In this document: piece by piece, positions 1-64,000 of the stretch
How the letters are laid out: each line of letters opens with the position of its first letter
Position numbering within the stretch: position 1 is the stretch's first letter
Assembly (NCBI GenBank): GCA_947474495.1
Contig: CANJIM010000003.1
Location: 1-64,000, forward strand
DNA: 64,000 nt
Source: Rhodospirillaceae bacterium
GTDB lineage: Bacteria > Pseudomonadota > Alphaproteobacteria > SMXQ01
Reading direction: 5' to 3'
Program-made: the position numbers and the translations under genes
Notes under the pieces: model-generated
Databases searched by the model: none
Seen by the model: only the letters and a program-made list of their open reading frames with translations
Told to the model about the DNA's origin: nothing

Positions 1-999
<999 letters not shown>

Positions 1000-1008
1000 G
1001 ACGAACTC

Positions 1009-1470
1009 CTAGGCCACGGTCTCGGTCGTCTTGCTAATCGCAGCAGGACGCGAGCGCGGGGGAAACTGCATCGGGGCATTGAGGTCAGCGAGCGTGACGC
1101 CTTCGAGGGCGTTGCTGATGGCGTTATTGATCGTCGCCCAACCGGCGCGCGACGAGCAGAGCGTCTCGACGCCGCAGCTGCCGGGATGCTCGAGGCAGCT
1201 GGTGATAGCGATGGGGCCGTCAATCGCGGCGATGATCTTGGCGACGGTGATGGCGCGGGCCGGCTGGGCCAGCGTATAGCCGCCCTTGGCGCCGCGCGCC
1301 GAGGTGAGCAGGCCGCCGCGCGTCAAAGTGGCGAGCAGCTTGCTGACGGTCGGTGTCGGCACGCCGGTGCCTTGCGCGAGATCGACCGCGTTATGGACGG
1401 CGTCGGGCGCCGTGGCCATGCGGCTCATCAACAGCACGGCGTAATCGGCGAGGCGGCTCAGGCGGATCAT
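1009..1470 (-). CDS. Rrf2/IscR-family Fe-S regulator of the suf operon
   Basis: A 153-residue Rrf2-family transcription factor. The N-terminal winged helix-turn-helix begins MIRLSRLADYAVLLMSRMA, with the recognition region near residues 38-66. Three cysteines at 92, 99 and 105 (C-x6-C-x5-C) match the cluster ligand region of IscR (C92, C98, C104), so it probably senses Fe-S status with a [2Fe-2S] cluster. The reading frame is open for 16 more codons upstream, but the ATG at 1468-1470 gives the canonical family N-terminus. It is the first gene of the operon with sufB, and a 25-bp IscR-type palindrome lies 67 bp upstream, so autoregulation is likely. It corresponds to the group annotated as SUF system Fe-S cluster assembly regulator. 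Confidence 0.92.
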   Translation of the reverse strand: MIRLSRLADYAVLLMSRMATAPDAVHNAVDLAQGTGVPTPTVSKLLATLTRGGLLTSARGAKGGYTLAQPARAITVAKIIAAIDGPIAITSCLEHPGSCGVETLCSSRAGWATINNAISNALEGVTLADLNAPMQFPPRSRPAAISKTTETVA

Positions 1471-1536
1471 GGGCGGACCTGCTGGGCTAGGAGGCCGGGA
1501 ATGGCGCGAAACAGCCATTTGCGAGCCGTTTGCAAC

Positions 1537-1561
1537 ATACCGGACTAAATTAGTCTGGTAT
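1537..1561. promoter_or_regulatory. IscR type-1-like operator upstream of the suf regulator
   Basis: A 25-bp inverted repeat with left arm ATACCGGACT, centre AAATT and right arm AGTCTGGTAT. The arms are reverse complements apart from one position. Spacing and sequence fit the E. coli IscR type-1 consensus (ATA-S-YY-GACT, five AT-rich bases, AGTC-RR-S-TAT) almost throughout. It lies between the Rrf2 gene start and the end of the SDR gene, where the suf operon promoter must be. Binding by the adjacent regulator is an inference. Confidence 0.8.
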
Positions 1562-1692
1562 GGAGTAAATCGGCCTTCGGGGGTCCAAAGTCAAGCGATG
1601 AGTCGCCGCAAAAACCATGGTGGCGACAAGGGCTTAGGTGCTTCATTCGGGGAACGCCAGGCGGCGCCAGCACGTCCAGCGCTGCAACGACG

Positions 1693-2409
1693 TCAAGCCG
1701 TCAGGCGGCCCCGTCCGCCATCGACGCCGATCACCTGGCCGGTGATCCAGCCGGCTTCCGGCGACAGGAGAAAGGCGGCCAGGGCGGCGGCATCTTCGGC
1801 GCGGCCGAGGCGCTTCATCGGATGCAGCTTGGCGATGCCCTTGGCGAGACTCTCGTTGGCGGTCAGCGGTTCGGCCATCTTGGTGTCGAGCAGGCTCGGC
1901 GCGATGCAATTGACGCGGACCTTGGGCGCGAGCTCGGCGGCGACCGACAGGGTCAGGCCTTCGACGGCGGCTTTCACCGTGCCGATCACCGCATGGCCGG
2001 AAAAGCCGAGACCGGCGGCGACGCTGGAGAACAGCACGGCCGCGCCCTCGGCGGCGGCGAGGGCGGGGGCAGCCTCGCGCAGGGCGATCATCGCCGCGAC
2101 CACATTCAGGCGATAGGCGGTGAGCATGTCGTCGCTGCTGCTGCGGGCGAGCGGTTTGACGATGATGGAGCCGACGCAGAAGGCGAGGCCGCTTATGGCC
2201 GGGCCGGCATCTTTGATGACCTGGGCGATGCTGGCTTCGTCCAGCGCGTCGAAAGACGAGGATGTGGCGCCAGTTTCGTCGGCGAGCGTGGCGAGAGCCT
2301 CGCGATCGCGCGCCGCGAGATGCAAGTCTTGGCCGCGTGCCGCGAGCTTGGCGGCCAGGGCACGACCAACGCCACCGGTGGCACCGAAGATGACGATGGG
2401 GGCGGGCAT
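1693..2409 (-). CDS. SDR-family oxidoreductase lacking the catalytic tyrosine
   Basis: A protein of about 238 residues with the Rossmann fold of short-chain dehydrogenases. The nucleotide-binding motif is GATGGVGR (residues 9-16). A catalytic-region serine pair follows strand 5 (LFSSVAAG), and the C-terminal substrate loop and GxxIGVDGG end are typical of the family. The YxxxK motif is altered: lysine 146 is present in IGTVK, but the tyrosine position is isoleucine, and the NNAG motif reads CVGS. Some SDR subgroups are known to lack this tyrosine, so the enzyme may bind NAD(P) without classical SDR chemistry. An ATG 15 bp upstream is also possible; the chosen one has AAGG 8 bp before it. Substrate unknown. 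Confidence 0.82.
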   Translation of the reverse strand: MPAPIVIFGATGGVGRALAAKLAARGQDLHLAARDREALATLADETGATSSSFDALDEASIAQVIKDAGPAISGLAFCVGSIIVKPLARSSSDDMLTAYRLNVVAAMIALREAAPALAAAEGAAVLFSSVAAGLGFSGHAVIGTVKAAVEGLTLSVAAELAPKVRVNCIAPSLLDTKMAEPLTANESLAKGIAKLHPMKRLGRAEDAAALAAFLLSPEAGWITGQVIGVDGGRGRLTA

Positions 2410-2568
2410 GGCTTGAGCCTTCATGTGAGAGATCGGCTGGGGGCCATCAAGGACTGTCTTCCGGGGGAGGAGATGACAGCGGGGGGAGACGGCCGCCCAG
2501 CCTGAAACTGTCTACGCAGGGCGGGCGAGAGAGGATCAATGGCCGATCGTCTCATTGGCAATTGCCAT

Positions 2569-2602
2569 AAAAAAAGGGCGCAGTCCGGTGACCGCGCCCT
2601 TT
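2569..2602 (-). terminator. Rho-independent terminator of the medium-chain reductase gene
   Basis: The stem AAAGGGCG/CGCCCTTT is followed on the minus strand by a run of seven T. It lies 23 bp beyond the stop codon of the 2625-3677 gene. Confidence 0.8.
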
Positions 2603-2624
2603 GATCTAGTGGATATGCCGGGGA

Positions 2625-3677
2625 TTAGCCCAGGGTCGGATCGAGCACGATCTTGCCGGCGCCGGGATCGCTTTCGATCATCTGATGGGCTTTGGCGGCC
2701 TGCGAGAGCGGAAGGATGTGGGCGATCTTCACCTTGATCTTGCCGTCGGCGGCGGCCTGGTAGCATTTCGGCCGGTCGGCCGGATCGTGGCCCGGCATGC
2801 CGATGATCGTGATTTTATTGTCGTAGAGATGGAAGAAATCGATCATCGCGTTGGGACCGCCGTGCGCGCCGGCCGTGACCATGCGGCCATTCATGCCGAG
2901 GCAGTGGAAGGCTTTGGGCAGCACGTCGGGGTTGGCGATGTTGTCATAGAGTACGTTGACGCCCTTGCCGCCGGTGATCTTCTTGGTCTCGGCGACGAGA
3001 TCCTGCGTCGAGCTGTCGAGCGCATAGTCGGCACCGACGGTGAGGCCGTAGTCGGCACGCGCGCGCGAGCCGGCGACGGCGATGACTTTCGCGCCGATGA
3101 CGTTCTTGGCGATCTGGATGCCGATGGAGCCGAGATTGCCGCTGGCGCCCATGATCATGACCCATTCGCCGGCCTGCAGCTTCGCCACGTTGACGAGCAG
3201 GTTCCAGGCCGTCGGGCAATGGCGGCCGATGACGGCGGCCTCGCGCAGATCGAGGTTCATCGGCAGTTTGTCTCCGGTGGCGGCGGGCACGCAGATCATC
3301 TCGGCGAAGCCGCCGGGCCGCTTGATGCCCATCATGCCGGTCGGGCCGTCATAGCCGTAGGCGTCGAAGTCGGCTTGTTCGGGCACGTCGTCGAGCGGCA
3401 TGCGGCCGGCGGCGGCCATATGGTCACCGACCTTCCAGCGCGTCACGTTCTTGCCGACCTTATCGATAATGCCGGCGCAATCGACGCCGGGAATCAGCGG
3501 CAGGGTGATGCCGCGATGGGTCTGTTTGCCCTGGCGCACCATCACGTCGAGCGTGACGTTGACGGTTGCCGCGTGAATCTTGATGCGGACTTCGTTGTCG
3601 CGCGGCTGCGGATCGGGGACGTCCTCGTATTTCAGAACGTCGGGCGGACCGTATTCGTGGATGACGATGGCTTTCAC
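2625..3677 (-). CDS. Zinc-independent medium-chain reductase (quinone oxidoreductase-like)
   Basis: A 350-residue medium-chain dehydrogenase/reductase. The N-terminal GroES-like domain begins MKAIVIHEYGPPDVLKYEDV and contains the PGVDCAGIIDKVG block. The Rossmann domain carries the AGEWVMIMGASGNLGSIGIQIAK motif for NAD(P)H. The four-cysteine structural zinc lobe of alcohol dehydrogenases is not evident, which favours a quinone oxidoreductase or enoyl reductase-like enzyme. The start codon is GTG at 3677 with GAGG 8 bp upstream. It precedes the SDR gene on the same strand but is separated from it by a terminator, so it is a separate unit. Physiological substrate unknown. Confidence 0.85.
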   Translation of the reverse strand: MKAIVIHEYGPPDVLKYEDVPDPQPRDNEVRIKIHAATVNVTLDVMVRQGKQTHRGITLPLIPGVDCAGIIDKVGKNVTRWKVGDHMAAAGRMPLDDVPEQADFDAYGYDGPTGMMGIKRPGGFAEMICVPAATGDKLPMNLDLREAAVIGRHCPTAWNLLVNVAKLQAGEWVMIMGASGNLGSIGIQIAKNVIGAKVIAVAGSRARADYGLTVGADYALDSSTQDLVAETKKITGGKGVNVLYDNIANPDVLPKAFHCLGMNGRMVTAGAHGGPNAMIDFFHLYDNKITIIGMPGHDPADRPKCYQAAADGKIKVKIAHILPLSQAAKAHQMIESDPGAGKIVLDPTLG

Positions 3678-3752
3678 GCGCGCAGCCTCATGCAGAAGTG
3701 AGATATGGAAACGGCCGGAGCGTCGCAGCTCCGGCCGCCGCTATGGTAGCGA

Positions 3753-4748
3753 TCAGGCTTTGATCGGCTTCTTCGACGGCACGAAGCTGGTCTCCAGCGT
3801 GCCGAGGTTGCCGACCGTGGTGGTGATCTTGTCGCCGGCTTTCAGGTAGGTGCCCTTGCCCTTGCCGACGCCGGCGGGCGTGCCGGTGGTGATCACGTCG
3901 CCGGGCTGCAGCGTCAAATGGTCGGAGAGATAGCTGATCTGCTCCTCGATGTTGTAATGCATCGCGCCCGAGTTGCCGTTCTGCTTCAGCTCGCCGTTGA
4001 CCCACAGCTGGATCTTCAGATCGTAGGGGTTTTTCACCAGCTCCTTGGGCGTCATCCACGGGCCGGTGGGGCAGGAGCCGTCGAAGTTCTTGCGGCGGAA
4101 GCGGTCGCCGCGGAACTGCTTTTGCACCGGGGTGATGGCGTCGGCGCGGCTCGGGCCGCGGATCGACATGTCGTTCAGCACCATGTAGCCGGCGATGTAG
4201 TCGAGCGCCTTTTCCTTCGACACGTTGAAGCAGGGCTTGCCGATGACGATGGCGAGCTCGGCTTCCCAGTCGATCTGGGTCGAGGTATGCGGCAGCGGAA
4301 TCTCCGCGCCATGGCCGACGACGGTCTGGGCCGGCGTCTTCTGGAAGAAGACCGGCGGCATGATCGACTTGTCGGGCATGGTGTTGCTGCCCATCTCGGC
4401 ATGATGGTCGGCATAGTTGGCGGCGATGCAGAACACCGTCGACGGGTAGAGGATCGGCGCCAGCAGCTTGACGCGCTTGAGCGGCTTCACCGCTTTGGCG
4501 TAGGGGCTGGCCTTGCCGGGAGCGGTCTTGGCGTGATCGGCGGCGAGCTTGGCGAGCGCGGTCTTGGCCTTGGGCCAGACCTTAAGGATGTCGAGCGTCG
4601 AGCCGACCTCGAAGCCGAGCTTCTTTTTGGCGCGGCGCTGATAAATCGGCGCGGCGATGGTCAGGTCGATGACGTCGTCGCCGACCTTGATGCCGGGAAT
4701 GACTTTGCCCTTGGGGCCAGCGAAATTAAGCAAACGATAGTCGATCAC
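3753..4748 (-). CDS. Fumarylacetoacetate hydrolase (FAH) family protein
   Basis: A 331-residue protein of the FAH superfamily, whose members hydrolyse or isomerise ketonic acids from aromatic ring cleavage using a divalent metal. The catalytic core contains the metal-ligand block DWEAELAIVIGKP and the C-terminal GDVITTGTPAGVGKGKG loop. The N-terminal part (LLNFAGPKGKVIPGIKVGDDVIDL) is the usual cap region. ATG at 4748 has AGGAGG upstream. It resembles the FAH protein at 21126-22058 in length and motifs and is probably a paralogue. It lies between the reductase and the TauD-like dioxygenase on the same strand, suggesting a small-molecule catabolic role. The exact substrate cannot be read from sequence. 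Confidence 0.9.
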   Translation of the reverse strand: MIDYRLLNFAGPKGKVIPGIKVGDDVIDLTIAAPIYQRRAKKKLGFEVGSTLDILKVWPKAKTALAKLAADHAKTAPGKASPYAKAVKPLKRVKLLAPILYPSTVFCIAANYADHHAEMGSNTMPDKSIMPPVFFQKTPAQTVVGHGAEIPLPHTSTQIDWEAELAIVIGKPCFNVSKEKALDYIAGYMVLNDMSIRGPSRADAITPVQKQFRGDRFRRKNFDGSCPTGPWMTPKELVKNPYDLKIQLWVNGELKQNGNSGAMHYNIEEQISYLSDHLTLQPGDVITTGTPAGVGKGKGTYLKAGDKITTTVGNLGTLETSFVPSKKPIKA

Positions 4749-4787
4749 GATTCCTCCTGCAGATTGAGTCTGTTGTGTTTATCCGTG

Positions 4788-4811
4788 AAAAAGCCCGGCG
4801 GTCCGCCGGGC
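4788..4811 (-). terminator. Terminator downstream of the TauD-like gene
   Basis: The GCCCGGCGG/CCGCCGGGC stem with a very short loop is followed on the minus strand by TTTTT. It lies just after the TauD-like stop codon and before the FAH gene. Confidence 0.8.
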
Positions 4812-4845
4812 CTCATGCCTGTGTGTTACGTCCCCGTCTTGTCGC

Positions 4846-5742
4846 TTAGTAAGGCTTGTCGCCTTGAATCACGCAGCGGCGCAGCAGCCGGCGTTCCTTG
4901 TCGCTGAAGTCGGTGCGCGCATGCAGCGTGCAGCGGTTGTCCCACAGCAGCAGATCGCCGACCCGCCACTTGTGCTCGTAGATGAATTTCGGCTGCTCGA
5001 TATGGTCGAACAGGCGGTCGAGCAGCGCGGCGCTTTCGGCCTCATCCATACCCTCGACCGACCATGTCATCAGGCGGTTGACGAACAGCGCCTTACGACC
5101 GCTGTCGGGATGGGTGCGCACCATGGGGTGCGTGTAATGCGGATGCTCATCGAAGTTCGGATTGTTGCCTTCGCGGCTGGTCGAGCCGTATTGGAAGACA
5201 TTGACCGCCTTGCGGTCATTGATCTTCGCCTTCACGTCGGCGGGCAGGCTGTCGTAGGCGTCGTACATGTTGAGAAAATGCGTGTCGCCGCCGATGCTCG
5301 GAATTTCAATGGCGTAGAGAAACGTGCCCTTGGCCGGTTTCTCGATGTAGCACATGTCCGAATGGAACTGCATCTCGCCGTCGGGCAGCGAGCCGATTGG
5401 CTTGCCGTTCTCGCGAATGTTGGAGACCAGCATGATCTCGGGATGTTTGACCGCCGTTTCGGCGCGCATCGAGGCGGGACGTGGCCGCCCTTGCAGGGCC
5501 CCGAAGCGTTGGGCGAAGCGCACCTGGTCGTCTTCGCTGAGGACCTGATCGCGAAACAGAATGACGAGATATTCGCGCCAGGCATCGGCGATGACGGCGA
5601 AGGTCGCATCGTCGATCGGCCGGGTCAGATCGACGCCATGAATTTCCGCGCCGAGCGCCGGCGACAGCGGACGCACCTCGACACCGCGCGCAGGCGCGGC
5701 AGACAGGCGGCTGACGGATGTGGACGACGACACGGACGACAA
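4846..5742 (-). CDS. TauD/TfdA-family 2-oxoglutarate-dependent dioxygenase
   Basis: A 298-residue non-haem Fe(II)/2-oxoglutarate dioxygenase. The iron triad is visible as H127-x-D129 (FHSDM) and H274 (TLHARTDF), and R285/R289 can bind the 2-oxoglutarate carboxylate. The N-terminal VRPLSPALGAEIHGVDLTRPI is the family hallmark. Members oxidise sulfonates, phenoxyacetates, carnitine precursors and similar acids, and which one applies here is not determinable. The start is TTG at 5742 with GGGGAG 8 bp upstream; a GTG nine bases further in is the alternative. It is bounded by terminators on both sides and so appears monocistronic. Confidence 0.9.
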   Translation of the reverse strand: MSSVSSSTSVSRLSAAPARGVEVRPLSPALGAEIHGVDLTRPIDDATFAVIADAWREYLVILFRDQVLSEDDQVRFAQRFGALQGRPRPASMRAETAVKHPEIMLVSNIRENGKPIGSLPDGEMQFHSDMCYIEKPAKGTFLYAIEIPSIGGDTHFLNMYDAYDSLPADVKAKINDRKAVNVFQYGSTSREGNNPNFDEHPHYTHPMVRTHPDSGRKALFVNRLMTWSVEGMDEAESAALLDRLFDHIEQPKFIYEHKWRVGDLLLWDNRCTLHARTDFSDKERRLLRRCVIQGDKPY

Positions 5743-5827
5743 AACAGGCTCCCCGCGCTCTCTTTTGTTTTTGGCGCGGGTGTATTGTAGGCCGTCATTT
5801 TGGTGACGCCAAGCGATCCCGCGCCAA

Positions 5828-5856
5828 CAAAAACGCCGCGCTCAAAGGCGCGGCGT
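5828..5856 (-). terminator. Terminator of the rhlE-type helicase gene
   Basis: The stem ACGCCGCGC/GCGCGGCGT with a six-base loop is followed on the minus strand by a T-rich tail. It lies about 70 bp beyond the helicase stop codon. Confidence 0.75.
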
Positions 5857-5927
5857 ATTGATTGTCGAAACGCTCGGATCTGTTGCGGCGGACTGTGCAA
5901 ATGAACGGGGCGTCCGCCGCGACAGGC

Positions 5928-7733
5928 TTATTCCGCCTGTTCGGCCTTGCGCGCGGGGCGCATCAGAAAGGCCGGTATGTTGTCGCCGAAGCTGACGACT
6001 TGCGGCTCGTTCGGCTCGTTGCGCGGCCGGCGCTCGCGGTTCTCATTGCGGCCCTCATTGCGATTCGGGGGGCGATCCTGCGAACGGTCTGGTTGCGGAC
6101 GTTCGTTGCGGTCCGAGCGGCCCTGGCGATTGCCGCCTTCGGGCGGCCGGTCGGAGGCGGACCGATCCTGCGCGGGGCGGTCGGCATTGCGCTGATCGCG
6201 CGGGCGGCGTTCGCGCCGTTCGCGGTTGTCGCTGCGCGGCTGGCGCGGCGCTTCGGCGCGTTCGGCGGCAGCCTGCCGCAGCGCCGATTCGTCGGGCTGG
6301 GCGTCGGGCGCATTGGAGGTAACTGGGGATGTGACCGGGGCGGGGGCCGGCGCAGCATCGGCGATCGGGGCGATAGGGGTTTCGGCGACGGTCGCAGCGA
6401 TTTGGGGCGCGGCGATTTGCGGCGCGGCGACCTGCTCCTGCGGCGGACGTTCGCTGCGATTGCGTTCGCCGCCACGACCGCCACGATTGCGATCGTTGCC
6501 GCGGCCCTTCGGGGCGGGGCCTCGGCTCGGACCACCGCGGCCACGGCCACGGCGGCTGCCCGCTTCGGCGGCGGCTTCGGCGAATTCCTCGTCGGAGATG
6601 CCGTCGACGCCGGGAATCTTGTGCATCGGAATGTCGCCGCCGTTGGTCATCTTGGCGATGGCCTCAACGAACTTGCCGTCGTCCGGCGTGACCAGCATGA
6701 AGGTGCGGCCGCTGCGACCGGCGCGGCCGGTGCGGCCGATGCGGTGAACGTAGTCCTCGGCATGGATCGGCACGTCATAGTTGAACACATGCGACAGGCC
6801 GACGACGTCGATGCCGCGACCGGCAACGTCGGTTGCGACCAGCAGTTGAATGTCACCGTTCTTGAAGGCGGCGAGCGTCTCGGTGCGGACCGCCTGCGCC
6901 ATGTCGCCGTGCATACCGGCGACGGAGAAGCCATGGCGCTTGAGCGACTTGACGAGAATATCGACGTCGACCTTGCGGTTCGAGAAGATCAGCGCGTTGG
7001 TCACGGTCTCCGAGCGGATCAGGGCGCGCAGCATTTCGCGCTTGATGTAGTCGTCGCTGGCGCAGCGCACTTGGAACTGCTCGACAGTCGCGGCGGTGGT
7101 GGCGGGCGGCGCCACGGTGACGGACTTCGGATTGATCAGGAAAGCGTCGGCCAGGCGACGGACTTCCGGCGGGAAGGTCGCCGAGAAGAACAAGGTCTGG
7201 CGGATCTTCGGCAGGAAGCCGACGATGCGCTCGACGTCGGGGATGAAACCCATGTCGAGCATGCGGTCGGCTTCGTCGATGACGAGAATCTTCACGTCGT
7301 TGAGCAGGATTCGGCCGCGCTCGAAATGGTCGAGCAGGCGGCCGGGCGTGGCGATCAGCACGTCGACGCCGCGGTCGAGCTTGGCTTCCTGGGGCGCGAA
7401 GGATTCGCCGCCGATCAGCAGGGCCATCGTCAGCTTGTGATGCTTGCCGTAGGTCTCGAAACTCTTGGCGACCTGCGCCGCGAGTTCGCGCGTCGGCGCG
7501 AGCACGAGCGAGCGCGGCATACGCGCCTTGGCGCGGCCGGAGGCCAGAATGTCGATCATCGGCAGGGTGAATGAGGCGGTCTTGCCGGTGCCCGTCTGGG
7601 CGCAACCCAGAACATCGCGGCCCATCAGCACCAGGGGAATCGCCTGGGCCTGGATGGGGGTGGGCTCTGTGTAACCGGCGTCCGTTACGGCTTGGAGGAC
7701 TTCCGGGCCGAGCCCGAGATCTTCAAAACTCAT
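5928..7733 (-). CDS. rhlE: DEAD-box ATP-dependent RNA helicase (RhlE type) with a long RG-rich tail
   Basis: A 601-residue DEAD-box helicase that remodels RNA duplexes in ribosome assembly, mRNA decay and cold adaptation. Motifs appear in order: Q motif near residues 24-29, Walker A AQTGTGKT (45-52), PTREL, TPGR, DEAD (153-156), SAT (184-186), and motif VI HRIGRTGR. After about residue 400 there is a roughly 200-residue low-complexity tail rich in Arg, Gly, Asn, Gln and Pro, with a short AAPQIAAPQIA repeat, probably disordered and RNA-binding. The core of about 380 residues is standard, and the tail is at the long end for the family. It is monocistronic, with a terminator downstream and about 220 bp of non-coding leader upstream. 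Confidence 0.93.
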   Translation of the reverse strand: MSFEDLGLGPEVLQAVTDAGYTEPTPIQAQAIPLVLMGRDVLGCAQTGTGKTASFTLPMIDILASGRAKARMPRSLVLAPTRELAAQVAKSFETYGKHHKLTMALLIGGESFAPQEAKLDRGVDVLIATPGRLLDHFERGRILLNDVKILVIDEADRMLDMGFIPDVERIVGFLPKIRQTLFFSATFPPEVRRLADAFLINPKSVTVAPPATTAATVEQFQVRCASDDYIKREMLRALIRSETVTNALIFSNRKVDVDILVKSLKRHGFSVAGMHGDMAQAVRTETLAAFKNGDIQLLVATDVAGRGIDVVGLSHVFNYDVPIHAEDYVHRIGRTGRAGRSGRTFMLVTPDDGKFVEAIAKMTNGGDIPMHKIPGVDGISDEEFAEAAAEAGSRRGRGRGGPSRGPAPKGRGNDRNRGGRGGERNRSERPPQEQVAAPQIAAPQIAATVAETPIAPIADAAPAPAPVTSPVTSNAPDAQPDESALRQAAAERAEAPRQPRSDNRERRERRPRDQRNADRPAQDRSASDRPPEGGNRQGRSDRNERPQPDRSQDRPPNRNEGRNENRERRPRNEPNEPQVVSFGDNIPAFLMRPARKAEQAE

Positions 7734-7955
7734 CGTGTAAAAAATCGTCCTTGGTTCAGGAATGTGAAAAGACGCCCTAGAAATGGGGTTTTATTGGGAA
7801 AAGTCAATTTTTCCCGGTGTCCCAGCGCTGAAAAAGCGCGGTTTTCCGCCGGGCGTGGCGGATTTAACCCGATGAATCAAGCATCCCCGGTTCGGCTGCC
7901 GAGAGAATGGTCGGCAGTTGAACCGGAATGTTTGTGGGCGGAACGGATGCGCCGC
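7734..7955. other. Leader region of the RNA helicase gene
   Basis: 222 bp between the helicase start and the lipoprotein stop, both on the minus strand. The only structure is a GGGAAAA/TTTTCCC inverted repeat around 7796-7815, some 63-82 bp upstream of the helicase ATG. It could form a leader hairpin, as in cold-inducible helicase mRNAs, but no function can be assigned. No credible gene is seen. Confidence 0.35.
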
Positions 7956-8537
7956 TCAGCAGAGCGGGCCGCGGCAGCCGTCTTTCTGCGGGTCGTTCTT
8001 CTGCACGGTCGGGAACAATTCGCGTGTCATCTGCTGGACGAGGGTTGTGACGCCTTCGCGCGGCACGCCTTGCGGCCCGCCGTCGACCCAGCCTTCGACC
8101 CAACTGTTGGCCTTGTCGTAGCGGCAGAACGCGGCGAGGACGCGTAGCTGCGCCGCCGGTCCAGTTTGGCCGTTGACGGCTTGCGGATTGTTGCAGAGCT
8201 CGTTGGGCTGCATGGTGCGTGGGCCATTGAACAGCCAAACCACTTCATAGTCGGGGTGGGCGTTCGTGCTCTTGGCCGTCGTGTAATTGGTCTTTGGGCC
8301 GCGCGGCATCGCCGCCATGTTGCTGGTGACCAATTGATCCATGTCGCTCTGGCTCATCGCGAAGGGATTGCCGCGCACGATGACCTGCGTGTCGCGGCCG
8401 TCGGCGACGCGGAAAAAATCACCGTAGTCATAAGTGAAATATTGTTCGGAGAGAGTGCGGGGCGAGCCGCTGGCGCAAGCGGTCACGACTCCGGCGAGCA
8501 GTAACCCAGAGAGGTGACGCCAAGAGATATGACGCAT
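7956..8537 (-). CDS. Predicted lipoprotein, paralogue of the 8655-9206 protein
   Basis: A 193-residue exported protein of unknown function. A signal peptide ends in a lipobox (VVTAC, lipidated Cys21), so it should be membrane-anchored in the envelope. It aligns over its length with the neighbouring lipoprotein: YDYGDFFRVADGRDTQVIV against DLDYAGGGREMRVVVI, LRVLAAFCRY against HVLAVFCRE, and a closing ELFP against KLFP. Two cysteines, in NELCNN and AFCRY, are shared and may pair. ATG at 8537 has AGGAGG upstream. The pair probably arose by duplication. No known domain is recognised. Confidence 0.8.
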   Translation of the reverse strand: MRHISWRHLSGLLLAGVVTACASGSPRTLSEQYFTYDYGDFFRVADGRDTQVIVRGNPFAMSQSDMDQLVTSNMAAMPRGPKTNYTTAKSTNAHPDYEVVWLFNGPRTMQPNELCNNPQAVNGQTGPAAQLRVLAAFCRYDKANSWVEGWVDGGPQGVPREGVTTLVQQMTRELFPTVQKNDPQKDGCRGPLC

Positions 8538-8654
8538 GGAGGGCCTCCTGATCTATTGCGACGTGGAGCCGTCGCATCCCGATAGGCTACGCTTCCTGGC
8601 CCACGACGGTTTTCACTTTGGTGTGAAATCATGCCGCCGGTTTCATACCAGTGC

Positions 8655-9206
8655 CTATTCCCGGTCGATGTCGCCAAGTTCCAAATCGCGGCTCGGGAAC
8701 AGCTTTTGACCCACGGCCGAAAGCAAGGCGTTGAAGCGACCGTCGCCAGGCGCTTTCACGCCGGGCGCGTAGCCGTCGATCTCCGTCAAGACATCTTTTT
8801 CGCGGCAGAAGACGGCGAGCACGTGAGTCTCGCTCGCGGCGTCGCGCGCCGCAAACGTAGGCGGCTGCAACGGCTCGCGGCACAGGGCGCTACCGCTAAT
8901 GCTGGCTGCCGGCGCGAACATGGCGACGATCTTGAATTCGCGGTTAAAGTTTTGCGGCGCGAGCGATAGGCGCGTGCCGGATCCGACGCCCGTCTGCAAG
9001 CCGGCCACGGTCGCCTTCTGCAAGGCCTCGCGTTCGGCGGCCGGGCTGTTGTCGATGACCACGACACGCATCTCGCGGCCACCGCCGGCATAGTCGAGAT
9101 CGCCGATTTTATAGAGGAACGTCGGGCCGCCGACAGTGCGCACCGTCAGGCTGTCGCAGCCGGCGAGAACGAGCAGGGCGGCAGCAGTAGCGGCAAGGCG
9201 TTTCAT
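8655..9206 (-). CDS. Predicted lipoprotein translationally coupled to parE
   Basis: A 183-residue exported protein of unknown function. It starts MKRLAATAAALLVLAGC, a short signal peptide with lipobox LAGC (lipidated Cys17). Its ATG overlaps the parE stop codon as ATGA, so it is translated with parE. It resembles the downstream 7956-8537 lipoprotein, including an ALCREP cysteine and a VFCRE cysteine at equivalent places. The frame stays open far into parE, but that upstream part is a shadow of parE. The function may be envelope-related and unconnected to DNA topology. Confidence 0.8.
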   Translation of the reverse strand: MKRLAATAAALLVLAGCDSLTVRTVGGPTFLYKIGDLDYAGGGREMRVVVIDNSPAAEREALQKATVAGLQTGVGSGTRLSLAPQNFNREFKIVAMFAPAASISGSALCREPLQPPTFAARDAASETHVLAVFCREKDVLTEIDGYAPGVKAPGDGRFNALLSAVGQKLFPSRDLELGDIDRE

Positions 9207-11203
9207 AGATCGAGTTCCCTTACGCTTGGGGCGTATTCCTGGATAAAGGCAAGGCGCAGTTCGGGCTTGCGGCCCATCAGGCTTTCGACGCGCTCCTCGG
9301 TCAAGTCGCGCTCGGATTCGGGAATGGTGATGCGCAGCAGGATGCGCTTGCTCTGATCCATCGTCGTCTCGCGCAGTTGCATCGGCGGCATTTCGCCGAG
9401 ACCCTTGAAGCGGCTGATGTCGATCTTGCCGCGACCTTTGAAGGTCGTCTTGAGCAGCTCCTCCTTGTGGGCGTCGTCGCGCGCATAGACCGTCGTGCCG
9501 CCTTGCGTGATGCGGTAGAGCGGCGGCTGCGCAAGATAAAGATGGCCGTGATCGATCAGGCCGCGCATCTCGCGATAGAAGAAGGTGATGAGCAAGGAGG
9601 CGATATGCGCGCCGTCGACATCGGCGTCCGTCATGATGATGACGCGTTCGTAGCGCAATTTGGAGACGTCGAACCGGCTGCCGACGCCGCAGCCGAGCGC
9701 CAGCGCGAGATCGGCGATTTCCTGGTTGCCCTGCAGCTTGTCGGTCGAAGCCGAGGCGACGTTGAGAATCTTGCCGCGCAGCGGCAGGATCGCCTGAGTC
9801 TCGCGGTTGCGCGCGGACTTGGCCGAACCGCCGGCCGAGTCGCCTTCGACGAGGAAAATCTCGGTGCCGTCGGCAGCGTTGCGCGAGCAGTCGGCAAGCT
9901 TGCCGGGCAGGCGCAGCCGGCGCGTCGCCGTCTTGCGGTTGAATTCTTTGGCCTTCTTCTCGCGCAGCCGTTCTTCGGCGCGATCGATGATGGCATTGAG
10001 CAGATCGTTCGCCGTCGTCGGATCGCCCGACAGCCAATGGTCGAAATGGTCCTTGATGGTGCTCTCGACCATCTTGGCGGCCTCGACGCTGGCGAGCTTT
10101 TCCTTGGTCTGGCCTTGGAACTGCGGATTGCGCATGAACAGCGACAGCAGCACGCAGGCGCCGTCCATCACATCGTCCGAGGTGATCTGCGTGGCGCGGC
10201 GGTTGCCGGCGAGTTCGCCGTAAGCTTTGAGCGCGCGGGTCAGGCCGGTGCGCATGCCGGCCTCATGGGTGCCGCCCATCGGGGTTGGCACCGTGTTGCA
10301 GTAGGACGAATTGATCCCTTCGCCTTCGGCGACCCAATTGACGGCCCATTCGATCTTGCCGCCGGTATCGCTGCCCAACGTGACGTTGCCGGTGAACGGC
10401 TTGGTGATCAGCGTCTCGCGGCCTTCGAGATGGCTGGCGAGGAAGTCGGCGAGGCCGCCGGGGAAGTGAATGGTCTCCTCGGTCGGCACATTGTCCTTCG
10501 GACTGATCAGCGACGGATCACATTTCCAGCGAATCTCGACGCCGCGGAACAGATAGGCCTTGGAGCGCGCCATGCGGTAGAGCCGCGCCGGGCTGAAGTC
10601 ATGCTTGTCGGTGAAGATCTCGGGATCGGGATGGAAGGTGATCGACGTGCCGCTCTTTTTCGGCGTGGCGCCAACTTGCTTCAGCGGCCCCTTGGGCACG
10701 CCGCGCGAATAGCTCTGCTTGTAGAGCGTCTTGTCGCGCGTGACTTCGACGTCGAGCCGATCGGACAGCGCGTTGACCACCGAAACGCCGACACCGTGCA
10801 GACCGCCCGAGGTCTCATAGACTTTGTTGGAGAACTTGCCGCCCGAATGCAGCGTGGTGAGGATGACCTCGAGCGCCGACTTGTTCTTGAACTTGGGGTG
10901 CGGATCGACCGGGATGCCGCGGCCGTTGTCGCGCACCGTCACCACATTGTCGGGCCCGAGCTCGAGCTCGATATGGTCGGCGTGGCCGGCGACGGCCTCG
11001 TCCATCGAGTTGTCGAGCACTTCGGCGACCAGGTGGTGCATGGCGGCGGAATCGGTGCCGCCGATATACATGCCGGGGCGGTGGCGCACCGGTTCAAGGC
11101 CTTCGAGGACTTCGATGTCCTTGGCGGAGTAGCTGTTCTTGTCGGCGCTGCTTTTGGCGCCAGGGGCGGATTTCGCGGAAGACTTATTGAACAGATCGGC
11201 CAT
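9203..11203 (-). CDS. parE: DNA topoisomerase IV subunit B
   Basis: A 666-residue ATPase subunit of topoisomerase IV, which decatenates daughter chromosomes together with ParC. Visible domains are the GHKL ATPase (EVLDNSMDEAVAGHADHI, DNGRGIPVD, the SGGLHGVGVSVVNALS lid), the transducer domain, the TOPRIM domain (EGDSAGGSAKSAR, LPLRGKILNV and DADVDGAHI) and the C-terminal RFKGLGEM block. Residues 1-30 are a Lys/Ser/Ala-rich extension. The frame continues upstream of the chosen ATG (MADLFNKSS), but those codons show no family similarity and overlap the promoter region. parC is not in the window. The stop overlaps the next lipoprotein ATG. Confidence 0.95.
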   Translation of the reverse strand: MADLFNKSSAKSAPGAKSSADKNSYSAKDIEVLEGLEPVRHRPGMYIGGTDSAAMHHLVAEVLDNSMDEAVAGHADHIELELGPDNVVTVRDNGRGIPVDPHPKFKNKSALEVILTTLHSGGKFSNKVYETSGGLHGVGVSVVNALSDRLDVEVTRDKTLYKQSYSRGVPKGPLKQVGATPKKSGTSITFHPDPEIFTDKHDFSPARLYRMARSKAYLFRGVEIRWKCDPSLISPKDNVPTEETIHFPGGLADFLASHLEGRETLITKPFTGNVTLGSDTGGKIEWAVNWVAEGEGINSSYCNTVPTPMGGTHEAGMRTGLTRALKAYGELAGNRRATQITSDDVMDGACVLLSLFMRNPQFQGQTKEKLASVEAAKMVESTIKDHFDHWLSGDPTTANDLLNAIIDRAEERLREKKAKEFNRKTATRRLRLPGKLADCSRNAADGTEIFLVEGDSAGGSAKSARNRETQAILPLRGKILNVASASTDKLQGNQEIADLALALGCGVGSRFDVSKLRYERVIIMTDADVDGAHIASLLITFFYREMRGLIDHGHLYLAQPPLYRITQGGTTVYARDDAHKEELLKTTFKGRGKIDISRFKGLGEMPPMQLRETTMDQSKRILLRITIPESERDLTEERVESLMGRKPELRLAFIQEYAPSVRELDL

Positions 11204-11249
11204 GCATACCCACGCTGAAAAACGCGCCCGGACGGGCCGACGGGGCCCA

Positions 11250-11277
11250 GGGGCGGGCTTTATATAAAGGCCGCCCC
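11250..11277. promoter_or_regulatory. 28-bp near-perfect palindrome upstream of parE
   Basis: The arms GGGGCGGGCTTTAT and ATAAAGGCCGCCCC are complementary except for one pair. The core CTTTATATAAAG is a perfect palindrome resembling a -10 element. It lies 47-74 bp upstream of the parE ATG in the parE/secreted-protein divergent region, so it is a candidate promoter/operator. No known regulator consensus is recognised. Confidence 0.4.
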
Positions 11278-11426
11278 CGCAGCCGCGCAAGCAGGATGCT
11301 GTGGTCCTGGGGCCTGATATTCCCAACATTTGGTGATTAGCCGTCGCTTTGAGCGTAATCACGGGCATGACAAGCCGTCCGGGCGTCCCATACACTCATG
11401 CCATGAACAAGTTGGCCGGGGGGATC

Positions 11427-12689
11427 ATGCGGCGATTGATGGCGATCTGGGGCGCGGCGGCCGCGCTGGCGGCGGCGAGTCCGGTTTTGGCGGACGATGG
11501 CGTGCAACTCGGCGCGACCTATCGCGGCATGGTTCAGCTGAAGACTTACGGTTCGCCGCAAGTGCCGTTGCCGCCGGGCGATTGGAAGCTGGTCGCGCTC
11601 GGCGATTCCAATAACAACACAAACAACATTCGTGTGTTGAAGGGGCACTTCATCCAGACGGCGGGTCGCGACGGCAAGGAGATGCGCGGCCGCGTATCTT
11701 TCACCGTGACCACTTCGCCGGTGCGCGGTGATTGGACGCTGCCGGCTATTTGCAGCCGCACCGATTTCCTTGCCAACTATTCCAAGCCTGCATTGGCGAA
11801 AGGCTTTGATTGCGCATGGGTCACGGCCTATGGGCTCGTGCGTCCGAATAGAGCGACCGACGAACTCAACCAATTTTACGATTATGTCGACCAGAACAAG
11901 ATCAAGAAGCCTGCAACCGTCGTCGGTGTCAGTTATTACCTTTCCGACGGCCCGACTTACTTGGCGCTGGACTATGCCTTCAATCCCGATTTGGAGGGTG
12001 TGCCGACAGCCGGGACCAGTCTGTGGCATCCCGATCGCTACAAAGAAGTTCCCAAACGCGTCAGTTATGTCGAAGTCTTGAAAACCTGGGCGCAGGAATG
12101 GCGGAGCAACGTCGCGCAGGCCTACAAAGGAAAATTGCCGGTGTCGTTCACTGCGCCGGAGATTTTTCTGGCCATGGCCAAGACCGCGCTGCCCGCTAAC
12201 GGGAAAATCGACAGCGCGTTGGCGCAGGTGGCCGAACTCGGCAAGATCTATCGCGACGTTCTCCCACTCAATGTTAAGGGGGCTCCGCAGGTACCGTTGC
12301 CGCCGGGAGATTGGAAGTTGGTTGTCCTCGGCGAAGGGCAGAGCGATAAGGAAAAAATTCGCCTCATTCGCGGCTATTTGACCCAGACCAAAGGCGATAC
12401 GATTGCGGCGCGCGTTTACTTCAACGTGCCCGATGGGCAGTCCTCGATCGGTTGGGCGCCGTCCGATAATTGTACGCGTAAGGATCCCATTGCAGATTTT
12501 TCGACCAATCGCGGCGGCTCAGGCAAGCCTTACGATTGCACTGTAATCACGGCTTATCCGATGGCGCGGCCGAAAAACGGAATGCCGCAGCTCATGCAGT
12601 TCCATGACTACCTAGATGTTAACGGCATCAAACGCCCGGTGGCGATGATCACTGTCGGTTACGGCCTGTCGAACGGCAAAAATTCGTGA
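11427..12689 (+). CDS. Secreted protein with two tandem homologous domains, truncated by a frameshift
   Basis: An exported protein of unknown function. The start MRRLMAIWGAAAALAAASPVLA is a Sec signal peptide; this ATG has GGGGGG just upstream, while an in-frame ATG 24 bp earlier lacks a Shine-Dalgarno sequence. The mature protein is a tandem duplication. Both halves contain PQVPLPPGDWKLV, then LGD/LGE, a VxKGHFIQT or IRGYLTQT segment, a Cys-x-R-x-D motif, a YDC/FDC...VTAY block and a YDYVD/HDYLD block. The second half stops at TGA 12687-12689, where homology to the first continues in the -1 frame. An AAAAA run at 12678-12682 with one base missing explains this. Either the gene is decaying or the base was lost in sequencing. 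Confidence 0.75.
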   Translation: MRRLMAIWGAAAALAAASPVLADDGVQLGATYRGMVQLKTYGSPQVPLPPGDWKLVALGDSNNNTNNIRVLKGHFIQTAGRDGKEMRGRVSFTVTTSPVRGDWTLPAICSRTDFLANYSKPALAKGFDCAWVTAYGLVRPNRATDELNQFYDYVDQNKIKKPATVVGVSYYLSDGPTYLALDYAFNPDLEGVPTAGTSLWHPDRYKEVPKRVSYVEVLKTWAQEWRSNVAQAYKGKLPVSFTAPEIFLAMAKTALPANGKIDSALAQVAELGKIYRDVLPLNVKGAPQVPLPPGDWKLVVLGEGQSDKEKIRLIRGYLTQTKGDTIAARVYFNVPDGQSSIGWAPSDNCTRKDPIADFSTNRGGSGKPYDCTVITAYPMARPKNGMPQLMQFHDYLDVNGIKRPVAMITVGYGLSNGKNS

Positions 12690-12886
12690 CAGCCGAATAT
12701 GCCTTCAATCCAGAATTAGAAGGCGTGCGCGCTGAAACGACTGCCGCCTGGCAGCCGGATCGGTACGCTGACGATTCACGCCGTGGTGCTTACATAGCAA
12801 AAATGAAAAGCTGGGCGGAGGCGTGGCACACCAAAGTCGATGCGGGGTTCAGAGCTAGTTTGCCAAGGACGGCCGCCGTCAACTGA
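12686..12886 (+). pseudogene. Detached 3' end of the tandem-domain secreted protein
   Basis: The codons from 12686 encode VTAEYAFNPELEGV and then AAWQPDRYADDS and KMKSWAEAWHTKVDAGF. These match LALDYAFNPDLEGV, SLWHPDRYKEVP and VLKTWAQEWRSNVAQAY of the first domain, in order and at equal spacing. The fragment is the end of the second domain, out of frame with the rest of the gene by one base. It has no signal sequence or ribosome-binding site of its own and is not expected to be a separate gene. Adding one A to the run at 12678-12682 would give one continuous protein of about 486 residues. Confidence 0.75.
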
Positions 12887-12901
12887 CCGCCAAGTTTAAT
12901 G

Positions 12902-12935
12902 AAAAAGGGCCGCTCCATTGGAGCGGCCCTTTCCG
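12902..12935. terminator. Bidirectional terminator
   Basis: A perfect hairpin with arms AAAGGGCCGCTCCA and TGGAGCGGCCCTTT, with A-rich sequence to the left and T-rich to the right. It separates the convergent secreted-protein gene and the membrane-protein gene. Confidence 0.85.
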
Positions 12936-12953
12936 TTTTAGCGACCGTGATCG

Positions 12954-13835
12954 TTAGCGCGCGACGTAGGTCTCGCGGTAGTAGACGGCATGGCGCGTGC
13001 CGATGCAGGCGCCGATGGTCGCCATGATGGCGCCGAGCAACAAGGCGGCGAAAGCCCAGAAGGCTCCCATCGCCGTGGCGCGCGCCGTGGCATCGGCGAT
13101 TTCACGCGCCTTCTGCTCGGCATCGGCCATCGCCTGCTTGATCTGCGCTTCAGCCTGGTCGATGCGCTGACCGGCTTCCTGCTCGGAAATACCGGCCGAC
13201 TTGGCGACGAGAGCGTTCAAGCGCTCGCGCGAGTTCTCCGGCCAGCTGCCATTCACCAGGCGGGAGCGCACCAGGCCGGCGACTTCGTTGGCGACCTGTT
13301 CGTTCGAGAGATTGTCGACGTTGGTGCCGCCGAGGGTGCGGCGAACCGGATCGAGCAACTGCGTCGCATCGAATTGGCTGGCCGCGCCACCCGCTGCCGC
13401 GCCGGCCGCCATGGCGGTGCCGCCGACAGCGGCGCCGGCGCCGCGCACGGCGACGCTGGCGATGCTCGCCAGGCTGCTGGCGGCGATCGCGGTGCCGAGG
13501 AGGAGGGCGAGCGCCCAGACGGTCAGGCCATGGAGAATACCGTCTTCATTGCTGCTGGTGCCGGAGAGGCGCGCGGCGACATAACCGCCGATACCCATGG
13601 CAAGCAACGAAGCGAAAGTCGCCCAAATGCCGCCGGCGAGGCCCAGCGTGCTGGCGTCGGGCGTGCTGCGTTCCAAAGTGTCGATGGTGGTGGCGCCGAC
13701 CGCGATGCCGAGGACGGAGAGCAGCGCGCCGACGGCAATGGCGACGATGGCGCCGGCGATGACGGCGCCCCAAGAGACGCGACGGAGCAGCGCCGGAGCG
13801 GCGACATCCGCCGGAGTGGTGACGATGGTGGCCAT
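12954..13835 (-). CDS. Multi-pass membrane protein of unknown function
   Basis: A 293-residue hydrophobic protein. Transmembrane segments are apparent near residues 22-48, 64-88, 102-128 and 256-283. Between the third and fourth is a charged region of about 100 residues rich in Glu, Gln, Arg and Ala (QEAGQRIDQAEAQIKQAM), probably helical or coiled coil. The stretch 130-152 is almost only Ala, Gly, Val and Met. Proteins of this appearance are found in many alphaproteobacteria, sometimes under the uninformative name PhnA-like, and none has a defined role that I know. It is a single gene between terminators. Confidence 0.8.
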   Translation of the reverse strand: MATIVTTPADVAAPALLRRVSWGAVIAGAIVAIAVGALLSVLGIAVGATTIDTLERSTPDASTLGLAGGIWATFASLLAMGIGGYVAARLSGTSSNEDGILHGLTVWALALLLGTAIAASSLASIASVAVRGAGAAVGGTAMAAGAAAGGAASQFDATQLLDPVRRTLGGTNVDNLSNEQVANEVAGLVRSRLVNGSWPENSRERLNALVAKSAGISEQEAGQRIDQAEAQIKQAMADAEQKAREIADATARATAMGAFWAFAALLLGAIMATIGACIGTRHAVYYRETYVAR

Positions 13836-13955
13836 GGTTTTATCCCCTTGAGTGAAGCCGAAAATCTCAAGGACAACGCAGGCCTCGGTGATTTGTTCCT
13901 ACTTCGTGCAGATGCTGTGCGAAATAGCCGGGAACTCAAAAGCAGTCTGATAACG

Positions 13956-13984
13956 AAAAAGGGCGGCCCGAAGGCCGCCCTTTT
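13956..13984. terminator. Bidirectional terminator, glnA end
   Basis: The stem AAAAGGGCGGCC/GGCCGCCCTTTT with loop CGAA lies 39 bp after the glnA stop on the minus strand. Confidence 0.85.
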
Positions 13985-14022
13985 CCCACTCACCCCACCA
14001 ACGAAGGGTTCTACAGGCGGTG

Positions 14023-15432
14023 TTAGCCGCTGTAGTACATCTGGTACTCGATCGGATGCGGCGTGTGCTCGAAGTTGTAAACGTCTTCCCACTTGAGCTC
14101 GATGTAGGCCTTGATCTGCTCTTCGGTGAAGACATCGCCCTTGGTCAGGAACGCATGGTCCTTCTCGAGGCTCTCGAGCGCCTCGCGGAGCGAGCCGCAC
14201 ACCTGCGGGACGTTCTTGAGTTCCTCGGGCGGCAGGTCATACAGGTTCTTGTCCATCGGGTCGCCCGGATGGATTTTGTTCTGAATGCCGTCGAGGCCGG
14301 CCATCAGCATCGCCGAGAAGGCGAGGTACGGGTTGGCCAGCGGATCGGGGAAGCGCACTTCGACGCGCTTCGCCTTGGGGCTCGTCGCGAACGGAATGCG
14401 GCAAGACGCCGAGCGGTTGCGCGCCGAGTAGGCGAGCAGCACGGGGGCTTCGAAGCCCGGGATCAGGCGCTTGTAGCTGTTGGTCGTCGGGTTCGTGAAG
14501 GCGTTGATGGCCTTCGCGTGCTTGATGATGCCGCCGATGTAGTACAGCGCGGTCTCGGAGAGATCGGCATAGCCCGAACCGGCGAACAGCGGCTTGCCGG
14601 CCTTCCAGATCGACTGGTGGACGTGCATGCCCGAACCGTTATCGCCCTTGATCGGCTTCGGCATGAAGGTCGCCGTCTTGCCGTAGCTGTGGGCGACGTT
14701 CTTGACCACGTACTTGTAGATCATCATGTGGTCGGCGCCGGTGACGAGCGTGTTGAACTTGCAACCCAGTTCGTTCTGCGCGGTGGCGACTTCATGGTGA
14801 TGCTTTTCGACGTCGAGGCCCATTTCGAGCATCGTCGAGAGCATCTCGGCGCGGATGTCGCTGTGCGAATCAACCGGCGGGACCGGGAAGTAGCCGCCCT
14901 TGACGCCCGGACGGTGGCCCGGATTGCCTTCGGGAACGGCGCGATTGCTGGCCCACGGGCCTTCCATCGAGTCGACCGAGTAGGACACGTCGTTCATCGA
15001 GACGTTGAAGCGCACGTCGTCGAAAATGAAGAACTCGGCTTCGGGGCCGACGAACACGGTGTCGCCGATGCCCGAGGACTTCACGTAGGCTTCTGCCTTC
15101 TTGGCGATCGAACGCGGATCGCGCGAGTAGGGCAGGCCGGTCGACGGCTCGAGAATGTCGCAGAAAATAATGAGCGACGGCTGCGCGGCGAACGGATCGA
15201 TCACGGCGGTGGACAGATCGAGCTTCAGGGTCATGTCCGACTCCTGAATGCCCTTCCAGCCGGCGATCGACGAGCCGTCGAACATGAAGCCTTCGGCGAG
15301 GGTGTCCTCGTCGATGGTTTTCACATGCTGGGCAGTGTGGTGCCACTGGCCGCGCGGGTCGGTGAAGCGGAGATCGACATACTTAATGTCGTGCTCCTTG
15401 ATCATGGCCAAAATGGTTTTTGCGTCGGACAT
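14023..15432 (-). CDS. glnA: Glutamine synthetase type I
   Basis: A 469-residue GSI enzyme that makes glutamine from glutamate, ammonia and ATP as a dodecamer. It shows the beta-grasp start ([23 protein letters not shown]), the [13 protein letters not shown] latch, metal-site blocks around [14 protein letters not shown] and [13 protein letters not shown], and the glutamate flap region. Tyr398 in NLYDLPPEE is the GlnE adenylylation site, so activity is covalently controlled. It is cotranscribed with glnB, 116 bp upstream, as in other alphaproteobacteria. A Shine-Dalgarno-like AGGA precedes the ATG. Confidence 0.97.
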
Positions 15433-15515
15433 CGTCGATGATCCTGTCGTTGGTGGTTACGGGGTGGTGCTAAGGGTTAACGCGGGGTGGTGAAGCGACG
15501 GTCTCGAGCCGCACC

Positions 15516-15533
15516 GCCGGTCTCGCGACCGGC
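15516..15533. promoter_or_regulatory. Hairpin in the glnB-glnA spacer
   Basis: GCCGGTC-TCGC-GACCGGC is a perfect 7-bp stem with a four-base loop, just after the glnB stop. There is no T-run, so it is more likely an mRNA processing, stability or partial-attenuation structure than a full terminator. Confidence 0.5.
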
Positions 15534-15548
15534 AAGCGGCGATTCACA

Positions 15549-16280
<732 letters not shown>

Positions 16281-16281
16281 G

Positions 16282-16358
16282 GCGGGTGTAGCTCAGTTGG
16301 TTAGAGCGCCAGATTGTGGATCTGGATGTCGCCGGTTCAATTCCGGTCACTCGCCCCA
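16282..16358 (+). tRNA. tRNA-His(GTG)
   Basis: A full cloverleaf with D-arm GCTCAGTTGGTTAGAGC, anticodon loop TTGTGGA (anticodon GTG), T-arm GCCGGTTCAATTCCGGT and encoded CCA. A G at 16281 pairs with C73, the G-1 identity element of tRNA-His. Confidence 0.97.
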
Positions 16359-16559
16359 TTCCCCTTATTCTGATATGCTATGTTTCAGCGCCTCCTATAA
16401 CGGGAATGGGTGGCTGCTAATGGTATTCTGAACTGTCGCGTTTTTGCGTTCTCCACTAGCCTCTCCATCGCTTGAGGCAAGGGATGGACGTCGTGACGGC
16501 CACTTCCGACTTGCCCGATCTTTCGTCATGCCCCCATCGTTACGCCAAGGAGAAACTGC

Positions 16560-17174
16560 ATGAACCCGCCCGCTTCCAATCTGAAGACCGTGCCCCAGGA
16601 CGTCGGCAGCGCCGCGCTCGAGGTGCTGTTGTCGCGCCGCAGCAATGCCAGCCTGTCGCTGCCCGTGCCGTCGCAAGACGAATTGAATGTGATTTTCGAC
16701 ACGGCGATGCGCGCCGCCGACCATGACCGCATGCGTCCGTGGAGCTTCCATGTCCTGCGCGGTCCGGCGATCGAAAAGCTGTGGACCCTCTATGAAGCCG
16801 CGATGAAGCGCCGCGACCCGAACGTCGATCCGGCCAAGCTCCAGGGCGGTAAGATCAAGTTGATGAAGGCGCCGATGATCATCGCCGTCGGCTGCAAGAT
16901 TCAGCCGGGCATGATCATGGAGATCGAGCAGCTCTTCTCGTCCGCCGCCGGCGCCATGAACATCATGAACGCCATCCATGCGCTCGGCTACGCCGGCAAG
17001 TGGGTGACCGGCGAGAACATGTACGATCCGGAAGTGAACAAGGCCTTCGGCTACACCGCGCCGGATCGCCTCGTCGGCATCATCTATGTCGGCACCGCGA
17101 CCGCCGAGGCGCCGGCCATGCCGACGCCGAACTACCAGGACTTCGTCAAGGAATGGACCGGCCCCGTCGCCTAA
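16560..17174 (+). CDS. YdjA-like nitroreductase family protein
   Basis: A 204-residue flavin reductase of the nitroreductase superfamily. The N-terminal LEVLLSRRSNASLSLPVPSQ followed by the RAADHDRMRPWSF block is characteristic of the small YdjA subgroup. The centre has the SSAAGAMNIMNAIHALGYAGKWVTG helix and the C-terminal LVGIIYVG strand. It should form an FMN-binding homodimer using NAD(P)H; natural substrates of the subgroup are unclear. ATG at 16560 follows AAGGAG at about 8 bp. It is monocistronic between tRNA-His and a strong terminator. Confidence 0.92.
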   Translation: MNPPASNLKTVPQDVGSAALEVLLSRRSNASLSLPVPSQDELNVIFDTAMRAADHDRMRPWSFHVLRGPAIEKLWTLYEAAMKRRDPNVDPAKLQGGKIKLMKAPMIIAVGCKIQPGMIMEIEQLFSSAAGAMNIMNAIHALGYAGKWVTGENMYDPEVNKAFGYTAPDRLVGIIYVGTATAEAPAMPTPNYQDFVKEWTGPVA

Positions 17175-17196
17175 GCGATCAGGCCGCGTCGATCCC

Positions 17197-17228
17197 AAAA
17201 CGGGCAGCTTCGGCTGCCCGTTTTTTTT
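17197..17228 (+). terminator. Strong rho-independent terminator
   Basis: The stem AAAACGGGCAGC/GCTGCCCGTTTT with a TTCG tetraloop, then T8. It ends the nitroreductase gene, and the four A on the left may also serve the converging gene. Confidence 0.92.
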
Positions 17229-17247
17229 ATGCGCGTTCGAAGCCGCG

Positions 17248-18189
17248 CTAATTCAAGCGCGGCCGCTTGAGATGTTGGGCGCGGTCCGACGAGGGCACGC
17301 TGATATCGAGTTCGCGGTCCTTGCGCTGGACGCGGAACGGCACCTCGACGCCGGCGGGGCCGAGCGCCCAGATGCGGCGGTACATATCGGCCAAGCTGCG
17401 CGGCCGGGTGCCGCCGATGCCGAGAATGGCATCGCCGACGCGCAGGCCCGATCGCTTGGCCGGGCCATTGTCGCTCATGCCGGCGATCACCAGCCTGTCC
17501 TCGGTTTCTGCCGTCCAGATGCCGAGCCAGGGGCGGGCGGGCCGGTCGACGCGGCCGAGCTTCATCATGTCCGGCAGAATGGCTTTCAGCAGATCTATGG
17601 GGATGACGAGGTTGGCGTCGATGGTGACGCCGCCGTGGGAAAACTGTTGGAAGATCAGAGAGGCAATGCCGACGAGATTGCCGTCGCGACCGATCGCGGC
17701 CGCGCCCGTCCACTGCGGATGGGCAGGCGCCGCGAAAATGGCCTGATCGAGAAGATATTCCCAGTAGCCGGCGAATTCCTGCTTGGCGATCACCCGCGAG
17801 ATCACGGCCTGTTCGATACCACCGAAGGCCGCGATCACGAGCGGATCGCCCGGCATCAATTCACTGGATTTGCCGAGCGAGAGCGGCGGCCGGCCGAGCG
17901 GCTCAAGGGCTTGAACGAGGCCGAAGCCGCTTTCCTGATCTTGGCCGACGATATGGGCAGGGATGGCTTTACCGCCGGCATCGATGATCCACACGCTATC
18001 GGCTTCGGTCAGCAGGTAGCCGACCGTCACCACCAAGCCATCGCTGCCGATCACCACGCCGCTGCCGGCCCGCTCGGTGCCGAGGCGCGACGCGCTCGAG
18101 GCATCGGCCGGGACCGTGGTGCGTAGAGCAACGATGGACGGCAGGGTTTGGTCGAGATCAAAGGGCAGGTCAGTGAGACGCGGGGGCAT
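17248..18189 (-). CDS. Trypsin-fold PDZ protein without catalytic triad (pseudoprotease)
   Basis: A 313-residue protein with the layout of HtrA/DegP proteins: a trypsin-like domain (about 15-205) and one PDZ domain (about 215-300, GLRVGDAILGIGG). All three catalytic positions are replaced. VTVGYLL has Tyr58 where VTNxHVV has His, SGFGLVQ has Gly88 for the Asp of DLAVL, and WTGAAAIG has Thr161 for the Ser of GNSGGPL. There is no signal peptide from the chosen ATG, which has AGGAG upstream; a longer frame gives only basic residues. It may be a cytoplasmic peptide-binding scaffold or regulator. Annotation pipelines will name it a serine protease, and that activity is unlikely. Confidence 0.85.
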   Translation of the reverse strand: MPPRLTDLPFDLDQTLPSIVALRTTVPADASSASRLGTERAGSGVVIGSDGLVVTVGYLLTEADSVWIIDAGGKAIPAHIVGQDQESGFGLVQALEPLGRPPLSLGKSSELMPGDPLVIAAFGGIEQAVISRVIAKQEFAGYWEYLLDQAIFAAPAHPQWTGAAAIGRDGNLVGIASLIFQQFSHGGVTIDANLVIPIDLLKAILPDMMKLGRVDRPARPWLGIWTAETEDRLVIAGMSDNGPAKRSGLRVGDAILGIGGTRPRSLADMYRRIWALGPAGVEVPFRVQRKDRELDISVPSSDRAQHLKRPRLN

Positions 18190-18467
18190 GGCGCTTCTCC
18201 TGGCGAAATTCTGCCGCAGCCGGCGCTCACGCGCTAGCCGCAAACGATTCGCAGAAAATAAATCCTCGCGCCGGCGAGTGCTCGGCGGCAGGACTCATGT
18301 AGAACCCATTTTGCAGGGTGTAATTCATAGACTTTGAAATACCTATCGGGCATAAGGCACAGACTTCGCAAATATAGAAATCGTACCAAATCTTTGTTGC
18401 ATAAAGAGTAGCAATAGAGGCCGCGAGTTCATCACTTGCGGCTCGCGTTCAGGGCATCGGGGGAACC

Positions 18468-21017
18468 TTGTCCAGCGTGTCTTTGCCGCCAGGCTTACAG
18501 CCGCGATCGCCGCAGCGAGGTCCATCATCATCGGGCCCGTCTTGGCGTGGCTTGATCGTCAAAATCTCCTTGGTCGCTGCGGTCGTGGTCGCCGCTGTGG
18601 TGGCGCAAGTGGGCTACGACCTTTGGCGCAGCCATGAGCTCCAGATTCGGGACGCCGAACGCAACGCCGCCAATCTGGTGCGTCTGCTCGATGAACAGAC
18701 GGCGCGGACCTTTCAAGCCGTCGATTTGAGCCTGCGTGCGGCGGCGGACGCCATCGCGCGACTGCCGCAAGACACGCCGGACCGCGACCGCGCAGTCTAC
18801 GATTTGCTCAACAGCTTCATGCCGCAACTGCCCTTCGTGCGCTCGCTCTTTATCATCGATCGCGACGGGATCATGCGTCATGTCTCCAATTACTTTCCCG
18901 CTTCGCCCTTCGACAACACATCACGCGACTATTACAGAGACCTGAGCGTGGCGGCCCGCGACGGGCTCTATATCGGCAAGCCGGTGCTGAGTCGCATCAA
19001 TCAGCAATGGTTTATGACTGCCGGGCTGCGGCTCGACGACGCTTCTGGTGACTTCGCCGGCGTGATCCTCGCGGCCGTCGAGCCGGAATATTTTCAGACA
19101 TTCTACACATCGCTCGACGTCGGCCAGGAAGGCCGGCTCGGGCTTTATTTGGCCGACGGCACGTTGTTGATTCGGACCCCGCGCGACGACGCCTTGACCG
19201 GCGTATCTTTCGCAGACACGCCATTGTTCCGTCACGTCGCAGCCGCGCCAACAGGTGTTTTTCACACGGTTGCGACGGGCAGCGATGTGGCGCGCATTTT
19301 TGCCTACCGCCGCCTCGAGAAACTGCCGCTCGTCGTTTGCGTCGCGCTCAGCAAGAGCGAAATGCTGCGCGACTGGCGCGCGAACGTCATCGTCTATGTG
19401 CCAGTGATCGCCGCTTTCATCTTTTTCGTTGCGGTGCTGATGTGGTTCTTGCTGCGCGAATTACGCCAGCGTGAAATTTTGTCGCGGGCCTTGCGCGATA
19501 ACAGCGACCGCTTGCGGCTTGCGTTGGAATCGTCGGAAACCGGCACATGGACTTGGGATAAGCAAAGCGACAGCTCGATCGGTGACGAGAATGTGCTGCG
19601 CCTCTTCGGCGTCAAAGCCGAAGACTACCCCGGCACAGGCGAGGCGTTTTTAAGCTCTTTGCATCCGGAAGACCGCGCTGCCGTGCGTGCCGCCATCGAG
19701 CGCTGCATGGCGGAAAATTCCTCTTACGACGTGATTTATCGTATCTATCGTGGCGATGGCGCGATCCGCTGGATCCACAGCCGAGGCGAGCCCATCTGCG
19801 GCGCGCATGGCGAGCCGACGGGCCTTATCGGTGTGTGTAACGACATCACCACTTACCGTCGGGCGCAAGAGGCGCTGGTGCAAGCGCAGCGGATGGATAT
19901 CGTAAGCCGCATGACCGGTGGTATCGCCCACGATTTCAACAATCTTCTGCAGGTCGTGCTGGGTAACGCCGAAATCTTGATCGACGGCTTGGCGCAAGAG
20001 CCGAAGCTGCGGCGTTGGGCGGAGATGACAAAGATCGCCGCCGATCGTGGGGCGGAGTTGACGCGCCGTCTGATGGCCTTTGCGCGGCGGCAATTGCTCG
20101 AACCTTCCGAGGTGAATGTCAACCGTCTCATCCTGTCGATGAGCGACACGCTGCGCAACAGTTTGGGCGAAATTCAGCTGACGGTTGATTTCGCCGAGGA
20201 TCTGTCGCTCGCGCTTGTCGATTCCATTCAGCTTGAGAATGCCATCGTCAATCTCGCGCTCAATTCGCGTGACGCGATGCCAGGCGGTGGGCGTCTGATG
20301 ATCGCGACGTCGAACCGCGAATTATCGGCCCAAGATTGCGAAGGCATCGAAGACTTGGCGCCGGGCCGATATGTCACGGTCACAGTCGTCGATAGCGGCA
20401 TCGGCATGACTCCCGAAGTGCTCAAGCGATGCTGCGAGCCGTTCTTCACCACCAAAGACGTTGGCGCCGGCAGCGGTCTTGGGTTGTCGATGGTTTATGG
20501 TTTTGCCAAGCAGTCGAACGGCCATATGACGATCAGCAGTAAGCCGGGGGGCGGTACGACTGTGATCATGTATCTCCCTTGCGCGGAGGAGCCGGCACAG
20601 AGGCGAAGCGAACCGATGCTGCCGGCTTCAGGCGCTTTGCCTGGCGGGATCGAGACTATTTTGGTCGTCGATGACGATCCTTTGGTGCGTGGCTACGTAT
20701 GCCAGCAGATTTCCAATTTCGGCTACCGCGTGATCGAATGCAGCGACGGCACGGTAGCCTTGATGGCGCTGCGCCGTGGTGAGGCGATTGATCTGCTGTT
20801 CAGCGATGTGCTTATGCCGGGGGGGCTAGATGGCCTGGCCCTCGTGACAGAGGCGCGACGCATTCGGCCTGGCATCAAGGTGCTGCTCACATCGGGCGAC
20901 GCGCACGGTTCGGCAGGCGACAAGGGCCGTCTGGGCGGTTATGCCTTGTTGGCCAAGCCCTACCGCAAGGATGAACTGGCGGCCATGCTGCGCAGCGTCA
21001 TCGACGGCACTGACTAG
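18468..21017 (+). CDS. Membrane-bound hybrid histidine kinase
   Basis: An 849-residue sensor kinase. Order: short cytoplasmic N-terminus, TM1 (about 29-49), a large periplasmic Cache-like sensor domain (50-305, with SRDYYRDLSVAARDGLYIGKPVLS typical of dCache), TM2 (307-328), a PAS domain (about 345-465), HisKA with phospho-acceptor His488 in GGIAHDFNNLL, HATPase (N-box NAIVNLALNSRD, G1 DSGIGM, G2 GSGLGLSMVYG), and a C-terminal receiver domain with Asp780 (FSDVLMPG). The start is TTG preceded by GGGGGAA. There is no DNA-binding output domain and no partner regulator nearby. Its position before the FAH-amidohydrolase pair raises the possibility that it senses a substrate of that block. Confidence 0.92.
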   Translation: MSSVSLPPGLQPRSPQRGPSSSGPSWRGLIVKISLVAAVVVAAVVAQVGYDLWRSHELQIRDAERNAANLVRLLDEQTARTFQAVDLSLRAAADAIARLPQDTPDRDRAVYDLLNSFMPQLPFVRSLFIIDRDGIMRHVSNYFPASPFDNTSRDYYRDLSVAARDGLYIGKPVLSRINQQWFMTAGLRLDDASGDFAGVILAAVEPEYFQTFYTSLDVGQEGRLGLYLADGTLLIRTPRDDALTGVSFADTPLFRHVAAAPTGVFHTVATGSDVARIFAYRRLEKLPLVVCVALSKSEMLRDWRANVIVYVPVIAAFIFFVAVLMWFLLRELRQREILSRALRDNSDRLRLALESSETGTWTWDKQSDSSIGDENVLRLFGVKAEDYPGTGEAFLSSLHPEDRAAVRAAIERCMAENSSYDVIYRIYRGDGAIRWIHSRGEPICGAHGEPTGLIGVCNDITTYRRAQEALVQAQRMDIVSRMTGGIAHDFNNLLQVVLGNAEILIDGLAQEPKLRRWAEMTKIAADRGAELTRRLMAFARRQLLEPSEVNVNRLILSMSDTLRNSLGEIQLTVDFAEDLSLALVDSIQLENAIVNLALNSRDAMPGGGRLMIATSNRELSAQDCEGIEDLAPGRYVTVTVVDSGIGMTPEVLKRCCEPFFTTKDVGAGSGLGLSMVYGFAKQSNGHMTISSKPGGGTTVIMYLPCAEEPAQRRSEPMLPASGALPGGIETILVVDDDPLVRGYVCQQISNFGYRVIECSDGTVALMALRRGEAIDLLFSDVLMPGGLDGLALVTEARRIRPGIKVLLTSGDAHGSAGDKGRLGGYALLAKPYRKDELAAMLRSVIDGTD

Positions 21018-21125
21018 GGATCGTCTTTTCAGAGCGATGCACCGGTGACGCCCGCGTTGGGCGTATGCTATATCGGCTATCGGGTCGATCAATCACCAAT
21101 CAAGAAATGAAGTGAGACAGGGAGC

Positions 21126-22058
21126 ATGACTGAGTATTTTCTGTTGAATTATGCCGACGAACAGGGCATCGCCCGCGCCGGCATCAAGGTTGGCGACATG
21201 ATCGTCGATATCGAGAAGGGCTTGGCCGCGATCGGCAAGAGCGCTGTGCTCGGCGGCGGCGATGCCCGTTCGACCATGGCCATTCTTGGTGTGTGGGAGA
21301 AGGCGGAGCCGGCGCTCGAAGCGCTGGCCGCTGCGGTGCCCGCCGCCGCAACCAAGCCGCTGGCCGGCGCCAAGCTGATGGCGCCGCTGCTCTATCCCAG
21401 CGGCATCTTCTGCGCTGCGGCCAATTTCACCGACCATATGCGCGAAATGTCGGGCCGCGAGCCGCCGGACAAAACCAAGACGCGTCCGTACTTCTTCCCC
21501 AAGACCATCGCCCATTCGATCATCGGTCCGGAAGATCCCATTCGCCTGCCCAAAGTCTCCCAGCAGGTCGATTGGGAAGCCGAAGTCGGCGTCGTCATCG
21601 GCAAGCCGGCGCGCAACGTCTCGGAAGCCGACGCGATGAACTACGTCGCCGGCTACACGATCATGAACGATCTCAGCCTGCGCGACCTCGGCCATCGCAC
21701 CGACTGGAATTTCCGCGTCGACTGGTTCCAGCATAAATGCTTCGACGGTTCGGCGCCGCTCGGTCCGTGGATCGCGCCCGCCAAGTCGATCAAGGATCCG
21801 TATAAGCTGGCCATGAAGCTGTGGGTCAACAAAGACCTGATGCAGGATTCTTCGACGAGTTTCATGCATTTCGACATTGCCGAGCAGATATCTTATCTCA
21901 GCGAGCGGCTCACTTTGCGGCCGGGCGACATCATCTCGACGGGCACGCCATCGGGCGTCGGCCGTCCGCGCGGCATCTTCCTGAAGCCGGGTGATGAGGT
22001 CACCATCGAGGTCGAGGGCATCGGCCGCATGCACAACCCCGTGATCCAGGGGGAGTGA
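21126..22058 (+). CDS. FAH-family hydrolase, coupled to an amidohydrolase
   Basis: A 310-residue fumarylacetoacetate hydrolase superfamily protein. Landmarks are the FCAAANFTDHMREM block, metal ligands in DWEAEVGVVIGKP, the YVAGYTIMNDLSLRD helix and GDIISTGTPSGVGRPRG. Enzymes of this type cleave or isomerise C-C bonds of ketonic acids after aromatic ring opening. Its stop overlaps the amidohydrolase ATG by one base (TGATG), so the two are cotranslated and probably act on the same compound. It is similar in layout to the 3753-4748 protein and less so to 26203-27042. Confidence 0.92.
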   Translation: MTEYFLLNYADEQGIARAGIKVGDMIVDIEKGLAAIGKSAVLGGGDARSTMAILGVWEKAEPALEALAAAVPAAATKPLAGAKLMAPLLYPSGIFCAAANFTDHMREMSGREPPDKTKTRPYFFPKTIAHSIIGPEDPIRLPKVSQQVDWEAEVGVVIGKPARNVSEADAMNYVAGYTIMNDLSLRDLGHRTDWNFRVDWFQHKCFDGSAPLGPWIAPAKSIKDPYKLAMKLWVNKDLMQDSSTSFMHFDIAEQISYLSERLTLRPGDIISTGTPSGVGRPRGIFLKPGDEVTIEVEGIGRMHNPVIQGE

Positions 22059-23044
22059 TGGGCGCACCCATTATCGACATCCACGGGCATATCAACCTCG
22101 CCAAGCCCAAAGCGCTCCTCGAATCGCGCATTCCGCCGAAGCCGCCTAAGGCACCCGTGCCCGGCGCGCCCGGCGGTGGCATGACCGACAAGACGCGAGG
22201 CAAGATCCTCGTCGATATCGACGCGCGTCTGGCCGACATGGCGGGCATGGGTGTCGACATGATGGCGTTGACGCCGTCGCCGCCGCGCGGTTTCTACAAG
22301 TTCGACGAAGAGTTGGCCGGCGACCTTGCCCGTTCGGTCAACGACGAGGTCGCCAAGATCGCGACCGACCATCCCAAGAAGTTCATCGCGTGCGGCAACC
22401 TGCCGGTCCAGCATGTCGCCTGGTCGGTGAAGGAGCTCGAGCGCAGCATGCGCGAACTCGGCCATAAGGGCGTGCGCATCTCGACCAACATCGCCGGACT
22501 CGAACTGGGCGATCGGCGCTTCGACCCCCTGTGGGCGAAGGCGCAGGAGCTGGGCGCGGTGATCTTCCTGCACCCGCAAGGCTTCACGCATCCCGAGCGC
22601 ATGCAGGACTACTTCATGACAAACGTCGTCGCCCAGCCTCTGGAGACGGCGCTGGCCCTGGCGCAGATGATCTTCGGCGGCGTGTTCGAGCGGTACCCGG
22701 ATTTGAAGCTGTGCGCGGCCCATGGTGGCGGTTATCTGCCGGCCTATCTCGGTCGCTTCGAGCAGGCCTACCGCGAGCGGGCCGAATGCCGTGTGCATAT
22801 CAACAAGCCGCCGGAGTATTACGTGAAGAAGCTCTGGCTCGACACGGTCGTGTTCCGTCCGGACCAAATCGCCTTTCTCGTCAATCTCGTCGGCCATGAG
22901 CACGTCGTCATGGGAACCGACAGCCCTTACGACATGGGCGAGAACCATCCGGTCGAGTTGGTGAAGAGCGTGTCCGGCCTCACCGACGCGCAGAAGGCCG
23001 ACATCCTCGGCGGCAACTCCATGCGGATGCTCGGCCTCAATTGA
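22058..23044 (+). CDS. ACMSD-like amidohydrolase (metal-dependent hydrolase or decarboxylase)
   Basis: A 328-residue TIM-barrel amidohydrolase of the aminocarboxymuconate-semialdehyde decarboxylase group. Metal-site landmarks are DIHGHIN near the N-terminus, FLHPQGF, CAAHGGGYLPAY and GTDSPYDMGE. The Pro/Gly-rich loop after strand 1 (KPPKAPVPGAPGGGM) is unusual in composition. Group members decarboxylate or hydrolyse ring-cleavage products, which suits the coupled FAH gene. The start is ATG at 22058; a GTG immediately before it is the alternative. The operon ends in a strong terminator. Exact reaction unknown. Confidence 0.9.
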   Translation: MGAPIIDIHGHINLAKPKALLESRIPPKPPKAPVPGAPGGGMTDKTRGKILVDIDARLADMAGMGVDMMALTPSPPRGFYKFDEELAGDLARSVNDEVAKIATDHPKKFIACGNLPVQHVAWSVKELERSMRELGHKGVRISTNIAGLELGDRRFDPLWAKAQELGAVIFLHPQGFTHPERMQDYFMTNVVAQPLETALALAQMIFGGVFERYPDLKLCAAHGGGYLPAYLGRFEQAYRERAECRVHINKPPEYYVKKLWLDTVVFRPDQIAFLVNLVGHEHVVMGTDSPYDMGENHPVELVKSVSGLTDAQKADILGGNSMRMLGLN

Positions 23045-23061
23045 TCTTGGCGATCTAAAGC

Positions 23062-23095
23062 AAAACCCCCGGTCTTTGCAGACCGGGGGTTTTTT
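23062..23095. terminator. Bidirectional terminator between convergent operons
   Basis: A 14-bp stem AAAACCCCCGGTCT/AGACCGGGGGTTTT with loop TTGC, followed by T on the plus strand and by A-rich sequence on the other side. Confidence 0.92.
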
Positions 23096-23111
23096 ATCGG
23101 CATCAGCGGCG

Positions 23112-24170
23112 CTACTTGCGCTCCGAATTATCCTCGCCGTTGCCCGGCTGGCGATAGCTGTTGACGCGCGTGTAGATGGCGTCCGGCACGTCATAAAGCT
23201 TGTTCATCAGCGCCGCGATCTCCGGACCAGAGATCGCGTCGATCTCCAGGTTCTGCTTGGCGGCGTCGGCGAGCAGTGCAGGATCCTCCATCGAGGCGTC
23301 AAAGGCCTTCTGGAGTGCGGCGGCGCGGTCGGCCGGCAAGCCGGGCGGGGCCAGGAAAGGGCGGCCCATTTCCTGCGTCGCCAGCATGATCTCCATGGCG
23401 ATGCGGTCTTCTTCCTTGGTCAGCAGGTCCATGATCAGCGGAACGTCCGGGAGTTCCTTGTGCTTCTTCAGGCCGAACTGCACGATCATGTTCACCTTCT
23501 TGTCGCGGATCCAGTCTTCCTGGGTCGCTTTCAAGCTGGCATAGCCGAAACCGCACCGCGAATCGACTTCGCCACGTTCCATGGCGATGTCTGTGTCGGT
23601 GCCTTGATAACCCGTCACGAGCTTGAACTTGGTGCCGAGCAAGCTGTTCATCACGCGCGGGAAAACGGCGCTCGATCCGGCGACGCCGCTGCCACCGGCG
23701 ACGACTTCGCGCTTCTTCGCATCGTCGACGGTCTTGATGCCGGTGGTGTGCCAGGTCAAGCAGACGCTCGTTTGCTTGGCCATGCTGCCGATCCAAGTGA
23801 ACGCACGGCCGTCATATTTTGTCCCTTCCGGCGCGACTTTCGGCTCCAGGCCCATGCGCTCGTGGACACCGCCGAAGGTCAGGCCGTCTTTCGGCGCGAC
23901 GTTGAAGATATAGTTCGTCGCGATCAGCGTGCCGGCGCCCGTCATGTTACGCACGACGAAGGTCGGGTTGCCTGGAATATGCTTGCCCATGTGGCGGACG
24001 AGCAGGCGGGCGTAGGCGTCGTAGGCACCGCCGGCGTTGTTGCCGACGATGACGTTGATGCTCTTGCCTTTATAGAAAGTTTCGACGCTTTGCGCGGAAG
24101 CGCTTTGGGCGAGGCTTAGGGCGAGCACGCCTCCAAGCCCGCACGCGAGTGCGGTCATTCGATTGGTCAT
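23112..24170 (-). CDS. Bug-family (TctC-like) periplasmic solute-binding protein
   Basis: A 352-residue extracytoplasmic receptor of the tripartite tricarboxylate transporter type. The signal peptide MTNRMTALACGLGGVLALSLAQSASA is followed by a mature start with VETFYKGKSINVIVGNNAGGAYDAYARLLVRHMGKHIPG. The GNNAGGAYD loop and the VVRNMTGAGTLIATNYIF block are hallmarks of Bug proteins, which bind carboxylated small molecules. No TctA or TctB permease gene is nearby, so it is an orphan receptor. The ATG at 24168-24170 has GGGG upstream and gives the proper signal peptide; upstream codons in frame are dismissed. The ligand could be a substrate of the adjacent catabolic genes. Confidence 0.92.
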   Translation of the reverse strand: MTNRMTALACGLGGVLALSLAQSASAQSVETFYKGKSINVIVGNNAGGAYDAYARLLVRHMGKHIPGNPTFVVRNMTGAGTLIATNYIFNVAPKDGLTFGGVHERMGLEPKVAPEGTKYDGRAFTWIGSMAKQTSVCLTWHTTGIKTVDDAKKREVVAGGSGVAGSSAVFPRVMNSLLGTKFKLVTGYQGTDTDIAMERGEVDSRCGFGYASLKATQEDWIRDKKVNMIVQFGLKKHKELPDVPLIMDLLTKEEDRIAMEIMLATQEMGRPFLAPPGLPADRAAALQKAFDASMEDPALLADAAKQNLEIDAISGPEIAALMNKLYDVPDAIYTRVNSYRQPGNGEDNSERK

Positions 24171-24560
24171 CTGGTACCCCGTTGTTGCATTTTTTATAGA
24201 CCCGCCAGGTTTTCCTGGCAGGGCAGGCACGTCACGTCTGTGGTCACTCTGCCTTGGAACTGTCGAGAGTGTTCAAAAGCCTCCTATTTTGTGATTGTTG
24301 CCCGCTTCTTGCGCCGGCTTATCCGCTAACGTTCGGATGACGCCCCGATGATTGAGCGACGAGTCAATCAAGGCGAACAGACATTTGGTTTTTTGCAAAT
24401 GATATGTTGTCGGTTCCCTATGCCGGCGGTGATCCGTTCGGATTGCTGCGCATGTACCGGCGCTATTCTTAGCGAGGGATTGTGCTGGCGCAGGCGAGCG
24501 TGCGCCAGAGAAAATCACGCCCGGACACGCTGGGATCGCTAACGATTTTGTGAAAACAGC
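24171..24560. other. Non-coding spacer, monooxygenase to Bug protein
   Basis: 390 bp between two minus-strand genes, more AT-rich than the surroundings. Short open frames on both strands (about 64-81 codons) lack ribosome-binding sites and coding character. Small inverted repeats ATCCG-TT-CGGAT (24432-24443) and CGCTA-TTCT-TAGCG (24461-24474) are present. The binding-protein gene promoter probably lies here. No convincing regulator site is seen. Confidence 0.5.
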
Positions 24561-26195
24561 CTATTGCCCCTGCGGGCCGACCAGCTTGCAAAGCGCGGCC
24601 ACAGTGCTGTCGATGTGTTCAGGCGCGAACACGGCCGCGACGTAGCGATCCGGACGCAGCAGCAGAAGCCGCGTCTGACCCGCCGGAAAAAGCTTAGAGA
24701 ATCGGCCGGCGCGATCGAGCGCGACGGAAAAGCCGTTGGGGATCGGCGCCGGCAATTTGGCATCGGGCGGCAGCAGGGCGACGCGGCGCGCTTCAAGTCG
24801 TCGCCACAAGGGATGTTCGGCGGCCATCAGGGCAGTGACGGCGTCGCTGCCGTAAGCGAGCAGCGCGAAGCCAGTGCCCGTGATCTCGTCGAGCAGCACT
24901 TCCTTGTCGCCACTTCCGGCTGGTGCTTGCGGATCGACGGCGACGACGCGCGGTTGCGGGAGCATGCGGCCGACGAGGCTGATCTTTGGATCCTCGCCAT
25001 TCGGCACGAGGAAGCCCGCCTCGAAGCGCGGCTTTGGCTTGAATTTCATCTGCATGAAATAGTCGCGCACCGCCGGCACGAGATTCGCGAAGCGGATGGC
25101 ATTGACCAGCAGATTCTCGCGCAGCCGCGTCGCGGGGTTCATCACCTGGCCCATGCGCACCGCCATCATGATGAGAGACCAGGCATGCGGCCGGCGTTCC
25201 TGCGCGTAGCTGTCGAGCAAAGCCGGCGCGATACGGCCAGCGATCGTGGCGGCGAGCTTCCAGGATAGATTATGTGCGTCGCGGATACCGGAGTTCATGC
25301 CTTGGCCGGCGAAGGGCGGCGTCAGATGAGCGGCATCGCCAGCGAGAAACACGCGGCCCTCGCGCCAGCGCTCGGCCGTGCGGGCATGGAAGGTGTAGAC
25401 GATCTGGCGGACGATCTCGGCCTCGGTGTCGCCGCCATAGAGCTGCAGCATGCCGCGGATCGACTCGGGCTTGAGTGCTTCGGCGTCTGTTTCGTCATCG
25501 CGCAGGCGAAATTCCCAACGCCGTGTGCCGTGTGGGCCCGGCAAGGTGATCGCGGGACGCTCGGCGCTGCAATAGACGTGGGTATGCTGGATCGAATCCT
25601 TGCGGTTGACGATGTCGAGTACGACCCAGCGTTCTTCGAAGCTGGAGCCGACGAGCGGAATGCCGAGCAGCTTGCGGATCGGCGACGAGCCGCCGTCGCA
25701 AGCGGCGAGATAGTCGGCGCGGATTTCGAGTGCCGTGCCGTCTGGGCCCTCGATCGCGGCGGTGACGCCCGTCTCGTCTTGTGTGAAGCCATTCAGCTTA
25801 TGGCCGAACATCGTGGTGACGTGGGGAAAGCGAGCGAGGCCCTGGCGCAACGTCGCTTCGAATAGCGGTTGTTGGAACGGGCAGCGACGCGGATAGCCGT
25901 AATCGGCGGCGGTCGGCAGCACGGCGGCAAAGCGCCGGCCATGCCGGGTGAAGTAGTGATAGCCGTAACCGCCGAGAATAACGTCCTTCGCCACCTCGTC
26001 GATCAGGCCGGCCGCCTGCATCGTGCGCAGCGATTCGTCGTCAATCGAGACGGCGCGCGGCTCCTGCACGGTCGAGGCATGCTGCTCGACCAGGATCGTC
26101 TCGACGCCGTAAAGCCCGAGCAAATTGGCGAGCGTCAGGCCGGTGGGGCCGGCGCCGATAATCAATACCGGCGCCGTCATCCGTTGAGCGGACAT
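24561..26195 (-). CDS. FAD-dependent aromatic monooxygenase (MhpA/PheA-like)
   Basis: A 544-residue class A flavoprotein hydroxylase. It has the FAD dinucleotide motif IIGAGPTGLTLA (residues 12-23), the DG motif (ACDGGSSPIRKLLG), the GD motif GRVFLAGDAAHLTPPFAGQGMNSG, and a C-terminal thioredoxin-like domain typical of 3-(3-hydroxyphenyl)propionate and phenol hydroxylases. It would insert one oxygen atom into an aromatic or related ring using NAD(P)H. It starts 7 bp after the FAH stop; the ATG at 26195 is preferred over a TTG 18 bp upstream that would overlap FAH. Together with the VOC and FAH genes it forms a hydroxylation, ring-cleavage and hydrolysis set. Substrate unknown. Confidence 0.92.
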   Translation of the reverse strand: MSAQRMTAPVLIIGAGPTGLTLANLLGLYGVETILVEQHASTVQEPRAVSIDDESLRTMQAAGLIDEVAKDVILGGYGYHYFTRHGRRFAAVLPTAADYGYPRRCPFQQPLFEATLRQGLARFPHVTTMFGHKLNGFTQDETGVTAAIEGPDGTALEIRADYLAACDGGSSPIRKLLGIPLVGSSFEERWVVLDIVNRKDSIQHTHVYCSAERPAITLPGPHGTRRWEFRLRDDETDAEALKPESIRGMLQLYGGDTEAEIVRQIVYTFHARTAERWREGRVFLAGDAAHLTPPFAGQGMNSGIRDAHNLSWKLAATIAGRIAPALLDSYAQERRPHAWSLIMMAVRMGQVMNPATRLRENLLVNAIRFANLVPAVRDYFMQMKFKPKPRFEAGFLVPNGEDPKISLVGRMLPQPRVVAVDPQAPAGSGDKEVLLDEITGTGFALLAYGSDAVTALMAAEHPLWRRLEARRVALLPPDAKLPAPIPNGFSVALDRAGRFSKLFPAGQTRLLLLRPDRYVAAVFAPEHIDSTVAALCKLVGPQGQ

Positions 26196-26202
26196 GGCAG
26201 GC

Positions 26203-27042
26203 TTACTGCTCAATGACCTTATTCTGCAGGATGCCGATGCTGCTGATCTCGACCTCGACCGTGTCGCCCGACTTCATGAAGAGCTGCGGGGTGCGTTTGA
26301 CGCCGACGCCGCCCGGCGTGCCGGTGGAGATGACGTCGCCCGGGTTCAACTGCGTGAAGGTGGTGATGTAGTTGATCAGCACGGGAATCGGGAACAGCAT
26401 TAGGTCGATGCCGGTCTCCTGCACTTGCTGGCCGTTGAGGCGCGTCTTCAAGGTGAGCTTGTTGACGTCGGGGATTTCATCCTTCGTCACCATCCAGGGA
26501 CCGAAGCTGCCGGTCTTCGGATAGTTCTTTCCCGGTGTCCACTGCATCGTGTGGTACTGCCAGTCGCGCACGCTGCCGTCGTTGTAGCAGCTGTAGCCGG
26601 CGATAATGCTGAAGGCGTCTTTTTCAGCGATGTGACGGCCGGACTTGCCGATGACGATGGCGAGCTCGCCTTCGTAGTCGAACTCGACGGAATTCTTCGG
26701 CTTGACCATGACGTCGCCATGCGCGGTCTGGCTGTCGGGGAAGCGCACGAACAGCGCCGGATTGTCGGTCGGCTTGCGGCCGGTCTCTTCGCGGTGCGCC
26801 TTGTAGTTCAGGCCGACGCAGATGATCTTGCCCGGGTTGGCGATCAGCGGCAGGAAGGTGACGTCGGCGACCTTCGCGTCGGGCTTCTCCTTGGCGAGAT
26901 CGGCGGCCTTCGACAAACCATCGGCTTCTAGGAGTGCGCGTAGGTCGGCGTAGGGTAGGCGCTTGCCAAGATCGACGATGCCGTCGCCGACAACGACGCC
27001 GTAGCTGTCCTTATTGTTCAGACGATAACTGGCAAGCTTCAT
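26203..27042 (-). CDS. FAH-family hydrolase/isomerase (HpaG/ureidoglycolate lyase-like)
   Basis: A 279-residue fumarylacetoacetate hydrolase family protein of the shorter type. It has the CVGLNYKAHREETG block, metal ligands in DYEGELAIVIGKSGRHI, the IAGYSCYNDGSVRDWQ helix and GDVISTGTPGGVGVKR. This subgroup includes 2-hydroxyhepta-2,4-diene-1,7-dioate isomerases and acylpyruvases that act after meta-cleavage. It is the middle gene of the VOC-FAH-monooxygenase run on the minus strand, with 56 bp and 7 bp spacing. The start MKLASYRLNNKDSYG matches the family. Confidence 0.92.
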   Translation of the reverse strand: MKLASYRLNNKDSYGVVVGDGIVDLGKRLPYADLRALLEADGLSKAADLAKEKPDAKVADVTFLPLIANPGKIICVGLNYKAHREETGRKPTDNPALFVRFPDSQTAHGDVMVKPKNSVEFDYEGELAIVIGKSGRHIAEKDAFSIIAGYSCYNDGSVRDWQYHTMQWTPGKNYPKTGSFGPWMVTKDEIPDVNKLTLKTRLNGQQVQETGIDLMLFPIPVLINYITTFTQLNPGDVISTGTPGGVGVKRTPQLFMKSGDTVEVEISSIGILQNKVIEQ

Positions 27043-27098
27043 GATGCTGGTCCCCAGATGATTGTGAAGTCGTTAAAAACGGCGAGGCGTGCGGCGCG

Positions 27099-27983
27099 TC
27101 AGCTCCGCATCCAGGCCGAGCCCCAAGAATTGAGCGTGCGCTGCTCGTGCGGCCACTCGCGGGTGTCCGTGTCGTGGTCGATATGCTCGATCTCGGCGGA
27201 GAACTCGAAGGCGTTGCCGTCGGGATCATTGAGCATGAAGAAGAGATTATTGCCGGGACCGTGACGCCCCGGACCCCAGCCGATCGGCAGATGCAGCGTT
27301 GCCAGATGGTCGGCCCAATCCCGGATGTCGTTCCACTGCGTGGTCTCGAAGCAGAAGTGGTCCAGCTTGCGCACGCGCGAGCGGAAACAGGCGAAGCTGT
27401 GATGCTCGTCGTCGGAGCGGAAGAAGGCGGCGGTGGTGTCGCCTTCGCCGTCCTTCACGCGGTCGGAGAGGCGAAAGCCGAGCGCCTTGGTGTAGAAGCC
27501 GATCATGGCTTCCATGTCTTCCGTCGTGACGACGACATGCTGCAGGCGGCCGGGAATTTTATCGGCAGTCGGCGCATCTGCAATGCGCGAGCCGATGCCG
27601 AAGGCGACGATGTTGCCATTGGGGTCGGCCACAGCGAAGGCGCCGTCGCCGAGTAGCGGGGTCGGCGCGGACAGGATGGCGATGTTCTGTTGTTCGAGAT
27701 GGGCGCGCAGCTTATCGAGGCGCGCGCGGTCGCCGAGCGCATAGGCGGCGTAGCCGAGCCTGCTGGCTTCGCCAGGGCCGACGACAATTCGCCGCTCAGC
27801 GCTGGCGAGCAGCTTGTCGCCGCCCGGAAGATCGCTGACGGCGCCGCCGAGAACCTTGCTGTAATAGTCGAGCAGGATGTCCGGCTGCGGACTGGTGATT
27901 TTCACATGGTCGAGGTGGGCGGGCCACATGGGCGAACGGCTTGTCATGGCGTCATCTATCATGCTGTGCTCTGGCACAGACAT
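27099..27983 (-). CDS. VOC-family extradiol dioxygenase-like protein
   Basis: A 294-residue protein with two glyoxalase/bleomycin-resistance (VOC) modules, the architecture of type I extradiol dioxygenases. The C-terminal module has the iron triad His149 (RLQHVVVTT), His209 (KLDHFCFET) and Glu260 (DGNAFEFSAE), so metal-dependent ring cleavage is plausible. The N-terminal module (LDHVKITSPQPDILLDYYSKVLGG) lacks the metal ligands, as usual. It is the first gene of the catabolic run. The ribosome-binding site is weak, and internal ATGs 21 and 36 bp downstream are possible starts. Confidence 0.87.
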   Translation of the reverse strand: MSVPEHSMIDDAMTSRSPMWPAHLDHVKITSPQPDILLDYYSKVLGGAVSDLPGGDKLLASAERRIVVGPGEASRLGYAAYALGDRARLDKLRAHLEQQNIAILSAPTPLLGDGAFAVADPNGNIVAFGIGSRIADAPTADKIPGRLQHVVVTTEDMEAMIGFYTKALGFRLSDRVKDGEGDTTAAFFRSDDEHHSFACFRSRVRKLDHFCFETTQWNDIRDWADHLATLHLPIGWGPGRHGPGNNLFFMLNDPDGNAFEFSAEIEHIDHDTDTREWPHEQRTLNSWGSAWMRS

Positions 27984-28134
27984 AGAAGAAAGCGGGCAGG
28001 GCGTCGATACTTATTCGGCGCCGCTTCGGGCAACAATCCTAGGCCGCTTTTAGTTTTTCGAAACAGGTACTTGCCGGCCCGCGATGGTATAGTTCCGAGG
28101 CGGCAAAACCTCCTATGAAAAAAGAGGAAGAGGC

Positions 28135-28560
28135 ATGGCTGGTGAGGATATGAAAACGCAGGTGCAGGCGCTGCAGAAGTCGCTGGCGCGCGAGCAATGC
28201 TATCTCTGCTGGATGCGGCCCAACGCGGATGCGCCGCCCATGCCGGTTTCGCCAGAAGAGATGCGGCTGGTCCATCACGCCTATCTGGTCGATCTCGAGC
28301 GGCGCGGCCTGCTGTTCGGCGCCGGTCCTTTCGTCGACGAGACCGGTCAGCGCCATGGCGCTGGCTTGCTGATCATTCGCGCCAAGAGCCGGGCGGAGGC
28401 GGAAGCGATTGCGTTCGCCGAGCCTTACACCAAGGCTGGTCAGCGGCTGATGGAGTTGACGCCCTGGCAGCGCAACGAGGGCGTGGTCAACATGAGCCTC
28501 CGCTTCGCCGACGGCGCCCTCGAGCTCGACGGCCGCAGATATAAACTCACACCTGCCTAA
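28135..28560 (+). CDS. YciI-like family protein
   Basis: A 141-residue protein with the small ferredoxin-like YciI fold. The core HHAYLVDLERRGLLFGAGPFVD, GAGLLIIRAKSRAEAEAIAFAEPYTKAGQRLMEL and TPWQRNEG pattern is diagnostic. A short extra N-terminus (residues 1-25) and a C-terminal strand pair are added. YciI-like proteins include chloromuconolactone dehalogenase-type enzymes, but most are uncharacterised. A GAGGAAGAGG ribosome-binding site precedes the ATG. Its stop overlaps the convergent dadA stop by four bases. Confidence 0.88.
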   Translation: MAGEDMKTQVQALQKSLAREQCYLCWMRPNADAPPMPVSPEEMRLVHHAYLVDLERRGLLFGAGPFVDETGQRHGAGLLIIRAKSRAEAEAIAFAEPYTKAGQRLMELTPWQRNEGVVNMSLRFADGALELDGRRYKLTPA

Positions 28561-29813
28561 TTGAAGCGCGCGGCGGTCAAGCCGCCGATCTCCACCGCTG
28601 GGGCGACTCCGCTGACCAGATCGGCGCAGACGCGGCCCGAGGCGGCGGCGAGCGTCCAGCCAAGCGTGCCATGTCCGGTGTTCAGCGTCAGATTGCGGAA
28701 CGGGGTCTTGCCGATGATCGGCGCGCCGTCCGGCGTCAGCGGCCGCAGACCCGTCCAAAACTCGGCGCGATCGAAATCGCCGGCATTGGGGAACAGTTCA
28801 CGCACGGTGGCGACGATGCCTTCGGCGCGGCCCGGGGTGAGGGCCGTGTTGTAGCCGGCGAATTCGGCGGTGCCGGCGATGCGCAGGCGCTGGCCGAGAC
28901 GGCTGTAAACCAGCTTCACGGCGTCGTCGGTGATGCTGATGCGGGGGGCGCGATGCTCGTTGCCGACCGGCAGGGTGACCGAGTAGCCCTTGGCGGGATA
29001 GACCGGAATTTTCATGCCGATCGGCGCCAGCAGCTTCGTCGAGTGGCTGCCGAGCGCCATGACATAGGCGTTCGCCGTCACCATGCCGCGATTGGTCATC
29101 ACGCCGGTGATGCGGTCCGACATGGTCGAGAGGCGGATGATTTCCGTGTCGTAGAGGAAGCGCACGCCCATGCGGGCGCAAACCTCGGCGAGGCGCGCCG
29201 TGTAGAGATGCGCGTCGCCGCAGGAATCGTCGGGACTGTAGAGGCCGCCAGTGATGCGCGCCTGGTCGCCGTCGAGTGCATCGTCGATGGCGATGCATTC
29301 GTCGGTCGTCTTGGGCTCCAGGCGGCAGCCGAGGGCGCTCAGCCATTCGCCGTCGCGCTTGGCGCGCTCCAGACTTTTCTGGTCGCGGAAGATCTGCAGG
29401 ATGCCGCCGCGGTTATGATCGAACTGGATGCCGGTCTCGCCGACGATCTCGGCCATCATGTCGCGCGAGTAGAGCGCGAGGCGGAGGATCTTCTCGGCAT
29501 TGGCGCGGGTCCGGCCTGGCAGGCAGTTGCGCAGGAAGCTCATGCCCCAGCGCCACAGGGCGGCCTCCGCCTTGAGCGGATGAAAGACGAGCGGCGCGTT
29601 GCTGCGCCCAAGCCACCTGCCGAGCAGAAATGGCGTATGCGGATTGGCCCAGGGGATCGATTGGCCGGCGGAAAGCTGGCCGCCATTGGCGAAGCTTGTA
29701 TCGAGGCCGGCGCCGGCCTTGCGCTCGACGACGGTCACGTCGTGGCCGGCGCGCGCCAGGAAATAAGCGGTGCTGACGCCGAGCAGGCCGCCGCCGAGAA
29801 TAAGCGTTTTCAA
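28557..29813 (-). CDS. dadA: D-amino acid dehydrogenase small subunit-like FAD enzyme
   Basis: A 418-residue flavoprotein of the DAO superfamily that oxidatively deaminates D-amino acids, passing electrons to the respiratory chain. It starts MKTLILGGGLLGVSTAYFLARAGHDVTVVER, the FAD-binding fold, followed by DTSFANGGQLSAG, a signature of DadA. The C-terminal block PLTPDGAPIIGKTPFRNLTLNTGHGTLGWTLAAASGR is also diagnostic. The start is TTG with AAGGA 8 bp upstream; an ATG 27 bp earlier is possible, and the far upstream codons are not. The alanine racemase gene often paired with dadA is absent here. Confidence 0.92.
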   Translation of the reverse strand: MKTLILGGGLLGVSTAYFLARAGHDVTVVERKAGAGLDTSFANGGQLSAGQSIPWANPHTPFLLGRWLGRSNAPLVFHPLKAEAALWRWGMSFLRNCLPGRTRANAEKILRLALYSRDMMAEIVGETGIQFDHNRGGILQIFRDQKSLERAKRDGEWLSALGCRLEPKTTDECIAIDDALDGDQARITGGLYSPDDSCGDAHLYTARLAEVCARMGVRFLYDTEIIRLSTMSDRITGVMTNRGMVTANAYVMALGSHSTKLLAPIGMKIPVYPAKGYSVTLPVGNEHRAPRISITDDAVKLVYSRLGQRLRIAGTAEFAGYNTALTPGRAEGIVATVRELFPNAGDFDRAEFWTGLRPLTPDGAPIIGKTPFRNLTLNTGHGTLGWTLAAASGRVCADLVSGVAPAVEIGGLTAARFN

Positions 29814-29980
29814 ACTGTTGGTCCTTCGTGGCGGGGTCATCTCCGCCGGAGAATTATAGCCCCATGTGGCCCGCCACAAACCGGGAAAAAAAGAAAAGCT
29901 CATTTCCCGGCATGACTGGCAGATGGGACAGGCCCGCAGCGTCTCGCTATCTTGGCGAAAGGTTTCATTCCGAGGATGCG

Positions 29981-31519
29981 ATGACGCACAGGCCAATCCC
30001 CCCAAGCCCCCAGATTGGATGCGAGCTGCTCAGCGTGTCGGAAATGATGCGGGCCGATGGCTTTGCGGTCAGTGCCGGAGTTCCCAGCGCGCAATTGATG
30101 GAATCGGCAGGCAAAGCTGTTGCCGAGGCGGTTCGGGCACGCTGGTCGCGCCGTAAGGTCCTGGTTTTGGCGGGGCCCGGCAACAATGGCGGCGACGGCT
30201 TCGTCGCCGCGCGTCACCTTGCTGGTGACGGCTGGGATGTCCGCGTCGCGTTGCTCGGCGAGCGCGGCAACCTGAAAGGCGACGCGGCACATCACGCCGC
30301 GTTGTGGACCGGCGATGTCGTTGCGTTATCGCCGGACGTCCTGCAGGACGGTGAACTGGTCATCGACGCCTTGTTCGGCGCCGGGCTGAGCCGTCCCTTG
30401 AGCGGCGTGGCGGCGGCCGTCGTCGGCCAATTGTTGGCGCGCCGGTTGCCCTGCCTCGCCATCGATCTGCCGAGCGGCTTAGCGGGCGATACGGGAGCGC
30501 CGCTCGGTGAGGCGGTTGTGCGCGCCGAGGCGACAGTGACGTTCTTTCGTAAGAAGCCGGCGCATCTGTTGTGGCCCGGGCGTGGGTTTTGCGGCGAGGT
30601 GATCGTCGCCGATATCGGCATTCCCGAAACGGCGATAGCCGCGCTGGCACCCCAGGCCTTCGAGAATCTGCCGGCTTTGTGGCGTCCGCAATTTCCCCAA
30701 CCGGGACCGGCCGATCACAAATATACACGCGGCCATCTCGTGGTGGTCGGCGGCGCGGCGATGACCGGGGCGGCACGGCTGACGGCGCGCGCCGGCCAGC
30801 GCGCCGGAGCCGGGATGGTGACCGTGGCCTGTCCGCCCGAGGCGGCGGCGATTTATGCGGCAGATTTATTGTCGGCGGTGGTCGCGCCGGTCGCCGATCT
30901 CGCCGCCTTTATAAAATTGATCGAGACTCGTCGCGCCGCCGCCGCGGTGGTCGGGCCGGGTAACGGCGTTGGCGAGACGACGCGCGCCCATACGCTGGCC
31001 GTGCTCGCCGCCGGCCTGCCCTGTGTGCTCGACGCCGATGCGCTGAGCACTTTCGCGGTCAGCCGGCCGCAGGGGCCGGGCGAACTGTTCGCGGCGATCG
31101 CGACATCGCCCCATCAAACTTTCGGCGGCGGCTGCGTGCTCACGCCCCATGACGGCGAGTTCACCCGCCTGTTTCACGATATCGATCCGGCGGCCGACAA
31201 GCTGACGCGGGCCCGCGCCGCTGCGCAGGCATCGGGCGGGGTGATTGTGCTGAAGGGCTATGACACGGTGATTGCCGCGCCAGACGGCCGTGCGGCGATC
31301 AACGCTAACGCCCCGCCGACGCTTGCCACGGCGGGAGCAGGCGACGTGTTGGCCGGTTTGGCGGGTGGGCTGCTCGCCCAGAAGATGCCGGCGTTCGAGG
31401 CCGCCTGCGCCGCCGTCTGGCTGCAAGGGGCGGCGGCCAGCGCCTTCGGTCCCGGCCTTATCGCCGATGATCTGCCTGCGGTAATTCCCTTGGTATTACG
31501 GGGCTTTCTCGAGAATTAG
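29981..31519 (+). CDS. nnrD: Bifunctional NAD(P)H-hydrate epimerase/ADP-dependent dehydratase
   Basis: A 512-residue two-domain repair enzyme for hydrated nicotinamide cofactors. The N-terminal YjeF_N epimerase domain (about 15-215) carries LVLAGPGNNGGDGFVAARHL and DALFGAGLSRPL. The C-terminal ribokinase-like domain (about 230-510) carries HKYTRGHLVVVGGAAMTGAARL, the VGPGNG loop, TPHDGEF and the ATAGAGDVLAGLAGGLL catalytic motif. ATG at 29981 has GAGG 5 bp before it; the 51 in-frame codons upstream overlap the dadA leader and show no conservation. In related genomes the gene is often next to glnB; here it is about 14 kb away. Confidence 0.95.
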   Translation: MTHRPIPPSPQIGCELLSVSEMMRADGFAVSAGVPSAQLMESAGKAVAEAVRARWSRRKVLVLAGPGNNGGDGFVAARHLAGDGWDVRVALLGERGNLKGDAAHHAALWTGDVVALSPDVLQDGELVIDALFGAGLSRPLSGVAAAVVGQLLARRLPCLAIDLPSGLAGDTGAPLGEAVVRAEATVTFFRKKPAHLLWPGRGFCGEVIVADIGIPETAIAALAPQAFENLPALWRPQFPQPGPADHKYTRGHLVVVGGAAMTGAARLTARAGQRAGAGMVTVACPPEAAAIYAADLLSAVVAPVADLAAFIKLIETRRAAAAVVGPGNGVGETTRAHTLAVLAAGLPCVLDADALSTFAVSRPQGPGELFAAIATSPHQTFGGGCVLTPHDGEFTRLFHDIDPAADKLTRARAAAQASGGVIVLKGYDTVIAAPDGRAAINANAPPTLATAGAGDVLAGLAGGLLAQKMPAFEAACAAVWLQGAAASAFGPGLIADDLPAVIPLVLRGFLEN

Positions 31520-31638
31520 CCTTACGGCCGGCCGGCTTGCCTGTGGATAAAACGGTGCAAACTCTGTAGGTAACATTGGATTTTAACTTAATTTGACGGT
31601 AGAAGACGTTGTTATTACGGCCTCTTTTCTATTCTCCA

Positions 31639-31653
31639 TTAACCCGTCGTTAA
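31639..31653. promoter_or_regulatory. CtrA-type motif TTAA-N7-TTAA
   Basis: TTAA-CCCGTCG-TTAA is followed by AC-rich bases, a perfect full CtrA box, 64-78 bp upstream of the 86-residue gene in an AT-rich promoter-like region. CtrA control of that gene is inferred. Confidence 0.55.
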
Positions 31654-31716
31654 ACCTTCTCCGTTACCGATGTAGTTCTAGGCAGTTGCCTTGAATCCAG
31701 GGGGCATCGTTCGAAG

Positions 31717-31977
31717 ATGTTGGCCAAACTTTTCAAACGAGACGAACCGGCAATCGAAAAAGGTTGCGTCTATCGGCGTGTGCGCATGGATCGCACGGTC
31801 GAGACGGCGAAGGTGATCAGTCTCTACAAAGACTCTTTCGGCATCCCGCATGTGCGCTATCAGGTCGTATTCGGCCGCGTCGATGGCGTGCCGCATCACG
31901 ACGGCCAGCGTATGCTGTCGGTGGACGCCTTCATTCAGCAATATGGCGAACGCATCGTTCGGGCCACGACCCACTAA
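31717..31977 (+). CDS. Conserved small protein of unknown function
   Basis: An 86-residue soluble protein beginning MLAKLFKRDEPAIEKGCVYRRVRMDRTVETAKVISLYKDSFGIPHVRYQVVF. It looks like a compact beta-rich domain (alternating hydrophobic strands) with one cysteine, no signal peptide and no membrane segment. Small proteins with this kind of VETAKVxxLYKDSxGIPHVRY start seem to be common in alphaproteobacteria, but I know no function. It has a CtrA-type box upstream and a terminator downstream, so it is a monocistronic and possibly cell-cycle-controlled gene. Confidence 0.75.
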   Translation: MLAKLFKRDEPAIEKGCVYRRVRMDRTVETAKVISLYKDSFGIPHVRYQVVFGRVDGVPHHDGQRMLSVDAFIQQYGERIVRATTH

Positions 31978-32000
31978 CAGCGCGTGCCATAAGCCTTTCG

Positions 32001-32030
32001 AAGCCGCCGGCCTGCGCCGCGCGGCTTTTT
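32001..32030 (+). terminator. Terminator of the 86-residue gene
   Basis: Stem AAGCCGC/GCGGCTT with a 13-base loop and a T5 tail, 23 bp after the stop codon. Confidence 0.7.
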
Positions 32031-32121
32031 CATTTTCGTTTCCCGTCTAAAAATGCTGTAAAGCCAGCCTGGTTCGCTTTGGGTCGCGCCGTCGGGGGTG
32101 CTTCGGTTCGAGTAGGCTGCG

Positions 32122-32478
32122 ATGAAGTTCAAATGTACTTGCGACGAGGCGCGCGCCGAGCATGTCCGGTCGCGGTTGCTCCGCATGGCTCTGCCGTATT
32201 GTTTCTATCTCAAGCTTTTGAACCGGCCGATCTTCGAATTCGATAGCGAAGACGACATGATGCGCGCGGTGATGGCGACCGATGGCCAGTTGATGATGCT
32301 GAGCTCCCATGTGCCGCCCCGCGCCAAGGAGAAGCTCAGCTTGACGCCCGGCGAGTCTTCACGAATGCCGGAGGACGCGATCGTGCGGCGCAAAGGATCA
32401 CTGTTCGCCGGGGCGCCGTCCGGCGCCAGTCTGCGGCCGGCTCATCTGGCCAAGCGGGTGCCGGCCAAACGGGCTTGA
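32122..32478 (+). CDS. Hypothetical protein
   Basis: An 118-residue basic protein without recognisable domain. It has two cysteines at the N-terminus (KFKCTCDE), a central acidic EFDSEDDMM stretch and a basic C-terminus ending LAKRVPAKRA. AGTAGG lies upstream of the ATG. Codon use is like that of its neighbours and no overlapping gene is more credible, so it may be real, but support is weak. The following 200 bp before tRNA-Leu hold no clear feature. Confidence 0.45.
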   Translation: MKFKCTCDEARAEHVRSRLLRMALPYCFYLKLLNRPIFEFDSEDDMMRAVMATDGQLMMLSSHVPPRAKEKLSLTPGESSRMPEDAIVRRKGSLFAGAPSGASLRPAHLAKRVPAKRA

Positions 32479-32692
32479 GGCTGCCCAGCGCCCATAAAGC
32501 TGCCAAGCCCTTGCAAACGTTCCGTTGCGGCACGATCTATGGCCCGTTGGGCCCCACCGGACGGCGGCTTTCTCCTGTTTCCCAAATACGGCTCGGGTGC
32601 TATAGAAACCGCCTTTCGGGTCAAGGCGATCTCGTGGTTACCCGCGGTTCCCGTCGTCGAGGCGGGGTTCTTGCCGCCGGACGCCGCACGGG

Positions 32693-32776
<84 letters not shown>

Positions 32777-32851
32777 AACGAACGCTAGCAGTCCACTTCA
32801 AGCGCGCCGGTTCCGACGCGGGTAAAAACCAAGAACGACAGGACGATTTCC

Positions 32852-34315
32852 ATGCAGGTTACTGAAACGGCGAGCGAAGGGCTCAAGCGGGAATTTCTCA
32901 TCCGCATCCCCGCCTCGGACATCGAGACGAAGCTCAATACCCGCCTCCAGGAAATGAGCACGAAGGTGAAGCAGCCCGGCTTCCGTCCGGGCAAGGTGCC
33001 GATGGCCCTGCTGAAGAAGCAGTACGGTCCGTCGCTCATGGGCGAAATCCTCGAGCTCGCTGTCAGCGAAGGCACGCGCGACGCGCTCAACGACAAGGGC
33101 CTGCGTCCGGCCATGCAGCCGAAGATCGAGATCAAGTCGTTCGAAGAGGGCGGCGATCTGGAATATGCCGTTGCCGTCGAGCTGATCCCGGAGATCAAGC
33201 CGTTGGCCTTCGGCGACATTAAAGTCGAGAAGCCGACCGTTGCGATCGACGACAAGGCGATCGACGAAGCCGCGCAGCGTCTCCTGGAAAACAACCGCAT
33301 CTTCGAGAAGACCGACGATGCCAGCCGCGCCGCGACGAAGGAAGACCAGTTGCTGGTCGACTTCATCGGCCGCGTCGGCGGCACGGCGTTCGATGGCGGC
33401 ACCGCCAAGGACTTCGAAGTCGCCATGGATTCGGCAGGCTTCATTCCCGGCTTCATTGAGCAGATGCACGGTTCCAAGGCCGGCGACAAGCTGACCGTGA
33501 AGGTGAAGTTCCCCGACGAGTACGGCAATGCCGATCTCGCGGGCAAGGACGCCGAGTTCGAAGTCGACGTGAAGGAAGTGCGCCTGCCCAAGGCCGCGAC
33601 GCTCGATGACGCCTTCGCCAAGAAGGTCGGCTTTGAGAGCCTCGCCGAGCTGAAGAAGGGCCTCAAGGAGCGCATGGAGCAGGAGTATGCTCAAGTCACG
33701 CGCATGCGCCTGAAGCGCAACCTGCTCGACAAGCTCGCCGACAAATGCGACTTCGAAATCCCCACCGGCTTGGTCGACAGCGAGTTCGCCGGCATTTGGC
33801 AGCAGATGACGGGCCAGGCACCGGAGCATAACGCCGAGACCTGCGATGATCCGACTCACGATCACAGCCATGCGGGCCACGATCACGCGGGTCATGATCA
33901 CGGCGATCACGAAGGCCACGACCATGGCCCGGCGACCGACGTGCTCAAGGATAAGACGCCGGAAGAGATCGAGAAGCTGAAGGCGGAGTACCGCACCATC
34001 GCCGAGCGCCGCGTGAAGCTCGGGCTGCTGCTGTCGGAGACCGGCCGCAGCAACAAGATCGAAATCTCGAAGGACGACCTGAATCGCGCGCTGCTCAACG
34101 AAGCTCGCCGGTTCCCCGGTCAAGAGCGGATGGTATTCGAGTTCTATCAGAAGAACCCGGACGCCCTCGAGCAGCTCCGCGCCCCTGTCTTCGAGGACAA
34201 AGTCATCGACTACATCCTCGAACTGGCCAAAGTCGAGGAGAAGACGGTGACCGCCGAAGAGTTGATGCGCGACCCGGACGACGAGAAAGACGACGTCGCC
34301 GGCGCCAAGAAGTAA
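32852..34315 (+). CDS. tig: Trigger factor with a His-rich insertion
   Basis: A 487-residue ribosome-associated chaperone and peptidyl-prolyl isomerase. It has the N-terminal ribosome-binding domain with the signature PGFRPGKVPMALLKKQYG (about 42-60), the FKBP-type domain (about 150-245, DQLLVDFIGRVGGTAFDGG) and the C-terminal chaperone arms. Trigger factors are usually 430-450 residues. The excess here is an insertion in the C-terminal domain, where residues 336-358 contain ten histidines in HDH, GHDH and GDH repeats flanked by acidic residues. Such a tract can bind Ni, Zn or Co. It leads the tig-clpP-clpX-lon cluster. Family assignment is certain; the role of the insert is unknown. Confidence 0.97.
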   Translation: MQVTETASEGLKREFLIRIPASDIETKLNTRLQEMSTKVKQPGFRPGKVPMALLKKQYGPSLMGEILELAVSEGTRDALNDKGLRPAMQPKIEIKSFEEGGDLEYAVAVELIPEIKPLAFGDIKVEKPTVAIDDKAIDEAAQRLLENNRIFEKTDDASRAATKEDQLLVDFIGRVGGTAFDGGTAKDFEVAMDSAGFIPGFIEQMHGSKAGDKLTVKVKFPDEYGNADLAGKDAEFEVDVKEVRLPKAATLDDAFAKKVGFESLAELKKGLKERMEQEYAQVTRMRLKRNLLDKLADKCDFEIPTGLVDSEFAGIWQQMTGQAPEHNAETCDDPTHDHSHAGHDHAGHDHGDHEGHDHGPATDVLKDKTPEEIEKLKAEYRTIAERRVKLGLLLSETGRSNKIEISKDDLNRALLNEARRFPGQERMVFEFYQKNPDALEQLRAPVFEDKVIDYILELAKVEEKTVTAEELMRDPDDEKDDVAGAKK

Positions 34316-34439
34316 GGCCTAACTGGTTTCTAACGCACCGCGCGGTAACGCCTTAACGGGCGTTTCGCGCGGGGCGCGAACCGGCTACTGTTGTCTCACT
34401 GTTTCCGTTTCCCCATTCGTTTGTGAAGGGCGGCGCCCG

Positions 34440-35078
34440 ATGCGAGATCCGATCGATACCTACATGAACTATCTCGTTCCCATGGTGGTCGAGCAGACCA
34501 ACCGCGGCGAGCGCTCCTACGACATTTACTCGCGCCTTCTCAAAGAGCGCATCATCTTCATGGTCGGCCCGGTCAATGACGCGGTGTCGAGCGTGATCTG
34601 CGCCCAGCTGCTGTTCCTCGAAGCCGAGAATCCGAACAAGGACATCTCGTACTACATCAACTCGCCGGGTGGCGTGGTCACGTCCGGCCTCGCGATCTAC
34701 GACACGATGCAGTACATCCGCCCCGACGTGGCGACGATCTGCATCGGCCAAGCGGCGTCGATGGGCTCGCTGTTGCTCGCAGCTGGCGCCGACGGCAAGC
34801 GCTTCGCGCTGCCGAATGCGCGTATCATGGTGCATCAGCCCTCGGGCGGCGCGCAGGGCCAAGCGACCGACATCGAAATTCAAGCGCGCGAAATTCTGTC
34901 GCTGCGGTCGCGCCTGAATGGCATCTACGTGAAGCACACCAAGCAGCCTCTCGATGTGATCGAGAAGGCGATGGAGCGCGATAAGTTCATGAATCCGGAA
35001 GAGGCGCAGGCTTTCGGCCTCATCGACGAAGTGTTCGTGAAGCGTCCGGCGAGCGAAAAAGTCGAGATGACCCGCTAA
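34440..35078 (+). CDS. clpP: ATP-dependent Clp protease proteolytic subunit
   Basis: A 212-residue serine protease that assembles into a double-heptamer barrel and degrades substrates delivered by ClpX or ClpA. The catalytic triad is Ser107 ([11 protein letters not shown]), His132 (MVHQPSGG) and Asp181 ([11 protein letters not shown]). The start [34 protein letters not shown] agrees with alphaproteobacterial ClpP, which have a short propeptide. It lies 124 bp after tig and 425 bp before clpX; the long gap suggests separate control of clpX. Confidence 0.97.
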
Positions 35079-35503
35079 GCTGCGGTTTCGCGAAGCAATA
35101 CCGAGCGGCCGTTTGCGAAACGGCGAAGGCAACAGAGACGGGCAGGGCCAGATCATGGTTCTGCCCGTCACCGTCTCTGGATCGATCATCGCGGCGTAAG
35201 CCACTGAATCAGTGCGGATTTTTCCAGAGACAGCGAGTTAACTCGATTTTAGGCCGGATCCTGTCACTCTGCGTATGAAGCTCGCCGGCTTTATTCGGCG
35301 GCATGTCATCCCATATAGAGTGATGGTTCATGTGTGCGCTTCACGCCGTTGATGACGACAGGGACGCGAAATTCGATGGAGGGTTATCTGCCTATCGCCG
35401 CCGTCGGGTCGCCTGACACCATATTTAGTATTTAGTTGTGCGTAGCGGACCCTGTGTCTAACATGCGTATAGAGGCCAACTCTTTGGCCGAGATGGAGCG
35501 ACC
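35079..35503. other. clpP-clpX intergenic region
   Basis: 425 bp without a gene. It contains a long hairpin at 35137-35169, the perfect 12-bp palindrome CGAGTTAACTCG at 35234-35245, and presumably the clpX promoter. No clear heat-shock sigma motif was identified. Confidence 0.5.
35137..35169 (+). terminator. Hairpin after clpP
   Basis: GACGGGCAGGGCCA and TGGTTCTGCCCGTC pair over 14 bp with one G-T pair, loop GATCA. There is no T-run, so it is a possible factor-dependent terminator or 3' stabilising structure. Confidence 0.5.
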
Positions 35504-36778
35504 ATGAGCAAGTCCAGCGGCAGCGGCGAATCGCGTAACACCCTCTACTGTTCTTTCTGCGGGAAGAGCCAGCATGAGGTGCGCAAGCTCATCGCCGGGC
35601 CGACCGTGTTCATTTGCGACGAGTGCGTTGAGCTTTGCATGGACATCATCCGTGAAGAGCACAAAACGACGCTGGTCCGTTCGCAGGATGGCGTGCCGTC
35701 CCCGCGCGACATCTGCACCGTGCTCGACGACTATGTCATCGGTCAGGTGCATGCCAAACGCGTTCTCTCGGTCGCGGTGCACAACCATTACAAGCGTCTC
35801 GCCCATGGCCAGAAGGCCAATGACGTCGAGCTCGCCAAGTCGAACATTCTGCTGATCGGTCCGACCGGCTGCGGCAAGACGCTGCTCGCGCAGACTCTGG
35901 CGCGCATCCTCGACGTGCCCTTCACGATGGCCGATGCGACGACGCTGACCGAAGCCGGCTACGTCGGCGAGGACGTTGAGAACATCATTCTGAAGCTCCT
36001 GCAGTCCGCCGACTACAACGTCGAGCGCGCGCAGCGCGGCATCGTCTACATCGACGAAGTCGACAAGATCAGCCGCAAGTCCGACAACCCGTCGATCACG
36101 CGCGACGTCTCGGGCGAAGGCGTGCAGCAGGCGCTGCTCAAGATCATGGAAGGCACCGTGGCCTCCGTGCCGCCGCAGGGTGGCCGCAAACATCCGCAGC
36201 AGGAATTCCTGCAGGTCGACACGACGAACATCCTCTTCATCTGCGGCGGCGCTTTCGCCGGCCTGGAGAAGATCATCTCGGCGCGCGGCCGCGGCACCTC
36301 GATCGGCTTCGGCGCTGACGTGCGCGCCCCGGAAGACCGCCAGACCGGCGAGCTTCTGCGTGAAGTCGAGCCGGAAGATTTGCTGAAGTTCGGCCTGATC
36401 CCGGAGTTCGTCGGCCGCCTGCCGGTGGTCGCGACGCTCGACGATCTCGACGAAGAAGCTTTGGTCGACATTTTGACCGTTCCGAAGAACGCCCTGGTGA
36501 AGCAGTACCAGCGTCTCTACGAGATGGAGAATGTCCGCCTCGAGTTCTCGGAAGACGCCTTGAAATCGGTCGCCCGCAAGGCGATCCAACGCAAGACCGG
36601 CGCACGCGGTCTACGTTCGATCATGGAGACCATTCTCCTGGAATCGATGTTCGAGCTGCCGGGTTTGGAAGGCGTCGAAGAGATCGTCATCAACAAAGAG
36701 GTGGTCGAAGGCCGTGCGAAGCCACTCTACATTTACTCGGACCGCCGCGAAGAAACCGGCGCTGGCGCCAGCGCTTAA
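35504..36778 (+). CDS. clpX: ATP-dependent Clp protease ATP-binding subunit ClpX
   Basis: A 424-residue AAA+ unfoldase that recognises tagged substrates and threads them into ClpP. The N-terminal zinc-binding domain has Cys16, Cys19, Cys38 and Cys41 (CSFC...CDEC). The AAA+ module has Walker A GPTGCGKT (119-126), Walker B in [10 protein letters not shown], the pore-loop region (YVGEDVE) and the conserved [13 protein letters not shown]-like block ([15 protein letters not shown]). Length and ends are typical. In Caulobacter ClpXP degrades CtrA, and a CtrA-type box occurs in this window, so the cell-cycle circuit is likely present. Confidence 0.97.
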
Positions 36779-36809
36779 GGTTACTTCCGGGTTCCCGCGT
36801 TACGTGTTC

Positions 36810-36833
36810 CAGCCGGCTCTCCGGAGCCGGCTG
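36810..36833 (+). terminator. Hairpin between clpX and lon
   Basis: A perfect 10-bp stem CAGCCGGCTC/GAGCCGGCTG with loop TCCG. It lacks a T-tract, so it may be a weak or factor-dependent terminator. Confidence 0.5.
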
Positions 36834-37015
36834 CGGACGCCGATCATGAAGTTGTCCCCCACTTTTCATATCGGGAACGCCGGCAAGGCCGCGCGACCCT
36901 TGAATCCTGCGGGCTTCAACGCCACTTTGAATGAAATCCGGGATGTCGGCCTGTGCCATGTTGGGCAGGCCTGCCCCTTTCCCAAGCGCCGCCCTGTCGC
37001 GGTGGAAGGAAGAGC

Positions 37016-39421
<2,406 letters not shown>

Positions 39422-39445
39422 GCGGCGCATCTACGAAACGAGAAT

Positions 39446-39471
39446 GCGGCGGGTTTGCAAGAGCCCGCCGC
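39446..39471 (+). terminator. Terminator after lon
   Basis: GCGGCGGG/CCCGCCGC stem with a 10-base loop, 24 bp after the lon stop. The T-tract is weak (CGTTT). Confidence 0.6.
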
Positions 39472-39626
39472 AATCGTTTAAAAAGATCGAAAAATGGCCA
39501 AAATCCTGGGGAAAACTGCGCTTCTGCGATTGACGCGTCTCGAAACGCCGATCTAGAGTCATCGCCTTCGATCCGACCGGAGCGCGCCGGCTGGATCGTC
39601 CAAAAATTCGCAGAGGGGATACTCAA

Positions 39627-39899
39627 TTGAATAAGAACGATCTCGTGGCAGCGGTTGCGACCGGTACGGGCTTGTCGAAAACCGATGCATCGAAGGCCGT
39701 CGACGAAGTGTTCGACCAGATCACCAAGGCGCTGAAGGGCGGCGACGATGTTCGCCTGGTCGGCTTTGGCACGTTCAACGTGACCAAGCGCGCCGCCAGC
39801 CAGGGCCGCAATCCGCGGACCGGCGAAGCGATCAGTATTCCGGCCTCCAAGCGTCCGAAGTTCACGGCCGGCAAGGGCCTGAAGGACGCCGTGAACTAA
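39627..39899 (+). CDS. hupB: HU-family DNA-binding protein
   Basis: A 90-residue histone-like protein that bends and compacts DNA as a dimer. It shows the classic MNKNDLVAAVATGTGLSKTDASKAVDEVFD helical base, VRLVGFGTFNVTKRAASQGRNPRTGE DNA-binding arm and IPASKRPKFTAGKGLKDAVN tail. The start is TTG with AGAGGGG 8 bp upstream. Its position after lon and before tRNA-Val is typical of alphaproteobacteria. The gene has its own terminator. Confidence 0.97.
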   Translation: MNKNDLVAAVATGTGLSKTDASKAVDEVFDQITKALKGGDDVRLVGFGTFNVTKRAASQGRNPRTGEAISIPASKRPKFTAGKGLKDAVN

Positions 39900-39922
39900 C
39901 TTCTTCCCGGTGGGGAACGACT

Positions 39923-39952
39923 AGCCGGCTTCCCTGCGGAAGCCGGCTTTTT
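39923..39952 (+). terminator. Rho-independent terminator of hupB
   Basis: Perfect stem AGCCGGCTTCC/GGAAGCCGGCT with loop CTGC, then a T run, 23 bp after the stop codon. Confidence 0.9.
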
Positions 39953-40020
39953 CGTGCCTGTTGCTTGCGTGTTTTGCGTGCCGCTGCGCAGCGGGCGCGT
40001 TATAACCGCACGGGTCCTGG

Positions 40021-40096
40021 GGGCGGTTAGCTCAGCTGGTAGAGCACCACGTTTACACCGTGGCTGTCGGCGGTTCGAACCCGTCACCGCCTACCA
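40021..40096 (+). tRNA. tRNA-Val(TAC)
   Basis: A 76-nt cloverleaf with anticodon stem CCACG/CGTGG, loop TTTACAC (anticodon TAC), T-arm GGCGGTTCGAACCCGTC and encoded CCA. The first acceptor pair is G-T, slightly unusual. Confidence 0.95.
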
Positions 40097-40144
40097 ACCC
40101 GACCGAATGCGGCATTAGACCGCGGGGGCAGAGGGAGACGCGAA

Positions 40145-40882
40145 ATGGCCTATACCAGTTGGCGCGGCGTCGTCGGACTGATCAAGCCGACCATGCGGCC
40201 GGGCGGCCTTGAAGAGCTCATCCGCATGCTGCCGGATGGCGTTTGTACCTTGCCGTTGTTCCTCGACATCCGGCGCGGCACCCAGGACGAGTTCAAGGAG
40301 GTGATGGTCCATTACGAGACGGCCATCGCCAAGCTCGCCGAGCAGAAGGTCGATCTCATCCATCCCGAGGGAGCGCCGCCTTTCATGGTGCGCGGCTTCA
40401 AAGGCGAGCGAAAGCTGCTCGACAAGTGGGAGAAACAATACAAGACGCCGCTCTTCACCTCGGGCACCAACCATATCGCCGCCCTCAAGGCACTCGGGAT
40501 CAAGAAGTTCGTCGGCGCGACTTACTTCAGCGGCGACATCAACGAGACCTTTGCCGCCTATTTCCGTGATGCCGGCTTTACCGTGCTCGGCATGGAGGGG
40601 ATCGACGTGCCGTTCGATCAGGTCGGCAGCCTGTCGCCTCATGAGGTCTACGTCCATATCAAGAAGGCCTTCCTCAAGCAGCCCAAGGCCGAGGCGATCT
40701 ATATGCTGGGCACCGGCTGGCGCGTGCTCGAGATGATCGAGACGCTGGAACAGGATCTCGGCGTGCCGGTGATCCATCCGGTTCCGGCACGTTGCTGGGA
40801 AATCCAAGCCCGGTTGCATATTCGCCAACCGGTGCAGGGCTATGGCGCTTTGATCCGCAATCTGCCGCCGCTGCCCGGCTAA
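40145..40882 (+). CDS. Asp/Glu racemase-fold protein (maleate isomerase/arylmalonate decarboxylase-like)
   Basis: A 245-residue protein of the Asp/Glu/hydantoin racemase superfamily, in the branch containing maleate cis-trans isomerase and arylmalonate decarboxylase. It starts WRGVVGLIKPTMRPGGLEEL and has the TSGTNHIAALKALGIKKFVGATYFSGDINETFAAYFRDAGF block typical of that branch. The two positions that hold catalytic cysteines in relatives are not Cys: near residues 75-79 it reads EGAPP and near 188-193 LGTGWR. Only Cys34 and Cys217 exist, and they do not align with active sites. It may be a divergent lyase or a non-catalytic binding protein. It is monocistronic between two tRNA genes. Confidence 0.8.
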   Translation: MAYTSWRGVVGLIKPTMRPGGLEELIRMLPDGVCTLPLFLDIRRGTQDEFKEVMVHYETAIAKLAEQKVDLIHPEGAPPFMVRGFKGERKLLDKWEKQYKTPLFTSGTNHIAALKALGIKKFVGATYFSGDINETFAAYFRDAGFTVLGMEGIDVPFDQVGSLSPHEVYVHIKKAFLKQPKAEAIYMLGTGWRVLEMIETLEQDLGVPVIHPVPARCWEIQARLHIRQPVQGYGALIRNLPPLPG

Positions 40883-41098
40883 GGCGGTCTGGCAGGGGCC
40901 GATAAGCGATTGGACTCGCGAAAAGATTCCTCGCGCAAATCGCTCTTTTCCGGCTGGAAGCTTTCTTGACAGGGCAGGGGGTGTGAAGTAAACCAACGCA
41001 CCCCACGCCGGGCGGCTTTATGCTAATTTATTGAGCCTTCGGCGGGGCCGCCCAAGAACCGCTGAAGCGGGCCTTGCCGGCCTCCGTTTCGGGACCAT

Positions 41099-41175
<77 letters not shown>

Positions 41176-41537
41176 CCCGGTTTTCATGTCATTTCGCGCA
41201 TCAGACTCCCGATAGTCACGGGTGGTTCGCAGCGCCTGAGAACGGGTCGCCAATCGACGGCGTCGCGCCGCTGTCGCTCTCGCCGCGCGACATCGCAGCG
41301 CGTGCCATGCCCTTTTCACTCTCCAGATCGTCTTGCCGTTCGGATGGCTCTTTGCTGCACCCGCTCGGTGCAAAAAGAGTCAATCTTCACTTCCCTTTAG
41401 GCCTCGCTATTCCTATATTCGGCCCGCTTGAGAACGCCGGAGCGCCCCCTTGTTCCGGACCTTCGCGTGGCTTACCCAACCGCCCCGCGACGACCTCCCA
41501 GGCAACGGTTCGAACATCCCCGACGCGAAGGCCCGGC
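41176..41537. other. Leader/promoter region of the nuo operon
   Basis: 362 bp between tRNA-Asp and nuoA. A hairpin TGCACC-CGCTC-GGTGCA (41356-41372) is followed by an A-rich stretch, and a -10-like TATATT lies at 41414-41419 without a good -35. The frame of nuoA is open through part of the region, but no conserved protein sequence is encoded. Confidence 0.45.
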
Positions 41538-41903
41538 ATGGAAGCCCTGTTGCGCGAATATCTGCCGATTCTGATATTCCTTGGCCTCGCCATGGCCCTG
41601 TCCGCCTTGATGGTCGGTGCGTCCTACATCGCTGCTCGCCAGCGTCCCGACAAAGAAAAGATCTCGCCGTACGAATGCGGCTTCGACCCGTTCGACGACG
41701 CGCGCGGCAAGTTCGACGTGCGCTTCTATCTGGTCGCCATCCTGTTCATCATCTTCGATCTCGAAGTGGCCTTCCTGTTTCCCTGGGCGGTGACGCTCGG
41801 CGAGATTGGCCTGTTCGGCTTCTGGTCCATGGTGCTGTTCCTCGGCGTGCTGACCATCGGTTTCATCTACGAGTGGAAGAAGGGGGCGCTGGAGTGGGAG
41901 TGA
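41538..41903 (+). CDS. nuoA: NADH-quinone oxidoreductase subunit A
   Basis: A 121-residue membrane subunit of respiratory complex I, near the quinone chamber. Three transmembrane helices (about 9-29, 60-82, 90-112) and the conserved loop [41 protein letters not shown] are seen; the ECG loop lines the interface with NuoH and NuoD. The start [10 protein letters not shown] at 41538 has GAAGG upstream; the longer frame extends into the promoter. First gene of nuoA-N. Confidence 0.96.
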
Positions 41904-41950
41904 GCGGCGCCTAACGCCGCATCGCAGTCCATTTTGCCCCGGAGAGTCTC

Positions 41951-42508
41951 ATGAGCCTCACGACCACAACGCCGACCTCGATCCTGACGCCCAGCGTCAC
42001 CACCACGCCCGACCGTGGCGCGGTGATGCGCGCCATGGCCGAAGAGGTGCAGAACAAGGGCTTCGTGCTCGCCAAGATGGACCAGGTGGTCAACTGGGCG
42101 CGCACCGGCTCGCTGTGGCCGATGACCTTCGGTTTGGCCTGCTGCGCCGTCGAGATGATCCAGGCCGCGACCTCGCGCTACGATCTCGACCGCTTCGGCA
42201 TGCTGTTCCGCCCGAGCCCGCGCCAGTCCGATGTCATGATCGTCGCCGGCACCTTGTGCAACAAGATGGCCCCGGCGCTGCGCCGCGTGTACGACCAGAT
42301 GCCGGAACCGCGTTGGGTCGTGTCGATGGGCAGCTGCGCCAACGGCGGCGGCTACTATCACTATTCCTATTCCGTCGTGCGCGGCTGCGACCGCATCGTG
42401 CCGGTCGACATCTACGTGCCCGGCTGCCCGCCCACGGCCGAAGCGCTGCTCTATGGCCTGATGCAACTGCAACGTAAGATTCGCCGCACTGGCACGATTG
42501 CCCGTTAA
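41951..42508 (+). CDS. nuoB: NADH-quinone oxidoreductase subunit B
   Basis: A 185-residue peripheral-arm subunit of complex I carrying cluster N2, the last [4Fe-4S] cluster before quinone. The ligands Cys64, Cys65 (GLACCAVEM), Cys129 (MGSCANGGG) and Cys159 ([10 protein letters not shown]) are all present. The first 25 residues are a Thr/Pro-rich extension. It is separated from nuoA by 47 bp with a good ribosome-binding site (CGGAGAG). Confidence 0.97.
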
Positions 42509-42549
42509 AGGGCGCGCGCTTGTTTTTCTCCTGCCGAGTTCATCCGCCG

Positions 42550-43185
42550 ATGACTGAAGCCCTTCAGGACCTTGCCGACTACGTCACGACCGCCCTCGGC
42601 GGCGTGGTGCTGTCGCATGAGATTCGCCGCGGCGAATTGACCGTGCTGGTCAAGCGCGACGACCTTCCGCGTGTGCTGACCTTCCTGCGCGACGACAGCA
42701 ACTGCCAGTTCCGCCAGCTGCTCGACGTCTGCGGTGTCGACTACCCGGATCGCGAAGAGCGCTTCGATGTCGTCTATCACCTTTTGTCGTTGCGCCAGAA
42801 TCAGCGCATCCGCGTCAAGGCGACCGCTGGCGAGTTGACGCCGGTGCCATCCGCCGTGTCGATCTTCAATTCCGCCGGTTGGTGGGAGCGCGAGGCCTGG
42901 GACCTCTACGGCATCTATTTCTCGGGCCATCCGGATCTCCGCCGCATCCTCACCGACTACGGTTTCGAAGGCCATCCGCTGCGCAAGGACTTCCCGCTGA
43001 CCGGCTTCGTCGAGCTGCGCTATGACGACGAACAAAAACGCGTCGTCTATGAGCCGGTGAAGCTGACGCAAGAATTCCGCAGCTTCGATTTCCTCAGTCC
43101 GTGGGAAGGCATGCTGCCCGGCGACGAAAAAGCCGACGTGCCGCAGACGCCGAATCTGCCGCCTCCGCCCGTCAAGCCGGCCTAA
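42550..43185 (+). CDS. nuoC: NADH-quinone oxidoreductase subunit C
   Basis: A 211-residue 30-kDa-type subunit of the peripheral arm, bridging NuoB and NuoD. The diagnostic block is [49 protein letters not shown]. The C-terminal tail is Pro-rich. ATG at 42550 gives the conserved N-terminus [12 protein letters not shown]; a TTG 30 bp upstream is a possible but less likely start. It is separate from nuoD here, not fused as in E. coli. Confidence 0.96.
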
Positions 43186-43196
43186 GAGGACATCCC

Positions 43197-44375
43197 ATGG
43201 CCGAACATCAGATCCAGAACTTCACTTTGAACTTCGGGCCGCAGCATCCGGCGGCTCACGGCGTGTTGCGCCTCGTCCTCGAGATGGACGGCGAAGTGAT
43301 CGAGCGCGCCGATCCGCATGTCGGCCTGCTGCATCGCGGCACCGAGAAGCTCATCGAATATAAGACATACCTGCAGGCGGTGCCGTACTTCGACCGTCTC
43401 GACTATGTCGCGCCGATGTCGCAGGAGCACGCCTTCGCGCTGGCCGTCGAGCGGCTGCTCGGTATCGAGGCGCCGATCCGCGCGCAATATATCCGCGTGC
43501 TGTTCGCTGAGATCAGCCGGCTGCTGAACCATCTGCTGAACATCAACAGTTTCGCCATGGACGTCGGCGCGATGACGCCGATGCTGTGGGGCTTTGAAGA
43601 GCGCGAAAAGCTAATGGAGTTTTATGAGCGCGCGTCGGGCGCGCGACTCCATGCGGCTTATTTCCGTCCCGGCGGCGTGCATCTCGACCTGCCGGTCGGC
43701 CTGATCGACGACATCATGACCTTCGTGGAGAATTTCCCGAAGCACATGCACGACGTCGACACGCTGCTGACCAACAACCGCATTTTCCGCCAGCGCACCG
43801 TCGACATCGGCGTCTGCTCTGCCGAGGACTGCTACGACTGGGGCTTCACCGGTCCGATGCTGCGCGGCTCGGGCGTCGCCTGGGACCTGCGCAAGTCGCA
43901 GCCTTACGACGTCTACGACCGGATGGACTTCGACATCCCCGTCGGCAAGAACGGCGACTGCTTCGACCGCTATCTGGTCCGCATGGAAGAGATGCGCCAG
44001 AGCCTGCGCATCATCCGCCAATGTTGCGAGCAGATGCCCGAAGGCCCGGTCATGGTTGAGAACAACAAGATCGCGCCGCCCAAGCGCGCCGAGATGAAGC
44101 GCTCGATGGAAGCGCTGATCCATCACTTCAAGCTCTACACCGAGGGCTATCACGTGCCGGCCGGCGAAATTTACGCCGCCGTCGAAGCGCCCAAGGGCGA
44201 GTTCGGCGTCTATGTCGTCTCCGACGGCAGCAATAAGCCCTACCGCTGCAAGATTCGCGCGCCGGGCTTCGCCCATCTGCAGGGCCTCGACTTCCTCTCG
44301 AAAGGGCACATGCTGGCGGACGTCGTCGCCATCATCGGCTCTCTCGACATCGTGTTCGGCGAGATCGATCGATGA
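43197..44375 (+). CDS. nuoD: NADH-quinone oxidoreductase subunit D
   Basis: A 392-residue 49-kDa-type subunit that forms the quinone site with NuoB. It starts [33 protein letters not shown]; the GPQHPAAHG motif contains the quinone-site histidine. The family blocks [21 protein letters not shown] and [36 protein letters not shown] are present. The frame is open upstream into nuoC, but ATG at 43197 has AGAGGA before it. The stop overlaps nuoE as ATGA. Confidence 0.97.
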
Positions 44376-44995
44376 GCGTATCCAACGAAAACCGTCCCGT
44401 CGCGCAAGGCGCGCCGTTCGTCTTCAACGAGGAGATGAAGGCGAAGGCGGACATGCATATCGCCAAATATCCGGCGGGCCGCCAGCAGAGCGCGGTGATG
44501 CCGCTGCTCGACCTAGCGCAACGCCAGAACGGCGGCTGGCTCAGCAAGGAGGCGCTCGCCCATGTGGCGGACGTGCTCGGCATGCCGGTGATGCGCGTTT
44601 ATGAAGTCGCCAGCTTCTACACCATGTACAACCTCGCGCCGGTCGGCCGTCACTTCGTGCAGGTTTGCACGACGACGCCTTGCTGGCTGCGCGGCTCGGC
44701 TGACGTGGTCGCCGCTTGCGAAAAGCATCTCGGCATCGGTGTCGGCGAGACGACGCCGGACGGCCAGTTCACGCTGCGCGAAGTCGAATGCCTCGGCGCC
44801 TGCGTCAATGCGCCGGTGGTGCAGGTCGCCGACGATTATTACGAAGACGTCGCCGCGACTCATGTGCCCGGCCTGCTCGATGCGCTGAAGCGCGGCGAGA
44901 CGCCGAAGGCGGGTTCACTGATCGGCCGCCAGACCTCCGCGCCCGAAGGCGGCGCGCTGACCCTTAAAGACATTCCCGCGAAGCAGGGCGCCTAA
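44372..44995 (+). CDS. nuoE: NADH-quinone oxidoreductase subunit E
   Basis: A 207-residue 24-kDa-type subunit with [2Fe-2S] cluster N1a. The ligands Cys99, Cys104 (CTTTPCWL) and Cys140, Cys144 (CLGAC) are intact, preceded by the thioredoxin-like [22 protein letters not shown] strand. About 30 C-terminal residues ([22 protein letters not shown]) form an extension seen in alphaproteobacteria. It sits beside NuoF in the NADH-oxidising module and is translationally coupled to nuoD. Confidence 0.96.
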
Positions 44996-44997
44996 TC

Positions 44998-46290
<1,293 letters not shown>

Positions 46291-46299
46291 GGGAGCGTC

Positions 46300-48360
46300 A
46301 TGCCCAAAGTCACAGTCGACGGCACCGAAGTCGAAATCCAGGCGGGCAGCACCGTGCTGCAGGCCTGCGAGGTCGCCGGCGTCGAAATTCCGCGCTTCTG
46401 CTACCATGAGCGCCTGTCCATTGCCGGCAATTGCCGCATGTGCCTGGTCGAGGTCGAGAAGTCGCCCAAGCCGGTGGCGTCCTGCGCCATGCCGGTCAAC
46501 GAAGGCATGGTGATCAAGACCGACACGCCCATGGTGCATAAGGCGCGCAAGGGCGTGATGGAGATGCTGCTCATCAACCATCCGCTCGATTGCCCAATCT
46601 GCGATCAGGGCGGCGAGTGCGATCTGCAGGACCAGGCGCTCGGCTACGGCTTCGACAAGTCGCGCTACGAAGAGAACAAGCGCGCCGTGAAGGACAAGGA
46701 CTTCGGTCCACTGATCGAGACGCACATGACGCGCTGTATCCATTGCACGCGCTGTATCCGTTTCAGCACCGAAGTCGCCGGCGTGCCAGACATCGGCGCC
46801 ATCGGCCGCGGCGAGCATATGGAGATCACCACCTATCTCGACGCCGCCGTCGGCTCCGAGATGTCGGGCAACGTCATCGACCTCTGCCCGGTCGGCGCGC
46901 TGACCTCGAAGCCCTACGCCTTCGTCGCGCGCCCGTGGGAATTGAAGAAGACCGAATCGATCGACGTCATGGACGCGGTCGGCAGCAACATCCGCATCGA
47001 CGCGCGCGGCCCCGAAGTGCTGCGCGTCCTGCCGCGCCTCAACGAGGACGTGAACGAAGAGTGGATTTCCGACAAGACCCGCTTCGCCTATGACGGCTTG
47101 AAGCGCCAGCGTCTCGATCGTCCGTATTTGCGCGAGAACGGCAAGCTGCGCGAAGCGAGCTGGGATGAAGTGTTCCTCGCGGTCTCCGCCAAGCTGAAAT
47201 CGACGGCGGGCGACAAGATCGCCGCTATCGCCGGCGATCTTGTTGACGCCGAATCGATGTATGCGCTGAAGGAGCTGCTCGGCTCCCTCGGCGCCAAGAG
47301 CCTCGATTGCCGCCAGGACGGCGCCAAGCTCGACGCCACGTCGCGCGCCTCTTACATCTTCAACAGCGGCATCGCCGGCATCGAACAGGCCGACGTCGTG
47401 CTGCTGATCGGCAGCAACCCGCGCTTCGAGGCGCCGATCGTCAACGCTCGCCTGCGCAAGCGCTACCTGATGGGCGGTTTCAAGATCGCGTCCGTCGGTC
47501 CGGCGCTCGATCTCAGCTTCCCGGTCGAAAGCCTCGGCGCCGGTCCGCAGACGCTGGGCGATCTGGCCGCCGGCAAGCATGGCTTCGCCGAAACCCTCAA
47601 GGCCGCCAAGAACCCGATGATCATCGTCGGTCAGGGCGCGCTCGCCCGCGCTGACGGCGCCGCCGTGCTCGCCGCCGCGCGCAAGCTGGCGGACGCTGCT
47701 GGCGTCGTGAAGGACGGCTGGAACGGCTTCAACGTGCTGCACACTGCCGCCGCCCGTGTCGGTGGCCTCGATCTCGGCTTCGTGCCAGGGCAGGGCGGCA
47801 AGGATGTCGCCGGCATTCTCGAGGGCGCGCAGTCGGGCGCCATCGAGGTTGTCTATCTGCTTGGCGCCGACGAGATCGACAACAGCAAGCTCGGCAAGGC
47901 CTTCGTCATCTACCAGGGCCACCACGGCGATGCCGGCGCGCACCGCGCCGATGTCATCCTGCCGGGCGCGGCCTATACGGAAAAAGACGGCACCTACGTC
48001 AACACCGAGGGCCGCGTGCAGCGCGCTAAGCGCGCGGCGTTCCCGCTTGGCGAGGCGCGGGAGGATTGGAAGATCATCCGCGCGCTCTCCCAGGTGATCG
48101 GCAAGACCCTGCCGTTCGACACGATCCAGCAGTTGCGCGCCAAGCTCGCCGCCGCTCATCCGACCTTTGCCACGCTTGATGCGCTCGCACCGGCGGCCTG
48201 GGGCGCGTTCGGCCAAGAGGGCGCGATGGACGGCGCGGCTTTCCGCGCGCCGATCACGAACTTCTACATGACGGATCCGATCTCTCGTTCATCCGTCACG
48301 ATGGCGAAATGCGCCGAGGTGCAGTCCTCGCGCGCCAAGGATACCGGCACCCATGGCTGA
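46300..48360 (+). CDS. nuoG: NADH-quinone oxidoreductase subunit G
   Basis: A 686-residue 75-kDa-type iron-sulfur subunit. The N-terminal ferredoxin domain binds N1b ([22 protein letters not shown]), the [17 protein letters not shown] motif binds N5 with a His ligand, and [11 protein letters not shown] with DLCPVGAL binds N4. The remaining 450 residues are the molybdopterin-oxidoreductase-like domain without cofactor. The extra N7 cluster motif is not seen. The last three codons overlap nuoH by 8 bp. Confidence 0.97.
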
Positions 48361-49375
48361 GCTCTGGACCTCTTACGGTTGGCCGACGCTGCTAATTCTG
48401 CTGCAGATCGCCGCCATTCTCGTGCCGCTGTTGGTGGCGGTCGCTTACCTGACCTATGCCGAGCGCCGGGTCATTGGCGCCATGCAGATCCGCAAGGGCC
48501 CCAACGTTGTCGGCCCCTTCGGCTTGCTGCAGCCCTTCGCCGACGCCGTGAAGCTGATCTTCAAGGAAACCGTGCTGCCCGCCGGCGCCAACAAGGTCGT
48601 CTTCATCATGGCGCCGATGTTGACCTTCACCTTGAGCCTCGTCGCCTGGGCGGTGATCCCGTTCGACGATGGCATGGTGCTCGCCAACATCAATGTCGGC
48701 GTGCTGTACCTGTTCGCCATCTCGTCGCTCGGCGTCTACGGCATCATTATGGCCGGCTGGGCGTCGAACTCGAAATACGCCTTCCTCGGCGCGCTGCGCT
48801 CTGCCGCGCAGATGGTATCCTACGAAGTCTCGATCGGCTTTGTCATGATCACCGTGCTGCTCTGCGTCGGTTCGTTGAACCTGTCGGACGTCGTGCGCGC
48901 CCAGCAGCATGGCGTCTGGTTCTCCCTGCCATTGCTGCCGATGTTTGTCATCTTCTTCATCTCGGCCCTGGCCGAGACCAATCGCTCGCCGTTCGATCTC
49001 GTCGAGGCGGAAGCCGAACTGGTCGCAGGCTACAACGTCGAATATTCGTCGATGGCCTTCGGCCTCTTCATGCTCGGCGAATACGCCAACATGATCCTGA
49101 TGAGCGGCATCACGACGATCCTGTTCCTTGGTGGCTGGCTGCCGCCGCTGGACATCGCGCCGTTCAATTGGATTCCGGGGCCGATCTGGTTCGCCCTGAA
49201 GATTTCGCTGCTGCTGTTCGTGTTCCTCTGGGTGCGCGCGACCATGCCGCGCTATCGCTACGACCAGTTGATGCGCCTCGGCTGGAAAGTGTTCCTGCCG
49301 TTCTCGCTATTCTGGGTCGTATTGACCGCCGGCGTGCTGCTCGCTTTCGGCTGGCTGCCGGGCAAGGGGATCTGA
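48353..49375 (+). CDS. nuoH: NADH-quinone oxidoreductase subunit H
   Basis: A 340-residue membrane subunit with about eight helices, connecting the quinone chamber to the proton channels. Conserved blocks are [69 protein letters not shown] and [22 protein letters not shown]. It overlaps nuoG by 8 bp and is followed by nuoI after 2 bp. Confidence 0.97.
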
Positions 49376-49377
49376 CC

Positions 49378-49866
49378 ATGGCCTTTCTCGATCGTTCCGC
49401 CCGCACGCTGTTCCTTTGGGAAATCGGCGTCGGCCTGGCCAAGACCTTCAGCTACATGTTCAAGCGCAAGGTCACGATCAACTACCCGTATGAAAAGGGC
49501 CCGCTCAGCACGCGCTTCCGCGGCGAGCATGCGCTGCGCCGCTATCCGAACGGCGAAGAGCGCTGCATCGCCTGCAAGCTGTGCGAGGCGATCTGCCCGG
49601 CCCAGGCCATCACCATCGAGGCCGAGCCGCGTGTCGACGGCAGCCGACGCACCACGCGCTACGACATCGATATGACCAAATGCATCTACTGCGGCCTGTG
49701 CGAAGAAGCCTGCCCGGTGGACGCCATCGTCGAGGGGCCGAATTTCGAGTTCGCCACCGAGACGCGCGAAGAGCTGATGTACAACAAAGACAAATTGCTG
49801 GCGAACGGCGAGCGGTGGGAGGCGGAGATCGCCAACCGCCTGACCGCCGAAGCGCCCTACCGCTGA
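49378..49866 (+). CDS. nuoI: NADH-quinone oxidoreductase subunit I
   Basis: A 162-residue 8Fe ferredoxin-type subunit with clusters N6a and N6b. Two CxxCxxCxxxC motifs are intact: Cys63, 66, 69, 73 and Cys102, 105, 108, 112. The N-terminal helix ([37 protein letters not shown]) lies along the membrane. ATG at 49378 fits the family; the frame is open upstream through nuoH but is only a shadow there. It is followed by an unusual 105-bp gap before nuoJ. Confidence 0.97.
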
Positions 49867-49895
49867 GACGCGGCCGGGATCCGAAGGGGACGAGC

Positions 49896-49967
49896 GTGAC
49901 TATTCATTTCCATTGCGCCGCTGCGCGTCATTTCCAACGCGCCGCTGCGCGCCGCAGCAAGGGCTGA
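49896..49967 (+). CDS. Candidate 23-residue ORF between nuoI and nuoJ
   Basis: GTG at 49896 is preceded by AAGGGGA at about 5 bp and ends with TGA 4 bp before nuoJ. The product would be TIHFHCAAARHFQRAAARR-like, basic with an internal repeat (HFHCAAAR, HFQRAAAR), because the DNA contains a 24-bp tandem repeat. Most nuoI-nuoJ gaps are short, so the insertion is unusual. It could be a coupling mini-ORF or just a non-coding repeat expansion. nuoJ has its own AAGGG site. Confidence 0.3.
   Translation: MTIHFHCAAARHFQRAAARRSKG
49908..49955 (+). repeat. 24-bp tandem direct repeat in the nuoI-nuoJ spacer
   Basis: Two adjacent 24-bp units, each TCATTTCCA followed by 15 bases ending GCGCCGCTGCGCG, differ at two positions (TTGCG versus ACGCG). 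The unit length is a multiple of three, so the candidate frame is kept. Confidence 0.75.
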
Positions 49968-49971
49968 GCCG

Positions 49972-50586
49972 ATGATCGTTCAGGCGCTCGCCTTCTATCT
50001 GTTCGCCGCCGTAGCCATCGCCTCGGGGGTGATGGTTATCGCCGCGCGCAATCCGGTGCATTCCGTGCTGTTCCTGATCCTCGCCTTCTTCAATGCGGCG
50101 GGGCTGTTCGTGCTGATGGGCGCCGAGTTCATCGCCATGATCCTGGTGATCGTCTATGTCGGCGCCGTCGCCGTGCTGTTCTTGTTCGTCGTCATGATGC
50201 TCGACATCAATTTCGTCGAGCTGCGCCAGGGCTTCCTGCAATATCTGCCGATCGGCGGGCTGATCGGGGTGATCCTGCTGGTCGAACTGCTGTTCGTCTT
50301 CGCCAGCTGGGCGGCCTTGCCCACCGCCGGCACGCTCATCTCGGCCCCCATCCCGGCGGCGGAGGCGGTGAGCAATACCCGCGCTCTCGGCCGGCTGCTC
50401 TACACGAACTACGTCTATCTATTCCAGGCCTCTGGCATGGTCCTGCTGGTGGCCATGATCGGCGCCATCGTGCTCACGCTTCGCACCCGCGAGGGCGTGC
50501 GCCGCCAGAGCATCTCCAAGCAGATCGGCCGCTCGGTCGAGGACAGCGTCGAGATCAAGAAGGTCGAGACGGGGAAGGGCATCTGA
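49972..50586 (+). CDS. nuoJ: NADH-quinone oxidoreductase subunit J
   Basis: A 204-residue membrane subunit with five predicted helices. The third helix region [29 protein letters not shown] contains the pi-bulge and the gating tyrosine known in the family. The basic C-terminal tail is cytoplasmic. AAGGG lies about 8 bp upstream of the ATG. It ends 1 bp before nuoK. Confidence 0.96.
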
Positions 50587-50587
50587 G

Positions 50588-50896
50588 ATGGTCATCACGC
50601 TCGCCCATTATCTTAGCGTCGCCGCCGTGCTCTTTACGCTCGGCGTCTTCGGCATTTTCCTCAACCGCAAGAACGTCATCATCATCCTGATGTCGGTCGA
50701 ACTGATGCTGCTCGCCGTCAACATCAACCTGGTGGCCTTCTCGACCCATCTCGGCGATCTGGTCGGCCAGATCTTCGCGATGTTCGTCCTCACGGTGGCG
50801 GCAGCGGAGGCGGCCATCGGCCTCGCCATCCTCGTCGTCTATTTCCGCAACCGCGGCTCGATCGCGGTTGAGGACATCAACATGATGAAGGGCTAG
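50588..50896 (+). CDS. nuoK: NADH-quinone oxidoreductase subunit K
   Basis: A 102-residue subunit with three helices, related to MrpC. It contains the conserved glutamates in [18 protein letters not shown] and [19 protein letters not shown] that form the proton path. Length is normal for the family. Confidence 0.97.
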
Positions 50897-50905
50897 GGCA
50901 GGGCC

Positions 50906-52834
50906 ATGTATTCCGCCGCCATTTTTCTGCCCCTGGTCGGGGCGATCATCGCCGGTCTGTTCGGCCGCATCATCGGTGACCGCGGGTCGCAAATCGTCAC
51001 CTGCATCTGCCTGCTGACCTCGGCCGTTCTGGCCGTGCCGATCTTCTATCAGGTCGCCATCCTCGGCCACGCGCGCGACATTCAGGTGCTGCAGTGGATT
51101 TCGTCGGGCGCGCTGGAGGCCTCCTGGGCGCTGCGCTTCGATTCCTTAAGCGCCGTCATGCTTTGCGTTGTCACTTGGGTTTCGTCGGCGGTGCATGTCT
51201 ATTCGGTCGGCTATATGTCGCACGACAAGTCGATCCCGCGCTTCATGGCCTACCTTTCGCTCTTCACCTTTATGATGCTCATGCTGGTGACGGCGGACAA
51301 TTTCGTGCAGATGTTCTTCGGCTGGGAAGGCGTCGGCGTCGCCTCTTACCTGCTGATCGGCTTCTGGTACGAGAAGCCCTCGGCCAACGCGGCAGCGATC
51401 AAGGCCTTCGTGGTCAACCGCGTCGGCGACTTTGGCTTCGCCCTCGGCATCATGGCGACGTTCTTCCTCTACAACAGCGTCAGCTTCGACGCCGTGTTCG
51501 AGGCGACGCCGGGCATGACCTCGACTTATCTCGACTTCGTCGGCCTGCAAATTCCCGCTCTGACGCTGATCTGCCTGCTGCTCTTCATCGGCGCCATGGG
51601 CAAGTCGGCGCAGCTCGGCCTGCACACCTGGCTGCCCGACGCCATGGAAGGCCCGACGCCGGTCTCCGCGCTCATCCATGCCGCCACCATGGTGACGGCC
51701 GGCGTCTTCATGGTCTGCCGCCTGTCGCCGATGTTCGAATTCTCCGAGACGGCACTGACCACAGTGACGATCGTCGGCGCGACAACGGCGATCTTCGCCG
51801 CCACCGTCGGCCTGGTGCAGAACGACATCAAGCGCGTCATCGCCTATTCGACCTGCTCGCAGCTCGGCTACATGTTCTTCGCCGCCGGCGTGTCGGCCTA
51901 TCCGGCCGCCATGTTCCACCTGACGACGCATGCCTTCTTCAAGGCGCTGCTGTTCTTGGGCGCCGGCTCGGTAATCCACGCCATGTCCAACGAGCAGGAC
52001 ATGCGCAAGATGGGCGGCATCTTCAAGCTGATCCCCGTCACCTATTTCCTAATGTGGATCGGCTCGCTGGCGCTGGCCGGCATCCCGTTCTTCGCCGGCT
52101 ACTGGTCGAAGGACATGGTGCTCGAAGCTGCTTGGGCCTCGGGCAGTTCGTCCGGCCACTACGCCTTCTGGCTCGGCGTCATCGCCGCCCTGCTGACAGC
52201 CTTCTATTCCTGGCGTCTGCTGCTGATGACGTTCCACGGCAAGCCGCGCGCCGATCATCATGTCATGAGTCATGTGCATGAGAGTCCTTACTCCATGCTG
52301 ATTCCGATGATGGCGCTGGCCGTCGGCGCGATCTTCGCCGGTTGGGGGCTCTACGAGCACTTCGTCGGCGAGGGCATGGAAGCATTCTGGGGCAAGGCGA
52401 TCTTCATCGCTGAAAACCATCATGCCCTGCATGACGCGCACCATGTGCCGCTATGGGTCAAGCTGGCGCCGCTCGTCGTCGCCATCCTCGGCATCGCGGC
52501 GGCCTACTGGGCCTATCTCATCCGACCGGGCATCCCGGCCGCGATGGCGCGCGAGATGCGCGGTCTCTACCTGTTCCTGTTGAACAAGTGGTACTTCGAC
52601 GAGCTGTACGATTTCCTCTTCGTCCGCCCGGCCAAGCGCTTTGGCGCGTTCCTGTGGAAACAGGGCGACGGCACGGTGATCGACGGCTTCGGCCCCAACG
52701 GCATCGCCGCCGGCACGGTTATTCTGGCGCGTCGCGCCAGCCGCCTGCAGACCGGCTATGTCTACCATTATGCCTTTGCCATGCTGATCGGCGTCGCCGC
52801 CTTCGTCAGCTGGTACCTCTTCGCGCGCGGGTAA
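50906..52834 (+). CDS. nuoL: NADH-quinone oxidoreductase subunit L
   Basis: A 642-residue antiporter-like proton-pumping subunit at the distal end of the membrane arm. It has the core block [76 protein letters not shown] and [16 protein letters not shown], plus the C-terminal lateral helix region. A His-rich loop ([13 protein letters not shown]) lies near residues 502-515. It is 9 bp downstream of nuoK. Confidence 0.97.
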
Positions 52835-52844
52835 GAAGAACGTC

Positions 52845-54359
<1,515 letters not shown>

Positions 54360-54376
54360 GTGAGGGGCAAGCCGGC

Positions 54377-55828
54377 ATGACCAGCTTCCAGTTCAGCCAA
54401 TTTCTTCCAGCATTGCCGGAAGCTTTCCTCGCCGTCGCGGCGATGATCGTGCTCATGTTCGGCGTGTTCAAGGGCGACAGCCACAGCCGCGCCGCCGGCT
54501 GGCTCGCCGTCTTCGCGCTGGCCATCACAGCGGCCCTGGTGCTCGGCTCGCCGGTCAAGACGACGACGGTCGCGCTCAACGGGCTCTTCGTGCTCGACAG
54601 CTTCGCGCGCTTCGCCAAGGTCCTCGTCATCCTCGGCTCGGCATTAGCGTTGATCATCTCGCTCGGTTACCTCGAGCGCGAGAAGTTCGCGCGGCCGGAA
54701 TATTCCGTGCTGTTCCTGCTCGCCACGCTCGGCATGTTGATGATGCTGTCGGCCAACGACCTTATCTCGCTCTATGTCGGCCTCGAGCTGCAGAGCCTGG
54801 CGCTCTATGTGACGGCCGCCATTCGCCGCGATTCGCTGCGGGCGACGGAAGCCGGCCTTAAGTATTTCATCCTCGGCGCGCTGTCGTCCGGCATGCTGCT
54901 TTACGGCGCCTCGATGATCTACGGCTTCGCCGGCACCACCAGCTTCGTCGGCTTGGCCAAGGCTTTTGCCAGCGGCGAGGCCTCGATCGGCGTCATCATC
55001 GGACTGGCCTTCGTCGTCGCCGGCTTGGCGTTCAAGATTTCCGCCGTGCCGTTCCACATGTGGACGCCGGACGTCTATGAAGGCGCGCCGACCTCGGTCA
55101 CCGCCTTCTTCGCGACCGCGCCCAAGGTCGCCGCCATGGGGCTGCTGGTCCGCGTGCTCATGGGGCCGTTCGCCGAACTGGCCGGCCAGTGGCAGCAGAT
55201 CGTTGTTTTCCTCTCGGTCGCTTCCATGCTGCTCGGCGCCTTCGCGGCCATCAACCAGACCAACATCAAGCGCCTGATGGCCTACAGCTCGATCGGCCAT
55301 GTCGGCTACATGCTGGTCGGTCTGGCCTCGGCCAACGAGTCGGGCATCCGCGGCGTCGCCGTCTATCTGGCGATCTATCTGCTCGCCAATATCGGCACCT
55401 TCGCCGTCATTCTCTGCATGCGCGTGCGCGGCACGATGGTCGAGAACATCTCGGACCTGCGCGGGCTGTCCAAGACCAGCCCGATGCTGGCCTTGGCGCT
55501 CGGCATCTTCATGTTCTCTATGGCAGGCATTCCGCCGCTCGCCGGCTTCTTCGCCAAGCTTTACGTGTTCATGGCCGCCATCGAGGCGAAGCTCTACATT
55601 CTGGCCGTCATCGGCGTTCTCTCCAGCGTGGTGTCGGCCTTCTACTACCTGCGCATCGTCAAGTTGATGTATTTCGACGAGGCGGCCGATCCGTTCGACA
55701 AGGCGATCGGTGGCGAGATGCGCTGGGTGCTCGCCGGCACCAGCGCCTTCACGCTGCTGTTTTTCGTCTGGCCGGCGCCGCTGGTGACGGGCGCGAGCTG
55801 GGCCGCCAAGGCCCTGTTCCCGGGATAA
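54377..55828 (+). CDS. nuoN: NADH-quinone oxidoreductase subunit N
   Basis: A 483-residue antiporter-like subunit, the third proton pump. It has [78 protein letters not shown] and [14 protein letters not shown] blocks. It closes the 14-gene operon and is followed 1 bp later by birA, so the biotin ligase is cotranscribed. Confidence 0.97.
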
Positions 55829-55829
55829 C

Positions 55830-56615
55830 GTGACCGGCTCCCCGGCGCTCGATCCGTTCTATCGGCTCGTTCGCCTCGACGAGACCGCCAGCACGAACGA
55901 CGACGCGCGTCGCTTGGCCGGCGAGGGGGCGACGGAAGGCACGCTCGTCTGGGCCGACCGCCAGACCGCCGGGCGCGGTCGCCGTGGTCGCCGCTGGGAA
56001 AGTCCTGCCGGTAATCTCTATATGTCAGTGCTGTTGCGTCCTGAGGGGCCGCTGGCGCGGGCCGGCCAAGTCGGCTTCCTCGCCGCCTTGGCGATTGCCG
56101 AGACCCTCGCATCTCTGTTGCCCAATCGCCGTGTCGCCTGCAAATGGCCGAACGATGTGCTGATCGCCGATGAAACTGGAGGGTACCGCAAGGTCGCGGG
56201 GCTATTGCTCGAAAGCGAAGCGCGGGCTGATGGCACAGCCGAGTGGCTCGTCGTCGGCCTCGGAGTCAATGTGGCGAGCCATCCCGAGGGTGTCGAGTTC
56301 CCGGCGACCTCGCTGACGGCTGAAGACACTTCTGCTGACGTGGCGGAGGTGTTGAGCGGCGTCACGGCGCACTTCTGCGCTTGGTATCGCCGCTGGCAGG
56401 CCGAGGGCTTCGCCCCGGTGCGTCAGGCCTGGCTGGCGCGCGCCGCCGGCGTTGGCGGCCCGGTGCGCGTGCGCTTCGAGACCCATACGGAAGAAGGCGT
56501 TTTCGCCGGACTTGACGGCGAGGGGGCTCTGCTTCTCCATAAGCCCGGCGCGGCGGCGCCTCTGCGCGTCACCGCCGGAGACCTGTTCTTTCCCGCCGTG
56601 ACGGAGAAAGCCTGA
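55830..56615 (+). CDS. birA: Biotin-[acetyl-CoA-carboxylase] ligase, monofunctional
   Basis: A 261-residue enzyme that attaches biotin to carboxylase carrier domains. The catalytic domain starts near DETASTNDDARRLA, with the biotinyl-AMP loop ADRQTAGRGRRGRRWESPAGNLYMSVLLRP and the CKWPNDVLI and KVAGLLLE blocks, followed by a C-terminal SH3-like domain. The N-terminal DNA-binding domain of E. coli BirA is absent, so it is not a bio operon repressor. The start is GTG, 1 bp after the nuoN stop. Confidence 0.95.
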   Translation: MTGSPALDPFYRLVRLDETASTNDDARRLAGEGATEGTLVWADRQTAGRGRRGRRWESPAGNLYMSVLLRPEGPLARAGQVGFLAALAIAETLASLLPNRRVACKWPNDVLIADETGGYRKVAGLLLESEARADGTAEWLVVGLGVNVASHPEGVEFPATSLTAEDTSADVAEVLSGVTAHFCAWYRRWQAEGFAPVRQAWLARAAGVGGPVRVRFETHTEEGVFAGLDGEGALLLHKPGAAAPLRVTAGDLFFPAVTEKA

Positions 56616-56617
56616 TC

Positions 56618-57391
56618 ATGTTGCTCACTATCGACTGCGGCAACACCAACACCGTCTTCGCCGTCTATGACGGCGACGTGCCACGCGGCGAATGGCGCAT
56701 CGCCAGCGATGCCCGCCGCACGGCGGACGAATATGCCGTCTGGCTCGTGCAACTCATGAGCATGCAGGACCTGCGCCGCGAATATATCGACAGCGCGGTC
56801 ATCGCCACCGTGGTTCCCGGCGCGCTGTTCGCATTGAAAACGCTGTGCCGACGTTTCTTCGAAGCCGACCCTCTCGTAATCGGCGAGCCCAACGTGAAAC
56901 TCGGCATCAAGGTTCTGCTCGACAACCCGCAGGAGGTCGGCGCCGACCGCTTGGTCAATGCGGTTGCCGCACACGCGCGCTATCCTGGCGATCTGATTCT
57001 GATCGATTTCGGAACCGCGACAACCTTCGACGTGGTCAACGCCAAGGGCGATTACGTCGGCGGTGCCATCGCGCCCGGCATCAATTTGTCGATCGAGGCG
57101 CTGCACATGGCAGCGGCACAATTGCCGCGCATCGGAGTCAAGCGTCCGGACAAGGTGATCGGTAAATCGACGGTGCCGGCCATGCAGTCCGGTGTCTATT
57201 GGGGCTATGTCGGCCTCATTGAAGGGCTGGTGTCGCGCATGACGGCCGAGATCGGCGCGAAGCCCACGGTCATTGCCACCGGCGGCCTCGCGCCGTTGTT
57301 CATGGACGCCACGCCTATTATCAATCACCTCGACGCCGATCTGACCGTGCGCGGTTTGGTCGCCATTTGGCGAAAGAACAAACCGAAATGA
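56618..57391 (+). CDS. coaX: Type III pantothenate kinase
   Basis: A 257-residue ASKHA-fold kinase that makes 4'-phosphopantothenate, the first step of coenzyme A synthesis. Motifs are MLLTIDCGNTNTVFAVYDG (phosphate 1), VGADRLVNAVAAHARYPGDLILIDFGTATTFDVV (pantothenate and phosphate 2) and VIATGGLAPLF (adenosine). Type III enzymes are not feedback-inhibited by CoA. It starts 2 bp after birA, and its stop overlaps the RNase J ATG as ATGA. Confidence 0.96.
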   Translation: MLLTIDCGNTNTVFAVYDGDVPRGEWRIASDARRTADEYAVWLVQLMSMQDLRREYIDSAVIATVVPGALFALKTLCRRFFEADPLVIGEPNVKLGIKVLLDNPQEVGADRLVNAVAAHARYPGDLILIDFGTATTFDVVNAKGDYVGGAIAPGINLSIEALHMAAAQLPRIGVKRPDKVIGKSTVPAMQSGVYWGYVGLIEGLVSRMTAEIGAKPTVIATGGLAPLFMDATPIINHLDADLTVRGLVAIWRKNKPK

Positions 57392-59118
57392 AGTCCGTCA
57401 GCGTACCCGCGTCCGGAACTCCCGCTGATATTTTGCGTCAGCGCGAGGAGATCGCCGCCGTTCTGGCGGCGGCCAAGGATGGCCTCGTCTACCTGCCGCT
57501 CGGCGGCGCCGGTGAGATCGGCATGAACATGTATCTCTACGGCTGCAACGGCAAATGGCTGATGATCGAATGCGGCATCGGCTTCGCCGACGAGAGCCTG
57601 CCGGGCCTCGACATCATCATGCCCAATCCAGCCTTCATCGCCGACAATGCGAAGGACCTCATCGCCATCGTTCTAACGCATGCCCATGAGGACCATCTGG
57701 GTTCGGTGGCGCATCTGTGGCGCAAGTTTCGCAAGCCGATCTATGCCACGCCCTTCGCCGCCGGCCTGCTGCGCGAGAAGCTCGGCGAGGCGGGCCTGCG
57801 CGACGAGGCGGAAGTTACCGAAGTTGCGACCGGCGACCGCATCAAGCTCGGCCCGTTCGATGTCGAGTTCGTCGCGGTTACCCATTCGATTCCCGAGCCG
57901 CAGGCGCTCGCCATCCGCACGCCGCATGGCACGATCCTGCACACCGGCGACTGGAAGATCGATCCGCAGCCGCTGCTCGGTGACGTGACCGCGCAGGACC
58001 GCCTGCAGGCCATCGGCGACGAGGGCGTCGACCTGCTGGTCTGCGATTCGACCAATGTCATGGTGCCGGGTGTCGCCGGCTCGGAAGCCGACGTGCGCGA
58101 CAAGCTGGTCGAGGTGATCGGCCGCTACAAGCACCGCGTCGCCGTCGCCTGTTTCGCCTCCAACGTGGCGCGCGTCGAATCCCTGGCCAAGGCGGCGCTC
58201 GCCAACGGCCGCCGTGCGGCGTTGATCGGCCGTTCGCTGTGGCGTATGACCGAAGTCGCCTACAACTGCGGTTATCTGCGCGACCTGCCGCCGTTCCTTA
58301 CCGAGCATGACGTCGGCTATTTGCCGCGCAACGAAGTGCTGCTGATCTGCACCGGCAGCCAGGGCGAGCAGGGCGCGGCGATGACGCGCATCGCCGCCAA
58401 CGAGCATCCGCATATCGTGCTCGATACCGGCGACGTGGTGCTGTTCTCCTCTCGCAAGATTCCCGGCAACGAGAAGCCGATCTACAAGACGCACAACCAG
58501 CTCGCCAAACGCGGCGTCGAGATCGTCACGGACCGCGACGAGTTCATCCATGTCTCGGGCCATCCGGCGCGCGATGAATTGAAGAAGATGTACGGCTGGA
58601 TCCGTCCCAAGCTCGCCGTGCCGATGCATGGCGAGATGCGCCATCTGATCGAGCATGTCGCCTTCGCCGGCCTCATGGGCGTGCCCAATGCCAAGCTGGT
58701 GACCGATGGCCAAGCCCTGCGCGTCGCGCCGGGCCCGGCGGAGATCATCGGCGGCGTGCCCTTCGGGCGCCTCGGCCTCGATGGCAAGCGCTTGATCGGC
58801 GTCGATGATCGTATTCTGTCGGCGCGTAAGCGCATGAATTTCAACGGCGCGGCGCTGGTCACCGTGGTGATCGACGGCAAGGGCCGCCTGAAGGCCGATC
58901 CGCAGATCACCGTACAAGGCTTGTCGGAGGATCCGCTCGACGAGACGGCGCGCCGCGCCATGATCGCCGGGGTCGAAGTCGCCATCGAGAAGCTATCGAA
59001 GAGCGACCGCGACGACGACGAGATGGTGGAGGAGGCGGTGCGCCTCGCCGTGCTGCGTGGCCTGCGGGCCGAGCATGGCAAGCGGCCGCTCACCCAAGTG
59101 CACGTTGTTCGCGTTTAA
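57388..59118 (+). CDS. rnj: Ribonuclease J
   Basis: A 576-residue metallo-beta-lactamase/beta-CASP nuclease with 5'-3' exo- and endonuclease activity in RNA maturation and decay. The zinc motif THAHEDHLG has His98, His100, Asp102 and His103. Other landmarks are the HTGDWKIDP block, the beta-CASP region GRSLWRMTEVAYNCGYL and TGSQGEQGAAMTRIA, and the C-terminal HGEMRHL and VHVSGH-like (IHVSGHPARDEL) motifs. Overlap with coaX suggests translational coupling; an in-frame TTG 21 bp upstream is possible. Alphaproteobacteria commonly carry RNase J beside RNase E. Confidence 0.95.
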   Translation: MKSVSVPASGTPADILRQREEIAAVLAAAKDGLVYLPLGGAGEIGMNMYLYGCNGKWLMIECGIGFADESLPGLDIIMPNPAFIADNAKDLIAIVLTHAHEDHLGSVAHLWRKFRKPIYATPFAAGLLREKLGEAGLRDEAEVTEVATGDRIKLGPFDVEFVAVTHSIPEPQALAIRTPHGTILHTGDWKIDPQPLLGDVTAQDRLQAIGDEGVDLLVCDSTNVMVPGVAGSEADVRDKLVEVIGRYKHRVAVACFASNVARVESLAKAALANGRRAALIGRSLWRMTEVAYNCGYLRDLPPFLTEHDVGYLPRNEVLLICTGSQGEQGAAMTRIAANEHPHIVLDTGDVVLFSSRKIPGNEKPIYKTHNQLAKRGVEIVTDRDEFIHVSGHPARDELKKMYGWIRPKLAVPMHGEMRHLIEHVAFAGLMGVPNAKLVTDGQALRVAPGPAEIIGGVPFGRLGLDGKRLIGVDDRILSARKRMNFNGAALVTVVIDGKGRLKADPQITVQGLSEDPLDETARRAMIAGVEVAIEKLSKSDRDDDEMVEEAVRLAVLRGLRAEHGKRPLTQVHVVRV

Positions 59119-59142
59119 GCCGAACGCGAGGAGGAGACTGCG

Positions 59143-59379
59143 ATGAGTTGGTACACCGGCGTCATGGTCTATGTCATCGTCTGGTGGCTGGTGTTTTTCA
59201 CCGCCTTGCCGTTCGGCGCCCGCCCGCCCGAACAGGCCGAGCCCGGCCATGATGTCGGCGCACCGGAAAAGCCTCGCCTCTGGATGAAGGCCTTGATCTC
59301 CAGCTTGATCGCCGGCGTGCTTTTCGCCGTCATCTATTACGTTATCGACGCGGATTTGATCTCCTTCCGGAGTATGTAG
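59143..59379 (+). CDS. DUF1467 family membrane protein
   Basis: A 78-residue protein with two transmembrane helices (about 4-24 and 49-68) joined by a short Pro/Glu-rich loop (FGARPPEQAEPGHDVGAPEKPRLWMKALIS). The WW/FFxALPFGARP signature is that of DUF1467, an alphaproteobacterial family usually placed between rnj and proS. Function unknown. It starts 24 bp after rnj with GAGGAGA upstream. Confidence 0.92.
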   Translation: MSWYTGVMVYVIVWWLVFFTALPFGARPPEQAEPGHDVGAPEKPRLWMKALISSLIAGVLFAVIYYVIDADLISFRSM

Positions 59380-59382
59380 GCC

Positions 59383-59961
59383 ATGAGCGGCTATTGCGCC
59401 TACGCGCCGGGCGATCCCGTTCACGCCTCTTATCATGCCACCGAGTACGGCTTTCCGCAGCGCGACGACAAGGTGCTGTTTGAGCGGCTGATCCTCGAGA
59501 TCAACCAGGCGGGCCTGTCATGGGGCACGATCCTCAAGAAGCGCGAGGGCTTCTTCAAAGCCTATCGCGGCTTCGATCCCGCCGTCGTCGCCAAGTTCAA
59601 GGACAAGGACGTGGCGCGCCTGCTGGCTGACGCCGGCATTATCCGCAATCGCTTGAAGGTCGCGGCGGCCATCGAGAACGCCAAGCGCGTTCTGGCGCTC
59701 CGGAAAAGCCACGGCAGCTTCGCTGACTGGATCGACGCGCATCATCCGCTGGAGAAAGCGGAGTGGGTGAAGCTGTTCAAGAAGACCTTCGTCTTCACCG
59801 GCGGCGAGATCACCGGCGAATTCCTCATGAGCCTCGGCTATTTGCCGAACGCCCATGCGCCCGATTGCCCGGTCCATAAGAAGCTCGTGAAGCTGTCGCC
59901 GCCGTGGCTCAAGGCCGCGAAAGCGGTCGAGCGCAAAATCACCGCGCGCGCAAAAAAATAA
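59383..59961 (+). CDS. tag: DNA-3-methyladenine glycosylase I
   Basis: A 192-residue base-excision repair enzyme that removes 3-methyladenine. It has the zinc ligands Cys5 (SGYCAYA), His18 (SYHATEYG), His158 and Cys162 (NAHAPDC), the EINQAGLSWGTILKKREGFFKAY substrate pocket and the family GGEITGEFLMSLGYL block. It starts 3 bp after DUF1467, and the two-gene closeness suggests cotranscription with rnj. It ends in a hairpin terminator. Confidence 0.93.
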   Translation: MSGYCAYAPGDPVHASYHATEYGFPQRDDKVLFERLILEINQAGLSWGTILKKREGFFKAYRGFDPAVVAKFKDKDVARLLADAGIIRNRLKVAAAIENAKRVLALRKSHGSFADWIDAHHPLEKAEWVKLFKKTFVFTGGEITGEFLMSLGYLPNAHAPDCPVHKKLVKLSPPWLKAAKAVERKITARAKK

Positions 59962-59986
59962 ATCCCGCCGGCCGTCGGCGGGATTT
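59960..59986. terminator. Terminator after tag
   Basis: Perfect stem AAATCCCGCCG/CGGCGGGATTT with loop GCCGT. It overlaps the tag stop codon by two bases, with an A run to the left inside tag and a short T run to the right. Confidence 0.75.
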
Positions 59987-60238
59987 GGGCAGGTTGTCCC
60001 TGATGATGGGGTGCCTCGCCACGGGATCATATCGCTGCGCGCGATCGCGGGTCGGGCTGCGGCGGCTGCGCGAGAACCCGCGCCGTCACTTTGTTTTTTG
60101 CCAGTCTAACGGGCCCGTCCGGCCGGGCAATGGCACCTTCGGCATAGCACACCTGCATAGGATTTTTGCCCTACGGCTTTGCTGGTGTAGCAGCCGCTTC
60201 TTGTCCGAATTTTAACCTTTCTAAGGTAAATCCGGCAG

Positions 60239-60721
60239 ATGGCTCGCTTCAAACGCTCACAGCCCCGGCTTCTGCCCTCGGTCTGCCTTTTGGCGGCTCT
60301 GGGCACGCTTTGGAGTGCCCTGGAAGCCATTCCCGGGGTCGCCCAGACATCCAGTTCGGGTCAAAACACAGTCGTTCTTAAGCGGTCAGACTGCACCCGC
60401 CTGACCGCCCATGTGCCGTCGGCGGACGCCACTTACAAGCCGGGGGTGGATGTCCACGGGCGCGCCGTCGCCCCGGCCGACCTAGCCGGCACGCCGCAGA
60501 TCGTCATGCCGGAAGACATTACGATCAATATCACCGTGGAACTGCAGCAGCGCTTCGGCATCCCGGTTACTTCGAACCTTTACAAGCCAGAAGCCAGCAT
60601 CGGCAGCGTCGTTGTGAAGCCCGACGGCAGCGCGACCTTCAACGGCCAGCCGCTGACCAACCAGGAACAGAGCGCGCTGGCCTATCTCTGCCAGCGCCAG
60701 GGCCCCTTGGGGCCACGTTAA
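60239..60721 (+). CDS. Predicted exported protein of unknown function
   Basis: A 160-residue protein with a basic N-terminus and hydrophobic stretch (LLPSVCLLAALGTLWSAL, about 11-28) that looks like a signal peptide cleaved around AQ-TSS (residue 36). The mature part begins with a Cys (52) in KRSDCTRLTAHVPSADATYKPGVDVHGR and has a second in AYLCQRQG (149), so one disulfide is possible. The DITINITVELQQRFGIP and IGSVVVKPDGSATFNGQPL stretches suggest beta structure. No known family is recognised. The ribosome-binding site is weak. Confidence 0.7.
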   Translation: MARFKRSQPRLLPSVCLLAALGTLWSALEAIPGVAQTSSSGQNTVVLKRSDCTRLTAHVPSADATYKPGVDVHGRAVAPADLAGTPQIVMPEDITINITVELQQRFGIPVTSNLYKPEASIGSVVVKPDGSATFNGQPLTNQEQSALAYLCQRQGPLGPR

Positions 60722-60840
60722 GCGCAGCTCTCGGCCGGTCGTCCGGCGCAGCCTCGCGCATTGCGCCAACCCCTTGCATTGCCTAAAGTCTCGCCCGCGC
60801 GCCGTCCGGCGCGCTTTTGTCAGTTTTGACCGGGATTGCG

Positions 60841-62151
60841 ATGCGTCTCTCGACCTACTTCCTGCCGACCCTCAAGGAAAACCCGACCGAGGCGCAGATC
60901 GTCTCGCACCGCCTGATGCTGCGCGCCGGCATGATTCGCCAGAGCGCCGCCGGCATTTATTCCTGGCTGCCGATGGGCCTCAAGGTGCTGCGCAATGTCG
61001 AGCAGATCGTGCGCGAGGAGCAGGACCGCGCTGGGGCGCAGGAACTGCTGATGGCGACCTTGCAGCCGGCCGAGCTGTGGCGCGAGTCGGGCCGTTTCGA
61101 CGCCTACGGCAAGGAGATGCTGCGCATCACCGACCGTCACGACCGCGAGATGCTCTATGGCCCGACCAACGAGGAGATGATCACCGACATCTTCCGCAAC
61201 CTGGTCAAGAGCTACAAGGATCTGCCCAAGCAGCTCTATCAGATCCAGTGGAAATTCCGCGACGAGGTCCGACCGCGCTTCGGCGTCATGCGCGGCCGCG
61301 AGTTCCTGATGAAGGACAATTACTCCTTTCACGCCGACTTCGAGGACGCGAAGAAGGTCTACGACACGATGTATGCGACCTACTTGCGCACCTTCGCACG
61401 CATGGGCCTTCGCGCCATTCCGGTCGCCGCCGACCCCGGCGCCATCGGCGGCAACCTGAGCCATGAATTCCAGGTTCTCGCCGAGACCGGCGAGAGCGAG
61501 ATCTATTACGACGCCAAGTTCGACGAGCTGTCGGCGAACGGGCAGCAGCCTGATCCGGTCGCGCTGCGCGAGCTCTATGCCGCGGCGGACGAGAAGCATG
61601 ACGCGGCCAATTGCCCGGTGCCCGCCGACCGCCTGAAGTCGGCGCGCGGCATCGAGGTCGGCCACATCTTTTATCTCGGCAAGAAATATTCCGAGGCGCT
61701 GAACGCCGTGGTCGCCGGTCCGAACGGCGAGCAGATCACCGTCGAGATGGGCTGTTACGGCATCGGCGTGTCGCGCCTGGTCGGCGCGATCATCGAAGCG
61801 AGCCATGACGACAACGGCATCATCTGGCCCGAGCCGGTGGCGCCCTTTCACGTCGGCCTGGTCAATTTACGGGTCGGCGACGCCGCCTGCGACAAAGCGT
61901 GCGACGACCTCTACGCCAAGCTACAGACCGCCGGCGTCGAGCCGCTCTATGACGACCGCGACGAGCGTGCCGGCGCCAAGTTCGCCCGCATGGATTTGAT
62001 CGGCCTGCCCTGGCAGCTGCTGATCGGCCCGCGCGGCCTGGAGAAAGGCCTGGCGGAAGTGAAGAACCGCAAGACCGGCGAGCGCGTCGAAATTTCGATC
62101 GAGGCGGCGTTCGACAAGATCGTCTCCTCCTACCAGGCGCGGCACCGCTGA
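60841..62151 (+). CDS. proS: Prolyl-tRNA synthetase (short, type lacking the insertion domain)
   Basis: A 436-residue class II synthetase. Motif 1 region [34 protein letters not shown], motif 2 in [31 protein letters not shown], and motif 3 [17 protein letters not shown] are present, then an anticodon-binding domain. The YbaK-like editing domain between motifs 2 and 3 is absent, typical of the short alphaproteobacterial type, so mischarged Ala-tRNA-Pro editing should need a separate protein. Its stop overlaps the lolC ATG by one base. Confidence 0.96.
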
Positions 62152-63395
62152 TGTTCAATCCCTTCGAACGCATGGTGGCGATGCGCTACCTGCGGGCGCG
62201 CCGCCGCGAGGGGTTCATCTCGGTGATCGCCGGCTTCTCGCTGCTCGGCATCGGCCTCGGCGTCGCCACGCTCATCATTGTCATGTCGGTGATGAACGGC
62301 TTTCGCCAGGAACTGCTCGGCCGCATTCTCGGCGTCGGCGGCCATGTGAACGTCTATGGTGCGGGTGCGCCGCTGCAGCGCTTCGACGACATGGCCGAAC
62401 GCATCCGCAAATTGACCGGTGTCGTCAGCGTCATTCCCGTGGTCGACGGCCAGGTGATGGCGACCGCCAACAGCCAGGCCTCCGGCGCCGTGGTGCGGGG
62501 CGTGCGCGAAGAAGATATCCGCAGCCGCGCCGTCATCGCCAACAATATCAAAATGGGTTCGCTCGATGCCTTCGTGGGCGACGACGCCATCCTGATCGGC
62601 GTGCGGATGGCGCAGCGCATGGGCCTGGTGGTCGGCGACAGCCTGACGCTGATCTCGCCCAAGGGGAATGTGACGGCCTTCGGCACGGTGCCGCGCCTGC
62701 GCGCCTACAAGATTGTCGGCGTCTTCGAAGTTGGCATGTTCGAGTACGATAACAGCTTCATCTATATGCCGATGGAAGCGGCGCAGACCTTCTTTCAGCT
62801 GACCGAGGCGGTCAGCATGTTGGAAGTGACGCTGACCGACCCCTACCTTGTGCGCAGCCTGCGGCCGCAAATCCTGCAGGTCGTCGGCCAGTCAGGCCGG
62901 CTGCTCGATTGGCAGCAGCTCAATTCCAGCTTCTTCACGGCGATCCAGGTCGAGCGCAACGTCATGTTCCTGATCCTGACGCTGATCATCCTCGTGGCGG
63001 CCTTCAATGTCATCAGCGGCATGATCATGCTGGTGAAGGACAAGGGGCAGGACATCGCCATCCTGCGCACCATGGGCGCGACGCGCGGCATGATCATGCG
63101 CATCTTCTTTCTGTCGGGCGCCTCGGTCGGCGTCGTCGGCACGATCTTCGGTTTTATTCTCGGTCTCGCCTTCTGCCGCAACATCGAGAGCATCCGCCAG
63201 GGGATTCAATATCTGACCGGCACCGATCTCTTCTCGGCGGAAATCTACTTCCTGTCGCAACTGCCCGCCGTGGTCGATCCGAATGAGGTGGCGACCGTCG
63301 TCATCATGTCGCTGACTCTGTCGATTCTGGCGACGATCTATCCGTCCTGGCGCGCCGCGCGTCTCGATCCGGTCGAGGCGCTGCGTTATGAGTGA
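62151..63395 (+). CDS. lolC: Lipoprotein-releasing ABC transporter permease
   Basis: A 414-residue inner-membrane permease of the LolC/LolE family that extracts lipoproteins for transfer to LolA. It has one N-terminal helix ([31 protein letters not shown]), a periplasmic domain (about 50-260) and three C-terminal helices with the FtsX-like block [37 protein letters not shown] single permease gene is present, so it probably acts as a homodimer. It overlaps lolD by 8 bp. Confidence 0.95.
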
Positions 63396-64000
63396 CGTGA
63401 AGCCCGCCCTTCATCTGAATCGTCTCATTCGCACCTACGAGCAGGGTGCGGTGAAGTTGCACATCCTGCGCGAAGCCGACCTGGCGATTGCACCTGGCGA
63501 GGTCGTGGCCCTGATCGGCCCGAGCGGCGCCGGCAAGTCGACGCTGCTGCATATCGCCGGCCTGCTCGAAAAGCCCGATGGCGGCGACGTCGAACTGAAC
63601 GGCGTGGCCTGCAGCGGCCTCAACGATTCCGAGCGCACGGCGCTGCGCCGGGAGCATCTCGGCTTCGTTTATCAGTCGCATCATCTGCTGCCGGAATTCT
63701 CGGCGCGCGAGAACGTCATGCTGCCGCAGATGATCGCCGGCATCGCCAAGAGCAAGGCGAGCAAACATGCCGGCGACTTGCTCGACATGGTGGGATTGGG
63801 GCCGCGCGCCGATCATCGTCCGGCGGAAATGTCGGGCGGCGAGCAGCAGCGCGTCGCCATCGCCCGCGCCCTCGCCAACGGGCCGCGCGTGCTGCTGGCC
63901 GACGAGCCGACCGGCAATTTGGACGTCAACACCTCGGAAAACGTCTTCGCCACGCTGATGAAGGTGTTGCGCGAGACGGGCAGGGCGGCGCTGATCGCCA
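63388..64000 (+). CDS. lolD: Lipoprotein-releasing ABC transporter ATPase (3' end outside window)
   Basis: The ATPase partner of LolC. The visible 204 residues include Walker [10 protein letters not shown] (44-52), the Q-loop [21 protein letters not shown], signature [15 protein letters not shown] and Walker [10 protein letters not shown]. The frame is still open at base 64000; about 20-30 residues are missing. The start [10 protein letters not shown] overlaps the end of lolC. Confidence 0.96.

Follow-up and report, generated by a model that had tools for sequence, protein, structure and literature searches.

The locus analysed here raises the question of why a trigger factor, a ribosome-associated chaperone, should carry a dense cluster of histidines in its chaperone domain, and whether that cluster may serve to hold metal. 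The gene lies in a window of 64,000 nucleotides (positions 1 to 64,000 of contig CANJIM010000003.1, from a Rhodospirillaceae bacterium), together with the following features:

32693..32773, + strand: tRNA gene upstream of tig (Rfam tRNA, 58.2 bits)
32852..34315, + strand: tig, trigger factor of 487 aa, stop codon included (coding 32852-34312; TIGR00115, Pfam and PDB matches)
32978..33001, + strand: ribosome-binding signature GFRPGKVP, residues 43-50, read from the translation
34440..35078, + strand: clpP (Pfam CLP_protease)
35504..36778, + strand: clpX (Pfam zf-C4_ClpX and AAA_2)
36953..39421, + strand: lon (Pfam Lon_C and LON_substr_bdg)

By profile models, signature and fold, the encoded protein belongs to the trigger factor family; it is predicted to bind the ribosome and to act as a chaperone. 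It scores 380.8 bits against the TIGR00115 tig model of NCBIfam (cut-off 180.2), and its Pfam domains are all above cut-off (Trigger_N 128.8, Trigger_C 115.4 and FKBP_C 54.3 bits). The E. coli trigger factor (1w26/2vrh) is its best match in the PDB both by sequence and by fold, and the AlphaFold2 model (mean pLDDT 91.6, pTM 0.81) displays the three-domain fold with two arms. Within the GFRxGxxP core of the signature, G43, F44, R45, G47 and P50 are invariant across 68 aligned trigger factors. The trigger factor gene was found once in the genome, which is 96% complete. The order tig-clpP-clpX-lon is usual in Proteobacteria (PMC7804408); apart from the tract, the window protein is an ordinary trigger factor in the normal gene order. 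Further downstream, an open frame (40043-40879) that encodes an arylmalonate-decarboxylase-like domain overlaps at its 5′ end a tRNA gene (40021-40093), so that its true start must be further in.

What sets the protein apart lies between two helices of the C-terminal domain:

33857..33925, + strand: His/Asp-rich tract, residues 336-358, 10 His in 23 (sequence, shuffles)
33812..33958, + strand: disordered loop, residues 321-369, between helices 305-320 and 370-400 (AlphaFold2)

The tract reads HDHSHAGHDHAGHDHGDHEGHDH, and translation of 33857-33925 confirms the ten histidines that an earlier note on this DNA had counted in it. The whole protein contains 12 His, 11 of which fall within the segment 308-378, and 20,000 composition shuffles never placed more than 6 His in any 23-residue stretch; outside the segment, His averages 0.85% in trigger factors. 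The insert aligns between residues 317 and 336 of the E. coli protein, and from the known E. coli structure 1w26 we take the loop to be placed at the tip of arm 1. The helix-loop-helix arrangement with low loop pLDDT (about 50-63 in the blocks covering 321-360) indicates a long, disordered and exposed loop. The earlier note had assigned the tract to the C-terminal chaperone domain and had called for modelling of the fold: the alignment to E. coli trigger factor and the model both bear out this position, the tract being housed in the disordered loop 321-369. It had also likened the composition to the His-rich tails of metallochaperones, which agrees with known metal-binding tails, since the tract is disordered, H/D-rich, of low complexity and HxH-spaced, all features of His-rich metal-binding tracts as a class.

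The loop of a typical alphaproteobacterial trigger factor has a median length of 13 residues and is acidic (E 18%, D 14%), with 1.3% His; tract-bearing loops have a median of 39 residues, with 30% His and 26% Asp. That ordinary loops are already acidic would suit a reading of the tract as a pH-sensitive or charge-tuning disordered spacer, which would adjust the solubility of the arm or its ribosome contacts and bind metal only incidentally, and mixtures of His and Asp do shift in charge around neutral pH. Such a spacer would, however, account poorly for the strong HxH pattern (272 of 359 His in tract-bearing loops have another His at +2, and 232 of the 359 are followed by Asp) or for a composition common to metal transporters and chaperones, and we regard it as very improbable.

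Is the tract a peculiarity of one assembly? The segment was read in 158 alphaproteobacterial trigger factors, of which 34 (one genome being counted twice, as L002 and L056) carry 4 or more His within 23 residues and 102 have no His in it at all. The statement of the earlier note that ordinary trigger factors are devoid of such a tract therefore stands. Alignment of Tig proteins across relatives, which it had also proposed, places the tract in most of the window's own family (9 of 11 genomes) and again in unrelated families; counterparts of the His/Asp loop are present in 14 of the 88 alphaproteobacterial families inspected, a fifteenth label in the table being a name-coded duplicate of f1. In genus g2 of the same family the tract is absent from both G006 and G002, the latter judged from match coordinates. 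In the class sample, 26 of the 145 rows read bear the tract and 363 genomes had a match, a prevalence to be taken with caution, as the matches retrieved first were the full-length ones. No tract was found outside Alphaproteobacteria when a profile of tract-bearing loops was run against 398 Pseudomonadota genomes, the top listed score from beyond the class being 45 bits, as compared with 157-178 for tract-bearing loops. The earlier note would have given up its reading had the insert been a length-variable low-complexity repeat of only one strain; the single strain is contradicted by the family distribution, and the variability in length is indeed seen. Across tract-bearing trigger factors the loop segments span 32-76 residues with 4-25 His, a variation in length and His number so high that no fixed coordination site is conserved.

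A tandem-repeat artefact of one strain was ruled out by a 94% identical copy in the same genus, by more distant copies in the family and by recurrence elsewhere; TRF recovers merely 2.1 copies of a 15-base unit. The nearest public MAG (L056, CAMAVH010000006.1) encodes a trigger factor 93-94% identical to that of the window. Its record is titled 'Rhizobium sp. Q54', a name that looks doubtful, given a genome of about 3 Mb and a trigger factor that clusters with family f1 and away from the bulk of the sample. In another genome (L153, G046), a run of N breaks the trigger factor coding sequence exactly at the loop, directly before DHDHDH, and is likely an assembly gap or a masked stretch at a tract.

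The distribution does not follow a single descent. On trees inferred without the loop columns, the state of the tract changes 16-17 times in a large quick tree, with 12 changes forced by well-supported branches, and 11 times (10-12 in bootstraps) in a careful 53-row tree, with 6 forced; one clade of tract-bearing rows, that is, a single origin, is rejected (p-AU 2.1e-7). Between them, the trees call for no fewer than 6-12 gains or losses. These counts do not separate gains from losses; since the tract is infrequent, gains are likelier to be the majority, and the likelier history would be one of mainly gained tracts with losses such as those in genera g2 and g39.

The chief rival to a metal buffer starts from this mobility. 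The loop at the tip of arm 1 may simply accept insertions, with HD-prone proteomes spreading tracts into it and metal playing no part in vivo. Indeed, loop length varies (8 loops of at least 25 residues are not His-rich, against 26 that are), the sister genus g2 does without the tract and shows no obvious compensation, and the genomic load of HD tracts is somewhat higher in tract-bearing genomes than in others (3.0 vs 1.8 matches per Mb, p = 0.02, although independent pairs give no significant difference), a mild association that leaves room for a genome-wide tendency. Against such tolerated expansion, the same H/D composition appeared repeatedly and independently, and genomes whose HD loads are among the heaviest, such as G303 and G043, nevertheless have an ordinary trigger factor loop. 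Nor do the codons bear a slippage signature: HD units are written with CAC/CAT and GAC/GAT in mixed order, and 84 of 302 neighbouring units have identical codons, as compared with 83 ± 9.5 under shuffled codon order. Recent repeat slippage is ruled out by this agreement, and in the absence of its trace the pattern is kept at the protein level. The C-terminal tails of trigger factors, which are as disordered and likewise long and variable, are almost never His-rich (22 His per 5637 residues in total, most from one genome), so that the tract is specific to the arm loop rather than a property of any disordered part. Together with the mostly metal-related company of the tract described below, these observations leave tolerated expansion an unlikely reading, albeit one with a real chance of being right.

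In two further trigger factors the arm loop is ordinary and the metal-like motif is found in the C-terminal tail instead: that of L126 (G330) holds 13 His in 23 residues, HDHHHHDHDHDHDHDHHDHDHGD, and that of L150 (G022) contains HVHGPDCGHDHD.

What, then, do similar tracts do elsewhere in the genome? The coding pattern HDH-(0-30 nt)-HDH yields 41 matches, vs 0 for the reversed control, and this pattern and a second one, HxHxHxH, together identified 12 other genes with an in-frame tract:

CobW (metal-handling)
CbiX (metal-handling)
NicO nickel/cobalt transporter (metal-handling)
two cation-efflux proteins (metal-handling)
ABC ATPase with a His-rich end, which looks like ZnuC
nitrile hydratase alpha, L197:1198-1908 (G000:C46), with a His-rich N-terminus and the sequence CTLCSC, the cobalt-type motif
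EutA, L201:3-1061 (G000:C49), with a His-rich C-terminus
ribonucleotide reductase C-terminus, L196:1-1170 (G000:C28), which looks class II and has a His-rich stretch
RNase E, L202:898-2499 (G000:C8), named by reading the sequence
cytochrome oxidase subunit I (CtaD), also named by reading the sequence
GBBH-like_N (DUF971-like) protein, L192:819-1571 (G000:C4)

Eleven of the 12 have a tie to metal or cobalamin, as transporters or chaperones of metal, as metalloproteins or as cobalamin-linked proteins. This list agrees with a survey that covered over 1500 proteomes of prokaryotes and phages: there, low-complexity regions rich in His and Asp were enriched among nickel, metal-transport and cobalt/cobalamin proteins (PMC6821194). 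The company of metal-related genes may hint at a link to metal for the trigger factor tract as well, by an argument of guilt by composition. Several cobalt- or B12-linked proteins (ribonucleotide reductase, nitrile hydratase alpha and EutA) have such a tract in common. In RNase E, another RNA/translation-linked protein of this genome, it sits in a long acidic disordered insertion, HDHVAQGDHGHDHGDHDHGDH. The longest tract found in the genome is the His-rich N-terminal region of about 80 residues that precedes the domain of the GBBH-like_N protein.

The earlier note had put nickel among the candidate metals, and a nickel metallochaperone replacing SlyD or HypB in delivery to hydrogenase or urease would fit the resemblance of the tract to SlyD and UreE tails in composition (PMC7055735). 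The rest of the evidence does not favour this proposal. The window's genome has no match to HypB or UreG (no TIGR00073 match) and none to SlyD (E. coli SlyD query, E <= 0.001), and the G3E GTPase domain of HypB/UreG is lacking from the window trigger factor in the Pfam search. HypB cleared its cut-off in none of the 27 tract-bearing genomes screened. Over 79 genomes, the tract was associated neither with UreG-like matches scoring at least about 55 bits (15/27 vs 20/52, p = 0.16) nor with SlyD (3/27 vs 8/52, p = 0.74), and association with UreG or SlyD was likewise lacking on independent tree pairs. These results make nickel delivery unlikely as a general role, and for the window protein we give it little credence indeed. 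Targeted delivery to metalloproteins, which the earlier note had also raised, is likewise conjectural. Since several of the other tract proteins are cobalt- or cobalamin-linked and one looks zinc-related, there is a weak lean to zinc or cobalt, which would be the most likely metals of the loop; nickel or copper may also be bound.

We consider it moderately probable that the window protein is a ribosome-associated chaperone doubling as a divalent-metal buffer of high capacity and moderate affinity. The tip loop of arm 1 in a working trigger factor would have been turned into a disordered, His/Asp-rich and putatively metal-binding tract; each copy of this very abundant cytosolic protein would contribute 11 His, which could then bind divalent metal reversibly and buffer it close to the ribosome and nascent chains. 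Excess ions would be kept off unfolded protein, and the loop would act as a loose local metal store. For comparison, the tail of SlyD, which is similar in composition, takes up as many as 7 Ni(II) with a Kd below 1.8 uM (PMC7055735), and E. coli trigger factor is present at about 50 uM (PMC7804408). At E. coli-like levels, the loop would amount to ~0.5 mM His ligand near emerging chains. If it binds metal, the one ribosome-bound chaperone of the cell would be a large metal-binding pool, which would bear on whether contact between new proteins and metal at the ribosome is controlled. It is tempting to speculate further that this chaperone was repeatedly made metal-holding in separate alphaproteobacterial lineages, where it would shield nascent chains or load them with metal on emergence and the handling of metal would start at the ribosome exit; so broad a claim is rather unlikely to hold.

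Alternatively, metal bound by the loop might act as a switch rather than as a buffered store, altering trigger factor dimerisation, the hold of the arm tips on clients, or hand-over to ClpX. The modelled position of the loop at the tip of arm 1 would be apt for this, E. coli ClpX minus its zinc domain contacts the PPIase-domain tip, the hinge and arms 1 and 2 of trigger factor (PMC7804408), and Ni(II) reversibly inhibits the isomerase activity of SlyD (PMC7055735). A switch sits uneasily with a geometry and ligand spacing that are not conserved across lineages, and appears distinctly improbable. With regard to the preferred reading, that of a metal-buffering chaperone, the repeated and loop-specific occurrence of the tract provides natural pairs with and without it, such as genera g1 and g2 of one family or the members of f35.

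The His/Asp-tract trigger factor is a real and recurrent variant of a well-known chaperone, and apparently an undescribed one, text searches of the open-access literature having returned no paper on a His-rich trigger factor. Among the known systems nearest to it, E. coli trigger factor (1w26) has in common with it the domain order, the ribosome signature, the FKBP isomerase domain, the cradle arms and the tig-clpP-clpX-lon neighbourhood; the E. coli protein, however, has fewer than 20 residues between 317 and 336, where the window protein has a disordered His/Asp-rich loop of about 50. The His-rich CobW, CbiX, NicO and cation-efflux proteins of the same genome display the same H/D/G-rich composition, but they are dedicated metal proteins. 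SlyD, like the window protein, combines a folding helper with an FKBP domain and a disordered tract rich in metal ligands, and its tail varies between species (PMC7055735); that tail is C-terminal, contains Cys and is tied to hydrogenase, whereas the tract described here is an internal loop. The window protein itself is not a SlyD, the tract being internal and the protein a trigger factor (TIGR00115). H. pylori HspA, a GroES with a His/Cys-rich extension, likewise unites a general chaperone with a nickel-sequestering tract (PMC7840056), although the latter is C-terminal and confined to one lineage of the chaperonin family. Mycobacterial GroEL1, a paralogue of a general chaperone, has a Cu(II)-binding tail, HDHHHGHAH (PMC10170517); it is a paralogue with a diverged role, whereas the tract of the window sits on the only trigger factor gene found in the genome. 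HspA (PMC7840056) and GroEL1 (PMC10170517) establish that general chaperones do acquire such tracts, and the loop of the window trigger factor is best read as a probable functional analogue of the tails of SlyD, HspA and GroEL1.
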